This document shows positions 1-64,000 of a stretch of DNA of 64,000 nucleotides, in pieces (the first letter of the stretch is position 1; every line of letters starts with the position of its first letter). The notes below the pieces were generated by a model. The model saw nothing but the letters and a program-made list of their open reading frames with translations. It made no database searches and was not told where the DNA came from. This DNA comes from Candidatus Rokuibacteriota bacterium (GTDB taxonomy: Bacteria > Methylomirabilota > Methylomirabilia > Rokubacteriales > CSP1-6). The position numbers were made by a program, and so were the translations under genes. The DNA lies in assembly GCA_016184365.1 (NCBI GenBank), contig JACPCW010000075.1, forward strand, positions 164,351 to 228,350, in the 5' to 3' direction.

Positions 1-1
1 C

Positions 2-937
2 TCGGTGAGCAACTTCCGGTACTACGCGCTGCGCGACGGCCTGTCGTTCCGGTGGATGCGCGCGTGGGACGCGGCGCCGCTCGGCGTGGACTACATCGTG
101 ATGAAGTCGGGAGCGCAGGGGCCGAGCTGGACCGCGGAGAAGCCACGCCGCATCGGTGAGCGGTTCGAGACGGACGCGCGCTTCGCGCAGATCTTTCCCG
201 CGATCGGCGAGTTCCGGCTGCCCGATGGCTCGGTCGCGACGGTGCGCGCGCGGCGGATACCGCCGTCAGCCACGCCGCCCGAGCGGATCGCGGCGGCGGT
301 GGCGGCGGCCGTGCGGCGTGAGATCCGGGCGTTCGCCCGCGATGTCGACGGCCTCGACATCGTCGTCGACGGCGATGCCGATCTCGCCCGGGGCCGCCTG
401 AAGCAGTTGACGATCACCGCGCGCTCGGCGCTCGTCGGCGAGCTCAAGCGCGCTGATGCGGCGCTGCTCCGTGTGCACGACCTTCGCATCACCGCGACGC
501 ATCTCCTCGTCGACCCGGCCACGGTCGTCGAGCGTGGACGTTTCGAGCTGCTGGACGCGGACCGGATCACCGTCGAGCAGGGCCGGATCGACGCCGCGGA
601 TCTGCAGGCGTTTCTCTCCGGACTCCGTCGGTTCCGCCGTGCCACGGTCGTGCTCGAGAACGGCACGGCGGTCATCAGGCTCCAGCAGGCCGGTCCGGAC
701 GTGAGCGCGCGCCTGCGATTCATGCCGGCCGACGACCGGCCATTCATGCTGGTCGCGGACGAGGTCGCGCTGGGGCGGCTGGTCCTGCCGTCGGCGCTGG
801 TCAACTGGGTCGTGAGGAACTACGATCCGACGCCGCGCATGGCGGCGCGCCTGCCGGTTCCGGTGCGGGTGCGGCCGATCGCGATCGGACCCGATGCGGT
901 CCGGATCGGCGGCGCGGGGGAGGCGGGTCGACGATGA
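2..937 (+). CDS. DUF2993 (LmeA-like) domain protein, 5' end outside the window
   Basis: The frame is open to the window edge, so the gene is probably cut at its 5' end; a GTG at 5 is the first possible start inside the window. The C-terminal two thirds (from about residue 90) look like a DUF2993/LmeA-type lipid-binding domain: repeated short beta-type segments and a closing block with NWVVRNYDPTPR. The first 85 residues (RYYALRDG, DYIVMKSGAQGP, GEFRLPDGS) do not belong to that domain and resemble the soluble tail of a membrane glycosyltransferase. That suggests a longer protein upstream, which is inference only. It overlaps nth by 4 bases (ATGA), so the two are probably translated together. 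Function unknown; a cell-envelope lipid role is plausible from the family. Confidence 0.6.
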   Translation, partial: SVSNFRYYALRDGLSFRWMRAWDAAPLGVDYIVMKSGAQGPSWTAEKPRRIGERFETDARFAQIFPAIGEFRLPDGSVATVRARRIPPSATPPERIAAAVAAAVRREIRAFARDVDGLDIVVDGDADLARGRLKQLTITARSALVGELKRADAALLRVHDLRITATHLLVDPATVVERGRFELLDADRITVEQGRIDAADLQAFLSGLRRFRRATVVLENGTAVIRLQQAGPDVSARLRFMPADDRPFMLVADEVALGRLVLPSALVNWVVRNYDPTPRMAARLPVPVRVRPIAIGPDAVRIGGAGEAGRR

Positions 938-1662
938 CAGCGGAAAAGGGGGGTCGAGGCAGGCGCCGGGTCCCCCGGCGGCTGCCGAGCGCTGGGGGCC
1001 TGGGGGCCATGTCGGGGCCCCCAGACAAAAAATCGCGCGCGCGGACGATCCTGCGCCACCTCGAGCGCGCCTATCCGGACGCGAAGTGCGCGTTGAGTTT
1101 CGAGACGCCGCTCGAGCTGCTCGTCGCGACGATCCTGTCCGCGCAGTGCACGGACGAGCGCGTGAACATCGTCACGCGCGATCTCTTCACGAAGTATCGG
1201 AGCGCGGCCGCGTACGCGCGGGCGAACCCCGCGACGTTCGAGGCGGAGATCCGCTCGACCGGGTTCTACCGCGCCAAGGCGCGGTCGGTGATCGGCATGG
1301 CGAAGGCCCTCGTCGAGGAGCACGGCGGCGACGTGCCGCGCGATCTCGAGGCGCTGCGGAAACTCCCCGGTGTCGGCCTCAAGACGGCGAGCGTCCTGCT
1401 CGGGAACGCCTTCGGCACGCCGGCGATCGCGGTGGACACGCACGTGTTCCGGATCTCGCAGCGTCTCGGCCTCGCGAAGGGCGACGACCCGGACCGCATC
1501 CACGACCAGCTCACGGAGGTCCTGCCGCGCGCGCAATGGACGCGTGCCTGCCATCTCATCCAGGCGCACGGCCGGCGCACGTGCACGGCGCGGAAGCCCG
1601 CCTGTCCGGCCTGTCCGGTGCGCGCGCTCTGTCCCTGGCCCGACAAGACGCGCGCCGTTTGA
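934..1662 (+). CDS. nth: Endonuclease III (DNA glycosylase/AP lyase)
   Basis: Removes oxidised pyrimidines in base excision repair and cuts the abasic site. The helix-hairpin-helix LPGVGLKTAS carries the catalytic Lys (about residue 150), and VDTHVFRI carries the catalytic Asp 18 residues later, as in E. coli Nth. The C-terminus has the full [4Fe-4S] signature C-x6-C-x2-C-x5-C. The ATG at 934 overlaps the upstream stop and has a GGAGG ten bases before it. It adds a basic, low-complexity N-terminus encoded by a hairpin repeat (970-1023). An ATG at 1009, in the repeat loop, would give a more usual 217 residues. The catalytic assignment is very secure; the start is not. Confidence 0.93.
   Translation: MTAEKGGRGRRRVPRRLPSAGGLGAMSGPPDKKSRARTILRHLERAYPDAKCALSFETPLELLVATILSAQCTDERVNIVTRDLFTKYRSAAAYARANPATFEAEIRSTGFYRAKARSVIGMAKALVEEHGGDVPRDLEALRKLPGVGLKTASVLLGNAFGTPAIAVDTHVFRISQRLGLAKGDDPDRIHDQLTEVLPRAQWTRACHLIQAHGRRTCTARKPACPACPVRALCPWPDKTRAV
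970..1023 (+). repeat. Family A hairpin repeat, copy 1
   Basis: Two hairpins in a row. The first pairs CGCCGGG with CCCGGCG around TCC. After a GAGCG spacer, the second pairs TGGGGGCC (1001-1008) with GGCCCCCA (1016-1023) around the loop ATGTCGG. The same loop recurs at 35.4, 36.6 and 46.7 kb. Here the repeat lies inside the first 30 codons of nth, and the ATG in its loop is an alternative nth start. Confidence 0.75.
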
Positions 1663-1687
1663 CACTCCACGCCTTTTACTTTAAGGT
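1659..1687 (+). promoter_or_regulatory. Predicted sigma70-type promoter for rplM-rpsI
   Basis: A perfect TTGACA (1659-1664) overlaps the nth stop codon. A 17-base spacer leads to TAAGGT (1682-1687), a partial -10. Transcription would start about 50 bases before rplM, leaving room for an r-protein leader. Confidence 0.5.
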
Positions 1688-1744
1688 AGGACGTTGCGAA
1701 TTCTTCTGTCCTGACGGCCACTTGGACCTTCGAAAGGGAACGTA

Positions 1745-2182
1745 ATGCCGACGCCGATGCCGACCGAGACCGAGATCGAAACGAACCGTCGATGGTTCGT
1801 CGTTGACGCGGAAGGAAAGGTGCTGGGGCGCCTTGCCACCCGGATCGCCACGATCCTCCGCGGCAAGCACAAGCCCACGTACGCGCCGCACCTCGACGTC
1901 GGCGATCACGTCATCGTCGTGAACGCGGAGAAGATCCACCTGAGCGGCCGCAAGCGCAGCGACAAGATGTATCGCTGGCACACCGGGTACATCGGCGGAC
2001 TCAAAGAAGTGCCCGCCGAAGAGATGATCAAGAGCCATCCCGAGCGCGTGATCGAGTGGGCCGTGCAGGGAATGCTCCCGAAGACCCGGCTCGGCCGGGC
2101 GATGGCCAAGAAGCTCAAGGTCTACCGCGGCAGCGCGCATCCGCACGACGCTCAGCAGCCGCAGGGTCTGGAGGTGCGCTGA
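1745..2182 (+). CDS. rplM: Large ribosomal subunit protein uL13
   Basis: Structural protein of the 50S subunit. The 145-residue length fits the family. Typical segments are present: [19 protein letters not shown] near the start, then [26 protein letters not shown] and the region around [13 protein letters not shown] short extra N-terminus ([10 protein letters not shown]) precedes the conserved part. Its stop shares one base with the rpsI start, the standard rplM-rpsI pair. A predicted promoter lies just upstream. Confidence 0.97.
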
Positions 2183-2577
2183 TGGCGGTCATGGAGCGGT
2201 TCTACGGCACCGGTCGGCGCAAGACGTCGATCGCCCGCGTCTGGATCCGGCCCGGGACGGGGCGCGTCCTGGTGAACAAGCGTCCGTTCGAGGACTACTT
2301 CCCGCGCGAGACGCTGCGCATGATCATCGCGCAGCCGTTCGCGGTCACGAACACGCTCGGCCAGTTCGACATGATCACCACGGTCGCCGGCGGTGGCCCG
2401 ACGGGCCAGGCCGGCGCCGTGCGCCACGGTCTCGCGCGCGCGCTGACGCGCTTCGACGAGAAGCTGCGGCTCGCGCTGAAGAAGGCCGGTCTGCTGACGC
2501 GCGATCCGCGGATGCGTGAGCGCAAGAAATACGGCCAGCCGGGCGCCCGCCAGAAGTTCCAGTATTCGAAGCGGTAG
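2182..2577 (+). CDS. rpsI: Small ribosomal subunit protein uS9
   Basis: 30S protein whose basic C-terminal tail reaches toward the P-site tRNA. The 131-residue product has the family hallmarks: [19 protein letters not shown] at the start, [19 protein letters not shown] in the middle, and the [18 protein letters not shown] tail with terminal KR. The ATG at 2182 is preceded by GGAGG and overlaps the rplM stop; ATG at 2191 is a less likely alternative. Longer upstream readings in this frame belong to rplM out of frame. Confidence 0.97.
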
Positions 2578-2590
2578 GAGTACCGCGTCA

Positions 2591-3646
2591 GTGACGAAGG
2601 TCCGCGTCGCCGTCGCCGGCGCGAGCGGTTACATGGGGGCGGAGCTGCTCCGCCTCCTGCTCGTTCATCCGCGCGTCGAGCTCACGGGCGTGACCTCGGA
2701 GCGCCTGGCCGGTGAGCGGCTCGACCGGAGCTTTCCGCACCTTCGCGGCCTCACCGACCTCGAATTCCACGACCTGCGGCCGGAGTGGCTCGCGGACGTC
2801 GCGGACATCGTCTTCCTGGCGCTGCCGCACATGGAGTCGCAGCGCGCCGTGCCGGGACTCCGTGCGGCCGGCCGCAAGGTGATCGACCTCTCCGCCGACT
2901 ACCGGCTGCGCGACGCGACCGACTACGTCACCTGGTACAAGGCGGCGCACATCGATCCGGCGGGCCTCGGCGAAGCGGTGTACGGACTGCCGGAGCTTCA
3001 TCGCAAGGCGATCGCCGGTGCGTCGCTCGTCGCCAATCCCGGCTGCTATCCGGCCGGAGCGGTGCTCGCCACGGCGCCGCTGTTCCGGAACGGGCTCGCC
3101 CGGCTCGACGGCGTCGTCATCGACGGCAAGTCGGGCGTGACTGGCGCGGGTGCCCAGGGCCGGAAGGTCGACCCGATGTATCTCTTCACCGAGGCGAACG
3201 AGAACGTGCAGGCGTACGGGCTCGCGTCGCACCGGCACACCCCGGAAATAGAGCAGGAATTGTCGCTACTTGCGGGTGCAGCGCTGAAGGTCTCCTTCAC
3301 CCCGCATCTGGTCCCCCTGAATCGAGGGCTGTTCACCACCGCGTCCGTGGTGCTCGCGTCTCCGCTGTCGACCGCTGACCTCACGGCGGTCTACCGCGAG
3401 GTCTACGCGGGCGAGCCGTTCGTCCGCGTGCTGGGCGACGGCGACCGGCCGACGACGCGCGCCGTCGTCGGGTCGAACTACTGTGACGTGGCCATCGTCG
3501 CGGACACCCGCACCGGCCGCGCCGTGTGCGTCTCCGCGCTCGACAACCTCGGCAAGGGCGGCTCGTCCAACGGCGTCCAGAATCTCAACATCCTGTGCGG
3601 GTGGCCGGAGCGGACGGGGCTCGAGGCCGCGCCGGTCTATCCCTGA
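2591..3646 (+). CDS. argC: N-acetyl-gamma-glutamyl-phosphate reductase
   Basis: Third step of arginine synthesis: NADPH-dependent reduction of N-acetylglutamyl phosphate to the semialdehyde. GTG start at 2591 with a GGAG ten bases upstream; 351 residues. The N-terminal Rossmann motif VAVAGASGYMGAELLRLL, the catalytic cysteine in NPGCYPAGAVLA and the HLVPLNRGLF histidine region are all present. The C-terminal SALDNLGKGGSSNGVQNLN is diagnostic. It is followed at once by argJ, giving two consecutive acetyl-cycle enzymes in one operon. Confidence 0.96.
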   Translation: MTKVRVAVAGASGYMGAELLRLLLVHPRVELTGVTSERLAGERLDRSFPHLRGLTDLEFHDLRPEWLADVADIVFLALPHMESQRAVPGLRAAGRKVIDLSADYRLRDATDYVTWYKAAHIDPAGLGEAVYGLPELHRKAIAGASLVANPGCYPAGAVLATAPLFRNGLARLDGVVIDGKSGVTGAGAQGRKVDPMYLFTEANENVQAYGLASHRHTPEIEQELSLLAGAALKVSFTPHLVPLNRGLFTTASVVLASPLSTADLTAVYREVYAGEPFVRVLGDGDRPTTRAVVGSNYCDVAIVADTRTGRAVCVSALDNLGKGGSSNGVQNLNILCGWPERTGLEAAPVYP

Positions 3647-3660
3647 AAGCGGGCTACAGG

Positions 3661-4875
3661 TTGCCGGAGCTCGAGTGGCTCGACGGCGGCATCACTGCCG
3701 TCCCGGGCATCCTCGCCAGCGGTGTCGCCGCGGGCATCAAGCCGAGCGGGAAGAAGGACCTCGCCCTCATCTATTCGTCGTCGCCGGGCCGCGCCGCGGC
3801 CGTGTTCACGGCCAACCAGGTGAAGGGCGCGCCCGTCCTCGTCTCGATGCAGCACGTGCGCGGCGGCGTCGCCCAGGCCATCGTCGCGTCGAGCGGCTGT
3901 GCGAACGTGTGCACGGGTGAGCAGGGCGTCCGCGACGCGCGTGAGATGACGCGGATCGTCGCCGATCAGCTGCGGATCAAGCCGGAGCACGTGCTGATCG
4001 CCGCCACCGGCGTGATCGGCGCGCCGATGCCGATGGACAAGATCCGCTCCGCGCTGCCGAAGCTCGTGAAGTCGCTGTCGCCGCAGGGCGGCCGCCACGC
4101 GAACGAGGCGATCATGACGACGGACACGCGGCCGAAGGAAGCGGCCGTGCGGATCGACGTCGGCGGCCGCCCGGTGACGATCGGCGGCATGGCCAAGGGC
4201 GCCGCGATGATCGAGCCGCACCTGGCGACCATGCTCGCCTTCATCGCCACGGACGCCGCGGTCACGCGCGATGCGCTCGACGCCGTGACCCGCCGCGCCG
4301 TCGACCGCTCGTTCAACCGCGTGACGATCGACAGCGACCAGTCGACGAGCGACACCGTGTTCGTCGTCGCCAACGGCGCGGCCCAGAACGCGCCGCTCGC
4401 GCCGGGCATGCGCGGGCTCACGCAGTTCGCGCGCGGCCTCGCCGCCGTCATGGAGCGGCTCGCGCGCCAGATGGTGCAGGACGGCGAAGGCGCGACGAAG
4501 CTCGTCGCGGTCACGGTCCGCGGCGCCGCGAGCAAGCGGGACGCGCTGGCCGCGGCCCGGGCGATCGCCAACTCGCCGCTCGTGAAGACGGCGATCAACG
4601 GCGCGGATCCGAACTGGGGCCGGCTGATGATGGCGATCGGCAAATCGCCGGCCCGGGTGGACGCCGGACGCGTGGCGATCGCGTTCGACGCGGAGACGAT
4701 CGTGGAAGGCGGCGTCCAGAAGGAGGGCGTGCGCCTCGAACGCATCCGGGAGATCATGGGTGGGTCGGAGTACACCATCACGGTGGACCTCGGTCTCGGC
4801 CGGGCCGAGGAAACAGTCTGGACGTGTGATCTCTCCGAGGAATACGTCCGGCTGAACTCGAAGTACACGACCTGA
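3661..4875 (+). CDS. argJ: Bifunctional glutamate N-acetyltransferase / amino-acid acetyltransferase
   Basis: Transfers acetyl from N-acetylornithine to glutamate, and in bifunctional forms also makes N-acetylglutamate from acetyl-CoA. The self-cleavage site lies in [15 protein letters not shown], where the Thr after Ala becomes the beta-chain nucleophile. [10 protein letters not shown] and [15 protein letters not shown] are further family blocks. No ATG fits the start. TTG at 3661 gives [16 protein letters not shown], the usual ArgJ beginning, and 404 residues; GTG at 3601 or CTG at 3643 are alternatives inside argC. The C-terminal [17 protein letters not shown] end is normal. Confidence 0.94.
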
Positions 4876-4920
4876 CGGCCTATCACGCACGCCGCGCACG
4901 ACACGGTGCGGAGCGGAAGA

Positions 4921-4938
4921 GGGTCCGAGGACGGACCC
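4921..4938 (+). promoter_or_regulatory. Hairpin in the rpsB leader
   Basis: GGGTCCG (4921-4927) and CGGACCC (4932-4938) form a perfect 7-bp stem with a four-base loop, 44 bases before rpsB. It could be an S2 autoregulatory leader element or an attenuator for readthrough from argJ. No T-run follows, so a simple intrinsic terminator is unlikely. The rpsB ribosome-binding site AAGGAGG lies further downstream. Confidence 0.35.
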
Positions 4939-4981
4939 GGGCTCCGAACGCGCGGCGGAGGAATCAACCGAAGGAGGACCG

Positions 4982-7079
<2,098 letters not shown>

Positions 7080-7088
7080 CGGGATGAA

Positions 7089-7196
7089 GGGCGCAGCCGC
7101 AGCACGGCGTGGCAGCGGGAGGTGAGGCCGATCGACGGCCGAGCCGACACTACGATGAAGTCCCGCTAGGCGGAGCGTGTGCGAGGCGAGTCAGTG
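7089..7196 (+). repeat. Family B dispersed repeat, copy 1
   Basis: About 108 bases beginning GGGCGCAGCCGCAGCACGG and ending GCGAGGCGAGTCAGTG. It closely matches 42324-42427, with small indels, and the shortened copy at 42259-42317. It contains an internal palindrome, GCCGATCGACGGC. It fills the whole pyrH-frr gap and stops 12 bases before the frr ATG, just before the GGGAGGACC ribosome-binding site. No coding potential. Confidence 0.75.
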
Positions 7197-7208
7197 GGAG
7201 GACCAACC

Positions 7209-7763
7209 ATGCAGGCGCTGCTGAAGGACATGGAAACGCGGATGCAGGCGGCGGTCGACACGCTCGGTCGCGAGTTCGCCAGCGTGCGCACGGGTCGGGC
7301 GTCGGCCGCGCTGCTCGATCCGATCCGGGTCGACTACTACGGCACGCCGACGGCGATCAATCAGATGGCGTCGGTTGCGGTCCCCGACGCGCGGGCGATC
7401 ACGATCCAGCCCTGGGAGGCGAACCAGCTCGGCGCGATCGAGAAGGCGATCATGAAGTCGGACCTCGGCCTCACGCCGGTGAACGACGGCAAGCTGATCC
7501 GCCTGACGATGCCGACGCTCACCGAGGAGCGCAGGAAGCAGCTCGCGAGGACCGTCGGCAAGATCGCCGAGGAAGGCCGCGTGGCCATCCGGAACGTCCG
7601 CCGCGAGGCGAACGACAAGCTGAAGGGCATGGCGAAGGACAAGCGCGTCTCCGAGGACGAAGAGCGCCGCGGCCACGACCAGATCCAGAAGACGACGGAC
7701 CGCTTCATCGCGAAGGTCGACGAGCTCCTCAAGAAGAAGGAGCAGGAGATCCTTTCATTCTGA
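7209..7763 (+). CDS. frr: Ribosome recycling factor
   Basis: Splits post-termination ribosomes together with EF-G. 184 residues from the ATG at 7209, preceded by GGGAGG. Typical blocks are RTGRASAALLDPIRVDYYG, ITIQPWEANQLGAIEKAI and the C-terminal RRGHDQIQKTTDRFIAKVDELLKKKE helix. An in-frame GTG at 7194 is the last codon of the repeat; the standard N-terminus MQALLKDME favours 7209. Confidence 0.96.
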   Translation: MQALLKDMETRMQAAVDTLGREFASVRTGRASAALLDPIRVDYYGTPTAINQMASVAVPDARAITIQPWEANQLGAIEKAIMKSDLGLTPVNDGKLIRLTMPTLTEERRKQLARTVGKIAEEGRVAIRNVRREANDKLKGMAKDKRVSEDEERRGHDQIQKTTDRFIAKVDELLKKKEQEILSF

Positions 7764-7791
7764 TGCGGACCGGCGGGTACCATGAGGACCC

Positions 7792-8574
7792 ATGGCGGTA
7801 ACCCCGTCGGGGCCCTCCGCGCGCACCGACCTCGCGAAGCTCGGGGAGCTCGAGCTGCTCGAGCTCGTCCGGTCCCATCCCGTGCCGGCGCACGTCGCGA
7901 TCATCATGGACGGCAACGGCCGCTGGGCGACGCAGCGCGGGTGGCCGCGCGCGGCGGGGCACAAGGAAGGCGTGACGGCCGCCCGCCGGGTCATCCGCGC
8001 GGCCGACGACGTGGGGCTCCGCTATCTCACGCTCTACGCGTTTTCGACGGAGAACTGGAGCCGGCCCGCGCAGGAAGTGTCGATGCTGATGGCGCTGCTC
8101 GAGCGCGCGATCGTCTCCGAGCTGCCGGAGCTCATGGAGCGCAACGTGCGGCTGCGCATCATCGGCCGTGCGGACGGCGTGCCCGCGCCGGTGCAGCGCG
8201 GCATCGATCGTGTCGTGAACGGCACGGCGAACAACACCGGGCTCCAGCTGTTCATGGCCTTCAACTACGGCGGGCGCGACGAGCTCCTCGACGCGTTCCG
8301 CGCGCTCGCCCGTCGCGTCGCGGCCGGCGAGCTCACGCCCGACGAGATCACCGAAGCGCACGTCACGCGCGCGCTCTACACGAAGGACGTCCCCGATCCG
8401 GACCTTCTCATCCGCACGAGCGGCGAGATGCGGGTGTCGAACTTCCTGCTCTGGCAGATCGCCTATACCGAGCTGTGGATCACGCCCACCCTGTGGCCGG
8501 AGTTCGGCGCCGCCGACCTCTACCGGGCCGTCGCCGACTTCCAGGGACGCGTTCGCCGCTTCGGGGGCGTGTGA
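7792..8574 (+). CDS. uppS: Undecaprenyl diphosphate synthase (cis-prenyltransferase)
   Basis: Condenses isopentenyl diphosphate units to make the C55 lipid carrier for peptidoglycan. The diagnostic HVAIIMDGNGRWA includes the catalytic Asp, followed by AGHKEGVTAARR, LYAFSTENWSRP and DLLIRTSGEMRVSNFLLWQ. 260 residues, with a slightly long N-terminus. It begins the lipid/isoprenoid section with cdsA, dxr and ispG nearby, which links precursor supply to its use. Confidence 0.96.
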   Translation: MAVTPSGPSARTDLAKLGELELLELVRSHPVPAHVAIIMDGNGRWATQRGWPRAAGHKEGVTAARRVIRAADDVGLRYLTLYAFSTENWSRPAQEVSMLMALLERAIVSELPELMERNVRLRIIGRADGVPAPVQRGIDRVVNGTANNTGLQLFMAFNYGGRDELLDAFRALARRVAAGELTPDEITEAHVTRALYTKDVPDPDLLIRTSGEMRVSNFLLWQIAYTELWITPTLWPEFGAADLYRAVADFQGRVRRFGGV

Positions 8575-8644
8575 TCGCCATGCAGCGCCTCGATTGCGTG
8601 CGGCCGTGACGGGAGTCGCGACGCTCCGCCTCGGAGGTGACGAC

Positions 8645-9448
8645 GTGCCGACGTCGGCGCTCGCGAAGCGACTGGTCAGTGCGGTCACCCTGATTCCCGC
8701 CGTCGTGTGGCTGACGCTCGCGGGACCGGCCGTGGTGTTTCACGCCGTGGTCATCGCGCTCGCGGCGGGGGCCGCGTGGGAGCTCGCGCGGATGTTCGAG
8801 CGGGCCGGCCGCGGAACGCACGGCTGGCTGACGCCCGCCGTCGCCGCCTTGGTGACCGCGAGCTTCGTGCGGCCGCGTCTCGTCCCCGCGGCGCTGACGG
8901 CGGCCGTGCTGCTGACGCTGGCCGCGCCGCTCTGGCGACGGACCGCGCCTTCGACGGACGCCGTCACGACGACGCTGCTCGCGATCACGTACGTCGGCTG
9001 GATGCTCGGCCACGGCGTGCTCCTGCGCGAGCTGCCGAACGGCGGTCCGCTCGTGCTGCTCCTCCTCGGCGTCACGTGGGCCGGCGACAGCGCCGCCTAC
9101 TTCGTCGGCTCGACGATCGGACGGACGAAGCTCGCCCCGGTCGTCAGCCCGAACAAGACCATCGAAGGCGCCGTCGGGCAGGTGGTGGCGGCGATCATCG
9201 CCGCGATCGCGCTCCACGGGTGGCTCGTCCCCGAGTGGACGTGGCTGGCGGCCGCGGTGGCGGGCGTCGTCCTCGGCACCGTGGCGCAGATCGGGGATCT
9301 CGCCGAGTCGGTGATCAAGCGGTCGCTCGGCACGAAGGACACCGGCGGGCTCATCCCCGGTCACGGCGGCGTGCTCGACCGCCTCGACAGCGTCCTCTTC
9401 AACGTGCCGGCGCTGTACTACCTCGTCACCCTCGGAGGGCGCACGTGA
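8645..9448 (+). CDS. cdsA: Phosphatidate cytidylyltransferase (CDP-diglyceride synthase)
   Basis: Makes CDP-diacylglycerol from phosphatidate and CTP in the membrane. Many hydrophobic segments fill the first 200 residues. The C-terminal signature IGDLAESVIKRSLGTKDTGG followed by PGHGGVLDRLDS is diagnostic, with SPNKTIEGAVG upstream. GTG at 8645 follows GGAGGTGAC and gives 267 residues; an upstream ATG at 8594 would add 17 residues. The stop overlaps the dxr start by 4 bases. Confidence 0.94.
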   Translation: MPTSALAKRLVSAVTLIPAVVWLTLAGPAVVFHAVVIALAAGAAWELARMFERAGRGTHGWLTPAVAALVTASFVRPRLVPAALTAAVLLTLAAPLWRRTAPSTDAVTTTLLAITYVGWMLGHGVLLRELPNGGPLVLLLLGVTWAGDSAAYFVGSTIGRTKLAPVVSPNKTIEGAVGQVVAAIIAAIALHGWLVPEWTWLAAAVAGVVLGTVAQIGDLAESVIKRSLGTKDTGGLIPGHGGVLDRLDSVLFNVPALYYLVTLGGRT

Positions 9449-10611
9449 AGCGGCTCACCCTGCTGGGCGCCACGGGGTCGATCGGCCTGCGGACGCTCGA
9501 GCTCGTCTCGAGCTTCCCGGACGACTTCGAGGTGGCGGCGCTGGCGGCCCGCGGGTCCAACGTCGACCTCGTCGTCGATCTCGTCCGGAAGTATTCGCCG
9601 CGCGCCGTCGCGCTGCTCGACCGTGACGCGCTCGAGCGTCTCGCGCGGGCGCTGCCGTCGCCGCGGCCCGAGCTCTTCGCCGGCCCCGAGGGTCTCGCCA
9701 CGGTCGCGCGCGACGTCGACGCCGACATCGTCGTGTCGGCGCTGGTCGGCGGCGTCGGCCTGCTGCCGACGATGGCCGCGATCCAGAGCGGCCGCACCGT
9801 CGCGCTCGCGAACAAGGAAACGCTCGTGATGGCCGGCAGCCTGATGACGGCGGCCGCGCGCGAGCGGGGTGTGGCGCTGCTGCCGGTCGACTCGGAGCAC
9901 AACGCCGTCTTCCAGTGCCTCGCCGGTCACAACCGCGCGGACGTGCACCGCATCCTGCTGACGGCGTCCGGCGGTCCGTTCCGCGAGACGCCGAAGGCGA
10001 AGCTCGATCACGCCACCGTCGAGGACGCGCTGCGCCACCCGACGTGGAAGATGGGCGCGAAGATCACGATCGATTCGGCGACGCTCATGAACAAGGGGCT
10101 CGAGGTCATCGAGGCCCGCTGGCTCTTCGACGTGGCCCCGGAGCAGGTGCAGATCATCATTCACCCGCAGTCGATCGTGCACTCGATGGTCGAGTACGTG
10201 GATGGCTCCGTCATCGCCCAGCTCGGCGTCGCCGACATGGGCATCCCGATCCTCTATGCGCTCACGTATCCGGAGCGCCGGCCGGTGCCGGCGGCGCGTC
10301 TCGACCTGACGCGCGCCGGCGCGCTCACGTTCTTCCCGCCCGATACGGACCGGTTCCCGTGCCTCGTCCTCGCGCGTGAAGCGCTGGACGCCGGGGGCCT
10401 CGCGCCGGCGGTGCTGAACGCCGCGAACGAAATCGCCGTCGCGGCCTTCCTCGATCGCCGCGTCGGCTTCATGGAGATTCCCGCGCTCATCCGGCGGGCG
10501 CTCGACCGGCATCCCGGCGGCGCTCTCCGTTCGATCGACGAATGTATCGCCGCGGACGCGGACACGCGTGCGGCGGTGCGCGCGTGGATCGACGCGCGGT
10601 CTGGAGGGTAG
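9445..10611 (+). CDS. dxr: 1-deoxy-D-xylulose 5-phosphate reductoisomerase
   Basis: First committed step of the non-mevalonate (MEP) isoprenoid pathway, NADPH and divalent-metal dependent. GTG start in a GTGA overlap with cdsA; 388 residues. LLGATGSIGLRTLEL is the NADPH-binding motif. ALANKETLVMAG, PVDSEHNAVFQCL (metal ligands), TASGGPF and MNKGLEVIEARWLF are all present. The C-terminal domain contains NAANEIAVAAFLDRRVGF. Same operon as rseP and ispG. Confidence 0.97.
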   Translation: MKRLTLLGATGSIGLRTLELVSSFPDDFEVAALAARGSNVDLVVDLVRKYSPRAVALLDRDALERLARALPSPRPELFAGPEGLATVARDVDADIVVSALVGGVGLLPTMAAIQSGRTVALANKETLVMAGSLMTAAARERGVALLPVDSEHNAVFQCLAGHNRADVHRILLTASGGPFRETPKAKLDHATVEDALRHPTWKMGAKITIDSATLMNKGLEVIEARWLFDVAPEQVQIIIHPQSIVHSMVEYVDGSVIAQLGVADMGIPILYALTYPERRPVPAARLDLTRAGALTFFPPDTDRFPCLVLAREALDAGGLAPAVLNAANEIAVAAFLDRRVGFMEIPALIRRALDRHPGGALRSIDECIAADADTRAAVRAWIDARSGG

Positions 10612-10616
10612 CAGTC

Positions 10617-11981
10617 GTGACGATGGTCGTTTCGTTCGTCATCGTGATCGGCGTGCTGATCCTGATCCACGAGCTCGGCCACTTCCTGGTCGCGCGGTGG
10701 GTGGGCGTGGGCGTCGAGCGGTTTTCGATCGGATTCGGTCCCGTGCTCGCGCGCTGGCGCGGCAAGGAGACGGAGTACTGCCTGTCGCTCATCCCGATGG
10801 GCGGCTACGTGAAGATGATGGGCGAGGAGAGTCCGCTCGAAGGCGGCGAGACGCTCCCGTACGACCCGACCAAGGCGTTCTCGTTCAAGCCGCTGTGGGC
10901 GCGCTTCCTGATCGTCTTCGCCGGGCCGGGGATGAACTTCGTGCTCGCCGCCGCGATCTTCGCTCTCGTCCTCGCGACCGTCGGCCGTCCGGTGTGGCCC
11001 GCGGTGATCGGGCGCGTCACCGAAGGCAGCCCCGCCGCGTCGGCCGGCCTTCGAACCGGCGATCGCATCGTCGCCGTCGGGGGCCGCACCGTCGCGCACT
11101 GGGAAGATCTCGAGCGCGCCGTCGCCGGGTCCGACGGCCGGTCGCTCGACCTGGCGATCGAGCGCGGTGGCGCCACGCAGAAGATGTCGATGGCACCGCG
11201 ACGCGCCACGCATCGCGATCCGATCTTCAAGGAGGCGCGCGAAGTGTGGGAGCTCGGCGCCGGACCGCAGCTCGTTCCACACATCGGCTCCGTGAATCCC
11301 GGGTCGCCGGCCGAGAAAGCGGGCATCAAGCCGGGCGACCAGGTCACCGCCGTCGCGGGGCAGCCGGTCTACACCCCCGAAGAGCTGATGCTGGCCATCC
11401 AGAAGCGTGGCGGCCAGACGTTCCCGGTGACCGTCGACCGCCAGGGGCGCCCCGAAACGGTCAACGTCACCGCGAACGCGGTGAAGGAGAAAGGGCCGAC
11501 CGGCGTCGAGACCGAAGTCGGCCGCATCGGCGTCGGCATCGTCACGCGCGCGGTGAGCTACGAGGCGTACAACCCCGTCCTCGCCGCGTGGTACGGGGTC
11601 GTCAAAACCTGGGACATGAGCGTGCTGACCGTGAAGGGCCTCTGGAAGGTCCTGGTCGGCTCGATCGACCGGTCGAACATCGGCGGCCCGATCCAGATCG
11701 CCGCGGAAGCCGGACGGCAGGCCAAGGAGGGGTTCGGATCGCTCGCGCTGTTCACGGCGATCATCAGCGTGAACCTCGCGATCCTGAACCTGCTGCCGGT
11801 GCCGATGCTGGACGGCGGTCACCTCGCGTTCTTCATCGTCGAGGCCGTGCTCGGCCGTCCGATCTCGCTCAAGAAGCGAGAAACCGCCCAGCAGGTGGGC
11901 TTCGTGCTCCTCATGCTCCTGATGGGCTATGCGCTCTACAATGACCTGGTGCGCGTCGACGCCTTCAAGTTCTTCAAATAA
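10617..11981 (+). CDS. rseP: Site-2 (RseP-type) intramembrane zinc metalloprotease
   Basis: Membrane protease that cleaves single-span substrates such as anti-sigma factors. HELGHFLVAR (about residues 17-26) is the HExxH zinc site in the first helix, and NLLPVPMLDGGHLAFF near the C-terminus has the third-ligand LDG motif. Two PDZ-like domains lie between: one around GSPAASAGLRTGDRIVAVGG, one around GSPAEKAGIKPGDQV. GTG at 10617 gives 454 residues; ATG at 10623 is equally possible. The dxr-rseP-ispG order is common in bacteria. Confidence 0.95.
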   Translation: MTMVVSFVIVIGVLILIHELGHFLVARWVGVGVERFSIGFGPVLARWRGKETEYCLSLIPMGGYVKMMGEESPLEGGETLPYDPTKAFSFKPLWARFLIVFAGPGMNFVLAAAIFALVLATVGRPVWPAVIGRVTEGSPAASAGLRTGDRIVAVGGRTVAHWEDLERAVAGSDGRSLDLAIERGGATQKMSMAPRRATHRDPIFKEAREVWELGAGPQLVPHIGSVNPGSPAEKAGIKPGDQVTAVAGQPVYTPEELMLAIQKRGGQTFPVTVDRQGRPETVNVTANAVKEKGPTGVETEVGRIGVGIVTRAVSYEAYNPVLAAWYGVVKTWDMSVLTVKGLWKVLVGSIDRSNIGGPIQIAAEAGRQAKEGFGSLALFTAIISVNLAILNLLPVPMLDGGHLAFFIVEAVLGRPISLKKRETAQQVGFVLLMLLMGYALYNDLVRVDAFKFFK

Positions 11982-12059
11982 GGCGCACACGCAAAGGATT
12001 GAAATGAGCGAGCGCCGAATGTTCCGATTGGCTCAGCCGAATCAGATGGGGGTGTCCGC

Positions 12060-14261
12060 ATGATCGCCCGGCGGAAGTCCCGCCAGATTCAGCTGGGCAC
12101 GCTGAAGGTCGGCGGCGACGCGCCGATCACCGTCCAGTCGATGACGAAGACGGACACGCGGGACGTCGAGGCGACGCTGCTCCAGATCTGGGCGCTGGAA
12201 GCCGCGGGCTGCGACATCATCCGCTGCGCCGTGCCGGTGCGCGAGGCCGCCGAGAAGCTCGGTGAGATCAAGCGCCAGATCCGCATCCCGCTCGTCGCGG
12301 ACATCCACTTCAATTACAAGCTCGCGCTGATCGCGCTCGAGCAGGGCGTCGACGGCCTGCGGCTCAATCCCGGCAACATCGGCGGCAAGCGGTTCGTCGA
12401 GGAGGTCGTCGCCTCCGCGCGCGACAAGAAGATTCCGATCCGTATCGGCGTCAACGCCGGGTCGCTCGAGAAGGACCTGCTCGAGCGGCATGGCGGCCCG
12501 TCGGCCGAAGGCATGATCGAGTCCGCGCTCCGGCACATCCGCATCCTCGAGGACTGCAACTACACCGAGATGAAGATCTCGCTGAAGGCGTCCGACCCGC
12601 GGATGATGATCGAGGCCTACCGGGGTCTCGCCGGCAAGGTCGACTATCCGCTCCACCTCGGCGTGACGGAAGCGGGCACGCCGGGCGTCGGGACGATCAA
12701 GTCCGCCGTCGGTCTCGGCGCGCTGCTGTCCGAGGGTATCGGCGACACGATCCGCGTGTCGCTCTCCGCGGATCCCGTCGAAGAGGTGCGCGTCGGCATC
12801 GACATCCTGAAAGCGCTCGGCCTCCGGAAGGGCGGTCTCACGTTCGTCGCGTGCCCGTCGTGCGGGCGCGCCGACGTCGATCTCGTCAAGCTCGCGAAGG
12901 AAGTCGAGGACGAGTTCAAGGGCCTGAACGAGGAGATCCACATCGCCGTGATGGGGTGTCTCCCGCCGGGCGAGATGGTCGTGACGCGCGACGGGCCCAA
13001 GCCGATCGAGACGGTTGTCGAGAGCGACGAAGTGCTCACGCACGCGGGGCGGTACGGCAAGGTCCTGTGGACGACGAGTCACACCTGGAACGGGGACGTC
13101 GTGGAGATTCATCCGACGGGGTTCGCGCCGTTCCGCGTGACCGCGAATCATCCGGTCTGGGCGTTTCCGCGGCCGCGAACGACGAAGGCCGGTCGGGAAC
13201 GGTCGCCGCGGATCGCGACGGTCCTCGGCGGCGACACCGCGCCGCGCTGGGTCCCCGCCGGCGAGCTGACGCCGGGCTGGGTGGTCGCGTCCCCCGTTCC
13301 GCAGCACAAGGAGGATCGCGCGACGATCGTCGCCGACGGGCTGGGCGAAATCCCGATCGACGACGACTTCATGACGCTCGCCGGCTACTACCTGGCCGAG
13401 GGCACGCTCTCGGGGAAGAACCGGAAGCCCTACCAGCAGTTCTTCTATTTCCACGAGCGCCAGACGGCGTACGTCGACCGCCTCTCGGGCATCCTGCGCG
13501 GCCTCGGGCTCAGCGTCGACGTCCGGTACCGGCGACACACGGCGGAGGTGGTCACGCACTCGCTCGCGCTCGGCCGGCTGCTCGAGTCAGAGTTCAGGCA
13601 CGGCGCCGACCGGAAGCGTCTTCCGCCATGGATGGAGTCGCTGCCACACGACAAGCAGCGCGCCCTCATCCGGGCGCTGTGGGAAGGCGACGGCTACACC
13701 GGGTGCGTGAGAGGGTACACGCGCGCGACGTACTGCACGTCGTCCCATCGCCTGGGCATCCAGGTGCACCAGATTCTGCTGCGGCTGGGCGTCGCCGCGT
13801 TCCTGCATCATCGCGACCAGCGCGGCCGCAAGCGCAACTGGGTCGTGTCGGTGACGTCGCGGCAGGCGCTCGCGCGGCTCGGCGACATCCTCGGCGTCCC
13901 GCTCGTCGCTGGTGAGCGGTCCGACACCGGACAGGTGGCGCTCGACGACTCCGCGCTCTACGTCGGCGTCCGCGCGGTCAAGCGCCTGCCGTACGAGGGA
14001 GCCGTCTACAACCTCGAGGTCGAGGGCGATCACTCGTTCGTCACGCCGGGCGCGGCGCTGCACAACTGCGAGGTCAACGGGCCCGGGGAGGCGCGCGCGG
14101 CGGACATCGGTGTCGCCGGTGGCAAGGGCATCGGGCTCATCTTCAAGAACGGCGAGGTCATCAGGAAAGTGCCGGAAGCCGAGATCGTGCAGGCCATGCG
14201 CGAAGAGGTCGAGCGGTTCCTGGCCGAGCGCCGCGCGGCGACGGCCGGAGTGGCGAGCTGA
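12060..14261 (+). CDS. ispG: 4-hydroxy-3-methylbut-2-enyl diphosphate synthase (IspG/GcpE) interrupted by an intein
   Basis: Converts MEcPP to HMBPP in the MEP pathway with a [4Fe-4S] cluster. The reading frame is 733 codons, far above the usual 360-370. Removing residues 300-669 leaves 363 residues with all expected features: VQSMTKTDTRD, ADIHFNYKLA, LRLNPGNIG and the ligand pair Cys265/Cys268 in ACPSCGR. The third ligand, Cys670, and the ligand-like Glu677 fall in CEVNGPGEA right after the intein. In E. coli the Cys and Glu are likewise seven apart (305 and 312). The ATG at 12060 follows GGGGGTG. The C-terminus overlaps the next gene by one base. Confidence 0.97.
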   Translation: MIARRKSRQIQLGTLKVGGDAPITVQSMTKTDTRDVEATLLQIWALEAAGCDIIRCAVPVREAAEKLGEIKRQIRIPLVADIHFNYKLALIALEQGVDGLRLNPGNIGGKRFVEEVVASARDKKIPIRIGVNAGSLEKDLLERHGGPSAEGMIESALRHIRILEDCNYTEMKISLKASDPRMMIEAYRGLAGKVDYPLHLGVTEAGTPGVGTIKSAVGLGALLSEGIGDTIRVSLSADPVEEVRVGIDILKALGLRKGGLTFVACPSCGRADVDLVKLAKEVEDEFKGLNEEIHIAVMGCLPPGEMVVTRDGPKPIETVVESDEVLTHAGRYGKVLWTTSHTWNGDVVEIHPTGFAPFRVTANHPVWAFPRPRTTKAGRERSPRIATVLGGDTAPRWVPAGELTPGWVVASPVPQHKEDRATIVADGLGEIPIDDDFMTLAGYYLAEGTLSGKNRKPYQQFFYFHERQTAYVDRLSGILRGLGLSVDVRYRRHTAEVVTHSLALGRLLESEFRHGADRKRLPPWMESLPHDKQRALIRALWEGDGYTGCVRGYTRATYCTSSHRLGIQVHQILLRLGVAAFLHHRDQRGRKRNWVVSVTSRQALARLGDILGVPLVAGERSDTGQVALDDSALYVGVRAVKRLPYEGAVYNLEVEGDHSFVTPGAALHNCEVNGPGEARAADIGVAGGKGIGLIFKNGEVIRKVPEAEIVQAMREEVERFLAERRAATAGVAS
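12957..14066 (+). mobile_element. Intein with LAGLIDADG homing endonuclease, inside ispG
   Basis: A 370-residue in-frame protein intron. Block A begins with Cys1 (CLPPGEMVVT). Block B has the TxxH motif, T62 and H65, in FRVTANHPVWAF. The endonuclease motifs are LAGYYLAEGTL (141-151, acidic E148) and LIRALWEGDGY (237-247, acidic D245). Block F is AVYNLEVEGDHSFV (349-362, His359), and block G ends His369-Asn370 followed by Cys+1. Every class 1 splicing residue is present, with no stop or frameshift, so it should splice and may still home. The insertion point is the codon for the third Fe-S ligand of IspG. Confidence 0.96.
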
Positions 14262-14593
14262 TGGGTCAGTACCGCACGCACGTGTTCGTGTGCACGTCGG
14301 GCGAGACATGCCCGTCGCAGGGCGACGTCGAGAAATACGTGAAGTACCTGCGCGGCGAGGTCGTGAAGGCCAAGCTCCAGGCCGACGTCCGCATCAACAA
14401 GGCCGGTTGCTTCTCGCAGTGCGGCCACGGGCCGATGTTCGTCGTCTACCCGGACAACGTGTGGTACGGCGGCGTGCAGGAATCCGACCTCCCGGAGATC
14501 TTCGCGTCGCACATCGTCGGCGGCAGGCCCGTCGAGCGGCTCGTGTACGAGCCCGGCGTCAAGGGCGCGAACAAGAAGCCGGACGCGCACTGA
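14261..14593 (+). CDS. Thioredoxin-like [2Fe-2S] ferredoxin
   Basis: A 110-residue thin ferredoxin. Cys11 and Cys17 (VCTSGETC) plus Cys50 and Cys54 (GCFSQCGHGP) are the four cluster ligands, in the usual spacing of the Shethna/TRX-like family. VVYPDNVWYGGV is another family trait. ATG overlaps the ispG stop by one base, so the two are translationally coupled. IspG needs two low-potential electrons per turnover, so this protein is a good candidate donor; that is inference from position only. Confidence 0.88.
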   Translation: MGQYRTHVFVCTSGETCPSQGDVEKYVKYLRGEVVKAKLQADVRINKAGCFSQCGHGPMFVVYPDNVWYGGVQESDLPEIFASHIVGGRPVERLVYEPGVKGANKKPDAH

Positions 14594-14612
14594 GCCCTCG
14601 CGGCGTACTGCG

Positions 14613-16325
14613 ATGCGGCTGACCCGTTCCCTCGTCCCGACGCTCCGCGAGGAGCCGGCCGACGCCGAGGCGCTCTCCCACAAGCTCATGCTGCGCGCGG
14701 GCCTGGTGCGCCAGCTCGCGGCCGGCATCTACGTGTGGCTCCCGCTCGGCCAGCGCGTCCTCGACAAGGTCAATCACATCATCCGCGAAGAGATGAACGC
14801 GATCGGCGGCCAGGAGATCACCATGCCGGTGCTGCACCCGGCGGAGATCTGGCAGGAGTCGGGCCGCTGGAACGCCATCGGCGGCGAGATGTTCCGGTTG
14901 AAGGACCGCAACGACCGCGAGATGTGCCTCGGCATGACGCACGAGGAAGTCATCGCATGGCTCGCCGCGCGCGAGATCCGCTCGTACCGCGACCTCCCGC
15001 AGATCTGGTACCAGATCCAGACGAAGGAGCGTGACGAAGCGCGTCCGCGGTCCGGCGTGCTGCGCACCCGCGAGTTCCTCATGAAGGACTCGTACACGCT
15101 GGATCCCGACGAAGCCGCCCTCGATCGCTCGTACGCGGCGCACGAGCAGGCGTACCGGCGGATCTTCGACCGCTGCGGGCTCCGGTATCACGTCGTCGAG
15201 TCCGACGTCGGCATGATGGGCGGATTCGGCGCGCACGAGTTCATGGCGCCGTCGGCCGCCGGGGAAGACGAGATCGCGATGTGCGACGGCTGCGGCTATG
15301 CCGCGAACGTCGAGCTCGCGCGTGGCGTGCCCGCGCCGCCGGAGTTCCCGGCGTGGACGCGCGAGGACGTGCCGACGCCGAACGTGCGGACGATCGCCGA
15401 GGTCTCGGCGCTGCTGAAGATCGACCCGCGGCTCACGATCAAGTCGCTGCTGTACATCGCGCCGAAGGCCGGGCCGGTCCTCGCGCTCGTGCGCGGCGAT
15501 CACGACCTCCACGAGCGGAAGCTCGCCCGCGCGATCGGCGAGGAGATGCGCACGGCGCATCCCGACGAGGTGCGCCAGCACCTCGGCGCGCCCGTCGGCT
15601 CGGTGGGTCCGATCGACGCGCGCGTCACCGTCCTCGCCGATGAGCACCTGCAGTCGGGGACGTACGTCGTCGGCGCCAACCGCGAGGGGCATCACGTACG
15701 CGGCGTCGTGCCCGGCCGCGATTTCCAGGCGCGCTTCGTCGACCTCCACACCGTCACCGCCGGTGAAGCGTGCACCACGTGCGGCACCGCGCTGCGCGTC
15801 GAGCGCGTGATCGAGATCGGCAACATCTTCAAGCTCGGGACGAAATTCTCGGTGCCGATGCGGGCCATGTATCTCGACGAGACCGGCAAGGAGCGGCCCA
15901 TCGTGATGGGGAGCTACGGCATCGGCCCCGCGCGCATTGCGGCCAGCGCGATCGAGCAGCTCGCCGACGCCGACGGCATCGTCTGGCCATGGTCGATCGC
16001 TCCGTTCCCCGTCCACATCGTGCTCGTGAGCCTGCGCGACCAGGCGCAGGTCGCCGCGGCACAGGAGATCTACGCCGCCTGCGCGGCCCGCGGCCTCGAC
16101 GCGCTGCTCGACGATCGCGACGAGCGCCCGGGCGTCAAGTTCAAGGACGCGGACCTTCTCGGGATGCCGGTCCGCGTGACGGTCGGGAACGCCCTCGCGA
16201 AGGAGGGTGTCGTCGAGGTCCGCGACCGCCGGACGCGACAGGATCAGCGCGTCCCGAAAGACGGGGTCGTCGCCGCCGTCGAAGCGCTTCGCCCGCCGAG
16301 GAACCCCGCGGGAAGCCGTTCCTGA
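14613..16325 (+). CDS. proS: Prolyl-tRNA synthetase (bacterial type, with editing domain)
   Basis: Class II aminoacyl-tRNA synthetase. 570 residues. Motif 1/2 region: GIYVWLPLGQRVLDK, LGMTHEEVIAWL and YQIQTKERDEARPRSGVLRTREF. The INS (YbaK-like) editing domain sits between about residues 230 and 390 and contains VLALVRGDHDLHERKL. Motif 3 is MGSYGIGPARIAASAIEQ, followed by the anticodon-binding domain. It closes the operon: a terminator-like hairpin follows 56 bases after the stop. Confidence 0.97.
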   Translation: MRLTRSLVPTLREEPADAEALSHKLMLRAGLVRQLAAGIYVWLPLGQRVLDKVNHIIREEMNAIGGQEITMPVLHPAEIWQESGRWNAIGGEMFRLKDRNDREMCLGMTHEEVIAWLAAREIRSYRDLPQIWYQIQTKERDEARPRSGVLRTREFLMKDSYTLDPDEAALDRSYAAHEQAYRRIFDRCGLRYHVVESDVGMMGGFGAHEFMAPSAAGEDEIAMCDGCGYAANVELARGVPAPPEFPAWTREDVPTPNVRTIAEVSALLKIDPRLTIKSLLYIAPKAGPVLALVRGDHDLHERKLARAIGEEMRTAHPDEVRQHLGAPVGSVGPIDARVTVLADEHLQSGTYVVGANREGHHVRGVVPGRDFQARFVDLHTVTAGEACTTCGTALRVERVIEIGNIFKLGTKFSVPMRAMYLDETGKERPIVMGSYGIGPARIAASAIEQLADADGIVWPWSIAPFPVHIVLVSLRDQAQVAAAQEIYAACAARGLDALLDDRDERPGVKFKDADLLGMPVRVTVGNALAKEGVVEVRDRRTRQDQRVPKDGVVAAVEALRPPRNPAGSRS

Positions 16326-16347
16326 CGCCCGTCGCCCGCGCCCGAGC

Positions 16348-16376
16348 TTGCCTGGGGTCGGGGCACGTGCTAAAGT
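16348..16376 (+). promoter_or_regulatory. Predicted promoter of the rimP-nusA-infB operon
   Basis: TTGCCT (16348-16353), a 17-base spacer and TAAAGT (16371-16376). The expected start site lies at the foot of the following hairpin, so the new transcript would begin with that stem-loop. The E. coli rimP-nusA-infB operon also has its promoter just before rimP. Confidence 0.5.
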
Positions 16377-16380
16377 CCTG

Positions 16381-16407
16381 AAAAAGTGGGCTTCGCCCAC
16401 TTTTTTA
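16381..16407 (+). terminator. Intrinsic terminator between proS and rimP
   Basis: Stem AAAAAGTGGGC with GCCCACTTTTTT around a TTC loop, with a T-run on the 3' side and an A-run on the 5' side. It is the clearest Rho-independent terminator in the window and would work in either direction. It ends the proS transcript and overlaps the start of the next one. Confidence 0.8.
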
Positions 16408-16426
16408 CTTTCGGACGGGGTCGAGG

Positions 16427-16894
16427 ATGTCGGAGGACGAGCGGATCACCAGGATCGAAGACGTCATCCAGCCCGTCCTGCGTGACCACGGACTGGAGCT
16501 GGTCGACGTCGACTGGCGCGCACACGGGGCCCGGGGCGTGCTCCGCGTGTTCATCGACAAGCCAGGAGGCGTCATCGTGCGTGATCTCGAGCGCGTCAGC
16601 CGGGAAATGGGTGACCTGCTCGACGTGGCCGACCTGATTCCCGAGCGTTACGACCTCGAGGTTTCCTCGCCCGGGCTCGACCGCCAGCTCAGGACGGATC
16701 GTGAGTTTCGCTGGGCGCGCGGCAAGCGCGTCCGCTGCGTGCTCGTGGAGGGCGGTGACGTCATCGGTCGGCTGGTTGACGTCGATGCGGGGCGGCTCGT
16801 CCTCGACACGGACGGCGGCCCGCGCGAAGTGCGGCGCGAGCAGGTGCGCCGCGCGCGGCTGGACGCCGAGGTGCCCTGGCCGCGCCAGGGCTGA
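16427..16894 (+). CDS. rimP: Ribosome maturation factor RimP
   Basis: Helps assemble the 30S subunit. 155 residues. LELVDVDWRAHGARGVLRVFIDK, VSREMGDLLDV and the family hallmark YDLEVSSPGLDRQLRTDREF are present, followed by the C-terminal SH3-like domain. ATG at 16427 lies 20 bases after the terminator. It is the first gene of the long translation operon that runs to ribF. Confidence 0.95.
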   Translation: MSEDERITRIEDVIQPVLRDHGLELVDVDWRAHGARGVLRVFIDKPGGVIVRDLERVSREMGDLLDVADLIPERYDLEVSSPGLDRQLRTDREFRWARGKRVRCVLVEGGDVIGRLVDVDAGRLVLDTDGGPREVRREQVRRARLDAEVPWPRQG

Positions 16895-16900
16895 AGAACG

Positions 16901-18286
16901 ATGAATCGCGAGCTCATTACGGTGATCGACCAGATCGGACGCGAAAAGGGGATCGACAAGGAGATCCTTTTCGAGGCGCTGGAGTCTGCCCTGCTCGCGG
17001 TGTCGAAGAAGAAGCACAGCAGCGCCGACAACGTGCGCCTCGCGATCGATCGCCGGACCGGCCGGCTGCGCGCGTATCACCGCAAGACCGTCGTCGACGA
17101 GGTCGCCGACTCGAAGCTCGAGATCAGCCTCGCGGAAGCGAAGGCGCTGAATCCGGACGCCGAGGTCGGCGTGGAGCTCGAGTTCGAGCAGGAAGGGCCG
17201 CCCCAGGATTTCGGCCGCATCGACGCGCAGACCGTGCGCCAGGTGATCATGCAGAAGGTCCGCGACGCCGAGCGCGAGGGCATCTACTCGGAGTTCGCGG
17301 GCAAGGAAAACCAGATCGTCCGCGGCGTCGTGCACCGCATCGAGAAGCGCAACGTGATCCTCGAGATCGGCAAGGCCGAGGCGATCATGCCGGAGCGCGA
17401 GCAGATTCCCGGCGAGCGCTACAACCCGGGGGATCGCGTCCGCGCGTTCGTGCTGGAAGTGCGCCGCGCGACGAAGGGCCCGCAGATCACGCTGTCGCGC
17501 ACGCATCCGGGATATCTGGCGCGCCTGTTCGAGACGGAGATCCCGGAGATCCAGGAAGGCATCGTCCTCGTCAAGGCGGCGGCGCGCGAGCCGGGGGAGC
17601 GCGCCAAGGTCGCGGTCGCGTCCACCAAGCGCGACGTCGATCCGATCGGCGCGTGCGTCGGCCTGCGCGGCACGCGGATCCAGGTCATCAGCCGGGAGCT
17701 CCGCGGCGAGAAGATCGACATCATCGAGTGGTCGAGCGACCCGGTCACGTTCGTGGCGCGCGCGCTGTCGCCGGCGAAAGTGTCGTCGGTCACGCTCGAA
17801 GAGCCGGACGCCGAGCGCGCCGCAGCGGCCGAAGGCCGGCCGCTCGACGGTCAGCCCTCCGCGCTCGTGATCGTGCCGGACAACCAGCTGTCGCTCGCGA
17901 TCGGCAAGAAGGGCCAGAACGCGCGGCTCGCCGCGAAGCTGACCGGCATGCGCATCGACATCAAGAGCGAGTCGGAGGTCGAAGCCGAACAGGCCGGGCC
18001 CGACACCGGCGAAGGGGTCGCCGCGCTCGCGGCGCTCGCCGGCATGACGCCCGAGCAGCTGATGGCGTTGCAGGCCGCGGGCATCGCGTCGCCGGACGCG
18101 CTCGTCACCGCGGGCGCCGACCGTCTGCGCGCGATCGCCGAGATCGGCGGCGACGCCGAGCACCTGATCGCCGCCGCGGAGCGCTGGCTCGCCGAGCGCC
18201 CCCAGCCGTCGGTGGAAACACCCGTGGAGACGCCGGAGTCGGCGCCCGAGCCGTCGCCGGGCGAGGGGGGGACACCCGCTGCGTGA
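16901..18286 (+). CDS. nusA: Transcription termination/antitermination factor NusA
   Basis: Binds RNA polymerase and controls pausing, termination and rrn antitermination. 461 residues: N-terminal RNAP-binding domain to about 125, S1 domain around [21 protein letters not shown], then KH1 ([22 protein letters not shown]) and KH2 ([21 protein letters not shown]). A C-terminal helix-hairpin-helix-like repeat follows from about 370 ([25 protein letters not shown]), then a short Pro/Glu tail. The stop overlaps ylxR in GTGA. Confidence 0.96.
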
Positions 18287-18558
18287 CGCGCGTTGCGCTC
18301 CGCACGTGTCTCGGCTGCCGTCAGGCGAAGGCGAAGGTGTCGCTCGTCCGGTTGACGCGCGATGCGGGCGGCGTGGTGCACGCCGACGCGCGCGGCACGG
18401 CGCCGGGCCGCGGGGCGTATCTCTGCGCGGATCCGGCATGCCTCGACCGTGTGGTCAAGGGCGGACGGTTCGCTCATGCGTTCAGGAAACCCTGTAGCGC
18501 CGGGGCCGCCCTGGCGGAGGAGGTGAGGGAGCTGTGGCAGCAACGAAAATCAAAGTGA
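18283..18558 (+). CDS. ylxR: YlxR (DUF448) RNA-binding family protein
   Basis: 91 residues from a GTG overlapping the nusA stop. [11 protein letters not shown] (Cys9 and Cys12), [10 protein letters not shown] and the strongly conserved [15 protein letters not shown] fit YlxR. The family lies between nusA and infB in many bacteria and has been implicated in RNA binding and RNase P regulation. Its last 25 bases overlap infB, so the infB ribosome-binding site GAGGAGG is inside this gene. Confidence 0.9.
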
Positions 18559-21140
18559 TCGAACTGGCGAAAGAGCTCGGCGTGACGAGCAAGGACCTGA
18601 TGCTCGCGGCCGAGGAGATGGGGCACAAGGGCGTGCGCGCCATGAGCCCCCTCGACCTCTCGCTGGCCAACGCGCTTCGCACGAAGCTCGGCAAGGGCCG
18701 TGACCTGCCGCTCGTCGAAGAGGCGAAGCCGAAGCGCGTCCGGAAGACGAAGACGGCCGGAGAAGGCGTGGCCGCCGTCGGCGATGACGCTGCCGCCGCC
18801 GCGAAGAAGCCGGCGCGCGCGCGCAAGCCGAAGACCGGGACGGCCGAGGACGAGGCGCCGGCGGAAGTGAAGCCCGCCGCGACGATCATCAAGCCGAAGC
18901 CGGCCAGCGAAGTCGTCGCCGAGGACAAGCCGGCGGCCGAGATCGTCAAGCCGGCCGCCGAGGCCGTCCGCCCCGTCGCGGAGCCGCCGAAGCCCGTCGT
19001 GGAACCGCCGGCTCCGCCGGCGCCCGCCGACCCCGGTGTCATGCGCCCGGCCGCGGCTGCGCCGCCCGCGCCGCCTGCCCCGGCAGGACCGAAGAAGCCC
19101 GAGCCGAAGATCGTTCCGTTCCGTCCCGCCGAGCGTCCGGCCGCGTCGCCGCCGGCGCGCCGGCAGCCCTTCGGACCGTTCGCGCCGCCGCGCGTGACCG
19201 TCGGCCCCCCGCGTCCGATGCCGCCGCCGCGTCCGGTCGTCGAGCGGCCGCGGCCCGCCGCGCCCGAACCGGTTGCGCCCGCGGCGTCCGCTCCGGCGGG
19301 GCTGACCGCACCGCCGACCACGCCGTCCGTCATGGAGCCGGCCGCGACGGCGACGGTCGTCGAACCGCCGGCGCCGCCGCCGCCGCCGATCGACGTCAAG
19401 CGTGAGCTCGTCCGCGTCCCCGAATCGGTGACCGTGGCCGAGATCGCCGAGAAGATGCGGCGCAAGTCGAGCGAGGTCATCAAGGCGCTGCTCGAGCTCG
19501 GGGTCATGCGGATGGTCAACGACCTGCTCGACCCGACGGAAGCGAAGCTCGTCGCCGAAAAGTTCGGCTTCGATCTCGAGATCCGGTCCGTCGAAGGCGA
19601 CATCGTCGAGGAAGAAGAGGACACCGCGAATCTCTTGCTGCGTCCGCCGGTCGTGACCGTCATGGGTCACGTCGACCACGGCAAGACGTCGCTCCTCGAC
19701 GCCATCCGCCGCACGCGGGTGGCCGAGAAGGAGTTCGGCGGCATCACGCAGCACATCGGCGCGTATCAGGTCGTCACCAAGCACGGCAAGGTGAGCTTCC
19801 TCGACACGCCGGGCCACGAAGCGTTCACGGCGATGCGCGCCCGCGGCGCGCAGGCGACCGACATCGTCATTCTCGTCGTCGCCGCCGACGACGGCGTGAT
19901 GCCGCAGACGATCGAGGCGATCAACCACGCGCGCGCGGCCAACGTGCCGATCCTGGTCGCGGTCAACAAGATCGACAAGCCCGAGGCCGATCCGGAGCGC
20001 GTGAAGCGCGAGCTGGCGAACCTCGATCTGCTGCCGGAGGAATGGGGCGGCCAGACGATCTACGTGCCGACGTCGGCCAAGAAGGGCACCGGCATCGACC
20101 AGCTCCTCGAGATGACGGCGCTCCAGGCCGAAGTCCTCGAGCTCAAGGCGAATCCGAACCGCGCGGCGAAGGGCGTCATCATCGAAAGCCGGCTCGATCG
20201 CGGCCGCGGTCCGGTGGCGACCGTGCTCGTGCAGAGCGGGACGCTCAAGGAGGGCGACGCCGTCGTCGCCGGCTCGTACGCCGGGCGCATCCGCGCGCTC
20301 ATCGATCCGAGCGGCAAGAAGGTGAAGTCGGCGGGCCCGTCCGATCCGGTCGAGATCCTCGGTCTCGGCGGCGTGCCGTCGGCCGGTGACGTCCTCGTCG
20401 CCGTGTCCGACGAGCGCAAGGCGCGGCAGATCGCGACGATGCGGCAGGACAAGGCGAAGCTGCAGATCAAGGCCGCGACGCGCGTCACGCTCGACAGCCT
20501 GCATCGCCAGATCCAGTCGGGCGAGGTCAAGGAGCTGCGGCTCGTGTTGAAGGCCGACGTGCAGGGCTCGGCCGAAGCGCTGACCGAAGCGCTCGAGCGC
20601 CTGTCGACCGACGAGGTCAAGCTCAAGGTCATCCACAGCTCCGTCGGCGCCATCAACGAGAGCGACGTCATGCTCGCGTCGGCGTCGAACGCCATCGTGC
20701 TCGGCTTCAACGTCAAGGCCGACCCGAAGGCCGCGCAGCAGGTGCAGGCCAACGGCGTCGACGTGCGGAACTACAACGTCATCTACGAGGCGATCAACGA
20801 CCTCAAGGCCGCGATGGCCGGCATGCTCAAGCCGGAGATCCGCGAGATCTCGCTCGGCACCGCGCTGGTGCGGCAGATCTTCGTCATCTCGAAGCTGGGC
20901 CCGATCTGCGGCTCGTACGTGCAGGACGGCAGGATCGTGCGCAACGCGCAGGCGCGCGTGAAGCGCGGCAGCGAGGTGGTGGGCACGGGTACGGTCACGT
21001 CGCTCAAGCGGTTCAAGGACGAGGTCCGCGAGGTGCTGTCCGGTCTCGAGTGCGGTATCGGGGTCGAGGCCGTCCCGAACATCCTGCCCGGCGATCTCAT
21101 CGAGGTGTTCCAGACCGAGGAGGTCGCGCGCACGCTGTAG
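18534..21140 (+). CDS. infB: Translation initiation factor IF-2
   Basis: GTPase that places fMet-tRNA on the 30S subunit. 868 residues. The N-terminal IF2N domain ([18 protein letters not shown]) is followed by a long Pro/Ala/Lys-rich linker (about 60-285) of low complexity, then a second IF2N-like block. The G domain has [33 protein letters not shown] and SAKKGTG. Domains II-IV follow, with [19 protein letters not shown] start at 18534 inside ylxR. Confidence 0.97.
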
Positions 21141-21161
21141 GCCGCGCGTGATCCCAAGGCG

Positions 21162-21452
21162 GTGTCGGTCGCGAGGGTGGCCGTGGGGACGGTGGAGCTC
21201 CATCTGCCGGACGTGGGCTCGCTGAAGGGCAAGCGCCACGTCCTGAAGGGGCTCAAGGAAAAGGTCCGCGCGCGCTTCGAGGTGGCGGTGGCCGAGGTGG
21301 ATCACCACGACATCTGGCAGCGCGCGACGCTGGCCGTCGCGTGCGTATCCCATGATTCGCGTCACGCCAACGAGGTCGTCTCCAAGGCCGTCGACTTCAT
21401 CGAGGGCAACGTCGAGGGCTACGTGACCGACATCTCGGTGGAGATTCTCTGA
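21162..21452 (+). CDS. ylxP: YlxP (DUF503) family protein
   Basis: 96 residues with a GTG start. VELHLPDVGSLKGKRHVLKG and FEVAVAEVDHHDIWQRATL are typical DUF503 segments. The family sits between infB and rbfA in many genomes and has been linked to ribosome or RNA metabolism, but its role is not settled. The stop overlaps the rbfA start by one base. Confidence 0.9.
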   Translation: MSVARVAVGTVELHLPDVGSLKGKRHVLKGLKEKVRARFEVAVAEVDHHDIWQRATLAVACVSHDSRHANEVVSKAVDFIEGNVEGYVTDISVEIL

Positions 21453-21805
21453 TGCAGGGCAAACGGCTCGACCGCGTGAACCAGCTGATCAAGGAGGAGA
21501 TCTCGCTCCTCCTGCAGCGCGAGCTGAAAGACCCGCGCCTCGGCTTCGTGTCGGTGACCGAGGTCGAGACGTCGAAAGATCTCAGGTCGGCGAAGGTGTT
21601 CGTGTCCGTGCTCGGCGGCGACGAGCAGTGGAAGGCGTCGATGGCCGCGCTCGTCAGCGCGCGCGGCTTCGTGCGCCACTGGCTCCGCCAGCACCTCGAT
21701 CTTCGCGTCACGCCCGACCTCGAGTTCCGCCCGGACCGCTCGATGGAGCACGCGGCGCGCATCCAGGCGCTCTTGAAGGGCCTGGACCAAGCGTCCGGGT
21801 CGTGA
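21452..21805 (+). CDS. rbfA: Ribosome-binding factor A
   Basis: 30S maturation factor that binds 16S helix 1 and helps cold adaptation. 117 residues: RLDRVNQLIKEEISLLLQRE, DPRLGFVSVTEVETSKDL and the C-terminal LRVTPDLEFRPDRSMEHAARI, all typical, with the KH-like fold. ATG start directly coupled to ylxP. Confidence 0.96.
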   Translation: MQGKRLDRVNQLIKEEISLLLQRELKDPRLGFVSVTEVETSKDLRSAKVFVSVLGGDEQWKASMAALVSARGFVRHWLRQHLDLRVTPDLEFRPDRSMEHAARIQALLKGLDQASGS

Positions 21806-21815
21806 CGCCGGCATC

Positions 21816-22796
21816 ATGACCGCCGGCGGCGTGCCGGCCGAAGCGCTGGCGCTCCTGCGCGCGCCGTCGGGACGCGCGCTGCTCCTCGGCCACGTGCATC
21901 CCGACGCCGACGTGCTCGGCACGCTGCTCGCGCTGCACGAAGCGCTCGCGTCGCGCGGGTGGACCGTGCTCGCCGGCGGACCGCACCCGGCGCCCGCGGT
22001 CCTGTCGTTTCTGCCGGGCGTCGACGAGTATCGGCGGCTCGATCGGCTCGGCGGCGAGTTCGACGTGGCGATCCTCACCGACTGTCCGAATCACGGACGC
22101 ACCGAGGGCCTCATCGACGCGGCGCGCGCCGCGTCCGCCGCGGTCCTCAACATCGATCACCACCCGGACAATCGCCGGTACGGCACGGTGAACTGGATCG
22201 ACCCGACCGCGGCCGCCACCGGTGAGATGGTCTACGACCTGCTCGTCGGGCTCGGCGCGCCGGTGACGCCGACGATCGCGACGAACCTCTTCACGGCGAT
22301 CCACACCGACACCGGCTCGTTCCGGTATTCCAACGTGACGCCGCGCACGTTCGCGATCGCGTCCGAGCTCGTGCGCGCCGGCGCGGATCCCGCCTTCGTG
22401 TCCGGACGCCTCTACGAGACGCGCGAGACGGGCGCGCTGCGATCGCTCGGCGACGTCCTCCAGCGGGTGCAGGTCTCGACCGACGGAGCGATCGCGTGGA
22501 TCGCGCTGCCGGCCGGCGCCGTGCCCGAGACCTTCGTCGAGGCGGAAGACCTCGTGAACTACCCGCGATCGATCGGCTCGGTGCGCGTCGCGTGTCTGCT
22601 GCGCGAGCGCGACGGCCAGGTGAAGGTGAGCCTGCGCGGCAAGGGCGACGTCGACGTCAGCGAGATCGCGCACCGCTGGGGCGGCGGCGGCCACCCGAAC
22701 GCGGCCGGCTGCACGATTCCCGGCGGGCTCGATGCCGCGACGGCCGACGTGCTCGCGGCCGTGCGTGCGGCCGTCTCGGCGTTGCCGAAGAAATGA
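21816..22796 (+). CDS. nrnA: DHH-family bifunctional oligoribonuclease / pAp phosphatase
   Basis: Degrades nanoRNA and dephosphorylates 3'-phosphoadenosine 5'-phosphate. 326 residues. Metal-binding motifs: GHVHPDADVLGTLLAL, TDCPNHGR and LNIDHHPDNRRYG (the DHH motif). The C-terminal DHHA1 domain ends in WGGGGHPNAAGCTI. It lies between rbfA and truB, its usual place in Gram-positive and several other phyla, and overlaps truB by 4 bases (ATGA). Confidence 0.93.
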   Translation: MTAGGVPAEALALLRAPSGRALLLGHVHPDADVLGTLLALHEALASRGWTVLAGGPHPAPAVLSFLPGVDEYRRLDRLGGEFDVAILTDCPNHGRTEGLIDAARAASAAVLNIDHHPDNRRYGTVNWIDPTAAATGEMVYDLLVGLGAPVTPTIATNLFTAIHTDTGSFRYSNVTPRTFAIASELVRAGADPAFVSGRLYETRETGALRSLGDVLQRVQVSTDGAIAWIALPAGAVPETFVEAEDLVNYPRSIGSVRVACLLRERDGQVKVSLRGKGDVDVSEIAHRWGGGGHPNAAGCTIPGGLDAATADVLAAVRAAVSALPKK

Positions 22797-23710
22797 CGGC
22801 GTCGCGCGCCGGGGTGCTCGTCGCCGCGAAGCCGGCGGGCGTGACGTCGTTCGACGTCGTCGCGGCCGTCCGCCGCGCCCTCCGCGTGCGGCGCGTCGGT
22901 CATGCCGGGACGCTCGATCCCGACGGCACCGGCGTGCTGCCGATTCTCATCGGCGAGGCGACGAAGCTGATGCCGTATCTCGCCGACCAGGACAAGGCAT
23001 ACCGCGTCGTCGTCCGTTTCGGCGTCACGACGGACACGCTCGACGTGAGCGGCCGCGTTCTCGAGACCCGGGCGGTCGGGACGCTCGACCGGGCGGCGGT
23101 CGAGGAGGCGGCGGCACGCTTCATCGGTCGTATCAAGCAGGCGCCGCCGATGTATTCGGCCGTGCATCACGGAGGGCGGCGGCTCTATGAGCTCGCCCGC
23201 GAAGGCGTCGAGGTCGAGCGCGAGCCGCGCGAAGTCGTCGTGCACGCGATCCGCGTCGAGGACGTCGGCGAGGCGAGGGCCACGCTGACGATCGTCTGCG
23301 GCAAGGGCACGTACGTGCGCGTGCTCGCCGCGGACCTGGGGCAGGCGCTCGGTGTCGGCGCGGCGGTCGAGCGTCTCGCGCGCACGCGCGTCGGATCGTT
23401 CACGCTCGACGACGCCGTCGCGTGGGAGGACATCACCGGCGGCGCGCCGGACTCGCTCTGGGAGCGCGTGCTCCCACCGGAAGCGGCGATCGCGGACTGG
23501 CCCGCGGTCGAGCTCGACGCCGCCGGCGCGCGCGCATTCCTCCACGGCCAGGGGGTTCCGGTGCCGTCGATGGCGGCCGGACGCTTCGTTCGCGTGCACG
23601 ACCGGGCCGGTCGACTGCTCGGGGTCGGCCAGCGCGCTGAAGACGCGCGCGTGAAGCCCGTCAGGATCCTCCATGTGGACCGTCCGGGGACTGGCGTCCT
23701 ACCCGCCTGA
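22793..23710 (+). CDS. truB: tRNA pseudouridine55 synthase
   Basis: Makes pseudouridine-55 in the T-loop of tRNAs. 305 residues. GHAGTLDPDGTGVLPI contains the catalytic Asp. KAYRVVVRFGVTTDTLD, QAPPMYSAVHHGGRRLYELAREG and CGKGTYVRVLAADLG complete the family pattern. The C-terminal PUA-like part is present (about 240-305). It overlaps nrnA by 4 and ribF by 38 bases. Confidence 0.96.
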   Translation: MTASRAGVLVAAKPAGVTSFDVVAAVRRALRVRRVGHAGTLDPDGTGVLPILIGEATKLMPYLADQDKAYRVVVRFGVTTDTLDVSGRVLETRAVGTLDRAAVEEAAARFIGRIKQAPPMYSAVHHGGRRLYELAREGVEVEREPREVVVHAIRVEDVGEARATLTIVCGKGTYVRVLAADLGQALGVGAAVERLARTRVGSFTLDDAVAWEDITGGAPDSLWERVLPPEAAIADWPAVELDAAGARAFLHGQGVPVPSMAAGRFVRVHDRAGRLLGVGQRAEDARVKPVRILHVDRPGTGVLPA

Positions 23711-24593
23711 CCGCGGGCCGGCGGTCGTCGCGCTGGGGACGTTCGACGGCGTCCACCGCGGACACCGCGCGATCCTCGGCACCGCCGTCGATCGCGCCCT
23801 GGCGCTCGGGGTGCCGTCCGTCGCCTGCACGTTCGAGCCGCATCCAATCGAAGTTCTGCAGCCGGGGCGCGCGCCGGCGGCGATCACGACGCTCGACGAG
23901 CGGCTGGCGCTCATCGCCGCCACGGGGATCGACGGGACGCTCGTCATCGACTTCACGCCCGCGACCGCGCGCATCGAGCCCGAAGCCTTCGTCGGCGACG
24001 TCGTTGCCGGACGCCTCCAGGCGCGCGAGGTCGTCGTCGGCTTCAACCATTCGTTCGGTCGCGGCGCCCGCGGCAACGCCGACCTGCTCGGCAAGCTCGG
24101 CGAGCGACTCGGCTTCGCCACGCACGTCGTGCCGCCGTATACGGTGGACGGCGTCGCCGTCTCGTCGACCGCCATCCGCGCCGCGCTGGCCGCCGGCGAC
24201 GTCGAGCGCGCCGCGACGTTTCTGGGCCGGCCGTACGCGGTGATCGGCGAAGTCGTGCGCGGCGCGGGACGCGGCCGCCAGCTGGGGTTTCCGACGGCGA
24301 ACGTGCGTCCGGACCGGCCTGCGCTCGCGCGCGTCGGGGTGTACGCCTGCCGCATGGAGGTCGACGGCGCGGACCATCCGGCCGTGGTCAACGTCGGGGT
24401 CCGCCCGACGTTCGGGGAGACGACCCTGGCCGTCGAGGTCCATGTCCTCGATTTCTCGGCGGATCTGTACGGCCGGCGCGTCCGGGTCACGTTCCTCCAC
24501 CGTCTCCGGGACGAGACACGATTCCCGTCCGTCGAGGCGCTCCGAACCCAGATCGAGGCGGACGTGGCGCAGGCACGGGCGCTGCTCCGATGA
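23673..24593 (+). CDS. ribF: Bifunctional riboflavin kinase / FAD synthetase
   Basis: Makes FMN and then FAD. 306 residues. The N-terminal nucleotidyltransferase domain has ALGTFDGVHRGHRAIL, VGFNHSFGRGARGN and VSSTAIRAALAAGDVERA. The C-terminal kinase domain has GRGRQLGFPTANVRPD and GVYACRMEVDG, then VNVGVRPTFGE. ATG at 23673 is inside the end of truB. It ends the operon; rpsO has its own promoter. Confidence 0.96.
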   Translation: MWTVRGLASYPPDRGPAVVALGTFDGVHRGHRAILGTAVDRALALGVPSVACTFEPHPIEVLQPGRAPAAITTLDERLALIAATGIDGTLVIDFTPATARIEPEAFVGDVVAGRLQAREVVVGFNHSFGRGARGNADLLGKLGERLGFATHVVPPYTVDGVAVSSTAIRAALAAGDVERAATFLGRPYAVIGEVVRGAGRGRQLGFPTANVRPDRPALARVGVYACRMEVDGADHPAVVNVGVRPTFGETTLAVEVHVLDFSADLYGRRVRVTFLHRLRDETRFPSVEALRTQIEADVAQARALLR

Positions 24594-24602
24594 CCCAGTG
24601 CC

Positions 24603-24631
24603 TTTACAACTGTCGACCCCCGTGGTATGTT
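24603..24631 (+). promoter_or_regulatory. Predicted promoter and leader of rpsO-pnp
   Basis: TTTACA (24603-24608), 17-base spacer, TATGTT (24626-24631). The 80-base leader before rpsO contains GGGGG-TGAA-CCCC followed by another GGGG, so alternative pairings are possible. S15 represses its own mRNA by leader structures in several bacteria, so this leader may do the same. Confidence 0.6.
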
Positions 24632-24717
24632 GCCTAACTAGCGACAAAACAAAGTGTTCTTGAACCCGTCCTGGCGGGGGTGAACCCCTCGGGGCGTGGC
24701 GATTGGAGGACCCACCG

Positions 24718-24987
24718 GTGCCGCTCACTCAGGACAAGAAGAAGACGCTCATCGAGCAGTTCCGCACCCACGACGGAGACACGGGCTCGCCCGAGGTACA
24801 GATCGCGATCCTCACCGAACGGATCAACAGCCTCACCGAGCACTTCAAGGCGCACAAGAAGGACCACCACTCGCGCCGCGGGCTGCTCATGCTGATCGGA
24901 AAGCGGCGCGGTCTCCTGGGCTACCTCCAGAAGAAAGAGGCCGAGCGGTACCGCACCATCATCGAGAAGCTCGGCATCCGCCGGTAA
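24718..24987 (+). CDS. rpsO: Small ribosomal subunit protein uS15
   Basis: Primary 16S rRNA-binding protein of the 30S platform. 89 residues from GTG at 24718, with GGAGGACC just upstream; this is the exact family length. [42 protein letters not shown] and the [10 protein letters not shown] end are standard. An ATG at 24703 would add five residues but would use up the ribosome-binding site. Followed by pnp, the conserved pair. Confidence 0.97.
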
Positions 24988-25122
24988 TCGAAGCACAGAC
25001 AAGGAAGCCGTGACCATGATCCGGTCCTCGGACGGTGAAAACTCCGGGGGCCCCGGGGCGGCCGAAGCCGCTCCTCACCTGCGCCGTTCCCGGAGCGGCC
25101 GAACACGAGGACCAGACTCCCC

Positions 25123-27273
25123 ATGACGCATACCTCTTCAGTCGACATCAACGGACAGCCCTTCTCGATCGAGACGGGCCAGGTCGCCAAGCAGGCGGAC
25201 GGCGCGGTCGTCGTGCGCTTCGGCGGCAGCATGGTGCTCGCGACCTGCGTGGCCGCGAAGACGGTCCGCGAGGGCCAGGACTTCTTTCCGCTCACCGTCG
25301 AGTACCGCGAGCGCGCGTACGCCGGCGGTCGCATCCCCGGCGGCTACTTCAAGCGCGAGGGCGCGCCGGTCAAGAAGGAAACGCTGACCTGCCGTCTCAT
25401 CGACCGGCCGATCCGGCCGCTGTTCCCGAAGGGCTTCAAGAACGAGATCCAGGTGATCTGCCTCGTCATCTCGGGCGATCACGAGAACGATCCGGACATC
25501 CTCGCCATCAACGGCGCCTCGGCCGCGCTCTGCCTGTCCGGCATCCCGTTCGACGGGCCGGTCGGAGCGGTCCGCGTGGGCATGGTCGACGGCAAGCTCG
25601 TGACGAACCCGACGACGGCACAGCAGGCGGCGTCGACGCTCGAGCTGATCGTCGCGGGCACCGAGGACGCCGTCCTCATGGTCGAGGCGGGCGCCAACGA
25701 GGTGTCCGAAGACACGATGCTCGACGCCATCGCGTACGGCCACGAGGAGTGCAAGCGGCTCGCGCGCATGCAGAAGGAGCTGGTCCAGCGCGCCGCGAAG
25801 CCGCGCTGGGCGTTCGAGCCGACGGCGGCGTACGACGCCGAGCTGTTCGGCCGCGTGAAGAGCGTGGCGTCGCAGAAGCTCGTCACGGCGTTCGAGACGC
25901 CCCAGAAGCACGCGCGCGCCGACGCGATCAGCCGCGTGTGGGACGAAACGCGTGAGGCGCTCGGGCTCGACGAGACGAACCTGGCGGCGGCGAGGGAAGC
26001 GTTCAGCTCCGTCGAGAAGGCGGAAGTCCGCCGTTTGATCGTCGAGCGCGGTCTGCGCGTCGACGGTCGCGCCGCGGACGAGATCCGTCCGATCACCGCG
26101 GAAGTCGGGTACCTGCCGCGGGCGCACGGCTCGTCGCTGTTCACGCGCGGCGAGACGCAGGCGCTGGTGGCGGCGACGCTCGGCACCAAGTCCGACGAGC
26201 AGAAGATCGAAGCGCTGGAGGGCGAGTCCTACCGGCACTTCATGCTGCATTACAACTTCCCGTCGTTCTCCGTCGGCGAGGTGCGGCGCTTCGGGTCGCC
26301 GTCACGCCGCGACATCGGCCACGGCGCGCTCGCCGAGCGTGCGGTCGAAGCCGTGCTGCCGCCGAAGGAGGAGTTTCCGTACACGATCCGCATCGTGTCG
26401 GACATTCTCGAGTCGAACGGCTCGTCGTCGATGGCCACCGTCTGCGGCGCCTCGCTCGCGCTGATGGACGCCGGCGTGCCGATCAAGTCCCCCGTCGCCG
26501 GCATCGCGATGGGTCTCGTCAAGGAGGGCGACAAGTTCGGGATCCTGACCGACATCATGGGCGCGGAAGACCACTACGGCGACATGGACTTCAAGGTGGC
26601 CGGCACCGAGAAGGGCGTGACCGCGCTCCAGATGGACATCAAGATCGCGGGCGTGTCGGTCGACATCATGCGCACCGCGCTGCGGAAGGCGCGCGAGGCG
26701 CGGCTGATCGTCCTCGGCAAGATGCGCGAGGCCCTCGAGAAGCCGCGGCCGGAGCTCTCGCCGTACGCGCCGCGCTTCGTCACGATCAAGATCCGGACGG
26801 AAAAGATCCGCGAGGTCATCGGCCCGGGCGGCAAGGTGGTGCGCGGCATCCAGGACGCGACGGGCGCCAAGATCGACATCGAGGACGACGGCCGCATCAC
26901 CGTGTTCTCGCCGGACAATGCCTCGGTCCAGAAGGCGCTCGGCATGATCCAGGACATCGTGCGCGAGGTCGAGCTCGACCGGATCTACCTCGGCAAGGTG
27001 AAGAAGATCGTCGAGTTCGGCGCGTTCGTCGAGGTCATCCCGAACACCGAGGGTCTGCTCCACATCTCGCAGATCGCGGAGACCCGCATCCGCGCGGTCA
27101 CCGACATCCTCGCCGAGGGCGACGAGGTCCTCGTCAAGGTCATCGAGGTCGACCAGAGCGGAAAGATGCGGCTCAGCCGGAAGATGGCGCTGCGCGATCA
27201 GCCGGCGCTGGCCGACAAGGAAAAGCTCCGGAACCCCGACGCCGCCGCGGAGGCCAGCCGACCGCGTGACTGA
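25123..27273 (+). CDS. pnp: Polynucleotide phosphorylase
   Basis: 3'-5' phosphorolytic exoribonuclease of the degradosome. 716 residues. Two RNase PH domains, the first with YRERAYAGGRIPGGYFKREG and the second with SFSVGEVRRFGSPSRRDIGHG. An all-alpha linker lies between, then a KH domain (IREVIGPGGKVVRGIQDATG) and an S1 domain (VKKIVEFGAFVEVIPNTEGL). The 135-base leader contains GC-rich hairpins, a common site of RNase III autoregulation elsewhere. The stop lies inside the next gene. Confidence 0.97.
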   Translation: MTHTSSVDINGQPFSIETGQVAKQADGAVVVRFGGSMVLATCVAAKTVREGQDFFPLTVEYRERAYAGGRIPGGYFKREGAPVKKETLTCRLIDRPIRPLFPKGFKNEIQVICLVISGDHENDPDILAINGASAALCLSGIPFDGPVGAVRVGMVDGKLVTNPTTAQQAASTLELIVAGTEDAVLMVEAGANEVSEDTMLDAIAYGHEECKRLARMQKELVQRAAKPRWAFEPTAAYDAELFGRVKSVASQKLVTAFETPQKHARADAISRVWDETREALGLDETNLAAAREAFSSVEKAEVRRLIVERGLRVDGRAADEIRPITAEVGYLPRAHGSSLFTRGETQALVAATLGTKSDEQKIEALEGESYRHFMLHYNFPSFSVGEVRRFGSPSRRDIGHGALAERAVEAVLPPKEEFPYTIRIVSDILESNGSSSMATVCGASLALMDAGVPIKSPVAGIAMGLVKEGDKFGILTDIMGAEDHYGDMDFKVAGTEKGVTALQMDIKIAGVSVDIMRTALRKAREARLIVLGKMREALEKPRPELSPYAPRFVTIKIRTEKIREVIGPGGKVVRGIQDATGAKIDIEDDGRITVFSPDNASVQKALGMIQDIVREVELDRIYLGKVKKIVEFGAFVEVIPNTEGLLHISQIAETRIRAVTDILAEGDEVLVKVIEVDQSGKMRLSRKMALRDQPALADKEKLRNPDAAAEASRPRD

Positions 27274-28531
27274 GGGCTACCGAAAAAGTCAGCTTCCGGA
27301 CGGCATCCGCGTCATCACCGAGCGGATGCCGCACGTTCGCTCGGTCGCGGTCGGCGTCTGGGTCGAGACGGGGTCGCGTCACGAGAAGGCCGGGCGCGAC
27401 GGTGTCTCGCACCTGATCGAGCATCTGGTCTTCAAGGGCACCGCGAACCGCACGGCCGAGGACATCGCGCGCACGATGGACTCGGTCGGCGGTCAGATGG
27501 ACGCGTTCACGACGAAAGAGCACACGTGCTTCTACGTCCAGGTGCTCGACGAGCACCTGCCGCTCGCGGCCGAGATGCTGACCGACATCCTGCTGCGCCC
27601 GCTGTTCAACGCCGACGAGCTCGAGCGCGAGAAGTCGGTGGTGCTGCAGGAGATCAAGATGGTCGAGGACACGCCGGACGACGTGATCCACGACCTCTTC
27701 GCCGCCCAGGTCTGGCGCGACCACCCGCTCGCCAAGCCGATCCTCGGGACGCGCGACTCCGTGAACGCCTTTTGTCGCGAAGGCGTGCTGGCGCACTTCG
27801 AGGAGGAGTACACGCCGCCGCGGTTGATCATCGCGGTCGCCGGCAACGTCACGCACGACCGCGCGGTGGAGCTGTTCGGCACGGGCTTCAACGGGTTCTC
27901 GCGCCCGATCGCGCCGCGACACAGCGAGCCGCCGAAGCTCACGCCGAGCGTGGACATCGTGCACAAGGCGCTCGAGCAGGTGCATCTCGTCATGGGCTTC
28001 CCCGGGCTGCACCAGGCCGCGCCCGAGCGCTATGCGCTCTTCCTGCTCAACGACATCGTCGGCGGCAGCATGTCGTCACGCCTGTTCCAGGAAGTGCGGG
28101 AGCGCCAGGGGCTCGTGTACTCGATCCACTCGGGCGTCCAGGCCTTCCTCGACGGCGGCACCACGTACGTGTACGCCGCGACGGACGCGCAGAACTTCTC
28201 GAAGGTGCTGAAGTCGATCCTGAAAGAGCTGCGCGATCTCAAGAAGAACGGCGTCGCCGCCGACGAGCTCAAGCGCGCGAAGGACCACCTGAAGGGCAGC
28301 CTCATGCTCTCGCTCGAGTCGACGTCGAGCCGCATGAACCGGCTGGCGAAGCACGAGATGCACCTCGGGTCGTTCCTGACGCTCGACCAGATGATCGCGT
28401 CGATCGACGCCGTGCGGCTCGAGGACGTCCAGGCGCTGATCGGCCTGGTGATCGACGAAGAGCGCCTCGCGCTCACGACGCTGGGGCCGCTGGACCGCCG
28501 CAACCTGCCGAAAGAACTGCTGCGGCATTAG
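27266..28531 (+). CDS. M16-family zinc metallopeptidase
   Basis: Inverzincin peptidase related to mitochondrial processing peptidase and B. subtilis YmxG. 421 residues. HLIEHLVFKGT (His49 and His53) is the HxxEH zinc site, and the distal Glu lies in LEREKSVVLQEIKMVED. The middle and C-terminal halves (MGFPGLHQAAPERYA, GGSMSSRLFQEVRERQGLVYS) match the family. GTG start overlaps pnp by 8 bases. The pnp-M16 pairing is widespread; the physiological substrate is not known. Confidence 0.92.
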   Translation: MTEGYRKSQLPDGIRVITERMPHVRSVAVGVWVETGSRHEKAGRDGVSHLIEHLVFKGTANRTAEDIARTMDSVGGQMDAFTTKEHTCFYVQVLDEHLPLAAEMLTDILLRPLFNADELEREKSVVLQEIKMVEDTPDDVIHDLFAAQVWRDHPLAKPILGTRDSVNAFCREGVLAHFEEEYTPPRLIIAVAGNVTHDRAVELFGTGFNGFSRPIAPRHSEPPKLTPSVDIVHKALEQVHLVMGFPGLHQAAPERYALFLLNDIVGGSMSSRLFQEVRERQGLVYSIHSGVQAFLDGGTTYVYAATDAQNFSKVLKSILKELRDLKKNGVAADELKRAKDHLKGSLMLSLESTSSRMNRLAKHEMHLGSFLTLDQMIASIDAVRLEDVQALIGLVIDEERLALTTLGPLDRRNLPKELLRH

Positions 28532-28847
28532 GTCGCACTGCCGCGGCATGCCGCGCTCCGCGGTCACGCCGGAGGGCGAGGGGGCCGGGGGTCCGTCCGG
28601 AATTCCGCGCCCGCTTCACGCGCGCGTCGTAGCGACCGCAGGGCATCACACGAGGCTGCGTCCGTACCTTGGTCGAAGCCAAACGGAATTCCGGACGGAC
28701 CCCCGGCCCCCTCGCCCCGCGCGGTCCACGTCGCGGCGCCCATCGAACTGATCCCCGCCGCCACAACGGGTAGCGGTCCGTCCAGGACTCCGCTACTATG
28801 CCTTCTGTGCCCGCCACACGCCCCGCCGTGCCCGTCGGGATGAGCCC
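28532..28847. other. 316-base noncoding gap before purB
   Basis: No credible gene on either strand. It holds the long inverted repeat at 28574-28717. A TACTAT at 28794-28799 could be a -10 for purB, but no good -35 is visible at the right distance. Short frames across it read both repeat arms as the same peptide motif in opposite strands, a direct result of the inverted repeat and not evidence for coding. Confidence 0.7.
28574..28717. repeat. Perfect 34-bp inverted repeat with a 76-base centre
   Basis: The arm 28574-28607 is the exact reverse complement of 28684-28717. Each arm runs from GGGCGAG through the GC-rich middle to CGGAATTCCG, which is itself palindromic. The 76-base centre carries no frame of note. 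The form resembles a MITE or a decayed element with terminal repeats, or a large cruciform or terminator region between the M16 peptidase and the purine cluster. No target-site duplication was recognised. Confidence 0.85.
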
Positions 28848-30143
28848 GTGATCGACCGCTACACGCGTCCCGCCATGGGCCGGATCTGGAGCGAGCAGGC
28901 GAAGTACGAGGCGTGGCTGCGCGTCGAGATCGCCGTCTGCGAGGCGTTCGAGCGGCGCGGCCGCATCCCCGCCGACGCGATGGCGCGCATCCGCGAGCGC
29001 GCGCGCGTGGACGTCGACCGCATCCTCGCGATCCAGGCGCGCGTGAAGCACGAGATGATCGCGCTGCTCACGAGCCTCGAAGAGCAGCTCGGCGCGGACT
29101 CGCGATTCGTGCACATCGGTCTGACGTCGTCCGACGTGTGGGACACCGCCACCGCGCTCCAGCTGCGCGACGCCGTCGATCTCCTCATCGCCGGGCAGGA
29201 GCGCCTGCGCACCGCGCTCCGTGCGCTGGCCCTCCGGCACAAGGACACGTTGACCGTGGGTCGGACGCATGGCGTGCACGCCGAGCCGACGACGTTCGGC
29301 CTCAAGGTGGCGGTCTGGTACACGGAAGCCGGACGCAACCTCGACCGGCTCCGCCGCGCGCGCGAGATCATCTCCGTCGGCCAGATCTCCGGTGCCGTCG
29401 GCACGTTCGCGCACGTCGAGCCCGATCTCGAGGCGGAAGTCTGCCGCCGGCTCGGCCTGCGTCCGGCCGAAGTGTCGAACCAGGTCATCCAGCGCGACCG
29501 GCACGCCGAGTACATGGCGATGCTCGCGGTCTGCGCGGCGTCGCTGGAGAAGATCGCGCTCGAGATCCGCGGCCTCCAGCGCTCCGAGATCCTCGAGGCC
29601 GAGGAGCCGTTCGCCGAGGGCCAGAAGGGCTCGAGCGCGATGCCGCACAAGCGCAACCCGGAGCTCTCGGAGCGCATCTGCGGTCTCGCGCGTCTCGTCC
29701 GCACGAACGCGCTGGCGGCGCTCGAGAACGTCGCGCTCTGGCACGAGCGGGACATCAGCCACTCGTCGGTCGAGCGCGTGATCCTGCCCGACACCACGAT
29801 CGTGCTCGACTACATCCTCGATCTGACCGCCTTCGTCGTCGAAGGGCTCACCGTGTATCCGGAGCGCATGGCGGAGAACTTCGACCGGAGCTACGGGCTC
29901 GTGTACTCGCAGCGCGTGCTGCTGAAGCTGACCGATGCCGGGCTGGCGCGGCAGCGCGCGTACGAGCTCGTGCAGAAGCACGCGATGCGCGCGTGGCGCG
30001 AGCGGCGCCCGTTCGAGACGCTCCTCGCCGAGGATCCCGAAGTCACGCAGCACCTGGCGGCGGCCGATCTCAAGGAATGCTTCGATCCGTCCTGGTACCT
30101 CCGGAATGTCGACGCGATCTTCCGACGGGCCGGACTCCTCTGA
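28848..30143 (+). CDS. purB: Adenylosuccinate lyase
   Basis: Acts twice in purine synthesis: SAICAR to AICAR, and adenylosuccinate to AMP. 431 residues. HIGLTSSDVWDTATALQLRD, VGRTHGVHAEPTTFG, and the signature SSAMPHKRNPELSERICGLAR with the flexible catalytic loop are all present. GTG start at 28848. It opens a purine cluster with nearly all steps to IMP. Confidence 0.97.
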   Translation: MIDRYTRPAMGRIWSEQAKYEAWLRVEIAVCEAFERRGRIPADAMARIRERARVDVDRILAIQARVKHEMIALLTSLEEQLGADSRFVHIGLTSSDVWDTATALQLRDAVDLLIAGQERLRTALRALALRHKDTLTVGRTHGVHAEPTTFGLKVAVWYTEAGRNLDRLRRAREIISVGQISGAVGTFAHVEPDLEAEVCRRLGLRPAEVSNQVIQRDRHAEYMAMLAVCAASLEKIALEIRGLQRSEILEAEEPFAEGQKGSSAMPHKRNPELSERICGLARLVRTNALAALENVALWHERDISHSSVERVILPDTTIVLDYILDLTAFVVEGLTVYPERMAENFDRSYGLVYSQRVLLKLTDAGLARQRAYELVQKHAMRAWRERRPFETLLAEDPEVTQHLAAADLKECFDPSWYLRNVDAIFRRAGLL

Positions 30144-30150
30144 GGTGACG

Positions 30151-30876
30151 ATGGACGTGGAACGGCGCGACAAGCTCTACGAGGGCAAGGCCAAGATCGT
30201 GTACGCGACGGAGCGGCGCGACGCCGTCATCCAGTACTTCAAGGACGACGCGACCGCGTTCAACGCGCTGAAGAAGGGCACGATCGTCGGCAAGGGCGTC
30301 GTGAACAACCGGATGTCGGCGACGCTGTTCGAGCGGCTCGCGAAGGCGCGCGTGCCGACGCATTACCTCGGGACGCTCTCCGACCGCGAGATGCTGTGCC
30401 GGCGGCTCGACATCATCAAGATCGAGACGATCGTGCGGAACGTCGTCGCGGGCAGTCTCGCGAAGCGCACCGGCCTCGAGGAGGGCACGCCGATCCGGCA
30501 GCCGATCGTCGAGCTGTACTACAAGTCCGATGCGCTCGGCGATCCGATGATCAACGACGACCACGTGCGCATGCTGCGCCTCGGGACGCCGGCGGAGCTC
30601 GCGTGGATGAAGCGGATGGCGCTCAGGATCAACGGCGTGCTGCGTCCGCATCTGCGCCGCCGCGGGCTGCTCCTCGTCGACTGCAAGCTCGAGTTCGGTC
30701 GCGCCGGCCGGAAGCTCTACCTCGGCGACGAGATCTCGCCCGACACCTGCCGTCTCTGGGACGCCGGCACCGGCGAGAAGCTCGACAAGGACCGGTTCCG
30801 CCGTGACCTCGGCGGGGTGGAGGAGGCGTACCAGGAGGTCTACCGCCGGGTCGTGCTCGGCGAGCGGCGCGCATGA
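30151..30876 (+). CDS. purC: SAICAR synthetase
   Basis: Joins CAIR and aspartate using ATP. 241 residues from ATG at 30151, seven bases after purB, with GAGGTGACG before it. KLYEGKAKIVYATE, DDATAFNALKKGTIVGKG, VRNVVAGSLAKRTGLEEG and DCKLEFGR with GDEISPDTCRLWD are diagnostic. It overlaps purS by 4 bases. Confidence 0.97.
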   Translation: MDVERRDKLYEGKAKIVYATERRDAVIQYFKDDATAFNALKKGTIVGKGVVNNRMSATLFERLAKARVPTHYLGTLSDREMLCRRLDIIKIETIVRNVVAGSLAKRTGLEEGTPIRQPIVELYYKSDALGDPMINDDHVRMLRLGTPAELAWMKRMALRINGVLRPHLRRRGLLLVDCKLEFGRAGRKLYLGDEISPDTCRLWDAGTGEKLDKDRFRRDLGGVEEAYQEVYRRVVLGERRA

Positions 30877-31118
30877 GGCTCCGCGTGCTCATCCGTCTGA
30901 AGCCCGGCATCATGGACGTGCAGGGCACGGCGATCCAGCGTGCGCTCGCGGGACTGGGCTTCGGCGACGTCGGCGACCTGCGCGTCGGCAAGGTGATCGA
31001 GGTCGACGTGCCCGGCGACAGCGTCGACGCCGCGCGGCGGCGCGTCGACGAGATGTGTCGCAAGCTGCTCGTGAATCCGATCCTCGAGGATTACGCGGTG
31101 GAGCCGGTGGTAGGATGA
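30873..31118 (+). CDS. purS: PurS subunit of phosphoribosylformylglycinamidine synthase
   Basis: 81-residue bridging subunit of the three-part FGAM synthase; it holds PurQ and PurL together. LKPGIMDVQGTAIQRALAGLGF, VGKVIEVDV and the closing NPILEDYAVEPV are typical. Its presence agrees with the small form of PurL encoded just downstream. Confidence 0.95.
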   Translation: MRLRVLIRLKPGIMDVQGTAIQRALAGLGFGDVGDLRVGKVIEVDVPGDSVDAARRRVDEMCRKLLVNPILEDYAVEPVVG

Positions 31119-31122
31119 ACCG

Positions 31123-31836
31123 ATGAAATTCGGCGTCGTCGTGTTCCCGGGAACCTGGAGCGACTGCGACTTCCACTACGTCGTGTCGGAAGTGCTGCAC
31201 CAGCCGGTGAAATACGTCTGGCATCGCGAGCGCGATCTGTCCGGTCTCGATTGCGTGATCCTGCCCGGTGGCTTCTCGTACGGCGACTACCTGCGCGCGG
31301 GCGCCGTCGCCGGCCGCTCGCCGGTCGTCGAGGCGCTCGGCGATTTCGTCGCGAACGGCGGAGTCGCGCTCGGCTCGTGCAACGGCTTCCAGATCCTCTG
31401 CGAGTCCGGACTGCTGCCGGGCGCGCTCATGCGGAACGAGTGCCTCCAGTACCGGTGCGAGACGACGCATCTCGTGACGGAGAACGTCGAGACGCCGTTC
31501 ACGCGGCTCCTGCGTCCCGGCCAGGTGCTCACCATGCCGATCTCGCACGGCGAGGGGAAGTACCAGGCGGATGCCGAGACGCTCGCGCGGCTCAAGAAGC
31601 ACCACCAGATCGTCTTCCGGTATGCGACAGCCGACGGTCAGGTCACGCGCGCGGCGAATCCGAACGGATCGATCGAGAACATCGCGGGCATCGTCAACGA
31701 GGAGGGCACGGTCCTCGGTCTGATGCCGCATCCCGAGCGCGCCTCGGAGACGGCGATGGGTGGCACCGACGGCCTGCTGATTCTGCAATCCGTCCTCGGC
31801 AGCCTGGTCGAGGACGGCGGCTTCCTCAAGCGGTAG
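31123..31836 (+). CDS. purQ: PurQ glutaminase subunit of FGAM synthase
   Basis: Class I glutamine amidotransferase that passes ammonia to PurL. 237 residues. The nucleophile Cys is in [17 protein letters not shown], and the His/Glu pair is in [27 protein letters not shown] and PISHGEGKY are further family blocks. ATG start four bases after purS. Confidence 0.97.
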
Positions 31837-31841
31837 CCGGC

Positions 31842-34073
31842 ATCACCGCGAGAGCCGCGACCGAGCCGAAAGTCACCGTCGCCGTCGCGGGCGAGCTCGG
31901 CCTCACCGTCGAGGAGTTCGGTCGCGCCGTCTCGCTCCTCGGCCGCGAGCCCACCTGGACCGAGCTCGGCCTCTTCTCCGCGCTCTGGTCCGAGCACTGC
32001 GCGTACAAGCATTCGCGCGTCTTCCTGAAGCGCCTGCCGCAGACCGGATCGCGCGTCCTGCAGGGCCCCGGCGAGAACGCCGGCGCGATCGACATCGGCG
32101 ACGGGTGGGCGGTCGTGTTCAAGATCGAGAGCCACAACCATCCCTCGTTCATCGAGCCGTTCCAGGGCGCGGCGACGGGCGTCGGTGGGATCCTGCGCGA
32201 CATCTTCACGATGGGCGCGCGGCCGATCGCGCTGCTCGATTCGCTGCGCTTCGGCGATCCGAGCGACCCGAAGACGCGCCACCTCATCCAGGGCGTCGTC
32301 TCCGGCATCAGCTGGTACGGCAACTGCTTCGGCTGCCCGACGGTCGGCGGCGAGATCGCGTTCGCGCCCGAGTACCAGGGCAACCCGCTCGTCAACGTCA
32401 TGTGCGTCGGTCTCGTCCGCGCCGACCGCATCTTCCGCGCGCGCGCCGAGGGTCTCGGCAACCCCGTCTTCTACGTCGGCAACAAGACGGGCCGCGACGG
32501 CATCCATGGCGCGACGATGGCGTCGGCGACGTTCGACGAGCACGCCGAAGAGCGCCGGCCGACGGTGCAGGTCGGGGATCCGTTCACCGAGAAGCTGCTG
32601 CTCGAAGCGTGCCTCGAAGCGATGGCGAGCGGCGCCGTGATCGGTATTCAGGACATGGGCGCCGCCGGCCTGGCGTGCTGCACGTCCGAGATGCCGGCGC
32701 GGTCCGGCACCGGGCTCGACGTCGAGCTCGACCGCGTCCCGCGTCGCGAAGGCGGCATGACGCCGTACGAGCTGCTGTTGTCGGAATCGCAAGAGCGCAT
32801 GCTGCTCGTCGCGGAGCGCGGCCGCGAGGACGAGGTGCGGCGCATCTTCGAGAAGTGGGAGCTCGACGCCGTCGCGATCGGCCACGTGACGGACGATCGA
32901 CATCTCACCGTCCGCGCGGGCGGGGAGATCGTCGCGCGCGTGCCCGTGGACGCGCTGGCCGACGGACCGCGCTACGAGAAGCCGACCGCCGAGCCGGCCG
33001 GCCTCGCGGAACGGCGCGCGTGGAATCCGCTCGCACGCCCGGAGCCCGGCGACTGCGGCGAGGCGCTCGTCACGCTCCTCGCGTCGCCGACGATCGCGTC
33101 GAAGCGGTGGGCGTTCCGCCAGTACGACCAGCAGGTCGGGATCAACACGCTGGTGCTCCCCGGGTCGGATGCCGCGGTGCTTCGTGTAAAAGGCACACGA
33201 CGCGCGCTCGCGGTGTCGACGGACGGCAATGGCCGCCAGGTGTCCCTGGATCCGCGGCGCGGCGCGGCGATGGCCGTCGCCGAAGCGGCGCGCAACGTGT
33301 CGTGCGCGGGCGGTCGACCGCTCGGCGTGACCGATTGCATGAATTTCGGCTCGCCGGAACGACCCGAGATCCTGTGGCAGTTCGCGGAAGCGATCGAAGG
33401 CATCGCGGATGCGTGCCGCGCGCTCGACATCCCGGTAGTGGGCGGCAACGTTTCCTTCTACAATGAAACGTCCGGGCAGGCGATTCTGCCGACGCCCGTG
33501 ATCGGCGTGGTCGGCGTGCTGGACGACGCGGAGCGCCTGGCGACCCAATGGTTCCGCGCCGCCGGTCATCGCGTGGCGCTCCTCGGTCCGGACGACGTGA
33601 GTCTCGGCGGAAGCGAATACGTGTGGATCCGCGAGCGGCAGGTGGCCGGAGCGCTCGCGCCGCTCGATCTCGAGGTCGAGCGACGTGTCCAGGCGGCCGT
33701 GCAGGCGGCGATCGGAAGCGATCTGGTGACCGCGGCCCACGATTGCGCGGAGGGCGGCATCGCGGTGGCGCTGGCCGAGTCGTGCGTCACGGGCCCGGCG
33801 CGCGTCGGCTGCGACGTGACGCTCGAGGCGGCGGGCCGCGCGGATCACGTCCTGTTCGGTGAAGGGCCCTCGCGGGTGCTGCTCGCGGTCGAACCGACGC
33901 GCACGCGCGCGTTCGAGGCGCTGATGGCCGAAGCGGCGATTCCGTGGCGATGGATCGGGACGACCGGCGGCGACCGCCTGGTGATTCGCGGCGGCGGTCG
34001 CGTGCTGGTGGACGTGGACCTGAACCGGATCGAACACGCGTGGAGGGGTGGCTTTGAGCGTCACGTGGCGTGA
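31842..34073 (+). CDS. purL: PurL synthetase subunit of FGAM synthase (small type), start unclear
   Basis: ATP-dependent FGAM synthase large subunit. From 31842 it is 743 residues, the usual size of the PurS/PurQ-dependent form. [43 protein letters not shown] (in overlapping parts), [16 protein letters not shown] and [10 protein letters not shown] are diagnostic. There is no ATG, GTG, TTG or CTG in frame where the N-terminus should begin. The frame is open back into purQ in another phase. The ATC at 31842 is the closest near-cognate codon and gives [11 protein letters not shown] use it as a placeholder. A sequence error or a rare start are both possible. Confidence 0.9.
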
Positions 34074-35389
34074 CGACAAGTTCCACGACGAGTGCGGTCT
34101 GTTCATCGGCCGGCATCGCGGCCACGGACGGCGACACCTTCCACGTCGAGAAGGCGATGGGATGGGTGGCCGACGTCTTCAGCCCCGAGCGCCTGCGCCG
34201 GCTTCCCGGCCATCGCGCGATCGGTCACGTCCGCTACTCGACGGCCGGCAGCTCGAACCTCCGCAACGCGCAGCCGATCACGGCGAAGACGGCGCGCGGC
34301 CCGATCGCCATCGCGCACAACGGCAACCTGACGAACGCCGAAGCGCTGCGGCGCGAGATGGTGCGCGAGGGCGCCATCTTCCAGTCGAACTCCGACACCG
34401 AGGTGATCCTGCATCTGCTCGCGCGCGCGCCGGCGGGCCCGCTGGAAGAGCAGATCAGTCATGCGCTGCGCCAGGTCCAGGGCGCGTACTCGCTGCTGAT
34501 CCTGACGCGGGACGCGATGTACGCCGTGCGCGATCCGAACGGCTTCCGGCCGCTGTCCGTCGGCCGGCTCGAGGCGTCGTGGCTCGTCGCGTCCGAGACG
34601 TGCGCCCTCGACCTGCTCGAGGCGAAGTTCGAGCGCGAGGTCGAGCCCGGCGAACTGTTGATCATCGAAGACGGTGGTCTTCGGTCGGTGCGCGCGTTTC
34701 CGCCGGCGGAACGGCTGCACTGCGTCTTCGAGTACGTGTATTTCGCGCGGCCCGACTCCGTGCTGTGGGGCCAGAACGTCCACACGGTGCGCAAGGAGTT
34801 CGGCCGGCAGCTCGCGCGCGAGCATCCCGTCGCCGCCGACATCGTCATTCCCGTCCCGGACTCGGGCACGAGCGCCGCGCTCGGCTACTCCGAAGAGTCG
34901 GGCATCACGTACGAGATGGGCCTGATCCGCAATCACTACGTCGGCCGCACGTTCATCGAGCCGAAGCAGGGCATCCGGCACTTCGGGGTGAAGGTGAAGC
35001 TGAACCCGATGCGGGAGATGCTCGAAGGCCGCCGCGTCGTCGTCGTCGACGATTCGATCGTGCGCGGCACGACGAGCCGGAAGATCGTCAAGATGGTGCG
35101 GAGCGCCGGCGCCGCCGAGGTCCACATGCGGATCTCGTCGCCGCCGATCCAGTGGCCCTGCTACTACGGCATCGACACGCCCACGCGCAAGGAGCTGATC
35201 GGCGCCAGTCATCAGCCGGAGGAGATTCGCCGCTACCTCGCCGCCGACTCCCTCGGCTACCTGTCGCTCGACGGCATGCTGAAGGGGACGGGCGGCGATC
35301 CGTCGAACTTCTGCCACGCGTGCTTCACCGGCAACTATCGCGTCGGCATCGAGCCCGAGGCGACGCCTCAGCTCGCACTGTTTGATTAG
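34054..35389 (+). pseudogene. purF: Amidophosphoribosyltransferase with an internal deletion and frameshift
   Basis: First step of purine synthesis (PRPP plus glutamine). The natural start is TTG 34054 (or GTG 34048) after GGAGG; it reads [11 protein letters not shown], which contains the catalytic Cys. At 34104-34106 the frame changes and resumes with SAGIAATDGD. The roughly 25 residues normally between, including the LGLYALQHRGQE block, are absent, and the loss is not a multiple of three. The rest is normal: GHVRYSTAGSSN, the PRPP loop VVVVDDSIVRGTT and the Cys-containing C-terminal region. Either the gene is broken or the assembly lost a segment; with the rest of the pur cluster intact, the latter seems likelier. 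Confidence 0.85.
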
Positions 35390-35390
35390 A

Positions 35391-35508
35391 TGGGGGGCCC
35401 CGACATGGCCCCCCATACCCCCCCGACGCTCGCACACGGCCCGGCGGAGCCGGGCCGCGGCTCGGCCTCACGAGGCGCCGACGTGGGGGGCGCCGACATG
35501 GCCCCCCA
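35391..35508 (-). repeat. Family A hairpin repeats, copies 2 and 3 (reverse orientation)
   Basis: Copy 2: arms TGGGGGGCC (35391-35399) and GGCCCCCCA (35407-35415), loop CCGACAT. Copy 3: arms 35484-35492 and 35500-35508, same loop, one mismatch at the inner end. Between them is another hairpin, CGGCCCGGC with GCCGGGCCG around GGA. The purM start lies in the loop of copy 3. Orientation is opposite to the copies at 1.0, 36.6 and 46.7 kb. Confidence 0.8.
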
Positions 35509-36547
35509 CATCCCGGTGAAGCCGCTCACGTACCGCGAGGCGGGCGTCGACATCGACGCCGGCGACGAAAGCGTCCGCCGCATCGTGCCGCTCGCGCGGC
35601 GTACCCACCGGCCGGAGGTCCTCGGCGGCATCGGCGGGTTCGCGAGCTTCGTGCGCGTGCCCGCGGGCGTGACGGAGCCGGTGCTCGTCTCGTCGACCGA
35701 CGGCGTCGGCTCGAAGCTGAAGATCGCCTTCCTCGCCGACCGCCACGACACCGTCGGCATCGATCTCGTCGCGATGGGCGTCAACGACGTGCTCGTCCAT
35801 GGCGCCGAGCCGCTCTACTTCCTCGACTACGTCGGCGTCTCGCGCGTCGACCCGGCGCGGATCGAAGCGATCGTGCGCGGTGTCGCGGCAGGCTGCGAGC
35901 TCGCTGGCTGCGCGCTCGTCGGCGGCGAGACCGCCGAGCTTCCGGACCTCTACGCGGCCGGCGAATACGACCTCGCCGGGTTCGCCGTCGGCGTCGTCGA
36001 GCGGGCGCGCATCATCGACGGCAGCCGTGTCGCGCCGGGCGACGTCGTCCTCGGGCTCGCGTCGTCCGGACTCCACTCGAACGGATACAGCCTCGCGCGC
36101 CGGATCGTGTTCGACGCGCTGAAGCTGGCGCTCACGGATCGGCTGCCGGGCACGACGCGCGCGGTCGGCGACGAGCTCCTCGAGCCGACGCGGATCTACG
36201 TGAAAGCGGTGCTCGAGGTGCTGCGGCGCTTCGACGTGCATGCGATGGCGCACGTGACGGGCGGCGGCATCACCGGTAACGTCCCGCGCGTGCTGCCCGC
36301 CGGGTGCCGCGCGCGCGTGCGACGGTCCTCGTGGGACGTGCCCGCGGTCTTTCGGGCGCTGCAGGACGCCGGACGCGTCGAGGACGCGGAGATGTTCCGG
36401 ACGTTCAACATGGGCGTCGGGTTCGTGCTCGTCGTGCCGCCGGGCGCGGCCGACGGCGTGACCGCGGCGCTGACCGCTGCCGGTGAGCGCGTCTACCGGC
36501 TCGGCGACATCGTCGCGGGCGAGCCGGGCGTGGAGCTGGTCGCGTGA
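35498..36547 (+). CDS. purM: Phosphoribosylformylglycinamidine cyclo-ligase (AIR synthetase)
   Basis: ATP-dependent ring closure to AIR. YREAGVDIDAGDESVRRIVP, GGFASFV, STDGVGSKLKIA, MGVNDVLVHGAEPLYFLDY and HVTGGGITGNVPRVLP are diagnostic. The ATG at 35498 lies in a hairpin repeat and gives 349 residues with a GGGGGG upstream; GTG at 35516 gives 343 and starts closer to the conserved part. An open frame back to 35390 is made of repeat sequence. The same superfamily as the PurL halves. Confidence 0.95.
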   Translation: MAPHIPVKPLTYREAGVDIDAGDESVRRIVPLARRTHRPEVLGGIGGFASFVRVPAGVTEPVLVSSTDGVGSKLKIAFLADRHDTVGIDLVAMGVNDVLVHGAEPLYFLDYVGVSRVDPARIEAIVRGVAAGCELAGCALVGGETAELPDLYAAGEYDLAGFAVGVVERARIIDGSRVAPGDVVLGLASSGLHSNGYSLARRIVFDALKLALTDRLPGTTRAVGDELLEPTRIYVKAVLEVLRRFDVHAMAHVTGGGITGNVPRVLPAGCRARVRRSSWDVPAVFRALQDAGRVEDAEMFRTFNMGVGFVLVVPPGAADGVTAALTAAGERVYRLGDIVAGEPGVELVA

Positions 36548-36570
36548 GCGCGCGGGAGATCGACGAGCGG

Positions 36571-36632
36571 CCCGGCGGAGCCGGGCCGCTCGGAGCGCCG
36601 GGGAGTCTGGGGGGCCATGTCGGGGCCCCCCA
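36571..36632 (+). repeat. Family A hairpin repeat, copy 4
   Basis: First hairpin CGGCCCGGC / GCCGGGCCG around GGA, then GGAGCGCCGGGGAGTC, then arms TGGGGGGCC (36608-36616) and GGCCCCCCA (36624-36632) around ATGTCGG. It occupies the purM-purN gap and ends 12 bases before the purN GTG. Confidence 0.85.
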
Positions 36633-36644
36633 GGTGGTGGTCGC

Positions 36645-37268
36645 GTGATCGACGAACCGCTGCGCATCGGCGTCCTCGCCTCCGGTCGGGGATCGAATCT
36701 GCAGGCGGTGCTCGATGCGACGGCGCGGCCGGGATTTCCGGCGCGCGTCGCGCTCGTCGTGTCGGATCGCGAGCGGGCGCAGGCGCTCGAGCGCGCGGCG
36801 CGCGCCGGTGTGCCGGCGCGCTTCATCAGTCCCAAGGATTTCGGCGACCGCGAGGCCTACGACGCCGCGGTGTCGGCGGCGCTCGACACGGCCGGCGTCG
36901 AGCTGGTATGTCTGGCCGGCTACATGCGCATCGTCGGCGTGGCCTTCGTGCGGCGCTGGTCCGGGCGTCTCATGAACATCCACCCGTCGCTGCTCCCGGC
37001 GTTTCCCGGCCTGCATCCGCAGCGCCAGGCGCTCGACCACGGCGTCAAGGTTGCGGGCGCGACCGTCCACTTCGTCGACGAGGGCGTCGATACCGGTCCG
37101 ATCATTCTTCAGGCGAGCGTCCCGGTCCTGGACGCCGACACGGAGGAGTCGTTGTCCGAACGCATCCTGGTCGAGGAGCATCGGCTCTATCCCGAAGCGA
37201 TCCGACTGTTCGCCGAGCGGCGCCTGCGCGTGAGCGGCCGCCGCGTCATTCTGGAGGCCCGGGGATGA
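36645..37268 (+). CDS. purN: Phosphoribosylglycinamide formyltransferase
   Basis: Transfers formyl from 10-formyl-THF to GAR. 207 residues from GTG at 36645. The N-terminal IGVLASGRGSNLQAVL and the signature MNIHPSLLPAFPGLHPQRQAL, with the catalytic Asn/His, plus GATVHFVDEGVDTGPII, are all present. It overlaps purH by 4 bases (ATGA). The folate needed can come from GlyA, encoded at 47 kb. Confidence 0.96.
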   Translation: MIDEPLRIGVLASGRGSNLQAVLDATARPGFPARVALVVSDRERAQALERAARAGVPARFISPKDFGDREAYDAAVSAALDTAGVELVCLAGYMRIVGVAFVRRWSGRLMNIHPSLLPAFPGLHPQRQALDHGVKVAGATVHFVDEGVDTGPIILQASVPVLDADTEESLSERILVEEHRLYPEAIRLFAERRLRVSGRRVILEARG

Positions 37269-38899
37269 AGGTTCGCCGCGCGCTCGTCAGCGTGCACGAC
37301 AAGTCCGGCGTGGTCGAGTTCTGCCGTGGTCTCGCGTCGCTCGGCGTCGAGATTCTGTCGACCGGCGGCACGGCGAAGCTCCTCCGCGACTCGGGCGTCG
37401 CGGTCCGCGAGGTCGCGGACGTCACCGGCTTTCCGGAGATGCTCGACGGCCGCGTGAAGACGCTGCATCCGAAGATCCACGGCGGCATCCTCGCGCGCCG
37501 TGACGTGCCCGCGCACCAGGCCGCGCTGGAGATGCACGGGATCCCGCCGATCGATCTCGTCGTCGTCGCGCTCTACCCGTTCGAGGCGACGGTCGCGCGG
37601 CCGGGCGTGACGCTCGCCGAGGCGATCGAGCAGATCGACGTCGGCGGCCCGACGATGATCCGCGCCGCGGCGAAGAACCACGGCGGCGTCGGCGTCGTCA
37701 CCGACCCGTCGCAGTACGCGGCGGTGCTCGACGAGATCCGCGCCACCGGTGGTCTCGGCGACGCCACGCGCAGCCGGCTGGCGCTCGAAGCGTTTCGACG
37801 CACGGCGCAGTACGACGCCGCGATCTCGGAGTATCTATTGAACGTCGGGGGGAGCGAGCCGCCGCTCCACCCCGACACCCCCCACCGGGTCGACCAGAGC
37901 AGCAGGAGCGCCGGCGAAGCCGGCGCTCGAACCGAGGCGTTTCCGGAACGGGTGTCGCTCGAGCTGACGAAGGCGCTGTCGCTCCGATACGGCGAGAACC
38001 CGCATCAGTCCGCCGCCTTCTACCGGCGCGCCGGCGGCGGCGCGCGCGGGCTCGGGGCGATGACGCAGCTTCACGGCCCCGAGCTCGGCTACAACAACAT
38101 CCTCGATTTTTCCGCCGCGCTCGGGCTCCTGCTCGAGTTCGACGACCCGGCCGCCGTCGTGATCAAGCACACGAACCCGTGCGGCGTCGCCGTCGCCGAC
38201 GCGGTCGGCGCCGCGATGGAGCGAGCGAAGGCGTCCGACCCGGTCTCGATCTACGGCGGCATCATCGGCGTGAACCGCGCGCTCGACATGGACGTGGTGA
38301 AAGCGCTCGCCGGCATCTTCGTCGAGATCCTGTTCGCCCCGGCGTTCGCCGGCGACGCGCTCGACGAGCTCAGACGCACGAAGAAGAAGTGCCGCGTCTT
38401 CGAAGTGCCGTGCGATCGCGCGAGCGCCGCGGGCGCCGTGGACTACCGCAGCGTGATCGGCGGAATGCTCGCCCAGTCCGTCGACACCGCCGACGTCGAC
38501 GCCGCGGGCCTGCGCGCCGTGTCGAAGCGCGCGCCGACGCCGGCCGAGATGGCGGCGCTCCGCTTCGCGTGGCGTGTCGCGAAGCACGTGAAGTCGAACG
38601 CGATCGTGCTGGCGACGCGCGACCAGGTGGTCGGCGTCGGGGCCGGGCAGATGAACCGCGTGGATTCGGCGCGGCTCGCCGTCGCGCGCGGGCGCGAGGC
38701 CGGCCTCGCCACCGAAGGCACCGTGTGCGCGTCCGACGCGTTCTTTCCGTTCCGCGACGGGCTCGACGTCGTCGCCGCGTCGGGCGCGACCGCCGTCATC
38801 CATCCCGGCGGATCGCTGCGCGACGAGGAGGTCATCGCGGCGGCCGATGAACACGACATGGCGATGGTCGTGACCGGTATGCGGCACTTCCGGCACTGA
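37265..38899 (+). CDS. purH: Bifunctional AICAR transformylase / IMP cyclohydrolase
   Basis: Last two steps to IMP. 544 residues. The N-terminal MGS-like cyclohydrolase domain has SVHDKSGVVEFCRGLASLGVE, TGFPEMLDGRVKTLHPKIHGG and DVGGPTMIRAAAKN. The transformylase domain has LRYGENPHQSAAFYR, IKHTNPCGVAVA, KHVKSNAIVLA and GAGQMNRVDS. Residues about 193-225 form a Pro/Ser/Gly-rich insert between the domains, absent in typical PurH and encoded by a two-hairpin repeat. Confidence 0.96.
   Translation: MKVRRALVSVHDKSGVVEFCRGLASLGVEILSTGGTAKLLRDSGVAVREVADVTGFPEMLDGRVKTLHPKIHGGILARRDVPAHQAALEMHGIPPIDLVVVALYPFEATVARPGVTLAEAIEQIDVGGPTMIRAAAKNHGGVGVVTDPSQYAAVLDEIRATGGLGDATRSRLALEAFRRTAQYDAAISEYLLNVGGSEPPLHPDTPHRVDQSSRSAGEAGARTEAFPERVSLELTKALSLRYGENPHQSAAFYRRAGGGARGLGAMTQLHGPELGYNNILDFSAALGLLLEFDDPAAVVIKHTNPCGVAVADAVGAAMERAKASDPVSIYGGIIGVNRALDMDVVKALAGIFVEILFAPAFAGDALDELRRTKKKCRVFEVPCDRASAAGAVDYRSVIGGMLAQSVDTADVDAAGLRAVSKRAPTPAEMAALRFAWRVAKHVKSNAIVLATRDQVVGVGAGQMNRVDSARLAVARGREAGLATEGTVCASDAFFPFRDGLDVVAASGATAVIHPGGSLRDEEVIAAADEHDMAMVVTGMRHFRH
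37844..37928 (+). repeat. In-frame hairpin repeat inserted in purH
   Basis: Hairpin 1: GTCGGGG (37844-37850) plus GGAGCG (37851-37856) pair with CGCTCC (37863-37868) and CCCCGAC (37870-37876), with one bulged A. Hairpin 2: GAGCGCCGGC (37906-37915) and GCCGGCGCTC (37919-37928) around GAA. The two-hairpin layout and the GAGCG box echo family A, although the ATGTCGG loop is missing. The insert is translated as part of PurH. Confidence 0.7.
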
Positions 38900-38907
38900 G
38901 GGCGCGC

Positions 38908-39807
38908 GTGGACGGATCCGGCGAGCGCATCTACGGGCTGGGCGAGGTGGTCCGCATCCTCGGATTGACGCCGAAGCGCACGATGCAGCTGCGGCGTCTC
39001 GATCTCCTGCGCAGCGACGGCGGCTATCGGTTCCGCGATCTGCTCGCGCTCCGGACGGCGGGATCGCTGCTCGACGCGGGCGCCTCCGTCCGCCAGATCA
39101 AGCAGGCGCTCACGTCGCTGCGCGAGCGCGATCGCACGCTCACGTCCCCGCTGGTCGAGCTACGGCTGCTCGTCGACGGCGCGCGCCTCCTCGCGCAGTC
39201 CGACCGCGTACGGTTCGACCCGCGGACCGGGCAGACGGTGCTCGACCTCGACGCCGGCTCGCTGCAGGAAGCGGCGGACGCGACCCTCATGACCGGTCTC
39301 GTGCGCCCGCTGTCGCCGCCCGCCGAGCAGGCGGAGACCTGGTTCGATCGCGCGAGCGAGTGGGAAGCCGACCCGGCGCAGTGGGAAGAAGCGATCGACG
39401 CCTATCGCCGCGTCGTCACCGTGGACCCGACGTATGCCGCGGCGTGGAACAACCTCGGACTGCTGCTGCACCGGATGGGCCGCTACGAGGACGCACGCAG
39501 CGCGTATCTCGCGGCGCTCGAGCAGGACCCCGCGCTGTGCGAGGCGGCGTACAACCTCGGCTCGCTCTCCGACGACCTCTCGGATGTCGAGCCGGCCATC
39601 GCGTACTACCGCCAGGCGCTCGCGCTTCGGGCCGATTATGCGGATGCGCATTTCAACCTCGCCGCGGCGCTGGCGCGTGCCGGGCGCGGCGGCGAAGCGA
39701 GCCGTCACTGGCAGCGCTATCTCGAGCTCGACTCGTCGAGTCCGTGGGCGCGCATCGCCCGCGCGCATCTCGAGCTCGTCGAAGCGCCGGATCGGGCGGG
39801 GCAATGA
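38908..39807 (+). CDS. MerR-type HTH protein fused to TPR repeats
   Basis: 299 residues, GTG start. Residues 8-80 read as a MerR-like winged helix: YGLGEVVRILGLTPKRTMQLRRLDLL, then GYRFRDLLALRTAGSLLDAGASVRQIKQAL. A linker follows, then TPR units from about 165 to 285 (WEEAIDAYRRVVTVDPTYAAAWNNLGLLL, YEDARSAYLAALEQDPALCEAAYNLG and a third; read in parts). There is no metal-binding Cys cluster, so it is not a classical metal sensor. It lies between purH and purD and overlaps purD by 4 bases, so it may be a cluster regulator or scaffold. Function not established. Confidence 0.8.
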   Translation: MDGSGERIYGLGEVVRILGLTPKRTMQLRRLDLLRSDGGYRFRDLLALRTAGSLLDAGASVRQIKQALTSLRERDRTLTSPLVELRLLVDGARLLAQSDRVRFDPRTGQTVLDLDAGSLQEAADATLMTGLVRPLSPPAEQAETWFDRASEWEADPAQWEEAIDAYRRVVTVDPTYAAAWNNLGLLLHRMGRYEDARSAYLAALEQDPALCEAAYNLGSLSDDLSDVEPAIAYYRQALALRADYADAHFNLAAALARAGRGGEASRHWQRYLELDSSSPWARIARAHLELVEAPDRAGQ

Positions 39808-41108
39808 ACGTCCTGCTCGTCGGCTCCGGCGGCCGCGAGGACGCGCTCGCGTGGCGGATTCGACAATCCCCGCTCGTCGAACGCCTGCTCGCCGCACCCG
39901 GCAATCCCGGCATCGCGCGCCACGCGACGTGCGTGGACGTTCGCGCCGCCGACCTCGACGGCATCATGGCGCTCGCCGCCGCCGAGCGCATCGATCTGAC
40001 GGTCGTCGGTCCGGAAGCACCGCTCGTCGCCGGTCTCGCGGATCGCCTCGAGGACCGCGGGCTGACGGTCTTCGGACCGCGCCGCCAGGCCGCCGCGATC
40101 GAAGGGTCGAAGGCGTTCGCGAAGGCGCTGATGGCCCGGCACGGCATCCCGACGGCGCGGTTCGCGACGTTCGACGACGCGACCGCCGCGCGGCGCTTCG
40201 CGCGCGAGCTCGGCGCGCCGCTCGTCGTGAAAACCGACGGACTCGCGGCCGGCAAGGGCGCGATCGTCTGCGCGACGCTCGCGGACGCCGATCGCGCGAT
40301 CGCCGACTGCCTGGAGCGGCGCGCGTTCGGCCTCTCCGGCGCCACGGTGGTCATCGAGGAGTTCATGGCCGGCGAGGAGGCGTCGTTCTTCGTCATCGCG
40401 AACGGCCGCGATGCCGTGCCGCTCGCCGCCGCGCAGGATCACAAGACGATCTTCGACGACGACCGCGGGCCGAACACCGGCGGCATGGGCGCGTATTCGC
40501 CGGCGCCGCGCGTCGACGCCGCGATGCGCGACCGCGTGATGGCGGAGATCGTTCGGCCGACGATCGCCGCGCTCGCGAAGGACGCCGAGCCGTACCGCGG
40601 CGTGCTGTACGTCGGGCTGATGCTGACCGCCGCCGGTCCCAGAGTCGTCGAGTTCAACTGTCGGTTCGGCGATCCGGAGTGTCAGGCGCTCGTCGCGCGC
40701 TCCGGCCCCGACTGGGTCCCGCTGCTGCGCGCCGCCGCGCGCGGCGACGCCCTCGACGCCGGCGCGCCGTGGACGACGGATTGGAACGCGGGCGGGGCGG
40801 CCGATGCTGCCGTGTGCGTCAGCGTCGCGTCAGGCGGCTATCCCGGCCCGTATGCGACCGGCGTCGTGATCGACGGCGTGGAGCGCGCGGAGCAGCACGC
40901 GGGTGTGCGAGTGTTTCACGCGGGGACCGCGCGGCGCGACGGGCGGCTCGTGACGAACGGGGGACGCGTGCTCGGCGTCACCGCCGTGGCGGCGGATCTC
41001 GACACGGCGATCGCTCGCGCCTACGCGGCGGTGAGCGAGATCACGTTCGACGGCATGCACTACCGCCGCGACATCGGCCGCAAGGCGCTCGCGGCGCGGA
41101 GGGGCTAG
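39804..41108 (+). CDS. purD: Phosphoribosylamine-glycine ligase (GAR synthetase)
   Basis: ATP-grasp enzyme for the second step of purine synthesis. 434 residues from ATG at 39804. NVLLVGSGGREDALAWRI, APGNPGIARHA, VVKTDGLAAGKGAIV, the QDHKTIFDDDRGPNTGGMGA block (20 residues) and the metal-site EFNCRFGDPECQ all match. Longer readings from 39360 are out of frame with the TPR gene and are shadows upstream of the ATG. Confidence 0.96.
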   Translation: MNVLLVGSGGREDALAWRIRQSPLVERLLAAPGNPGIARHATCVDVRAADLDGIMALAAAERIDLTVVGPEAPLVAGLADRLEDRGLTVFGPRRQAAAIEGSKAFAKALMARHGIPTARFATFDDATAARRFARELGAPLVVKTDGLAAGKGAIVCATLADADRAIADCLERRAFGLSGATVVIEEFMAGEEASFFVIANGRDAVPLAAAQDHKTIFDDDRGPNTGGMGAYSPAPRVDAAMRDRVMAEIVRPTIAALAKDAEPYRGVLYVGLMLTAAGPRVVEFNCRFGDPECQALVARSGPDWVPLLRAAARGDALDAGAPWTTDWNAGGAADAAVCVSVASGGYPGPYATGVVIDGVERAEQHAGVRVFHAGTARRDGRLVTNGGRVLGVTAVAADLDTAIARAYAAVSEITFDGMHYRRDIGRKALAARRG

Positions 41109-41109
41109 C

Positions 41110-41625
41110 GTGGAGCGACCGATCAGGGTGGGCATCGTGCTCGGCAGCGACTCGGACCTCGACGTCATGCTCGACACGGTGAAGACGCTCGACGCGCTCG
41201 AGATCGGATGCGAGGTCGTCGTCGCCTCGGCGCATCGCACGCCCGGGCGCACGGAGGAGTACGCGACGAGCGCGGCGGGTCGAGGACTCGGCGTGCTCAT
41301 CGGCGCCGCCGGCGGCGCGGCGGCGCTGCCGGGTGTCCTGGCCGCGCGCTCGCCGCTGCCCGTCATCGGCGTGCCGATCGCGTCGACGCCGCTCAACGGC
41401 ATGGACGCGCTCCTGTCCATCGTGCAGATGCCTCCCGGCGTGCCCGTCGCGACCGTCGCGGTCGGCACGTGGGGCGCGCGGAATGCGGCGATCCTCGCCG
41501 CGCAGATCCTCGCGACCGGCGACAGCGCGCTGCGCGAGCGGCTCGTGACGTACCGCCGGCGACTCGCGGATGAAGTGGAGCAGCGCGCGCAGCGCGTCGC
41601 GGAGCGGCTGCGCTCGCGCTCCTGA
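41110..41625 (+). CDS. purE: N5-carboxyaminoimidazole ribonucleotide mutase
   Basis: Class I PurE, which moves the carboxyl group from N5-CAIR to CAIR. 171 residues, GTG start one base after purD. GIVLGSDSDLDVMLDT, VVVASAHRTPGRTEEYA, GAAGGAAALPGVLAA and PVIGVPIASTPLNGMDALLSI include the active-site SDSD and SAHRTP motifs. No purK follows in the window; it may be elsewhere, or the enzyme may act as class II, which sequence alone does not decide. Confidence 0.95.
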   Translation: MERPIRVGIVLGSDSDLDVMLDTVKTLDALEIGCEVVVASAHRTPGRTEEYATSAAGRGLGVLIGAAGGAAALPGVLAARSPLPVIGVPIASTPLNGMDALLSIVQMPPGVPVATVAVGTWGARNAAILAAQILATGDSALRERLVTYRRRLADEVEQRAQRVAERLRSRS

Positions 41626-41644
41626 CGCCGCGCCCGGCCATCGC

Positions 41645-42253
41645 GTGAGCTCGCGCGTCGTCGCGATCGATCCGCGCGCGCCGAGTGCCGCGGCGCTGGA
41701 CGCCGCCGCGCAGGTTCTCGCGCAGGGCGGCCTCGTCGCCTTCCCCACGGAGACCTTCTACGGCCTCGGCGCCGCCGCGCTCGACGCGGCCGCGGTGCAG
41801 CGCGTGTTCACGCTGAAGGGCCGTCCCGCGGGGCGTCCGCTGCTCGTCCTCGTCGACGGTCTCGCGATGGCCGAGCGCATCGCGGAGATTCCGGAGCGCG
41901 CGCAGGCGCTGATCGCCCGACACTGGCCCGGCGCGCTCACGCTCGTGTTCCGTGCGCGCCCCGTCGTTCCCGACGTCGTCACCGGCGGCACCGGCACGAT
42001 CGGCATCCGCTGGAGTCCGCACCCCGTCGCGGCCGGTGTGGTGGCCGCATTCCGCGCGCCGATCACGGCGCCGAGCGCGAACCCGACCGGGCTCGCGCCG
42101 CCGACCTCGGCCGCCGGCGTGCGCGCGCACTTCGGCGACACGATCGACCTGGTCCTCGACGGCGGCGAGACGACGGGCGGCCTCGCGTCGACCGTGCTCG
42201 ACGTCACCACCGACCCGCCGCGCGTCGTGCGCGCCGGCGCGGTGCGGATATGA
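41645..42253 (+). CDS. tsaC: Threonylcarbamoyl-AMP synthase (TsaC/Sua5/YwlC family)
   Basis: Makes threonylcarbamoyl-AMP for t6A37 of ANN-decoding tRNAs. 202 residues from GTG at 41645. ALVAFPTETFYGLGA-like start (GGLVAFPTETFYGLGA), RVFTLKGRPAGRPLLVLV and APITAPSANPTGLAPP are diagnostic; the Sua5 extension is absent. Its pathway partner TsaB is encoded at 52.9 kb. The 3' flank has tandem family B repeats. Confidence 0.92.
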   Translation: MSSRVVAIDPRAPSAAALDAAAQVLAQGGLVAFPTETFYGLGAAALDAAAVQRVFTLKGRPAGRPLLVLVDGLAMAERIAEIPERAQALIARHWPGALTLVFRARPVVPDVVTGGTGTIGIRWSPHPVAAGVVAAFRAPITAPSANPTGLAPPTSAAGVRAHFGDTIDLVLDGGETTGGLASTVLDVTTDPPRVVRAGAVRI

Positions 42254-42258
42254 TGGCT

Positions 42259-42317
42259 GGGCGCAGCCGCAGCACGGCGCGGCGCCGCAGGCGGAGCGGG
42301 TGCGAGGCGAGTCTGTG
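42259..42317 (+). repeat. Family B repeat, shortened copy 2a
   Basis: Has the family B left end GGGCGCAGCCGCAGCACGGCG and right end GCGAGGCGAGTCTGTG, but the middle 40 or so bases are missing. It stands six bases before the full copy at 42324, so the two are in tandem. Confidence 0.7.
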
Positions 42318-42323
42318 ACGGCT

Positions 42324-42427
42324 GGGCGCAGCCGCAGCACGGCGTGGAGCCCGCAGTGGGAGGTGAGGCCGTTCGACGGCCGAGCCGAGACTCCGATGGA
42401 TCGGAGCGGGTGCGAGGCGAGTCTGTG
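42324..42427 (+). repeat. Family B repeat, full copy 2b
   Basis: Aligns along its whole length with 7089-7196, with a few substitutions and two small indels. It includes the inner palindromic GCCGTTCGACGGC, the counterpart of GCCGATCGACGGC in copy 1. Its terminal GTG (42425-42427) is the start codon of mobA. The GAGGCGAG just before may serve as the ribosome-binding site. Confidence 0.75.
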
Positions 42428-43018
42428 AAGATCGTCGGCGCCGTGCAGGCCGGCGGCCTCTCGACGCGCATGGGCGGCGGCCCCAAGGCCTTGCTCGACC
42501 TCGGCGGCCGGCGGATCATCGATCGTGTGGTCGACACGCTCGCCGCGGTGCTGCCGGACCTCCTCGTCGTGACGAACACGCCGGAGCTCTATGCGGACCT
42601 CGGCCTGCCGCTGGTGCCCGACGCGTATCCGGGCGCGGGCTCGCTCGGCGGCATCTATTCGGGATTGCGCGCCGCCGTGGGCGATGCGGTCTTCACGGTC
42701 GCGTGCGACATGCCGTTCCTGGACCCCGCCGTCGTTCGCCTCGTCGTCGGCCGTGCCGGCGAAGCGGACGTCGTCATCCCGCGCATCGGCGATCAGGTGG
42801 AGACGCTGCACGCCGTGTACGGCAAGCGCTGTCTCGCCCCGATGGAGCACCGCATCGCCGCCGGTCGTTTGAAGATCACGGGGTTCTTCGCGGACGTGAC
42901 GGTCGTCGAGATCGCCGAGGCGGAGATCCGGCGCCTCGCCGACCCCGAGGTCGTGTTCATGAACGTCAACACGCCCGAGGAGCTCGCGCGCGCCCGGTCG
43001 TTGACGGGAGGCCGGTGA
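42425..43018 (+). CDS. mobA: Molybdenum cofactor guanylyltransferase (MobA-like nucleotidyltransferase)
   Basis: Attaches GMP to molybdopterin to make the bis-MGD/MGD cofactor. 197 residues from GTG at 42425. VQAGGLSTRMGGGPKALLDLGG is the nucleotide-binding start (here split as QAGGLSTRMGG and PKALLDLGG). PGAGSLGGIYSGLRA, ACDMPFLDP and NVNTPEELARA complete the pattern. A longer reading from 42344 is repeat-derived. No molybdoenzyme is in the window, and other sugar-nucleotide transferases share the fold. Confidence 0.85.
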   Translation: MKIVGAVQAGGLSTRMGGGPKALLDLGGRRIIDRVVDTLAAVLPDLLVVTNTPELYADLGLPLVPDAYPGAGSLGGIYSGLRAAVGDAVFTVACDMPFLDPAVVRLVVGRAGEADVVIPRIGDQVETLHAVYGKRCLAPMEHRIAAGRLKITGFFADVTVVEIAEAEIRRLADPEVVFMNVNTPEELARARSLTGGR

Positions 43019-43019
43019 C

Positions 43020-44219
43020 ATGGCCCGCGCGCGCGCCGCGATCATCGTCCACTACCACGAGATCAGCCTGAAGGGCGGCACGCGGCCGATGTTCCTGCGT
43101 CACCTCGCGCGCAACCTCGAGCGCGCGGCCGCCGACGTCGGACCGGGGCGGGTCCGGCAGCTCACCGGCCGGATCGTGCTGGAGCTCGGCGAGCATGCCG
43201 ATCCCGAAGCGGTGAAGCAGCGCGTGATGCGCGTGTGCGGCGTCGCCAACTGCGCCGTCGCGTGGCGCGTGCCGAGCCAGGTCGAGGCGATGAAGCCCGC
43301 GGTGCTGCGCGTGGTCGAGGGCCGGGAGTTCGCGTCGTTTCGCATCACGGCCCGGCGCGCGTTCAAGACCTATCCGATGACGTCGGTCGAGCTGAACCGC
43401 GAGCTCGGCACGCTCGTCCAGGAACGGACGGGCGCGCGCGTCGATCTGCACGACCCCGAGCTCACCGTGCACGTCGAAGTGCTGCCCGCGGAGACGTTCG
43501 TGTACGCGGATCGCGAGCCCGGGCCCGGTGGTCTGCCGGTCGGCGGCAGCGGCACCGTCGTCGCGCTGCTGTCGGGCGGCATCGATTCGCCGGTCGCGGC
43601 GTGGCGGCTGATGAAGCGCGGCTGCCGCGTCGTGTTCGTCCACTTCCACAGCGTGCCGTACCTGCCCGACACGTCACAGGTCAAGGCGCGCGCGCTCGTC
43701 GAGCGCCTCACCGAATGGCAATACGATTCGCGGCTGCACCTGGTCCCGTTCGGCGAAGTGCAGCGCGAGGTCGTGCTCGCGGTGCCGCCGCCGGCGCGCG
43801 TGGTCGTGTATCGCCGTCTGATGGTCCGGATCGCGGAAGCGATCGCGCGGCGCTGCGGCGCCGCGGCGCTGGTCACGGGTGAAAGCCTCGGGCAGGTGGC
43901 GTCGCAGACGCTCGCGAACCTCTCGCGCATCGACGAGGTCGCCACGATGCCCGTGCTCCGCCCGCTGATCGGCATGGACAAGCTCGAGATCACGGCGGAG
44001 GCCCAGCGTCTCGGCACGTTCGAGATCTCGATCGAGCCGGATGCCGACTGCTGCACGCTGTTCGTTCCGAAGCATCCCGCCACGCGCATGACCCCCGACG
44101 AGGTCCGCGCCGCCGAGGCGCGGCTCGATCTCCCGCGGCTCGTGGCGATGGCCGTCGACGGAGCGCAGGTCGAGACGTTCGAGTTTCCCGCCCGGACGCG
44201 CGCGGCGGTCGCCGGATGA
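43020..44219 (+). CDS. thiI: tRNA 4-thiouridine synthetase ThiI
   Basis: Adds sulphur to U8 of tRNA and, in some bacteria, to the thiazole precursor of thiamin. 399 residues. NFLD-like and THUMP domains fill the first 170 residues. The PP-loop ATPase motif SGGIDSPVAAW starts at about 185, and DADCCTLFVPKHPATR lies near the end. The C-terminal rhodanese domain of the E. coli protein is absent, as in most phyla. ATG one base after mobA; overlaps the next gene by 4. Confidence 0.94.
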   Translation: MARARAAIIVHYHEISLKGGTRPMFLRHLARNLERAAADVGPGRVRQLTGRIVLELGEHADPEAVKQRVMRVCGVANCAVAWRVPSQVEAMKPAVLRVVEGREFASFRITARRAFKTYPMTSVELNRELGTLVQERTGARVDLHDPELTVHVEVLPAETFVYADREPGPGGLPVGGSGTVVALLSGGIDSPVAAWRLMKRGCRVVFVHFHSVPYLPDTSQVKARALVERLTEWQYDSRLHLVPFGEVQREVVLAVPPPARVVVYRRLMVRIAEAIARRCGAAALVTGESLGQVASQTLANLSRIDEVATMPVLRPLIGMDKLEITAEAQRLGTFEISIEPDADCCTLFVPKHPATRMTPDEVRAAEARLDLPRLVAMAVDGAQVETFEFPARTRAAVAG

Positions 44220-45596
44220 GCGGCACGCTCACGTTCCTCGGCGCCGCCGGCACCGTGACCGGCGCGAAGTTCCTCGTCGACGCCGGGGGATGCGCGCGTG
44301 CTCATGGAATGCGGCCTCTTCCAGGGCCTGCGTGAGCTGCGCGAGCGCAACTGGCGCGCGTTTCCCGTGCCGGCGACGTCGATCGACGCCGTGCTGCTCT
44401 CGCACGCGCACCTCGATCACTCGGGCTACGCGCCGCGGCTCGTGCGCGAGGGATTCGCGGGACCGATCTACTGCTCGCGCGGCACGGCGGAGCTGCTGCG
44501 GATCATGCTGCCCGATGCCGCGCACCTGCAGGAAGAAGAGGCGGAGTTCCGCAACCGCAAGCGCGCCACGCGCCACCAGCCGGCGCTGCCGCTCTTCACG
44601 ACGGCGGACGCGGCGGCGGCGCTCGCCCAGGTGACGCCGGTCGCGTTCGGCGAGCCGTTGACGCCGGGCCGCGGCATCGACGCCACGTTCCATCCGTCGG
44701 GCCACATCCTCGGCGCGTCGATCGTGGACGTCGCGCTCGCCGGCCGCCGCCTCGTCTACTCCGGCGATCTCGGGCGCTACGATGTCCCGGTCATGAAGGA
44801 TCCCGTGCCGATCGCCGCGGCGGACACGCTGCTGATCGAGTCGACGTACGGCAACCGCGAGCATCCGGACGACGACGGCACCGACGTGATCGTGCGCGCC
44901 GTGGAGCGCGCGGCCCGGCGCCGCGGCATGCTCCTCATGCCGGCGTTCGCGATCGGCCGCACGCAGGACGTGTTGTATCTCCTCCGCGAGCTCGAAGAGG
45001 CCGGACGGATTCCGCGCGTGCCCGTCTACCTCGACACACCCATGGGGGTCGCGGCGACGGCGGCGTACGAAAAACACCGCGACGAGCACGACGCCGCCGC
45101 CCGGCACGTCGTCGCGCGCGGCGGCCGGCCGTTCATGCCGGCGACATTCCAGGTGACGCGCTCGGTCGACGAGTCGAAGGCGCTCAACGACGTCGACGGT
45201 CCCGCGATCATCATCGCGGGCAGCGGCATGGCGGCCGGCGGGCGCATCCTCCATCATCTGCGGCGCCGCCTCGCCGACGAGCGGACGACCGTACTGTTCG
45301 TCGGATACCAGGCGGTGGGCACGCGCGGTCGGCTGCTGCGCGACGGCGCCCGCGAGATCCGGATCTTCGGGGAGATGGTGCCCGTGCGCGCGGCGATCAT
45401 GGTGACCGACGCGCTCTCTGCGCATGCCGACCGCGCGGAAATTCTTCGATGGCTCCGTGGATTCCGCCGCCCGCCGCGCATGACGTACGCCGTCCACGGC
45501 GAGCCGCCCGCCGCGGCGGCGCTCCGTGACGCCATCGTGAAGGAGCTTGGCTGGCGCGCGGACGTCGCGGCCGACGGCGCGCGCGTGGAGGTGTGA
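44216..45596 (+). pseudogene. Metallo-beta-lactamase/beta-CASP RNA-processing family protein, frameshifted near the N-terminus
   Basis: The ATG at 44216 overlaps the thiI stop and reads GTLTFLGAAGTVTGAKFLVDAG, the normal family start. At the five-G run 44285-44289 one extra base moves the frame. Taking one G away restores DARVLMECGLFQGLRE. The rest (from ATG 44298, 432 residues) is intact: LSHAHLDHSGY zinc motif, PSGHILGAS, YSGDLGR, beta-CASP ESTYGNREHP, GSGMAAGGR and SAHADRAEI. The family includes RNA exonucleases/endonucleases of the CPSF73 type. A homopolymer error is the simplest explanation, so the gene is probably functional. Confidence 0.85.
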
Positions 45597-46639
45597 GGGT
45601 GACGACGGTGCCGATCGATGTCGACCTCTACAGCGATACCGTGACGAAGCCGACCGCCGCGATGCGGCGGTTCATGTGCGACGCCGAGGTCGGTGACGAG
45701 CAGAAGGGCGAGGACCCGACCGTCAACGCGTTGCAGGCGCGTGTCGCCGAGCTGCTCGGCAAGGAAGCCGCCGTATTCCTGCCCTCCGGCACGATGTGCA
45801 ACGAGATCGCGATGCGCGTCCACTGCCGCCCGGGCGACGAGATGATCGCGCACCGGACCGCGCACCCGATCCACTTCGAGAGCGGCGGCCCGGCCGCGCT
45901 CGCCGGCGTCAACGTCCGCGCGATCGACGGCCCGCGCGGGCAGTTCGACGCCGCGGCGGTCGAGGAGGCGATCCGGCCGGAGAATCGGTACTTCCCGCGC
46001 AGCCGCCTCGTCTGGGTCGAGCAGACGTCGAACCTCGGCGGCGGGTCGGTCTGGCCGCGCGAGCGCGTGGAGCAGATCGCCGCCGTCGCGCGACGGCACG
46101 GGCTTCGAACGCATCTCGACGGCGCGCGAGTGATGAACGCGGTCATCGCCACCGGCGTGTCCGCCGCGTCATGGGCGGCGCCGTTCGACTCGGCATGGAT
46201 CGACTTCACGAAGGGGCTCGGCGCGCCGGTCGGCGCCGCGCTCGCAGGATCGCGCGACTTCATCACCGAGGCGTGGCGACTCAAGCAGCAGATGGGCGGC
46301 GCGATGCGCCAGGCCGGCATCATCGCCGCCGGCGCGCTGTGGGCGCTCACGCATCACGTCGAGCGGCTCGCCGACGACCATGCCAACGCGCGGCGTCTCG
46401 CGCGCGGGCTGGCCGTGCTTCCGGGCGTGAAGCTCGATCCCGACGAGGTCGAGACGAACATCGTCATCTTCGACGTGACGGGACCGCTCGCCGCGCCGGC
46501 CGTCGTCGCGCGGCTGCTCGAGCGCGGCGTGCGCATGGGCGCGCTCGGGCCGCGGACGGTGCGCGCGGTCACGCATCTCGACGTCGATACGGCGGGGATC
46601 GACCGCGCGCTCGACGCGGCCCGGACGGTGCTGCGCTAG
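45593..46639 (+). CDS. ltaE: Low-specificity threonine aldolase (PLP enzyme)
   Basis: Splits L-threonine or allo-threonine to glycine and acetaldehyde. 348 residues. DLYSDTVTKPTAAMRRFM, AEVGDEQKGEDPTVNALQ and LLGKEAAVFLPSGTMCNEIA are typical. The PLP Lys is in DFTKGLGAPVGAAL, after HLDGARVMNA. GTG at 45593 overlaps the previous gene by 4 bases; GTG at 45599 is an alternative. GlyA further on would use the same glycine pool. A close relative, beta-eliminating lyase, cannot be excluded. Confidence 0.88.
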   Translation: MRVTTVPIDVDLYSDTVTKPTAAMRRFMCDAEVGDEQKGEDPTVNALQARVAELLGKEAAVFLPSGTMCNEIAMRVHCRPGDEMIAHRTAHPIHFESGGPAALAGVNVRAIDGPRGQFDAAAVEEAIRPENRYFPRSRLVWVEQTSNLGGGSVWPRERVEQIAAVARRHGLRTHLDGARVMNAVIATGVSAASWAAPFDSAWIDFTKGLGAPVGAALAGSRDFITEAWRLKQQMGGAMRQAGIIAAGALWALTHHVERLADDHANARRLARGLAVLPGVKLDPDEVETNIVIFDVTGPLAAPAVVARLLERGVRMGALGPRTVRAVTHLDVDTAGIDRALDAARTVLR

Positions 46640-46670
46640 TCAGCGGTGCGTCATCGAGGCGCGGCACGGG

Positions 46671-46727
46671 TTGCCCGGGGCGCGCCGAGCGTTGGGGGAG
46701 TGTGAGGGGCCATGTCGGGGCCCCTCA
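46671..46727 (+). repeat. Family A hairpin repeat, copy 5
   Basis: Arms TGAGGGGCC (46703-46711) and GGCCCCTCA (46719-46727) around the invariant loop ATGTCGG. Compared with copies 2 and 4, G-to-A in the left arm is matched by C-to-T in the right arm, so pairing is kept. GCCGAGCGTTGGGGGAG before it matches the family spacer, and a weaker GC hairpin lies upstream. Confidence 0.8.
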
Positions 46728-46739
46728 ATATATAGGTGC

Positions 46740-46769
46740 TTGACGCCGGCCGACCCCAAGGGGTATGGT
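46740..46769 (+). promoter_or_regulatory. Predicted promoter for rpiB-glyA-nrdR
   Basis: TTGACG (46740-46745), 18-base spacer, TATGGT (46764-46769), ten bases before the rpiB ATG. That distance would leave a nearly leaderless mRNA. It lies just after the family A repeat. Confidence 0.45.
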
Positions 46770-46778
46770 GGCCGCCGT

Positions 46779-47237
46779 ATGGCCGTGGTTGCCCTCGGCG
46801 CGGATCACGCGGGCTTCCACCTCAAGGAAGCCCTGAAGCAATGGCTGCTCGGACGCGGCCATCGCGTGCTCGATCTCGGCACGGACTCGACGACGTCCGT
46901 CGACTACCCCGATTTCGCCGCCGCCGTCGGCGTTGCCGTCTCGTCGGGCCACGCGGCGCGCGGCGTGCTCGTCTGCGGCACCGGCATCGGCATGGCGATC
47001 GCCGCGAACAAGGTGACCGGCGTCCGCGCCGCCCAGTGCAACGACGTCGCGAGCGCCCAGATCTCGCGACAGCACAACGACACCAACGTGCTCGCGCTCG
47101 GCGCGCGCACCACGCGGGAAGACACCGCGCTCTCGATCGTCGACGCCTGGCTGGAGACGGCGTTCGAGGGCGGCCGACACACGCAACGCGTCGAGAAGGT
47201 CCGTGCCCTGGAGAACACACATGCGCCGGCTCGCTGA
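46779..47237 (+). CDS. rpiB: Ribose 5-phosphate isomerase B
   Basis: Interconverts ribose 5-phosphate and ribulose 5-phosphate. 152 residues from ATG at 46779. [35 protein letters not shown], the active-site [16 protein letters not shown] and [21 protein letters not shown] fit RpiB. Its product feeds PRPP for the purine cluster. It overlaps glyA by 17 bases. Confidence 0.94.
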
Positions 47238-48465
47238 CGTCGATCCCGACATCGCCAAGACGCTCCGCGAGGAAGCGCAGCGGCAGCACCGCAATCTCGA
47301 GCTGATCGCCTCCGAGAATTTCGTTTCCGACGCCGTGCTCGAAGCCATGGGCTCGGTGATGACGAACAAGTACGCCGAGGGATATCCCGGCCGGCGCTAC
47401 TACGGGGGGTGCGAGGTCGTCGACGTGGCCGAGGAGCTCGCGATCGCGCGCGCGAAGGAGCTGTTCGGCGCGCCGCACGCGAACGTCCAGCCGCACTCGG
47501 GCGCCCAGGCCAACATGGCGGTGTACTTCACCGTGCTGAAGCCCGGCGACGTCGTGCTCGGTCCGAATCTCTCGCACGGCGGCCATCTGACGGCGGGCAG
47601 CCCCGTGAATTACTCCGGGAAGTTCTACACGATCGTCCCGTACGGCGTCCGCCGCGACACGGAGCGGATCGATCTCGACGAGGTGCGCCACCTGGCGCGC
47701 CGACACCGGCCGAAGATGATCATCGCCGGCGGCTCCGCCTTTCCGCGCGCCATCGATTTCACGCCGTTCGGTGAGATCGCGCGCGAGGTCGGCGCCATCC
47801 TGATGGCCGACATCGCGCATCCCGCCGGTCTCGTCGCGGCGGGGCTGCATCCGTCGCCGGTCGGGATCGCCGACTTCGTGACGACGACGACGCACAAGAC
47901 GCTGCGCGGCCCGCGCGGCGGCATGGTGATGTGCGCGGCGCCGCACGCCGCCGCGCTCGACAAGACGGTGATGCCGGGCGTGCAGGGCGGTCCGCTCATG
48001 CACATCATCGCGGCCAAGGCCGTCGCGTTCAAGGAAGCGCTCGCGCCCGAGTTCAAGACCTACCAGCAGCAGATCATCCGCAACGCGAAGGCGCTCGCGG
48101 ACGCGCTGCAGGCGCGCAACTTCCGTCTCGTCAGCGGCGGCACCGACACGCACCTGATGCTCGTGGATCTCTCGTCGCGGAACGTGACGGGCAAGGACGC
48201 GCAGGAAGCGCTGGACCGCGCCTGGATCACCGTGAACAAGAACACGATTCCGTTCGAGACGAAGAGCCCGATGGTGACGAGCGGCATCCGGATCGGCACG
48301 CCCGCCGTCACCACGCGCGGCATGCGCGAGGCCGACATGATGGAGATCGCGCGGCTCATCGACCGCGTGCTCTCGAACCCCGGCTCGACGGCCATCGAAG
48401 CCGAGGTGCGCGGGGAGGTGCAGGAGCTCACCGGCCGGTTTCCGCTCTATCCCGAGCGGACATGA
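47221..48465 (+). CDS. glyA: Serine hydroxymethyltransferase
   Basis: PLP enzyme that makes glycine and 5,10-methylene-THF from serine; the main one-carbon source for PurN and PurH. 414 residues from ATG at 47221. [51 protein letters not shown] and the PLP-Lys motif [15 protein letters not shown] are diagnostic. Followed by nrdR, a common arrangement. Confidence 0.97.
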
Positions 48466-48487
48466 CGGCTGACCAAGGAGGCGCCCG

Positions 48488-48994
48488 ATGAAGTGTCCGT
48501 TCTGCGGCCACACCGAGGACCGCGTCGTCGATTCCCGTGTCGGCCGCGAGGGCGAGTTCATCCGGCGTCGCCGTGAATGCCTGAAGTGCCACCGGCGCTA
48601 CACCACGTACGAGTACATCGAGGACGTGCTCCCGCACGTCGTCAAGAAGGACAGCCGGCGCGAGCCGTTCGACCGCCAGAAGCTGCGCGGCTCCATTCTC
48701 AAGTCGTGCGAGAAGCGGTCCGTCGGCGTGCAGGCGGTCGACGACGTCGTCGCGGACATCGAGGCCCGGCTGCACGAGCGCGCCGAGAAGGAGATCTCGT
48801 CCGTCGAGCTCGGCGAGATGGTGATGGAGCACCTGCAGAAGCTCGACCAGGTCGCGTACGTCCGGTTCGCCTCCGTCTATCGCCAGTTCAAGGACATCAA
48901 CCAGTTCATGGACGAGGTGAAGGGGCTCCTCAAGGACGACAAGAAGCCGGGACCGGGCGCGAAGCCCATCCGTCCACTCGCCCGCACCAAGTAG
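48488..48994 (+). CDS. nrdR: Transcriptional repressor NrdR
   Basis: Zn-ribbon/ATP-cone repressor of ribonucleotide reductase genes. 168 residues. The zinc ligands are Cys3, Cys6, Cys31 and Cys34; VVDSRVGREGEFIRRRREC and RRYTTYEYIE follow. The ATP-cone begins at KKDSRREPFDRQKL. A strong AAGGAGGCG stands before the ATG. No nrd genes lie in the window, so its targets are elsewhere. It ends the operon and meets the minus-strand region. Confidence 0.96.
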   Translation: MKCPFCGHTEDRVVDSRVGREGEFIRRRRECLKCHRRYTTYEYIEDVLPHVVKKDSRREPFDRQKLRGSILKSCEKRSVGVQAVDDVVADIEARLHERAEKEISSVELGEMVMEHLQKLDQVAYVRFASVYRQFKDINQFMDEVKGLLKDDKKPGPGAKPIRPLARTK

Positions 48995-49001
48995 CCGCTG
49001 C

Positions 49002-49160
49002 TCAGCGCCGCGTCGCCAGGAAGACACCTGCGATCACGAGCGCTGCTCCCCCCGGCATCAGGTTCAGGAACGTCGCCGCGCGTGCCGGTCCGATCGTCCG
49101 CACGATGCCGTAGTACCAGAGATGACCGAGCGTGACGGGCAGGGCGCCATATCGACACAG
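49002..49160 (-). pseudogene. Remnant of a DMT/EamA-family transporter (C-terminal piece)
   Basis: The minus-strand frame reads LWYYGIVRTIGPARAATFLN and then LMPGGAALVIAGVFLATRR before a stop at 49002. That is the pattern of the last two helices of an EamA drug/metabolite transporter. No start codon and no other helices precede it: upstream are the hairpins and the micro-ORF. It looks like the tail of a deleted gene, convergent to nrdR. The similarity was judged by eye. Confidence 0.5.
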
Positions 49161-49166
49161 ATGGAA

Positions 49167-49214
49167 CGGCCCTGCCGGAACGGGAGGCCGACAGGGCCGA
49201 GCGCCTCGAGGCGC
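49167..49214 (-). terminator. Two hairpins after the lysine-rich micro-ORF
   Basis: A 14-base perfect palindrome GCGCCTCGAGGCGC (49201-49214) directly follows the micro-ORF stop. Then CGGCCCTGCCGG (49167-49178) pairs with CCGACAGGGCCG (49188-49199), with one mismatch. No clear T-run follows, so it could be a Rho-independent terminator of GC type or an RNA-stabilising structure. Confidence 0.4.
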
Positions 49215-49256
49215 TTACTTCTTCTTCTTCTTCGCCGCCTTCTTCTTCGCCATCAT
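49215..49256 (-). CDS. 13-residue lysine-rich micropeptide (candidate)
   Basis: Reads MMAKKKAAKKKKK: nine Lys in 13 residues. The double ATG is preceded by GGGGGGAGGTGAC, one of the best ribosome-binding sites in the window. A promoter with perfect TTGACA lies about 65 bases upstream and hairpins follow the stop, so a complete small transcription unit is visible. Function unknown. Such a peptide could bind nucleic acid or membranes, or the ORF could be a leader in an RNA; lysine-codon sensing is another idea. All of this is inference. Confidence 0.5.
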   Translation of the reverse strand: MMAKKKAAKKKKK

Positions 49257-49299
49257 GTCACCTCCCCCCGGGCCTGAGGTCCCTGGAACCCGGGGGCAC

Positions 49300-49327
49300 A
49301 CTAAAGGACGCGCGCAGAACCTGTCAA
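49300..49327 (-). promoter_or_regulatory. Predicted minus-strand promoter for the lysine-rich micro-ORF
   Basis: On the minus strand: TTGACA (49327-49322), 16-base spacer, TTTAGT (49305-49300); TAGTGT with an 18-base spacer is an alternative. The leader then forms a stem CCCCCGGG / CCCGGGGG whose 3' arm touches the ribosome-binding site, so translation may be structure-controlled. Confidence 0.5.
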
Positions 49328-49399
49328 GCGGAAAATCCCATATACGGGGTCCGAGTGACCGCCCGACCCCTAAATCTTGAGGTCTGGCCCGGACAGCCT

Positions 49400-49427
49400 T
49401 TGACAGGTGCGTGAGCCATGTTAGCGT
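49400..49427 (+). promoter_or_regulatory. Predicted promoter for the radical SAM gene
   Basis: TTGACA (49400-49405), 16-base spacer, TAGCGT (49422-49427). A start near 49434 would place the transcript after the ATG at 49418, which supports the downstream ATG at 49484 as the real start. Confidence 0.45.
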
Positions 49428-49483
49428 TTGCGCGATTTCTGGAGCCCGGTCACCCCACGCCCGACAGCGAGGAGAACCCGCCG

Positions 49484-51304
49484 ATGAAGCGCGCGATCAA
49501 GAAGATCGTGTTCGTGGAGCCGAAGTCGACGCACCTGCACATCTACAGCCGCGTGTGCATTCCCCGGCTCGGCTCCGTGCTGCTGGGGACCATCATGCGC
49601 GCGAAGGGCTACGACGTTCGCGTGTACGTCGAGGACATTCACGACGTCGACATGAACGAAGTCCTCTCGGCGGATCTCGTCGGAATCTCCGCGATCACGT
49701 CGACCGCGCCGCAGTCGTACCGGCTCGCCGACCGTGTGCGCGAGGCGGGCGGCATCGCCGTGATGGGCGGCACGCACACGAGCTTCCTGCCCGAGGAAGG
49801 GCTGCAGCACGCCGACTTCGTCGTGCGCGGCGAGGGCGAGTTCGCCTTCCAGGAGCTGGTCGAGGCGATCGAGCGCGGCGACGGCTTCGAGCGCATCCAG
49901 AATCTCTCGTATCTCGTCGACGGCGGCGTGGTGTCGAATCCCGAGCGGGCGAAGATCCCGAACCTCGACGTCAATCCGATCCCGGATTACTCGCTGATCA
50001 GCGGCTGGAAGCCCGGCGGCGTGATCTCGGTGGCGACGTCGCGCGGCTGTCCGTTCTCCTGCACGTTCTGCTCGGTCCCCGGCATGTACGGCCACGCGTT
50101 CCGCACGCACTCGATCGGCCGCGTGCTCGACGAGCTCGAGCTCCACAAGGGGAACATGTACACGTTCTTCGCCGACGACATCTTCACCGCCAACAAGAAG
50201 CGCGTGAAGGAGCTGCTGCGCGGCATGATCGAGCGGAACCTCACCCCCGAGTGGGGCGCGCAGGTCCGGACCGAGACGGTCGACGACCCCGAGCTCCTCG
50301 AGTTGATGCGCGACTCGAACTGCTTCAACGTCTACGTCGGCTTCGAGTCGATCAACCCCCGCACGCTCAAGCTCTTCCAGAAGAAGCAGGACCTCGGGAA
50401 GATCGAGCGGTCGATCGAGCGGTTCCACGAGCACAAGATCCGGATCCACGGCATGTTCGTCGTCGGCTCGGACGAGGACGACGTCGAGACGATCGACGCC
50501 ACCGCCGAGTTCGCGCTCAAGCACGACATCGACTCGATCCAGTTCATGATCCTGACGCCGATCCCGGGCTCGCCGGACTGGGGCGACCTCTACGACTACG
50601 GCGCGAAGTACGTCATCAACCGCAACTGGCAGATGTACGACGGCCACCATTGCGTGCACCAGCCCCGGCGGATGACGCCGTACGAGCTCCAGAAGGCGGC
50701 GATCGGCGCCATGGAGAAGTTCTACTCGTGGCGCGGCATCGCGAAGAAGGCGCTGAAGCGCGATTTCTACTACGCCGGCATCCGGTACTTCGGGAAGAAG
50801 GCGCTGCGCGATTGGTGGAAGGACGACGAGAACCGCGAGTACGTCGACTGGCTCCGCCGCGAGCTCTACACCGAAAAGCGACAGATGGGCGACATCAAGG
50901 TCAAGAGCGTCGGCGTGCCGGCCGTCCTGCTCGAAGATTCGATGGGCCGTCTCCTCCAACGGTTCCTCGGCGAGCTCGGCGTGACGGTCGTGCCGCTCGC
51001 GGGAGCGGCGCTCGAGGAAGCGAGCTCACGGGCGCGGCAGACGATCGACTGTCTCATCACGCCCATCGTTCAGCGCGCGGCCCAGGAGCGCGGGGAGTTC
51101 TATCAGGCGCTCGCGACGATCACGCAGACGCTGCACGAGCGCTGGGAGAAGCTGCCGAGGGTGAGCTTCCCGCTGACGGCGGGGCAGGGGCCGGTCTTCG
51201 AACCGTTCGCGCGGATCGGCCTGCTCTGCACGAAGAATCTCGACCGGATCCGCGAGGCGTACAAGGCGGCGGGCGTCGCCGAAGGTCTCTGGGAGCCCGC
51301 GTAG
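49484..51304 (+). CDS. B12-binding-domain radical SAM protein of unknown substrate
   Basis: 606 residues from ATG at 49484, with GGAG upstream. An N-terminal cobalamin-binding-like domain (about 10-150: GSVLLGTIMRAKGYDVRVYVED, split here; VVRGEGEFAFQELVEAI) is followed by a radical SAM core. The [4Fe-4S]/SAM motif is RGCPFSCTFCSVPGMYG, Cys189, Cys193 and Cys196. A classic DxHxxG cobalamin motif is not seen. The C-terminal 120 residues (after about 470) form an extra domain. BchE/HpnJ-like enzymes are related in layout. A monocistronic gene with its own promoter; the role cannot be assigned. Confidence 0.85.
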   Translation: MKRAIKKIVFVEPKSTHLHIYSRVCIPRLGSVLLGTIMRAKGYDVRVYVEDIHDVDMNEVLSADLVGISAITSTAPQSYRLADRVREAGGIAVMGGTHTSFLPEEGLQHADFVVRGEGEFAFQELVEAIERGDGFERIQNLSYLVDGGVVSNPERAKIPNLDVNPIPDYSLISGWKPGGVISVATSRGCPFSCTFCSVPGMYGHAFRTHSIGRVLDELELHKGNMYTFFADDIFTANKKRVKELLRGMIERNLTPEWGAQVRTETVDDPELLELMRDSNCFNVYVGFESINPRTLKLFQKKQDLGKIERSIERFHEHKIRIHGMFVVGSDEDDVETIDATAEFALKHDIDSIQFMILTPIPGSPDWGDLYDYGAKYVINRNWQMYDGHHCVHQPRRMTPYELQKAAIGAMEKFYSWRGIAKKALKRDFYYAGIRYFGKKALRDWWKDDENREYVDWLRRELYTEKRQMGDIKVKSVGVPAVLLEDSMGRLLQRFLGELGVTVVPLAGAALEEASSRARQTIDCLITPIVQRAAQERGEFYQALATITQTLHERWEKLPRVSFPLTAGQGPVFEPFARIGLLCTKNLDRIREAYKAAGVAEGLWEPA

Positions 51305-51318
51305 AGGAAGGCGCCGGG

Positions 51319-51341
51319 CGGCGGAGCGTCGAGCTCCGCCG
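51319..51341. terminator. Bidirectional hairpin between convergent genes
   Basis: CGGCGGAGC (51319-51327) and GCTCCGCCG (51333-51341) form a 9-bp stem with a GTCGA loop, in the 39-base gap between the radical SAM gene and the minus-strand gene. Position and symmetry suggest a shared terminator, although there is no T-run. Confidence 0.5.
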
Positions 51342-51343
51342 TC

Positions 51344-52096
51344 TCAGCTCGGCTCGATCCGCCACACCGGGCCCATGAAGTAGAGCGGGCCCTCGAAGCG
51401 CACGAAGCCCGGCGCCTCGCCGCCGACCACCCAGCACTTCACGTCCGGCAGGTCGCTGATGAGCAGCGACACGAACATGCCGAGCTGCGGCTTGATCGCA
51501 TAGCGCGTCGCGGTGATCGGCCACTCGCCGATCGTCACGCGCTCGTCGGCGACCGGTGCCAGCTGCATCTTGACCAGGCGCGGCTTCGGCGTGAACGCCA
51601 CGATCTGGACGATCTCGCTCCCGCCGGCCGGAAGGTTCTTCATCAGCATGATGAGCATGCCGTTGTAGACGTCGGGCGGGAGGCTGAGCTTGCCCGTGAG
51701 GGTTTCCTCGGGGCCGTCGGCGTCCGACTTGTAGCGCACCGTGTAGCGCTCGGTCTCGCGGTCGAAGGCCGCGTCGAGCGCTTCGGGGAACGACGGGCCG
51801 CGCTGCACGAGCCGGTACGACTGGAGCGTGAACGTGCCCTGCTGCGAGAACGCCACCCGCTCGTCGTAGAACGATCCGTCGACGAACCGGAAGGTGAGGC
51901 GGCTGTCGACGCGATCGCCGCGGGCGACCTGGATGAGCTCCCCCTGGGCCAGGCGCTGGCCGTCGACGGATCGCAGCACGGGAAATCCGCGCGTGACGCC
52001 TTCCGCATAGCGCACCGCGACGGGCTCGGCCGAGCCGACGGAGCCAACAGCGAGCAGCAGCGCGACGGCGAGGACGGCGATGGTGACGGCTTTCAT
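51344..52096 (-). CDS. Exported protein of unknown function
   Basis: 250 residues with a clear signal peptide (AVTIAVLAVALLLAVGSVGSAEP, cleavage likely after GSA; quoted in the short form VLAVALLLAVGS). The mature part is mainly beta-type, e.g. SRLTFRFVDGSFYDERVAFSQ, RYTVRYKSDADG and KMQLAPVADERVTIG. The layout is similar to DUF3108-like periplasmic beta proteins, but I do not recognise the family. No cysteine pair or catalytic motif stands out. It is followed on the same strand by nothing, and precedes the gap before the PRTase gene. Confidence 0.7.
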   Translation of the reverse strand: MKAVTIAVLAVALLLAVGSVGSAEPVAVRYAEGVTRGFPVLRSVDGQRLAQGELIQVARGDRVDSRLTFRFVDGSFYDERVAFSQQGTFTLQSYRLVQRGPSFPEALDAAFDRETERYTVRYKSDADGPEETLTGKLSLPPDVYNGMLIMLMKNLPAGGSEIVQIVAFTPKPRLVKMQLAPVADERVTIGEWPITATRYAIKPQLGMFVSLLISDLPDVKCWVVGGEAPGFVRFEGPLYFMGPVWRIEPS

Positions 52097-52140
52097 GCCG
52101 TCACGAGCAGCAAGAAGGGTGCCGCAGTTTCCGCCGCGCG

Positions 52141-52824
52141 CTAGGAGCCGGCGCGCTCCTGAACCGACGAGGGCTTGCGCCCCGCGCGGCGGCGAACGAA
52201 TTCCTCATTCAAGGGAACACCCTTGCGACAGAGCGGACATTCATCCGGGCTGTAGGTGGGAAAGTCCCTGCTCACCAGCGAGAAGACCGGCTTGCCCTCG
52301 AGCTCGACGGACGTGCGGCGCCAGAGGCATCCGGCGCCCACCACCTCGGCGCCGAGCTGCTCGACGAGATTGATGAGGAGATTGAGCGTCGTCCCGGAGC
52401 TCACCAGGTCTTCGACCAGGAGCACCTTGCTTCCGGGACGGATGAGCCGCTGGAACTCGACGGGCAGCGTCACGCGCCGCTTTCCGCCGGCCGTGCCCTT
52501 GGAGCCGTACACGACGACCGGGCGCGACGGATGCGCGCGCGCGACACAGTGCGACAGGATCAACGCGCCCGGTCCGGTCGACAGCACGGCGTCCACCGGC
52601 CACTGCGCGAAGTGCTTCGCGATGACCGCGCCGAGGCCCTCCGTGAACGAGGGCTCCGTCGTCACCAGCGTCTTTTCGATGTATTCGGTCGTGTGGTGAC
52701 CGGACGGCAGGAGGACGTGATCGTTGGCGTGATAGGCGCCGGTCCGCTTGAGGATCTCGAGGTGGATCTTCTCGCGGACTTCCGTTTCGACGGGGGCGGA
52801 ATCTCTGCGGGGGGCGGGGGTCAT
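52141..52824 (-). CDS. PyrE-like phosphoribosyltransferase
   Basis: 227 residues from ATG at 52824, preceded by AGGAGG. VLLVEDLVSSGTTLNLLINLV is the PRPP-binding loop (hydrophobics, acidic pair, then SSGTT). GYHANDHVLLPSGHHTTEY-like N-terminus (here TGAYHANDHVLLPSGHHT) and VVVYGSKGTAGGKRRV match the orotate phosphoribosyltransferase class. The C-terminus has an unusual YSPDECPLCRKGVPL with a Cys-x2-Cys. That tail occurs in a PyrE-related group whose substrate I cannot fix; orotate is the first guess. Divergent from tsaB. Confidence 0.75.
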   Translation of the reverse strand: MTPAPRRDSAPVETEVREKIHLEILKRTGAYHANDHVLLPSGHHTTEYIEKTLVTTEPSFTEGLGAVIAKHFAQWPVDAVLSTGPGALILSHCVARAHPSRPVVVYGSKGTAGGKRRVTLPVEFQRLIRPGSKVLLVEDLVSSGTTLNLLINLVEQLGAEVVGAGCLWRRTSVELEGKPVFSLVSRDFPTYSPDECPLCRKGVPLNEEFVRRRAGRKPSSVQERAGS

Positions 52825-52922
52825 CCGGTCCTCCTGCCGCGCATTATCGCACGGCGTCATGGCGCACGCCCTCGTGCGGCCGCCGAGCGGACGCGCGCTA
52901 ACCGCGTGCTAGACTGCACTTC

Positions 52923-53597
52923 ATGCGCGTGCTCGCGGTCGAGACTTCGACGCTCGCCGGGGGCGTCGCGCTGCTCGACGACGATCACCTCATCGGCGAA
53001 TACCTCCTCGACGTTCGCGTCACGCACTCCGAGCGGCTCATGGCGGTCGTGGACCGCGTCCTCGCCGACGCGCATCTCACGCTCGATGACATCGATGGTC
53101 TCGCCGTCGCCGTGGGCCCCGGGTCGTTCACCGGACTCCGGATCGGGCTGGGCACGGTGAAGGGCCTCGCATTCGCGCGGTCGATGCCGATCGCCGCGGT
53201 GCCGACGCTCGACGCCATGGCGGCCACGGTGCCCTTCGCGTCGCTGCCGGTTTGTCCGGTGATCGAAGCGCGCCGGGACGAGGTCTACGCGTCGCGGTAT
53301 CGCTGGGACGGTCGCGCGATGCAGCGCGAGTGGGACTACCTCGCGCTCCGGCCCGCGGAGCTGGCGGCGCGTTTCGACGAGCCGGTGCTGCTCGTGGGCG
53401 ATGCCGCGACGGCGATCGCGTCGCCGTACGCGCGTGTGGCGCCGGTCGCGCGGCGCGCGCCGTCGCCCGCCTGCGTCGGTCAGCTCGGTCTCGAACGTCT
53501 GGCGCGCGGCGAGACGGTATCCGCCGCGGACCTCGTCCCCCTCTATCTCCGGCCGTCGCAGGCCGAGGTGAAGCGTCGTGGCATCGCCGTCGCTTGA
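52923..53597 (+). CDS. tsaB: tRNA t6A modification protein TsaB
   Basis: Scaffold subunit of the TsaBD(E) threonylcarbamoyl transferase complex. 224 residues. RVLAVETSTLAGGVALLDDD and AVAVGPGSFTGLRIGLGTVKGLA are diagnostic; residual ASKHA fold, no zinc-binding motif, as expected for TsaB and not TsaD. A TAGACT at 52910-52915 may be its -10. It overlaps rimI by 20 bases, a common pairing. Confidence 0.94.
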   Translation: MRVLAVETSTLAGGVALLDDDHLIGEYLLDVRVTHSERLMAVVDRVLADAHLTLDDIDGLAVAVGPGSFTGLRIGLGTVKGLAFARSMPIAAVPTLDAMAATVPFASLPVCPVIEARRDEVYASRYRWDGRAMQREWDYLALRPAELAARFDEPVLLVGDAATAIASPYARVAPVARRAPSPACVGQLGLERLARGETVSAADLVPLYLRPSQAEVKRRGIAVA

Positions 53598-54069
53598 TCC
53601 GATGCACGCCCGCGATCTCGACGAGGTCGTCGCCATCGAGCGCGCCTCGTTCACGCTGCCGTGGTCACGCGGCGCCTTCCTCTACGAGATGGAGCAGAAT
53701 CGCGTCGCGCGGTGCTGGGTCATGCGCGACGACGAGCGCGTCGTCGGCTACGTCTGCCTCTGGGAGATCGGCGACGAGGTGCACGTCACGAACATCGCGA
53801 TCCGGCCCGAATCGCGGCGCCGGGGCCTCGGACGGACGCTGCTCGCGAACGTGCTCGAGGACGCGCGCCACCGGCAGCTTCGCGTCGTGGGGCTCGAGGT
53901 CCGGCCCAGCAACCAGGAGGCCCTCGGCCTCTACGAGTCGTTCGGGTTCAAGGTCGTCGGGCGCCGGAAGGGCTACTACTACGACACGGGCGAGGACGCG
54001 CTCGTCATGGAGCTCCGGCTCGAGGCCCAGACGGTCGACGGCCGGGGCGGGAACCGGCGTCCGGCGTAG
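53578..54069 (+). CDS. rimI: Ribosomal-protein-alanine N-acetyltransferase RimI
   Basis: GNAT enzyme that acetylates the N-terminus of bS18. 163 residues, GTG start. Acetyl-CoA binding motif A: IRPESRRRGLGRTLLANVLEDA (core RRRGLGRTLL). LEVRPSNQEALGLYESFGFKVV, with the catalytic Tyr region, and GRRKGYYYDTGEDALVM close the family pattern. Coupled to tsaB. Confidence 0.93.
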   Translation: MASPSLDPMHARDLDEVVAIERASFTLPWSRGAFLYEMEQNRVARCWVMRDDERVVGYVCLWEIGDEVHVTNIAIRPESRRRGLGRTLLANVLEDARHRQLRVVGLEVRPSNQEALGLYESFGFKVVGRRKGYYYDTGEDALVMELRLEAQTVDGRGGNRRPA

Positions 54070-54145
54070 TTCGTTCTCTCTACCGTCGACAATCACCCGT
54101 GCCACTCTGCCCAAATCCCTTTCCACACTCCACAGGGGAAGACCT

Positions 54146-54952
54146 ATGACGCCTCGGCTCCGAACACTCCTCGTGATCGCAGCGGTGCAGCTGACCCTCG
54201 CCTCTCATGCGCTCGCCTGGAGCGGCGGCCCCATGTTCGACGTCACCGACATCGAGGCGAAGTGCGCCGTGTGCCATTCATCGGTCGGCCGCGAGCAATT
54301 GCGGCTCGAGCCGCCGGCGTTCGCTGCGGGCCAGATCGTCGCGAACCGGCACTACAAGCCGATCGAGGACGGAACGGGGCCCTATCAGTCGATGTCGCCC
54401 GCCGATCGGCAGAAGCTCCTCGCCGACGTCAAAAAGATGGATGAGAACGCCTCGGTGACCCTGAGCATGCCCGAAAGCGTTTCGGCCGGGCAGGAAGTCC
54501 GGATCACGGTCACGGCGAAAGGCGGGAACAGTTTCATCGGCCTGGCGCTGATGGACTCGGACCTTCGCCGCCAGGGCCGGGGGATCCAGGGCGACGGGTG
54601 GTTCTTCGTGGGGCCCGCGACGATCTCGGGCAGCGATGGCGCGGTGCAGACGAAGTGGTTGGACAGGCGCGGAGCCAACCTCAAGAAGAACATCAACTCG
54701 GCCGTCATCTTCGATCAGAAGGCGGACCTCGCCGCGAACAAGTACGCGAGCGGCCAGGCGATCTGGACCGTCAAGGCCCCGCAGCAACCGGGCACCTACA
54801 CGGTCGTGGCCGTGATGATGTACGGAACGGAGAAGGCCTCGACGGCCGGCGCGGTGACGACACCGACGGGCGCCGTGCTGCCGAAGGGCGGCGTGTTCGG
54901 TCCGTCGGGGCGCCTACTCTTCTCGAAGCCAGTGTCCGTGACGGTGCGCTGA
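54146..54952 (+). CDS. Exported monohaem c-type protein
   Basis: 268 residues with a signal peptide (LLVIAAVQLTLASHALA). One haem site, CAVCH at Cys40-His44, directly after the mature N-terminus. From about residue 100 to the end a beta-sandwich-like domain follows (VRITVTAKGG, FIGLALMDSDLRR, TYTVVAVMMYG), reminiscent of Reeler/DOMON-type extracytoplasmic domains. No second haem. It stands just before a five-haem cytochrome, so the two likely work in one periplasmic electron path. Exact role unknown. Confidence 0.75.
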   Translation: MTPRLRTLLVIAAVQLTLASHALAWSGGPMFDVTDIEAKCAVCHSSVGREQLRLEPPAFAAGQIVANRHYKPIEDGTGPYQSMSPADRQKLLADVKKMDENASVTLSMPESVSAGQEVRITVTAKGGNSFIGLALMDSDLRRQGRGIQGDGWFFVGPATISGSDGAVQTKWLDRRGANLKKNINSAVIFDQKADLAANKYASGQAIWTVKAPQQPGTYTVVAVMMYGTEKASTAGAVTTPTGAVLPKGGVFGPSGRLLFSKPVSVTVR

Positions 54953-54974
54953 CGCGTCGCGACGGCGACCCGCC

Positions 54975-55613
54975 ATGCCTCGCACGCTCGTCCGGAGGCT
55001 CGCGCTCGGGGCGGCGGGCGTGGCGGGCGCCGTCGCAGTGACCGCGGCGTTTCTCGTCGCCCTGCATGCGAAGGAGCAGGACAACCGCTTCTGCGTTGCG
55101 TGCCACCTGCACGAAGCAAAATTCGAGCGTCTCGTGACTGCCGTCCCGGCCGATCTCGCCGGGGTGCACCATCGGAAGGACGGACAGGTCGGGTGCATCA
55201 CGTGTCATGGGGGAGCGGACCTCGGCATGCGGCTCCGCGTCTGGGCGGTGGCGGGCTTCGATACCGTGAAGTTCCTCGCCGGCACGTATGAGGAACCCGA
55301 CCACATGCGACTGCCGTTACGCGACGTGGAGTGCCGGCAGTGCCACACGCCGATCCTGAAGGTCTCGAGCGCACCGCCACTTCCGGGTGCCGGGCCGGCC
55401 GCAGTCGACCCTGCGCTCGCCGGCCAGGACGCGCCTCCGGCGGACGCGACGGCCTCGGCGACCTCCTTTCACGCGATCTCCGAGCACAACGCGACGAATG
55501 TGGCGTGCGTCGCCTGTCACACGACGCACACCACCGACGGCGACCCCGCCGGGCGGTTCATCGGCAGGGAGCGCGTCGGCCGCATCTGTCGCGAATGCCA
55601 TCCTCACCTGTGA
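54975..55613 (+). CDS. Membrane-anchored pentahaem cytochrome c (NapC/NirT-like)
   Basis: 212 residues with one N-terminal membrane anchor (about 11-31). Five CxxCH sites begin at Cys40, Cys74, Cys120, Cys178 and Cys205. The anchor plus haem cluster resembles NapC/NirT-type quinol dehydrogenases or doubled-CXXCH proteins, but the spacing is not that of classical four-haem NapC. It would pass electrons between the quinone pool and periplasmic carriers such as the monohaem protein upstream. Inference from architecture. Confidence 0.8.
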   Translation: MPRTLVRRLALGAAGVAGAVAVTAAFLVALHAKEQDNRFCVACHLHEAKFERLVTAVPADLAGVHHRKDGQVGCITCHGGADLGMRLRVWAVAGFDTVKFLAGTYEEPDHMRLPLRDVECRQCHTPILKVSSAPPLPGAGPAAVDPALAGQDAPPADATASATSFHAISEHNATNVACVACHTTHTTDGDPAGRFIGRERVGRICRECHPHL

Positions 55614-55625
55614 CGGGGAAGCGGT

Positions 55626-55973
55626 TCACGTCAGCGGACCGAGGATCGCCGCGCACGCCACCAGGCCCGCGCCGAGCCACCGGCCGGGTCGGGTGGCCAG
55701 GATGGTGGTCGCGCCGACGATCGGGTGGAACAGCGCCAGGCCGATGTAAAAGTCGTTCGCGGCCATCCCGAGGACATTCAGGACGACGAACGCGCCGCCG
55801 AACACGGACGGCACGGCGAACAGCCTGCGTCGTGCTCGTGACACGAGGACGACGAGGCATGCGAGATCGCCGAGGAGCATCCACCGCGTCGCCGCCGGGC
55901 TCGGGAGAAGCAGTTCGAGCCATGCGGTCGCCGACATGGCGGCCGGGAAAAGCGCAGGGATCATCGGGCGCAT
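55626..55973 (-). CDS. Small four-helix membrane protein, unknown function
   Basis: 115 residues from ATG at 55973 (an ATG at 55991 adds six). Four hydrophobic stretches: near the start, then LLGDLACLVVLV, VFGGAFVVLNVLG and the C-terminal WLGAGLVACAAILG. No charged motif or known signature. Divergent from meaB, and its 3' end is 12 bases from the cytochrome gene. Confidence 0.6.
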   Translation of the reverse strand: MRPMIPALFPAAMSATAWLELLLPSPAATRWMLLGDLACLVVLVSRARRRLFAVPSVFGGAFVVLNVLGMAANDFYIGLALFHPIVGATTILATRPGRWLGAGLVACAAILGPLT

Positions 55974-56042
55974 AGTAGCAATCCGCCGCACACCCGAGCG
56001 CCGCGTCTCGTCGCGTGCCGCGATACGCTAGACTCATTCGTC

Positions 56043-57047
56043 GTGGCCTCGGTTCCCGCCGCCGCCTCGTCGTCGCCCGACGCTCGCATTGCCGCGCTGA
56101 TCGAACGCATGCTCGGCGGTGATCGGCTCGCGCTGGCCCGTCTCATCACGCAGGTCGAGAACGGGACGGCGGCCGTGCCCGCCATCATGCGCGCGGTCTA
56201 CGGGCGCGGCGACGCTGCGTACATCGTCGGCATCACCGGTCCCCCGGGCGCGGGGAAGTCGACCGTCGTCGATCGTCTGATCGCGGCGCTCCGCGCAGAG
56301 TCGGCCACCGTCGCCATCGTCGCCGTCGATCCGTCGAGCCCGTTCACCGGCGGCGCGGTGCTCGGCGATCGCATTCGCATGCAGTCGCACGCGCTCGATC
56401 CGGGTGTGTTCATCCGCAGCATGGCCACGCGCGGGTCGCTCGGCGGTCTCGCGCGCGCGACCGGCGAGGTCATCAAGCTCCTGGCCGCATTCGGCTTCGA
56501 CTGGGTGCTGGTGGAAACGGTCGGCGTGGGCCAGACCGAGCTCGACATCATGAAGCTCGCCGACACGACGGTCGTCGTCCTGGTGCCGGAGTCCGGCGAC
56601 GCCATCCAGACGATGAAGGCGGGGTTGATGGAAGCGGCCGACGCGTTCGTCGTGAACAAGGCCGATCGACCGGGCGCGCCCGCACTCGTGGCGGAACTGC
56701 GCTTCAACGTCCACCTGCAGGCGTCGAGTCCCGCCGCGCGGCGTGACGTCGAGTGGGAGATTCCCGTGCTCACGGCGGAAGCGCAGAACGCCGTCGGCAT
56801 CGCGGAGCTGCTGGCCGCGATCCGCGCGCACCGCGCCGCGCTCGAGCAATCGGGCGCGTTTCAGACTCGCCGGCGCGCCCGTCGCCGCGCCGAGTTCGAA
56901 AGCCTGCTGGTCGAGCGCTTCCGCGCGCGGCTGGAGCAGGTGTTCGAGACCGGCGACCTCGGCACGACCGTCGACGACGTGCTCGACGGTCGCCTCGACC
57001 CGTATTCCGCGGCCGACCACGTCCTCGCGCGAGCGGCCGGGCGGTGA
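56043..57047 (+). CDS. meaB: MeaB/ArgK-family P-loop GTPase (B12-mutase chaperone)
   Basis: Protects and loads adenosylcobalamin into methylmalonyl-CoA mutase and its relatives. 334 residues, GTG start. Walker A GITGPPGAGKSTVVDRL, AVDPSSPFTGGAVLGDRIRM, FIRSMATRGSLGGLARAT, the switch-region ETVGVGQTELDIMKLAD and NKADRPGA are diagnostic. No mutase gene is in the window. The next gene fits acyl-CoA oxidation, so a propionate or branched-chain route is plausible. Confidence 0.93.
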   Translation: MASVPAAASSSPDARIAALIERMLGGDRLALARLITQVENGTAAVPAIMRAVYGRGDAAYIVGITGPPGAGKSTVVDRLIAALRAESATVAIVAVDPSSPFTGGAVLGDRIRMQSHALDPGVFIRSMATRGSLGGLARATGEVIKLLAAFGFDWVLVETVGVGQTELDIMKLADTTVVVLVPESGDAIQTMKAGLMEAADAFVVNKADRPGAPALVAELRFNVHLQASSPAARRDVEWEIPVLTAEAQNAVGIAELLAAIRAHRAALEQSGAFQTRRRARRRAEFESLLVERFRARLEQVFETGDLGTTVDDVLDGRLDPYSAADHVLARAAGR

Positions 57048-57072
57048 ACCCGCGTGCTATCGTGAGGCCCGC

Positions 57073-59073
57073 ATGACATCTTCCGTGCCGTTCCGCGACA
57101 CGTTCTGGAACATTCCGGGCTGGGCGCAGATCGGCCTCTACATCGGCGGCACCGTCGCCACGGCGATCTTCGTGTGGGGCGTGTGGCAGCACGTCCGCCT
57201 CTGGCGCGCGGGCGGACCCGAGCATCGGCTCGATCGCATTCCCGACCGCGTGAAGCTCGTCGCGACGCACGTGCTCGGTCAGGTGCGGACGCTGTCGCAG
57301 GCGTATCCCGGCGTGATGCACGCGATCATGTTCTGGGGCTTCCTCGCGCTCTTCATGGGCACCGTGCTCGCGACCATCGACTGGGACATCACGCTGCCGC
57401 TCTTCGGCTGGAAGCTGCTGAAGGGGCCGTTCTACCTCGTCTACGAGACCGTGCTCGACCTCTTCGGTCTGTTCTTCGTCGTCGGCCTCGGCATGGCGGT
57501 CTGGCGCCGCTTCGTGCTCCGGCCGGAGCGGATCGACCCGACGGCGCCCTTCGCGAACGTGCTCGCGCTGCTCTTCGTCATCAACCTGACCGGCTTCGTC
57601 ATGGAAGCGGCGCGCCTCGCGGTCGTGAAGCCGGCGTGGGCGATGTGGTCGCCGGTCGGCTGGGCGCTCGGCGAGGGGATGCTCGCCGTCGGGCTGTCCG
57701 AGCCGGCGCTGCGCGGAATCCACCTCGGCGTGTGGCTGTTCCACGCCGTCATCTCGCTCGCGTTCATCGCGATGATGCCGTTCTCGTACATGCTCCATCT
57801 CGTCACGACGCCGCTGAACATCTTCTTCTCGAAGCTCTCGCCCCGGGGCGCCATCCCCGCGATCGAGAACATCGAGGAGGCCGAGTCGCTCGGCGTGTCG
57901 AAGCTCGAGGAGTTCTCCTGGAAACGCCGCCTCGACTTCGCCGCGTGCCTCGAATGCGGCCGGTGCCAGGACGCCTGTCCCGCGCACATGGCCGGCTCGG
58001 CGCTCTCGCCGAAGCGCGTGATCGTGAAGCTCAAGCGCCACATGTACGGGACGCTGCCCGGTCCGATCCACGGCCTGATCGAGCCGAACGAGCTCTGGGC
58101 GTGCACGACGTGCATGGCGTGCGTGCAGGAGTGTCCGGCATTCATCGACATCGTCGACACGATCATCGACCTGCGCCGGTATCTGACGCTCTCCGAAGGC
58201 GCGCTGCCGTCGACGGCGCCCCAGTCGCTCCAGAACATCCAGCGCGCCGGCAACCCGTGGGGCCTGCCGCCAGCGGAGCGCCTGGCGTGGGCCGAGGGCC
58301 TCGACGTGCCGGTGCTCGAGGCAGGCAAGGAGGTCGAGTACCTCTACTGGGTCGGCTGCTCGGCGTCGTACGACAAGCGCAACCAGTCGATCGCGCGCTC
58401 GATGGTGAAGATCATGAAGGCCGCGGGCGTGACCTTCGGCGTGATGGCGGAAGAGCGTTGCCATGCCGAGGTCGGCCGCCGGCTCGGCGAAGAGTATCTC
58501 TACCAGACGGTGCAGCAGGAGAACGTCGAGGCGATCAACCGGTATCGCTTCAAGAAGGTCGTCACGCACTGCCCGCACTGCTTCAATACGATGAAGAACG
58601 AGTTCCCGCAGTTCGGCGGCGAGTACGAAGTGGTCCATCACTCCGTGCTCATCCAGGAACTGCTGGCCGCCGGACGGATCAAGCCGACCAAGCCGCTCAA
58701 CGAGACCGTCACGTTCCACGACTCGTGCTACCTCGGCCGGTACAACGGCATCATGGAGGCGCCGCGCGACGTCGCGCGCGCAGTCCCGGGCCTCACGCTC
58801 ATCGAGGCGCCGCGCCAGCGCGAGCGCGGCCTCTGCTGCGGCGGCGGCGGCGGCCACATGTGGATGGAAGTCCCGGCCGAGCGGCGCGTGAACGTCATCC
58901 GCGTCCAGGAGATCCTCGGCACGAAGCCGTCGACGATCGGGACGGCGTGTCCCTTCTGTCTCGCGATGATGGATCTCGGGCGGAAGGTCACGGGCGCCGA
59001 GGAGACCGTGAAGGTCAAGGACGTGAGCGAGCTGATCGCCGACAGCCTCGAGGTCGACGGGGCGCAGCGATGA
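57073..59073 (+). CDS. Membrane Fe-S oxidoreductase of the ETF:quinone-oxidoreductase-like (HdrD/CCG) type
   Basis: 666 residues from ATG at 57073. About six membrane helices lie in the first 270 residues (NarI-like). A ferredoxin pair follows: CLECGRCQDACP (Cys292 on) and CTTCMACVQECP (Cys344 on). Two CCG-type domains complete it, with CPHCFNTMKNEF, CYLGRYNGI, GLCCGGGGGHMW and ACPFCLAMM. The layout equals the membrane ETF:menaquinone oxidoreductases that take electrons from acyl-CoA dehydrogenases. It follows meaB by 25 bases, supporting an acyl-CoA role. Substrate not proven. Confidence 0.87.
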   Translation: MTSSVPFRDTFWNIPGWAQIGLYIGGTVATAIFVWGVWQHVRLWRAGGPEHRLDRIPDRVKLVATHVLGQVRTLSQAYPGVMHAIMFWGFLALFMGTVLATIDWDITLPLFGWKLLKGPFYLVYETVLDLFGLFFVVGLGMAVWRRFVLRPERIDPTAPFANVLALLFVINLTGFVMEAARLAVVKPAWAMWSPVGWALGEGMLAVGLSEPALRGIHLGVWLFHAVISLAFIAMMPFSYMLHLVTTPLNIFFSKLSPRGAIPAIENIEEAESLGVSKLEEFSWKRRLDFAACLECGRCQDACPAHMAGSALSPKRVIVKLKRHMYGTLPGPIHGLIEPNELWACTTCMACVQECPAFIDIVDTIIDLRRYLTLSEGALPSTAPQSLQNIQRAGNPWGLPPAERLAWAEGLDVPVLEAGKEVEYLYWVGCSASYDKRNQSIARSMVKIMKAAGVTFGVMAEERCHAEVGRRLGEEYLYQTVQQENVEAINRYRFKKVVTHCPHCFNTMKNEFPQFGGEYEVVHHSVLIQELLAAGRIKPTKPLNETVTFHDSCYLGRYNGIMEAPRDVARAVPGLTLIEAPRQRERGLCCGGGGGHMWMEVPAERRVNVIRVQEILGTKPSTIGTACPFCLAMMDLGRKVTGAEETVKVKDVSELIADSLEVDGAQR

Positions 59074-59429
59074 GTCTGGTGAAGAGCTTCGCGCGAGCCC
59101 TCCCGGAGATCGTCCGGACGCTCGTGCGGATCGCGACGGATCCCGCGCTTCCTCGCGTGGCCAAGCTGGCACTCGGCGCCGCGCTCATCTATCTCCTGAG
59201 CCCGCTCGACCTCCTCCCGGACTTCATGCCGGTGCTCGGCTGGATCGACGACGTGCTGATCGGGGCGGTCGTGGTCGACGGCGTCCTGTCGTTCGTGGAC
59301 CGCGCGCTGTTGCTGCGATATTGGCCGGGCAGCCCCGACTCGCTCGACAAGATTGCGCGGGTCGCCCGGGTGCTCTCGGCCTGGGTGCCGCGCCGGCTGA
59401 AGCAGCGGATGTTCGCGCCAGGCCGCTGA
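59070..59429 (+). CDS. DUF1232 (YkvA-like) membrane protein
   Basis: 119 residues; ATG overlaps the previous stop in ATGA. The diagnostic block is LIYLLSPLDLLPDFMPVLG followed by WIDDVLIGAVV. Two membrane-associated helices are likely. Role unknown in the family; here it is co-translated with the Fe-S oxidoreductase. Confidence 0.85.
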   Translation: MSLVKSFARALPEIVRTLVRIATDPALPRVAKLALGAALIYLLSPLDLLPDFMPVLGWIDDVLIGAVVVDGVLSFVDRALLLRYWPGSPDSLDKIARVARVLSAWVPRRLKQRMFAPGR

Positions 59430-59454
59430 GCGGGCGAAACCGACGAATCGTGCT

Positions 59455-59483
59455 TGCCCCGCGCCGGCCCTGGCCAGTATGAT
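59455..59483 (+). promoter_or_regulatory. Predicted promoter of a lipoprotein gene
   Basis: TTGCCC (59455-59460), 17-base spacer and TATGAT (59478-59483), a good -10. It lies 63 bases before the lipoprotein start, whose ATG has AAAGGAG upstream. Confidence 0.6.
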
Positions 59484-59545
59484 CATTGCGCGCGCGATGA
59501 CGCGCGCGTTCGCCGGTTACGGGCTGGACACCAAAGGAGTCGGGC

Positions 59546-59950
59546 ATGTTTCGGCGCTGCTCGTTCCGCACGATTTCGACGGTTCTGCTCACCGCGGCCG
59601 TGTTCGCCGGCTGCGCGAGCGTCCCGAAGTCCACGCCCCTCCTGCTCTCGGCCGAGCCCACGGCCATCGTGCTCGCGACGGCGATCATCGCGCCCGAAGC
59701 GCTCGTGACCGTCGTGAGCGAAGCCGTGAAGGCTGCGCCGGAGAGCGCGGTCGTGCTCGCCGCAGCGGCCACCGCGGGGGCGCCCGATCAGGCGCTGGCG
59801 ATTCGCGCTGCCGTGGTGCGTCTTGCCCCGCTCGACGCTGCGGCCATCGTTGCCGTGACGACCGTCAAGCGTCGCGGCCCGGTCATCGCGCGGCTGTCGA
59901 TCCCGAACCCCGACAGCATGCTGAGTCTCCTCGAGCGCGCGACGCAGTAG
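59546..59950 (+). CDS. Small Ala/Val-rich lipoprotein, unknown function
   Basis: 134 residues. The N-terminus has a signal peptide ending in the lipobox FAGC (Cys about 22), so it is a likely lipoprotein. The body (about 35-115) is a chain of Ala/Val-rich helical segments such as VLATAIIAPEALVTVVSEAV and AAVVRLAPLDAAAIVAV. No family recognised. The next gene lies convergent and encodes another lipoprotein. Confidence 0.7.
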   Translation: MFRRCSFRTISTVLLTAAVFAGCASVPKSTPLLLSAEPTAIVLATAIIAPEALVTVVSEAVKAAPESAVVLAAAATAGAPDQALAIRAAVVRLAPLDAAAIVAVTTVKRRGPVIARLSIPNPDSMLSLLERATQ

Positions 59951-59976
59951 GCCGCGCTCGCTCCTCCTCTTCGAGT

Positions 59977-60009
59977 CGCCGGGGGCCGCCGCCATGCCGG
60001 CCCCCGGCG
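59977..60009. terminator. Perfect 12-bp hairpin between convergent lipoprotein genes
   Basis: CGCCGGGGGCCG (59977-59988) is the exact reverse complement of CGGCCCCCGGCG (59998-60009), with a nine-base loop. It lies in the 73-base gap where two genes converge, so a shared bidirectional terminator is the likeliest role. Confidence 0.65.
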
Positions 60010-60023
60010 CCGATCGGATCCCC

Positions 60024-60692
60024 TCAGCCCCGGAAGCGATCGGGGAACTGCTTCACGATGGCCTCGGCGAGCGGATCCGCGATCATCTGCATGTGTTCGG
60101 CCGCCGCACGGATCGCCGTGAACGCCTTCACGGGATCTTTCGTCCCCTGCGCGTCGATGACCGCTTTCAGCGTCACGACGTGATGCTTCACGAGATCCGC
60201 CACGACGGCCTTCGGCAGGTTCGGGTTCGCCGACTGCAGGAACGCGCCGAAGTCCTGGGTATAGCCGATGAGATCGTTCACGGCCCTGTCCTGCTTGCCG
60301 CGGTCGTTCGTCGCCACGCCGACGGTGTAGTCGACGACGAATCCGATGTGCCGCCGCCACAGCGGCAGGAACGCCTGTTCGGCGCCCGCTCCGTAGACGG
60401 AGCCGATCGCGCCGGCGACGGCCACCGAGTTCGCGTCGAGCGCCGCCGCGGCGGCCTTGAACTCCGCGTCGCGGCCCGCGAGCGCGGCGCCCGTGGCCGC
60501 GCCGGCGAGGTACACGTGCTCGCGCAGGAGATTGTTCAGGCCCGCCCGCAGTCCGGCGGCCTTCGTCTGTGACGTCCCCATCGCCGGCATCGTGCTCGGA
60601 CTGCTCGCGGTGCCGCCGTTCGTCGTCGTGCACGCGCTGATCGCGACGACCACCGCCGCGACCGCCATCGACTTCGCTCCGATGCCACGCAT
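60024..60692 (-). CDS. Exported helical-repeat lipoprotein, unknown function
   Basis: 222 residues. Signal peptide with lipobox ISAC (Cys about 21), then a Ser/Thr-rich spacer. The mature part holds two similar helical units: LREHVYLAGAATGAALAGRD to VDYTVGVATNDRGKQ, and VNDLIGYTQDFGAFLQSANP to AEHMQMIADPLAEAIV. Conserved His residues (HVYL, HIGF, HHVVTL, HMQM) recur, so metal or cofactor binding is possible. No family recognised. It is followed upstream on the same strand by a cupredoxin gene. Confidence 0.7.
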   Translation of the reverse strand: MRGIGAKSMAVAAVVVAISACTTTNGGTASSPSTMPAMGTSQTKAAGLRAGLNNLLREHVYLAGAATGAALAGRDAEFKAAAAALDANSVAVAGAIGSVYGAGAEQAFLPLWRRHIGFVVDYTVGVATNDRGKQDRAVNDLIGYTQDFGAFLQSANPNLPKAVVADLVKHHVVTLKAVIDAQGTKDPVKAFTAIRAAAEHMQMIADPLAEAIVKQFPDRFRG

Positions 60693-60715
60693 GTGTGTTC
60701 CCTCCCTCGGTTCGG

Positions 60716-61042
60716 TCAGTTGACGCGGATCTCGCCGCGCATGGAGCGGTGCCGATCACAGAAGTACGGATAGACACCGCGCTCGGTGAACGTGACGCTT
60801 TCCGATGCGCCCGGCCCCGGCAGCCGGAGATCGAAGCGACCGGTGCGCCTGTCGGGCTCGCCGGCCGTGACCGTGTGCTCGATGTCGTCGCGATTCGTCC
60901 ATGTCACGCGTGCGCCGGCCTCCACCGCGACGGGTGACGGGGCGAACTGGAAGAGCTGGATCGCGACGGTCGGTGCATCGGCGGTCGCGAGGTCCGCGAA
61001 CAGCCACACGGCGACGGCGGCGAGCGGGACGACGTAGCGCAT
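60716..61042 (-). CDS. Plastocyanin/azurin-like cupredoxin
   Basis: 108-residue exported blue-copper protein. Signal peptide to about residue 22. The copper ligands are His56 (DIEHTVTAG) and Cys95, His98, Met101 in FCDRHRSMRG, complete for a type 1 site. It is probably a periplasmic electron carrier. It is read together with the helical-repeat lipoprotein, 23 bases apart, and diverges from the histidine-kinase gene. Confidence 0.88.
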   Translation of the reverse strand: MRYVVPLAAVAVWLFADLATADAPTVAIQLFQFAPSPVAVEAGARVTWTNRDDIEHTVTAGEPDRRTGRFDLRLPGPGASESVTFTERGVYPYFCDRHRSMRGEIRVN

Positions 61043-61175
61043 CGGGTGCCCCTCCTCACCGATGTCCTACGGGCCGCCCCGGCGGGCGGATTCGCTGCGC
61101 GAGCGGGGGTGCCGCAGACCGATCGGTGGTCGCGCCGATTGCCGCGAGTGGCCGGCGTGTGCTATCTGTCGGCGG

Positions 61176-63251
61176 ATGCCCGGTCACGGCTCGCCCGACG
61201 CCGACCCCGCCGCGCGCCAGCCGCGGACCGTCAAGCTCCGCGAGGCGGCGTCAACGATCTTCGCGCTCGTCGCGATCGTTCCGTTCCTCGTGCTCGTCTT
61301 CCTGCTGCATCGGTACGGTGTCCTCACGGAGCAGGACGCGCAGATCGGCCTGGTGCTCGCGCTGCTGCTCGCCGTGCTCGGCTTCTTCGTGCTCCAGCGC
61401 CTCGTGAGTCAGGTGTCGCGCCTGGCGGACGCGGTGATTACGCCGACGGATGCCGAGACGACCGTGCAGGCGGACATGGGCGCGGTGAACGGTGTCGGGC
61501 GCGTCACCGAGATCGGTCAGATCGGAACGGCATTCGCGCGCATGCTCGACGACCTGAAGACGTCGACGGTCCGGCTCGAGGACCTCGTCTTCAAGCTCGG
61601 TGCGCTGGACGAGGTGGTCGAGCTCGCGGCGCGCGTGTCCAAGATCGACGATCTGCTCGGGCTCGTGCTGGAGCGGAGCATGCGCACGGTCCGCGCCACG
61701 GCGGGCGCGATCATGCTGCTGGACGAGGACGGCAAGACGCTTCGCGTCGCCGCCGCGCGGGGGCTGCCGGACGCCGCTCTCAGTCCGACGGTGGCGCTGG
61801 GTGAAGGCGTGACCGGGACGGCGGCGCAGCAGGCCGAGACCGTCGTCGTCGATGACATGGCTGTCGACCGCCGCTTCGGTGGCGGCGCCTCGGGCGCATT
61901 CGCGTGCGTCCCCGTGCGGGTCGAGGATCGGCTCATCGGCGTGATCGACCTCGTGCGGCGCAGCGGCGGCGGCGCGCCGTCGCAGCCGTTCGGCCGGACC
62001 GACTTACAATTCCTGACGACGCTGATGGCGCACGTCGGGTATTCGCTCGACAACGCGCGTCTGCTCTCGGAAACGCGCGAGACCGCCTCACGCCTGGGTT
62101 CCGCCGTGCGCGATCTGCAGGCGGCGCAGCGACGGCTGGTCGAAGGCGAGACGCTGCGTGCGATGGGCCAGATGGCGTCCGGCATGGCGCATCACCTGAA
62201 CAACCTGCTCGCGGTGTCATCCGGGCGTATTCAGCTCCTGATGCTGCGCATGCCCGATCCGGACCTGAAGCGACAGCTCGGGATCGCGCACCGTGCCATG
62301 GAAGACGCGGCCGAGGTCGTCCGCCGCGTGCTGGAATTCTCCGTGACCCAGCCTGGCGCGGCGGACACGCGCATCGATCTCGAACAGATCGTGCGCGACG
62401 TCGTCGAGCTCGCGCGCCCGCGGTGGCATGACGAGGCGCATCTGAGCGGCGTGTCGATCGAGATCCGGCAGGAGTTCGGCGGGGCGCCACCGGTCGCCGG
62501 TGACAACGTCGGCCTGCGCGAAGCGGTCATGAATCTCCTCATGAACGCCATCGACGCGCTGCCGCTTGGCGGTGTGATCGCCGTGCGCACGTGGTCCGCG
62601 GACGGCGAGGTCTACTGCTCGGTCAGCGATGATGGGCGCGGGATGCCGGACGATGTCCGGCGCCGCGCGATGGAGCCGTTCTTCACGACGAAGGGCCCGC
62701 AGGGCGTCGGGCTCGGGTTGAGCGTCGCGCACGCGATCGTTCAGCGGCATCGCGGCGATCTCACGATCGAGAGCGCGCCGGGCAAGGGCACCGTCGTGAC
62801 GTTCCACATGCCGCTCGGCGTTCATGGCGCGGAGGCCATGCCGGCGGTGGGGACAGCGGCCGACGGCGGCGCGCGCCGCATCCTGCTCGTGGATGATCAG
62901 GCGGAAGTGCGGCAGGTGCTCGCCGAAGCGCTGACCGCGCACGGCCATCACGTCGTGCAGGCGGCGAATGGACGACAGGCGATCGACTGTCTCGAGGCCG
63001 GGGAGGCTGCGGATCTCGTTCTGAGCGACCTCGGCATGCCGGGCATGACGGGTTGGGACGTCGCGGAAGCCGTCAACCGGCAATGGCCGGGCTTGCCGGT
63101 GGGACTGATCACCGGCTGGGGCGCGCGATCCGAGGGCACGCTCGAGCAGCGCAAGAGCGTCGCGTTCGTCGTCGCGAAGCCGTTCTCGATGGAGACGCTG
63201 CTCGCGTCGATCGCGCGCGTCCCGCGACGCGAACCCACCGAATCAAGTTAA
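61176..63251 (+). CDS. Hybrid sensor histidine kinase (2TM, GAF, HisKA, HATPase, REC)
   Basis: 691 residues from ATG at 61176. Two membrane helices (about 24-45 and 54-75), a HAMP-like stretch, then a GAF domain (about 150-300: AGAIMLLDEDGKTLRVAA). The phosphoacceptor His is about 339 in ASGMAHHLNNLLAV. The N box is around NLLMNAIDALPLGG and the G boxes are DDGRGMPDD and GVGLGLSVAHAI. The C-terminal receiver has phospho-Asp618 in LVLSDLGMPGM and AKPFSMETLL. No DNA-binding regulator adjoins it, so phosphotransfer goes elsewhere. Signal unknown. A longer reading from 61062 is possible. Confidence 0.92.
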   Translation: MPGHGSPDADPAARQPRTVKLREAASTIFALVAIVPFLVLVFLLHRYGVLTEQDAQIGLVLALLLAVLGFFVLQRLVSQVSRLADAVITPTDAETTVQADMGAVNGVGRVTEIGQIGTAFARMLDDLKTSTVRLEDLVFKLGALDEVVELAARVSKIDDLLGLVLERSMRTVRATAGAIMLLDEDGKTLRVAAARGLPDAALSPTVALGEGVTGTAAQQAETVVVDDMAVDRRFGGGASGAFACVPVRVEDRLIGVIDLVRRSGGGAPSQPFGRTDLQFLTTLMAHVGYSLDNARLLSETRETASRLGSAVRDLQAAQRRLVEGETLRAMGQMASGMAHHLNNLLAVSSGRIQLLMLRMPDPDLKRQLGIAHRAMEDAAEVVRRVLEFSVTQPGAADTRIDLEQIVRDVVELARPRWHDEAHLSGVSIEIRQEFGGAPPVAGDNVGLREAVMNLLMNAIDALPLGGVIAVRTWSADGEVYCSVSDDGRGMPDDVRRRAMEPFFTTKGPQGVGLGLSVAHAIVQRHRGDLTIESAPGKGTVVTFHMPLGVHGAEAMPAVGTAADGGARRILLVDDQAEVRQVLAEALTAHGHHVVQAANGRQAIDCLEAGEAADLVLSDLGMPGMTGWDVAEAVNRQWPGLPVGLITGWGARSEGTLEQRKSVAFVVAKPFSMETLLASIARVPRREPTESS

Positions 63252-63394
63252 CTCGCCGCCCGCGGTCCGGGACGGACTGTCGGCGATGAAACGTCAGAGT
63301 GTCAGCGTTCGGTCATCGGCTGCGGGGTCGCCGCACGGAACCCGCAGAAACGCCGCGCCTTCGCGGCGCTCCGACCGTGGCATATAGCTTGCCG

Positions 63395-63682
63395 ATGTCG
63401 GGGGTCATGCCGAAGGCGATTCCCGGCCCGACGTTCAAGATGGACAACTCGCTGCCGTGCGGGTGCCGCATCGGCCGCGACGACGGCACGCTGAAGTTCC
63501 GGCTCTGGTACTGCCCGCCGCACGCCGCGGCGTTCGAGATGCTGGAAGCGCTGCGGCTGAATCTCTCGGCGCTCGACGAGCTCATCAACAACGCGCCGCC
63601 GAGGCCGTACGACCTGAGCCAGGCCATGGATGCCGGCATGCGCGCGCGGATGGCCATCCGTCGCGCCACGAGCGGCATCTGA
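63395..63682 (+). CDS. Small Cys/His-containing protein, unknown function
   Basis: 95 residues from ATG at 63395, or 91 from ATG at 63407; a GTG-type start at 63299 would be longer. DNSLPCGCRIGRDDG and FRLWYCPPHAAAFEML hold Cys-x-Cys and Cys-x2-His, which could bind zinc. The C-terminal half is helical (LEALRLNLSALDELINN). No family recognised. Last protein gene in the window. Confidence 0.6.
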   Translation: MSGVMPKAIPGPTFKMDNSLPCGCRIGRDDGTLKFRLWYCPPHAAAFEMLEALRLNLSALDELINNAPPRPYDLSQAMDAGMRARMAIRRATSGI

Positions 63683-63740
63683 ACTCACCGCTTCTTAAGT
63701 AGCCGATAAATAAGTATCATTTGACGCCTGGGCGCGGCGT

Positions 63741-63768
63741 TTGACAGCGTCGCGGGCAGGTGTACAGT
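63741..63768 (+). promoter_or_regulatory. Strong promoter P1 (probable rRNA operon)
   Basis: TTGACA (63741-63746), 16-base spacer, TACAGT (63763-63768). The AT-rich block before it could act as an UP element. Confidence 0.6.
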
Positions 63769-63839
63769 GAGCATCTCATCGCGCTGCTGGGACGCGCCGC
63801 CGCCAGGGCGGCGGCCGGCTCCTTCGGGAGCCATGATCG

Positions 63840-63868
63840 TTGACAAGCCCAGTCGGTGCTGGTACACT
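63840..63868 (+). promoter_or_regulatory. Strong promoter P2 (probable rRNA operon)
   Basis: TTGACA (63840-63845), exactly 17 bases, TACACT (63863-63868): the closest match to consensus in the window. It is 99 bases after P1, the tandem arrangement typical of rrn operons. Confidence 0.65.
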
Positions 63869-63912
63869 CACGTTTTGCTGCGAGTAGGTCACCTTCCAAG
63901 TTGACCGCAAGC

Positions 63913-63925
63913 GGTTCTTTGACAG
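63913..63925 (+). promoter_or_regulatory. boxA-like antitermination element
   Basis: GGTTCTTTGACAG matches the boxA element (core TCTTTgACA) found upstream of 16S rRNA genes, where NusB/NusE bind the RNA. It lies 45 bases after P2. Together these point to a 16S gene within the next few hundred bases. Confidence 0.55.
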
Positions 63926-64000
63926 CTGGATATGCTACTGGCTCACCGACAAGGTGTGAGCACCAGTCCGTTCTACGAGAATCGAGCCTTGCGCCCGACC

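What the first reader, a model, noticed from the sequence alone, without database searches (positions are those of the whole stretch)
12957..14066. Intein with homing endonuclease inside IspG (GcpE)
A 370-residue insert in an otherwise normal IspG has every class 1 splicing feature: Cys1, TxxH block B, block F, and terminal His-Asn followed by Cys. It also has two LAGLIDADG-type motifs with their acidic residues. I recall no described intein in this enzyme, the essential penultimate step of the MEP pathway. An intact endonuclease and intact frame suggest a recent or active element.
Basis: partly seen in the sequence, partly recalled or inferred. Interest (0 to 1): 0.93.

Follow-up and report, generated by a model that had tools for sequence, protein, structure and literature searches.

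The report
Intein at IspG's iron-sulfur cysteine
A predicted self-splicing protein insert (an intein) interrupts the isoprenoid-making enzyme IspG directly before a cysteine that likely holds its iron-sulfur cluster, so the enzyme would probably stay inactive until the insert removes itself; the same insert at the same site is encoded in two bacterial phyla, including the named species Armatimonas rosea.

The parts
12060..12956 (+). N-extein: IspG residues 1-299, barrel domain and start of the Fe-S domain
   Evidence: GcpE match to residues 8-301; aligns with solved IspG 3noy
12852..12863 (+). Cys265-x-x-Cys268 (CPSC), predicted cluster ligands
   Evidence: both invariant in 38 aligned precursors; IspG cluster held by three Cys and one Glu (PMC9919496, passage)
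12957..14066 (+). intein, 370 residues
   Evidence: profiles, model and fold match, exact junctions against empty alleles
12957..12959 (+). Cys1, predicted first splicing nucleophile
   Evidence: Cys in 162 of 162 readable N junctions
13140..13151 (+). block B T-x-x-H (T62, H65)
   Evidence: 102 of 102 inteins over 200 residues
13320..13913 (+). LAGLIDADG endonuclease domain (intein residues about 122-319)
   Evidence: aligned range of I-DmoI structures; LAGLIDADG_3; absent from the mini-inteins
13377..13403 (+). LAGLIDADG motif 1 (LAGYYLAEG) with E148
   Evidence: E in 96 of 102
13668..13694 (+). LAGLIDADG motif 2 (IRALWEGDG) with D245
   Evidence: D in 96 of 102
14061..14066 (+). terminal His-Asn
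   Evidence: HN in 159 of 162 readable C junctions, N in 162 of 162
14067..14258 (+). C-extein: IspG residues 670-733
   Evidence: match to 3noy from residue 309 of that chain
14067..14069 (+). Cys+1 = Cys670 (Cys300 of spliced IspG), splicing residue and predicted Fe-S ligand
   Evidence: Cys in 162 of 162 readable C junctions; one of three invariant extein Cys in 38
14088..14090 (+). Glu677, predicted fourth cluster ligand
   Evidence: invariant in 38; a glutamate ligand is stated in PMC9919496

Best explanation
Bases 12957-14066 encode a class 1 intein with a LAGLIDADG endonuclease domain inside IspG, directly before a cysteine that is very probably an iron-sulfur ligand; it is predicted to excise itself after translation and so to complete the enzyme. 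Inferred steps: Cys1 attacks its own peptide bond, the chain is passed to Cys+1, Asn370 cyclises, and a 363-residue IspG is released. Only then would the ligands on the two sides of the insert (Cys265 and Cys268 before it, Cys300 and Glu307 after it, spliced numbering) come together to hold the cluster. At the DNA level the endonuclease would cut empty ispG alleles at the conserved codons around the site, and repair would copy the intein in. Deletion that is not exact would damage a predicted cluster ligand, which would help the element persist.
Against: No splicing or cleavage was observed; all evidence is sequence and prediction. Hint_2, Intein_splicing and intein_Nterm fall below their curated cut-offs. 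Six of 102 relatives lack the E and six lack the D of the LAGLIDADG motifs, and two carry Lys for the penultimate His. That Cys300 is a ligand rests on invariance, alignment and recalled structures, not on a structure solved here. In 2481 of 2485 pairs the intein is no more alike than the extein, so recent transfer is rare in this set. The precursor model shows the Fe-S domain at pLDDT under 50 (residues 258-280, 282-297, 671-681), which suits the idea, but no model of the spliced enzyme was made as a control.
Confidence: 0.9

Rival explanations
1. The insert has lost splicing and is a permanent domain of a long IspG.
For: No splicing was shown; three splicing-domain profiles are below cut-off.
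Against: C1, the terminal Asn and Cys+1 are conserved in all 162 readable junctions on each side, mini-inteins keep the splicing half and drop the endonuclease, and 36 of 46 relatives' alleles on the tree are empty at the exact site. In the precursor the predicted ligands on either side are separated by 370 extra residues.
Confidence: 0.04
2. Splicing works but the endonuclease no longer cuts; the intein is inherited vertically and repeatedly lost.
For: Intein and extein distances are correlated (Mantel r 0.49, p 0.001), and the intein is more alike than the extein in only 4 of 2485 pairs.
Against: Both acidic residues are kept in this gene, and each in 96 of 102 relatives. Third positions change much more than second ones in the endonuclease. 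Empty and full alleles alternate among close relatives, and four pairs around P0042/P0014 have inteins more alike than exteins.
Confidence: 0.25
3. The insert is an assembly or binning artefact.
For: The host genome is a draft of 146 contigs, and two relatives' loci (G058, G033) do look mis-joined.
Against: The gene lies inside a 228 kb contig. The same architecture is found in 145 relatives with full-size inteins, including Armatimonas rosea.
Confidence: 0.01

Closest known systems
Archaeal VMA inteins with endonuclease (TliVMA, PDB 7qss/7qsu; PhoVMA, 7qst) and intein endonuclease II (2cw7)
   Different: Other hosts; only 18-22% identity
Pyrococcus abyssi MoaA intein (redox trap; PMC3922620 passage)
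   Same: Intein with a native Cys-3/Cys1 disulfide that can control its activity; a precedent for redox control. That MoaA is a radical-SAM Fe-S enzyme and where the site lies are recalled, not checked
   Different: The IspG site has no Cys at -3 (AVMG|C), so that same trap cannot form
RfbH/E1 inteins (own genome L002 and 50 relatives)
   Same: Related intein (36% identity), also directly before a cysteine of an Fe-S motif (C-x57-C-x1-C-x7-C, spacing recalled)
   Different: PLP enzyme with a [2Fe-2S] motif (recalled); separate group next to a UDG4 intein in the tree
Mycobacterial SufB and DnaB inteins (PMC8891592, PMC6195587; search listing and abstract starts only)
   Same: Inteins in essential proteins, one in Fe-S assembly, one described as an oxidative stress sensor
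   Different: Different hosts; whether their sites are metal ligands was not checked

Membership tests
Class 1 intein | N-terminal nucleophile (Cys or Ser) at residue 1 | tested here: met
   Cys1 in the window and in 162 of 162 readable N junctions among 168 relatives, query included
Class 1 intein | Block B T-x-x-H | tested here: met
   T62/H65 in 102 of 102
Class 1 intein | Terminal Asn, usually after His, followed by Cys/Ser/Thr | tested here: met
   HN|C here; N and Cys+1 in 162 of 162 readable C junctions, HN in 159, KN in 2, SN in 1
Class 1 intein | Hint (HINT) fold | tested here: met
Class 1 intein | In-frame insertion with an intact host protein when removed | tested here: met
   Empty alleles join exactly at the site
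Class 1 intein | Protein splicing | not testable with these tools
   needs expression or proteomics
LAGLIDADG homing endonuclease | Two motifs with acidic residues and the LAGLIDADG fold | tested here: met
LAGLIDADG homing endonuclease | Cuts the empty allele | not testable with these tools
   only the patchy distribution speaks for it
Redox-gated inteins (MoaA type) | Extein Cys at -3 able to pair with Cys1 | tested here: not met
   residues before the site are A-V-M-G

The most novel reading that the evidence does not exclude
The intein is an iron-sulfur checkpoint. Its splicing residue Cys+1 is itself a cluster ligand, so iron, oxidant or nitric oxide at that thiol would stall splicing and throttle isoprenoid synthesis, tying the MEP pathway to the redox and iron state after translation. 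One intein lineage would have colonised ligand cysteines of at least four unrelated Fe-S enzymes (IspG, RfbH/E1, family-4 UDG, radical-SAM activases), making Fe-S ligands a recurrent intein niche.
Probability: 0.12. Interest if true: 0.8.

Novelty: new member of a known kind. Interest (0 to 1): 0.55.

Why it matters
It adds an enzyme of isoprenoid synthesis that is probably essential, and oxygen-sensitive as I recall, to the hosts of inteins, with many alleles, natural mini-inteins of 141-142 residues and a named carrier, Armatimonas rosea (cultured, as I recall). Because the splicing cysteine is very probably also a cluster ligand, it gives a clean system for asking whether protein splicing can gate the assembly of a metal cofactor, an open question about whether inteins serve their hosts.

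Tried and rejected
Rejected: permanent domain (splicing residues kept in all readable junctions, empty alleles exist). Rejected: a unique or recent insertion (161 matches with E <= 0.001, query included; two phyla). Rejected: a MoaA-type Cys-3 redox trap (no Cys at -3). Weakened by my own data: the idea that these inteins choose Fe-S ligands. In the same similarity set, several C5-methyltransferase inteins sit before a PCQ-type cysteine, which I recall as catalytic, and the IMPDH intein before what I recall as its catalytic cysteine. In a sample of high-scoring intein junctions from the same family, 86 of 90 could be read; only 7 had Cys+1, of which 3 were the UDG site, 2 a P-loop, 1 RtcB-like and 1 ribonucleotide reductase (hosts named by eye). 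So the firm statement is 'functionally critical cysteine', of which Fe-S ligands are one kind. The tree set was partly found by similarity, so the closeness of IspG, radical-SAM, RfbH and UDG4 inteins is partly built in; the UDG4 row is also short and on a long branch.

Led nowhere: plasmid records (77 with a match, none covering 80% of the query); viral contigs (80 of 137 loci kept, best 35% identity; I did not look into their hosts); Rfam at gathering threshold and tRNA scans of the window (none). Left out of the tree: L067 (second, distant copy in G029), L087 (not parsed), loci with cut or broken alleles (L012, L014, L015, L062, L063, L065; L063 reads as an empty allele cut by its contig end), and L085 and L086, not matched by my pattern. 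Allele DNA was fetched for only part of the 99 genomes. In some searches and 90 rows were chosen with a pattern that required Cys1; one search repeats the junction count without that requirement.

Full report
What is there. ORF 12060-14261(+) reads through 733 codons. Residues 1-299 and 670-733 are IspG (GcpE 1.2e-142; NF001540 476 bits against a cut-off of 345) and align with solved IspG 3noy, meeting at its residues 309-310. Residues 300-669, bases 12957-14066, are the insert. It carries Cys1, T62-x-x-H65, two LAGLIDADG motifs (E148, D245), His369-Asn370 and is followed by Cys. LAGLIDADG_3 and intein_Cterm are above their cut-offs; Hint_2, Intein_splicing and intein_Nterm are below theirs. 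The neighbours are an ordinary order: an M50 protease with PDZ domains (RseP-like), ispG, a 110-codon ORF without Pfam match, a class II tRNA synthetase with editing domain (proline type by eye), RimP, NusA.

Relatives. A search of 5.8 billion proteins with the intein region gave 161 matches, query included (120 listed), and one with an Armatimonadota-type member gave 79, four of them replicative helicases. The IspG entries listed make 168 different proteins. With patterns that allow any residue, the N junction could be read in 162, with Cys1 in all 162, and the C junction in 162, with terminal Asn and Cys+1 in all 162; the last two residues are His-Asn in 159, Lys-Asn in 2, Ser-Asn in 1. By the stricter pattern, both junctions are read in 156: 145 full-size, 2 intermediate and 9 mini-inteins of 141-142 residues; the other 12 are mostly fragments or shifted frames. 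Named sources are Candidatus Rokuibacteriota MAGs and one Candidatus Methylomirabilota MAG, entries named Fervidibacter, Fimbr... (name cut) and Armatimonadaceae, and the species Armatimonas rosea, phylum Armatimonadota.

Presence and absence. Of 99 related genomes searched, 96 matched some part of the query, IspG or intein. In 46 alleles used for a tree, 36 are empty, 9 full and 1 mini. The label needs 10 changes; shuffled labels need 9.2 on average and all 500 shuffles are as low, so the intein is spread without regard to kinship. Of the two other members of the window's genus, G002 is empty and G001 (82% complete) gave no match. Among 71 Rokuibacteriota-type sequences (2485 pairs) inteins average 66.8% and exteins 84.9% identity, with Mantel r 0.49 (p 0.001); only 4 pairs have the intein more alike, all with P0042 or P0014. 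Between these and 13 of the other type, inteins average 41.1% and exteins 46.9%. In nine full alleles the codon-position differences are p1 0.247, p2 0.174, p3 0.490 for the endonuclease, 0.260, 0.227, 0.540 for the splicing parts and 0.121, 0.080, 0.392 for the exteins, so both intein parts are constrained, less than the host. This is the picture of an old, site-specific mobile element with gains, losses and endonuclease decay, not of a recent arrival.

The site. In 38 aligned precursors the extein cysteines that never vary are C265, C268 and C670, and E677 is invariant too. A review states that IspG's [4Fe-4S] cluster is held by three cysteines and a glutamate (PMC9919496, passages read). 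That Cys670 (Cys300 after splicing) is one of them is therefore a strong inference, agreeing with E. coli Cys305 as I recall it. The genome has one ispG match, an ispH and no HMG-CoA reductase match at 90% completeness, so the MEP pathway is probably its only route to isoprenoids. In the precursor model the barrel and the intein are mostly above pLDDT 80 (block means) while residues 258-280, 282-297 and 671-681 are under 50. That suits a Fe-S domain that cannot form before splicing, but there is no control model.

The wider pattern. The window's genome has 11 intein_Cterm matches over the cut-off. Reading the ORFs (and, for the end of C53; hosts by eye except where named), four have Cys at +1, and three of these stand before Fe-S motif cysteines: IspG; RfbH/E1 (NF011936 625 bits; spliced spacing C196-x57-C254-x1-C256-x7-C264, and the same -58 Cys in 29 of the 33 proteins whose N junction could be read, out of 51); [quoted passage not shown] the +1 Cys aligns with Cys84 of chain 1ui0 and Cys89 of 1l9g; that four cysteines hold the cluster is in PMC5295032, passages; which four is recalled). 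Five radical-SAM relatives (P0203, P0214, P0217, P0220, and L064 from G040) have the intein before the third Cys of C-x3-C-x2-C. In a tree of 50 inteins the 27 IspG inteins form one group (88/95), next to the radical-SAM ones (81/87), and the UDG4 intein falls with RfbH (99/94); the sample was partly chosen by similarity, and UDG4 is a short row on a long branch. Against an Fe-S rule: related inteins also precede cysteines of methyltransferases and IMPDH that I recall as catalytic, and only 3 of 86 readable junctions in a sample of high-scoring matches were Fe-S sites.

Mechanism. Shown: the anatomy, the conservation, the exact empty site, the scattered distribution, and the invariant cysteine at +1. 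Inferred: splicing by the class 1 pathway, inactivity of the precursor, homing into empty alleles, and persistence because inexact loss would damage a ligand. Untested: any sensitivity of splicing to iron or redox state. A precedent for redox control is the Pyrococcus abyssi MoaA intein (PMC3922620, passages), but its Cys-3 has no counterpart here.

Literature. Searches for intein with IspG (1 paper, whose IspG mention is in a reference title), with gcpE (0), with Rokubacteria (0), with hydroxy-3-methylbut-2-en (0) and for inteins with Fe-S cluster and coordinating cysteine (0) found no description of this intein. The library holds only openly licensed papers; the intein survey sought is not held. 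JGI names some fragments intein/homing endonuclease, so annotation pipelines do see the domain.

Noticed in passing
genome G000: 11 intein C-terminal matches over the cut-off in one bacterial genome; hosts by eye include DnaE, RecA, PcrA/UvrD-like helicase, NrdJ, an AAA ATPase P-loop, SMC P-loop and a DUF362-like protein.
   Followed up: partly
L002 745-3183 (G000:C27): Intein in RfbH/E1 directly before the first Cys of a C-x1-C-x7-C Fe-S motif; 50 relatives listed, the C junction before CxC readable in 45 of 51 including this one.
   Followed up: yes
L055 1862-2851 minus strand (G000:C4): 146-residue mini-intein in family-4 uracil-DNA glycosylase before a likely Fe-S ligand Cys; inteins at the same site seen also in G002, G008 and G014.
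   Followed up: partly
L058 (G000:C53, contig end): One open frame begins like SMC and ends, after an intein, like GyrB (by eye); looks like a chimeric assembly across two inteins.
   Followed up: no
L181, L184 (G008:C166): One 1962-codon frame with three intein C-terminal matches, by eye a ribonucleotide reductase; one junction reads HQ|C and another intein seems to begin about 12 residues on.
   Followed up: no
L062 (G058) and L012 (G033): ispG alleles in which intein and extein pieces are mis-joined or partly deleted; could be assembly mixing of full and empty alleles or real decay.
   Followed up: partly
window 14261-14590 plus: 110-codon ORF just after ispG without Pfam match; by eye like a small ferredoxin/thioredoxin-like protein.
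   Followed up: no
proteins P0014, P0016, P0042, P0043: Inteins more alike than their host exteins in 4 of 2485 pairs; candidates for recent horizontal homing.
   Followed up: no
L198-L277: Viral contigs carry related inteins (80 of 137 loci kept, best 35% identity); hosts not examined.
   Followed up: no
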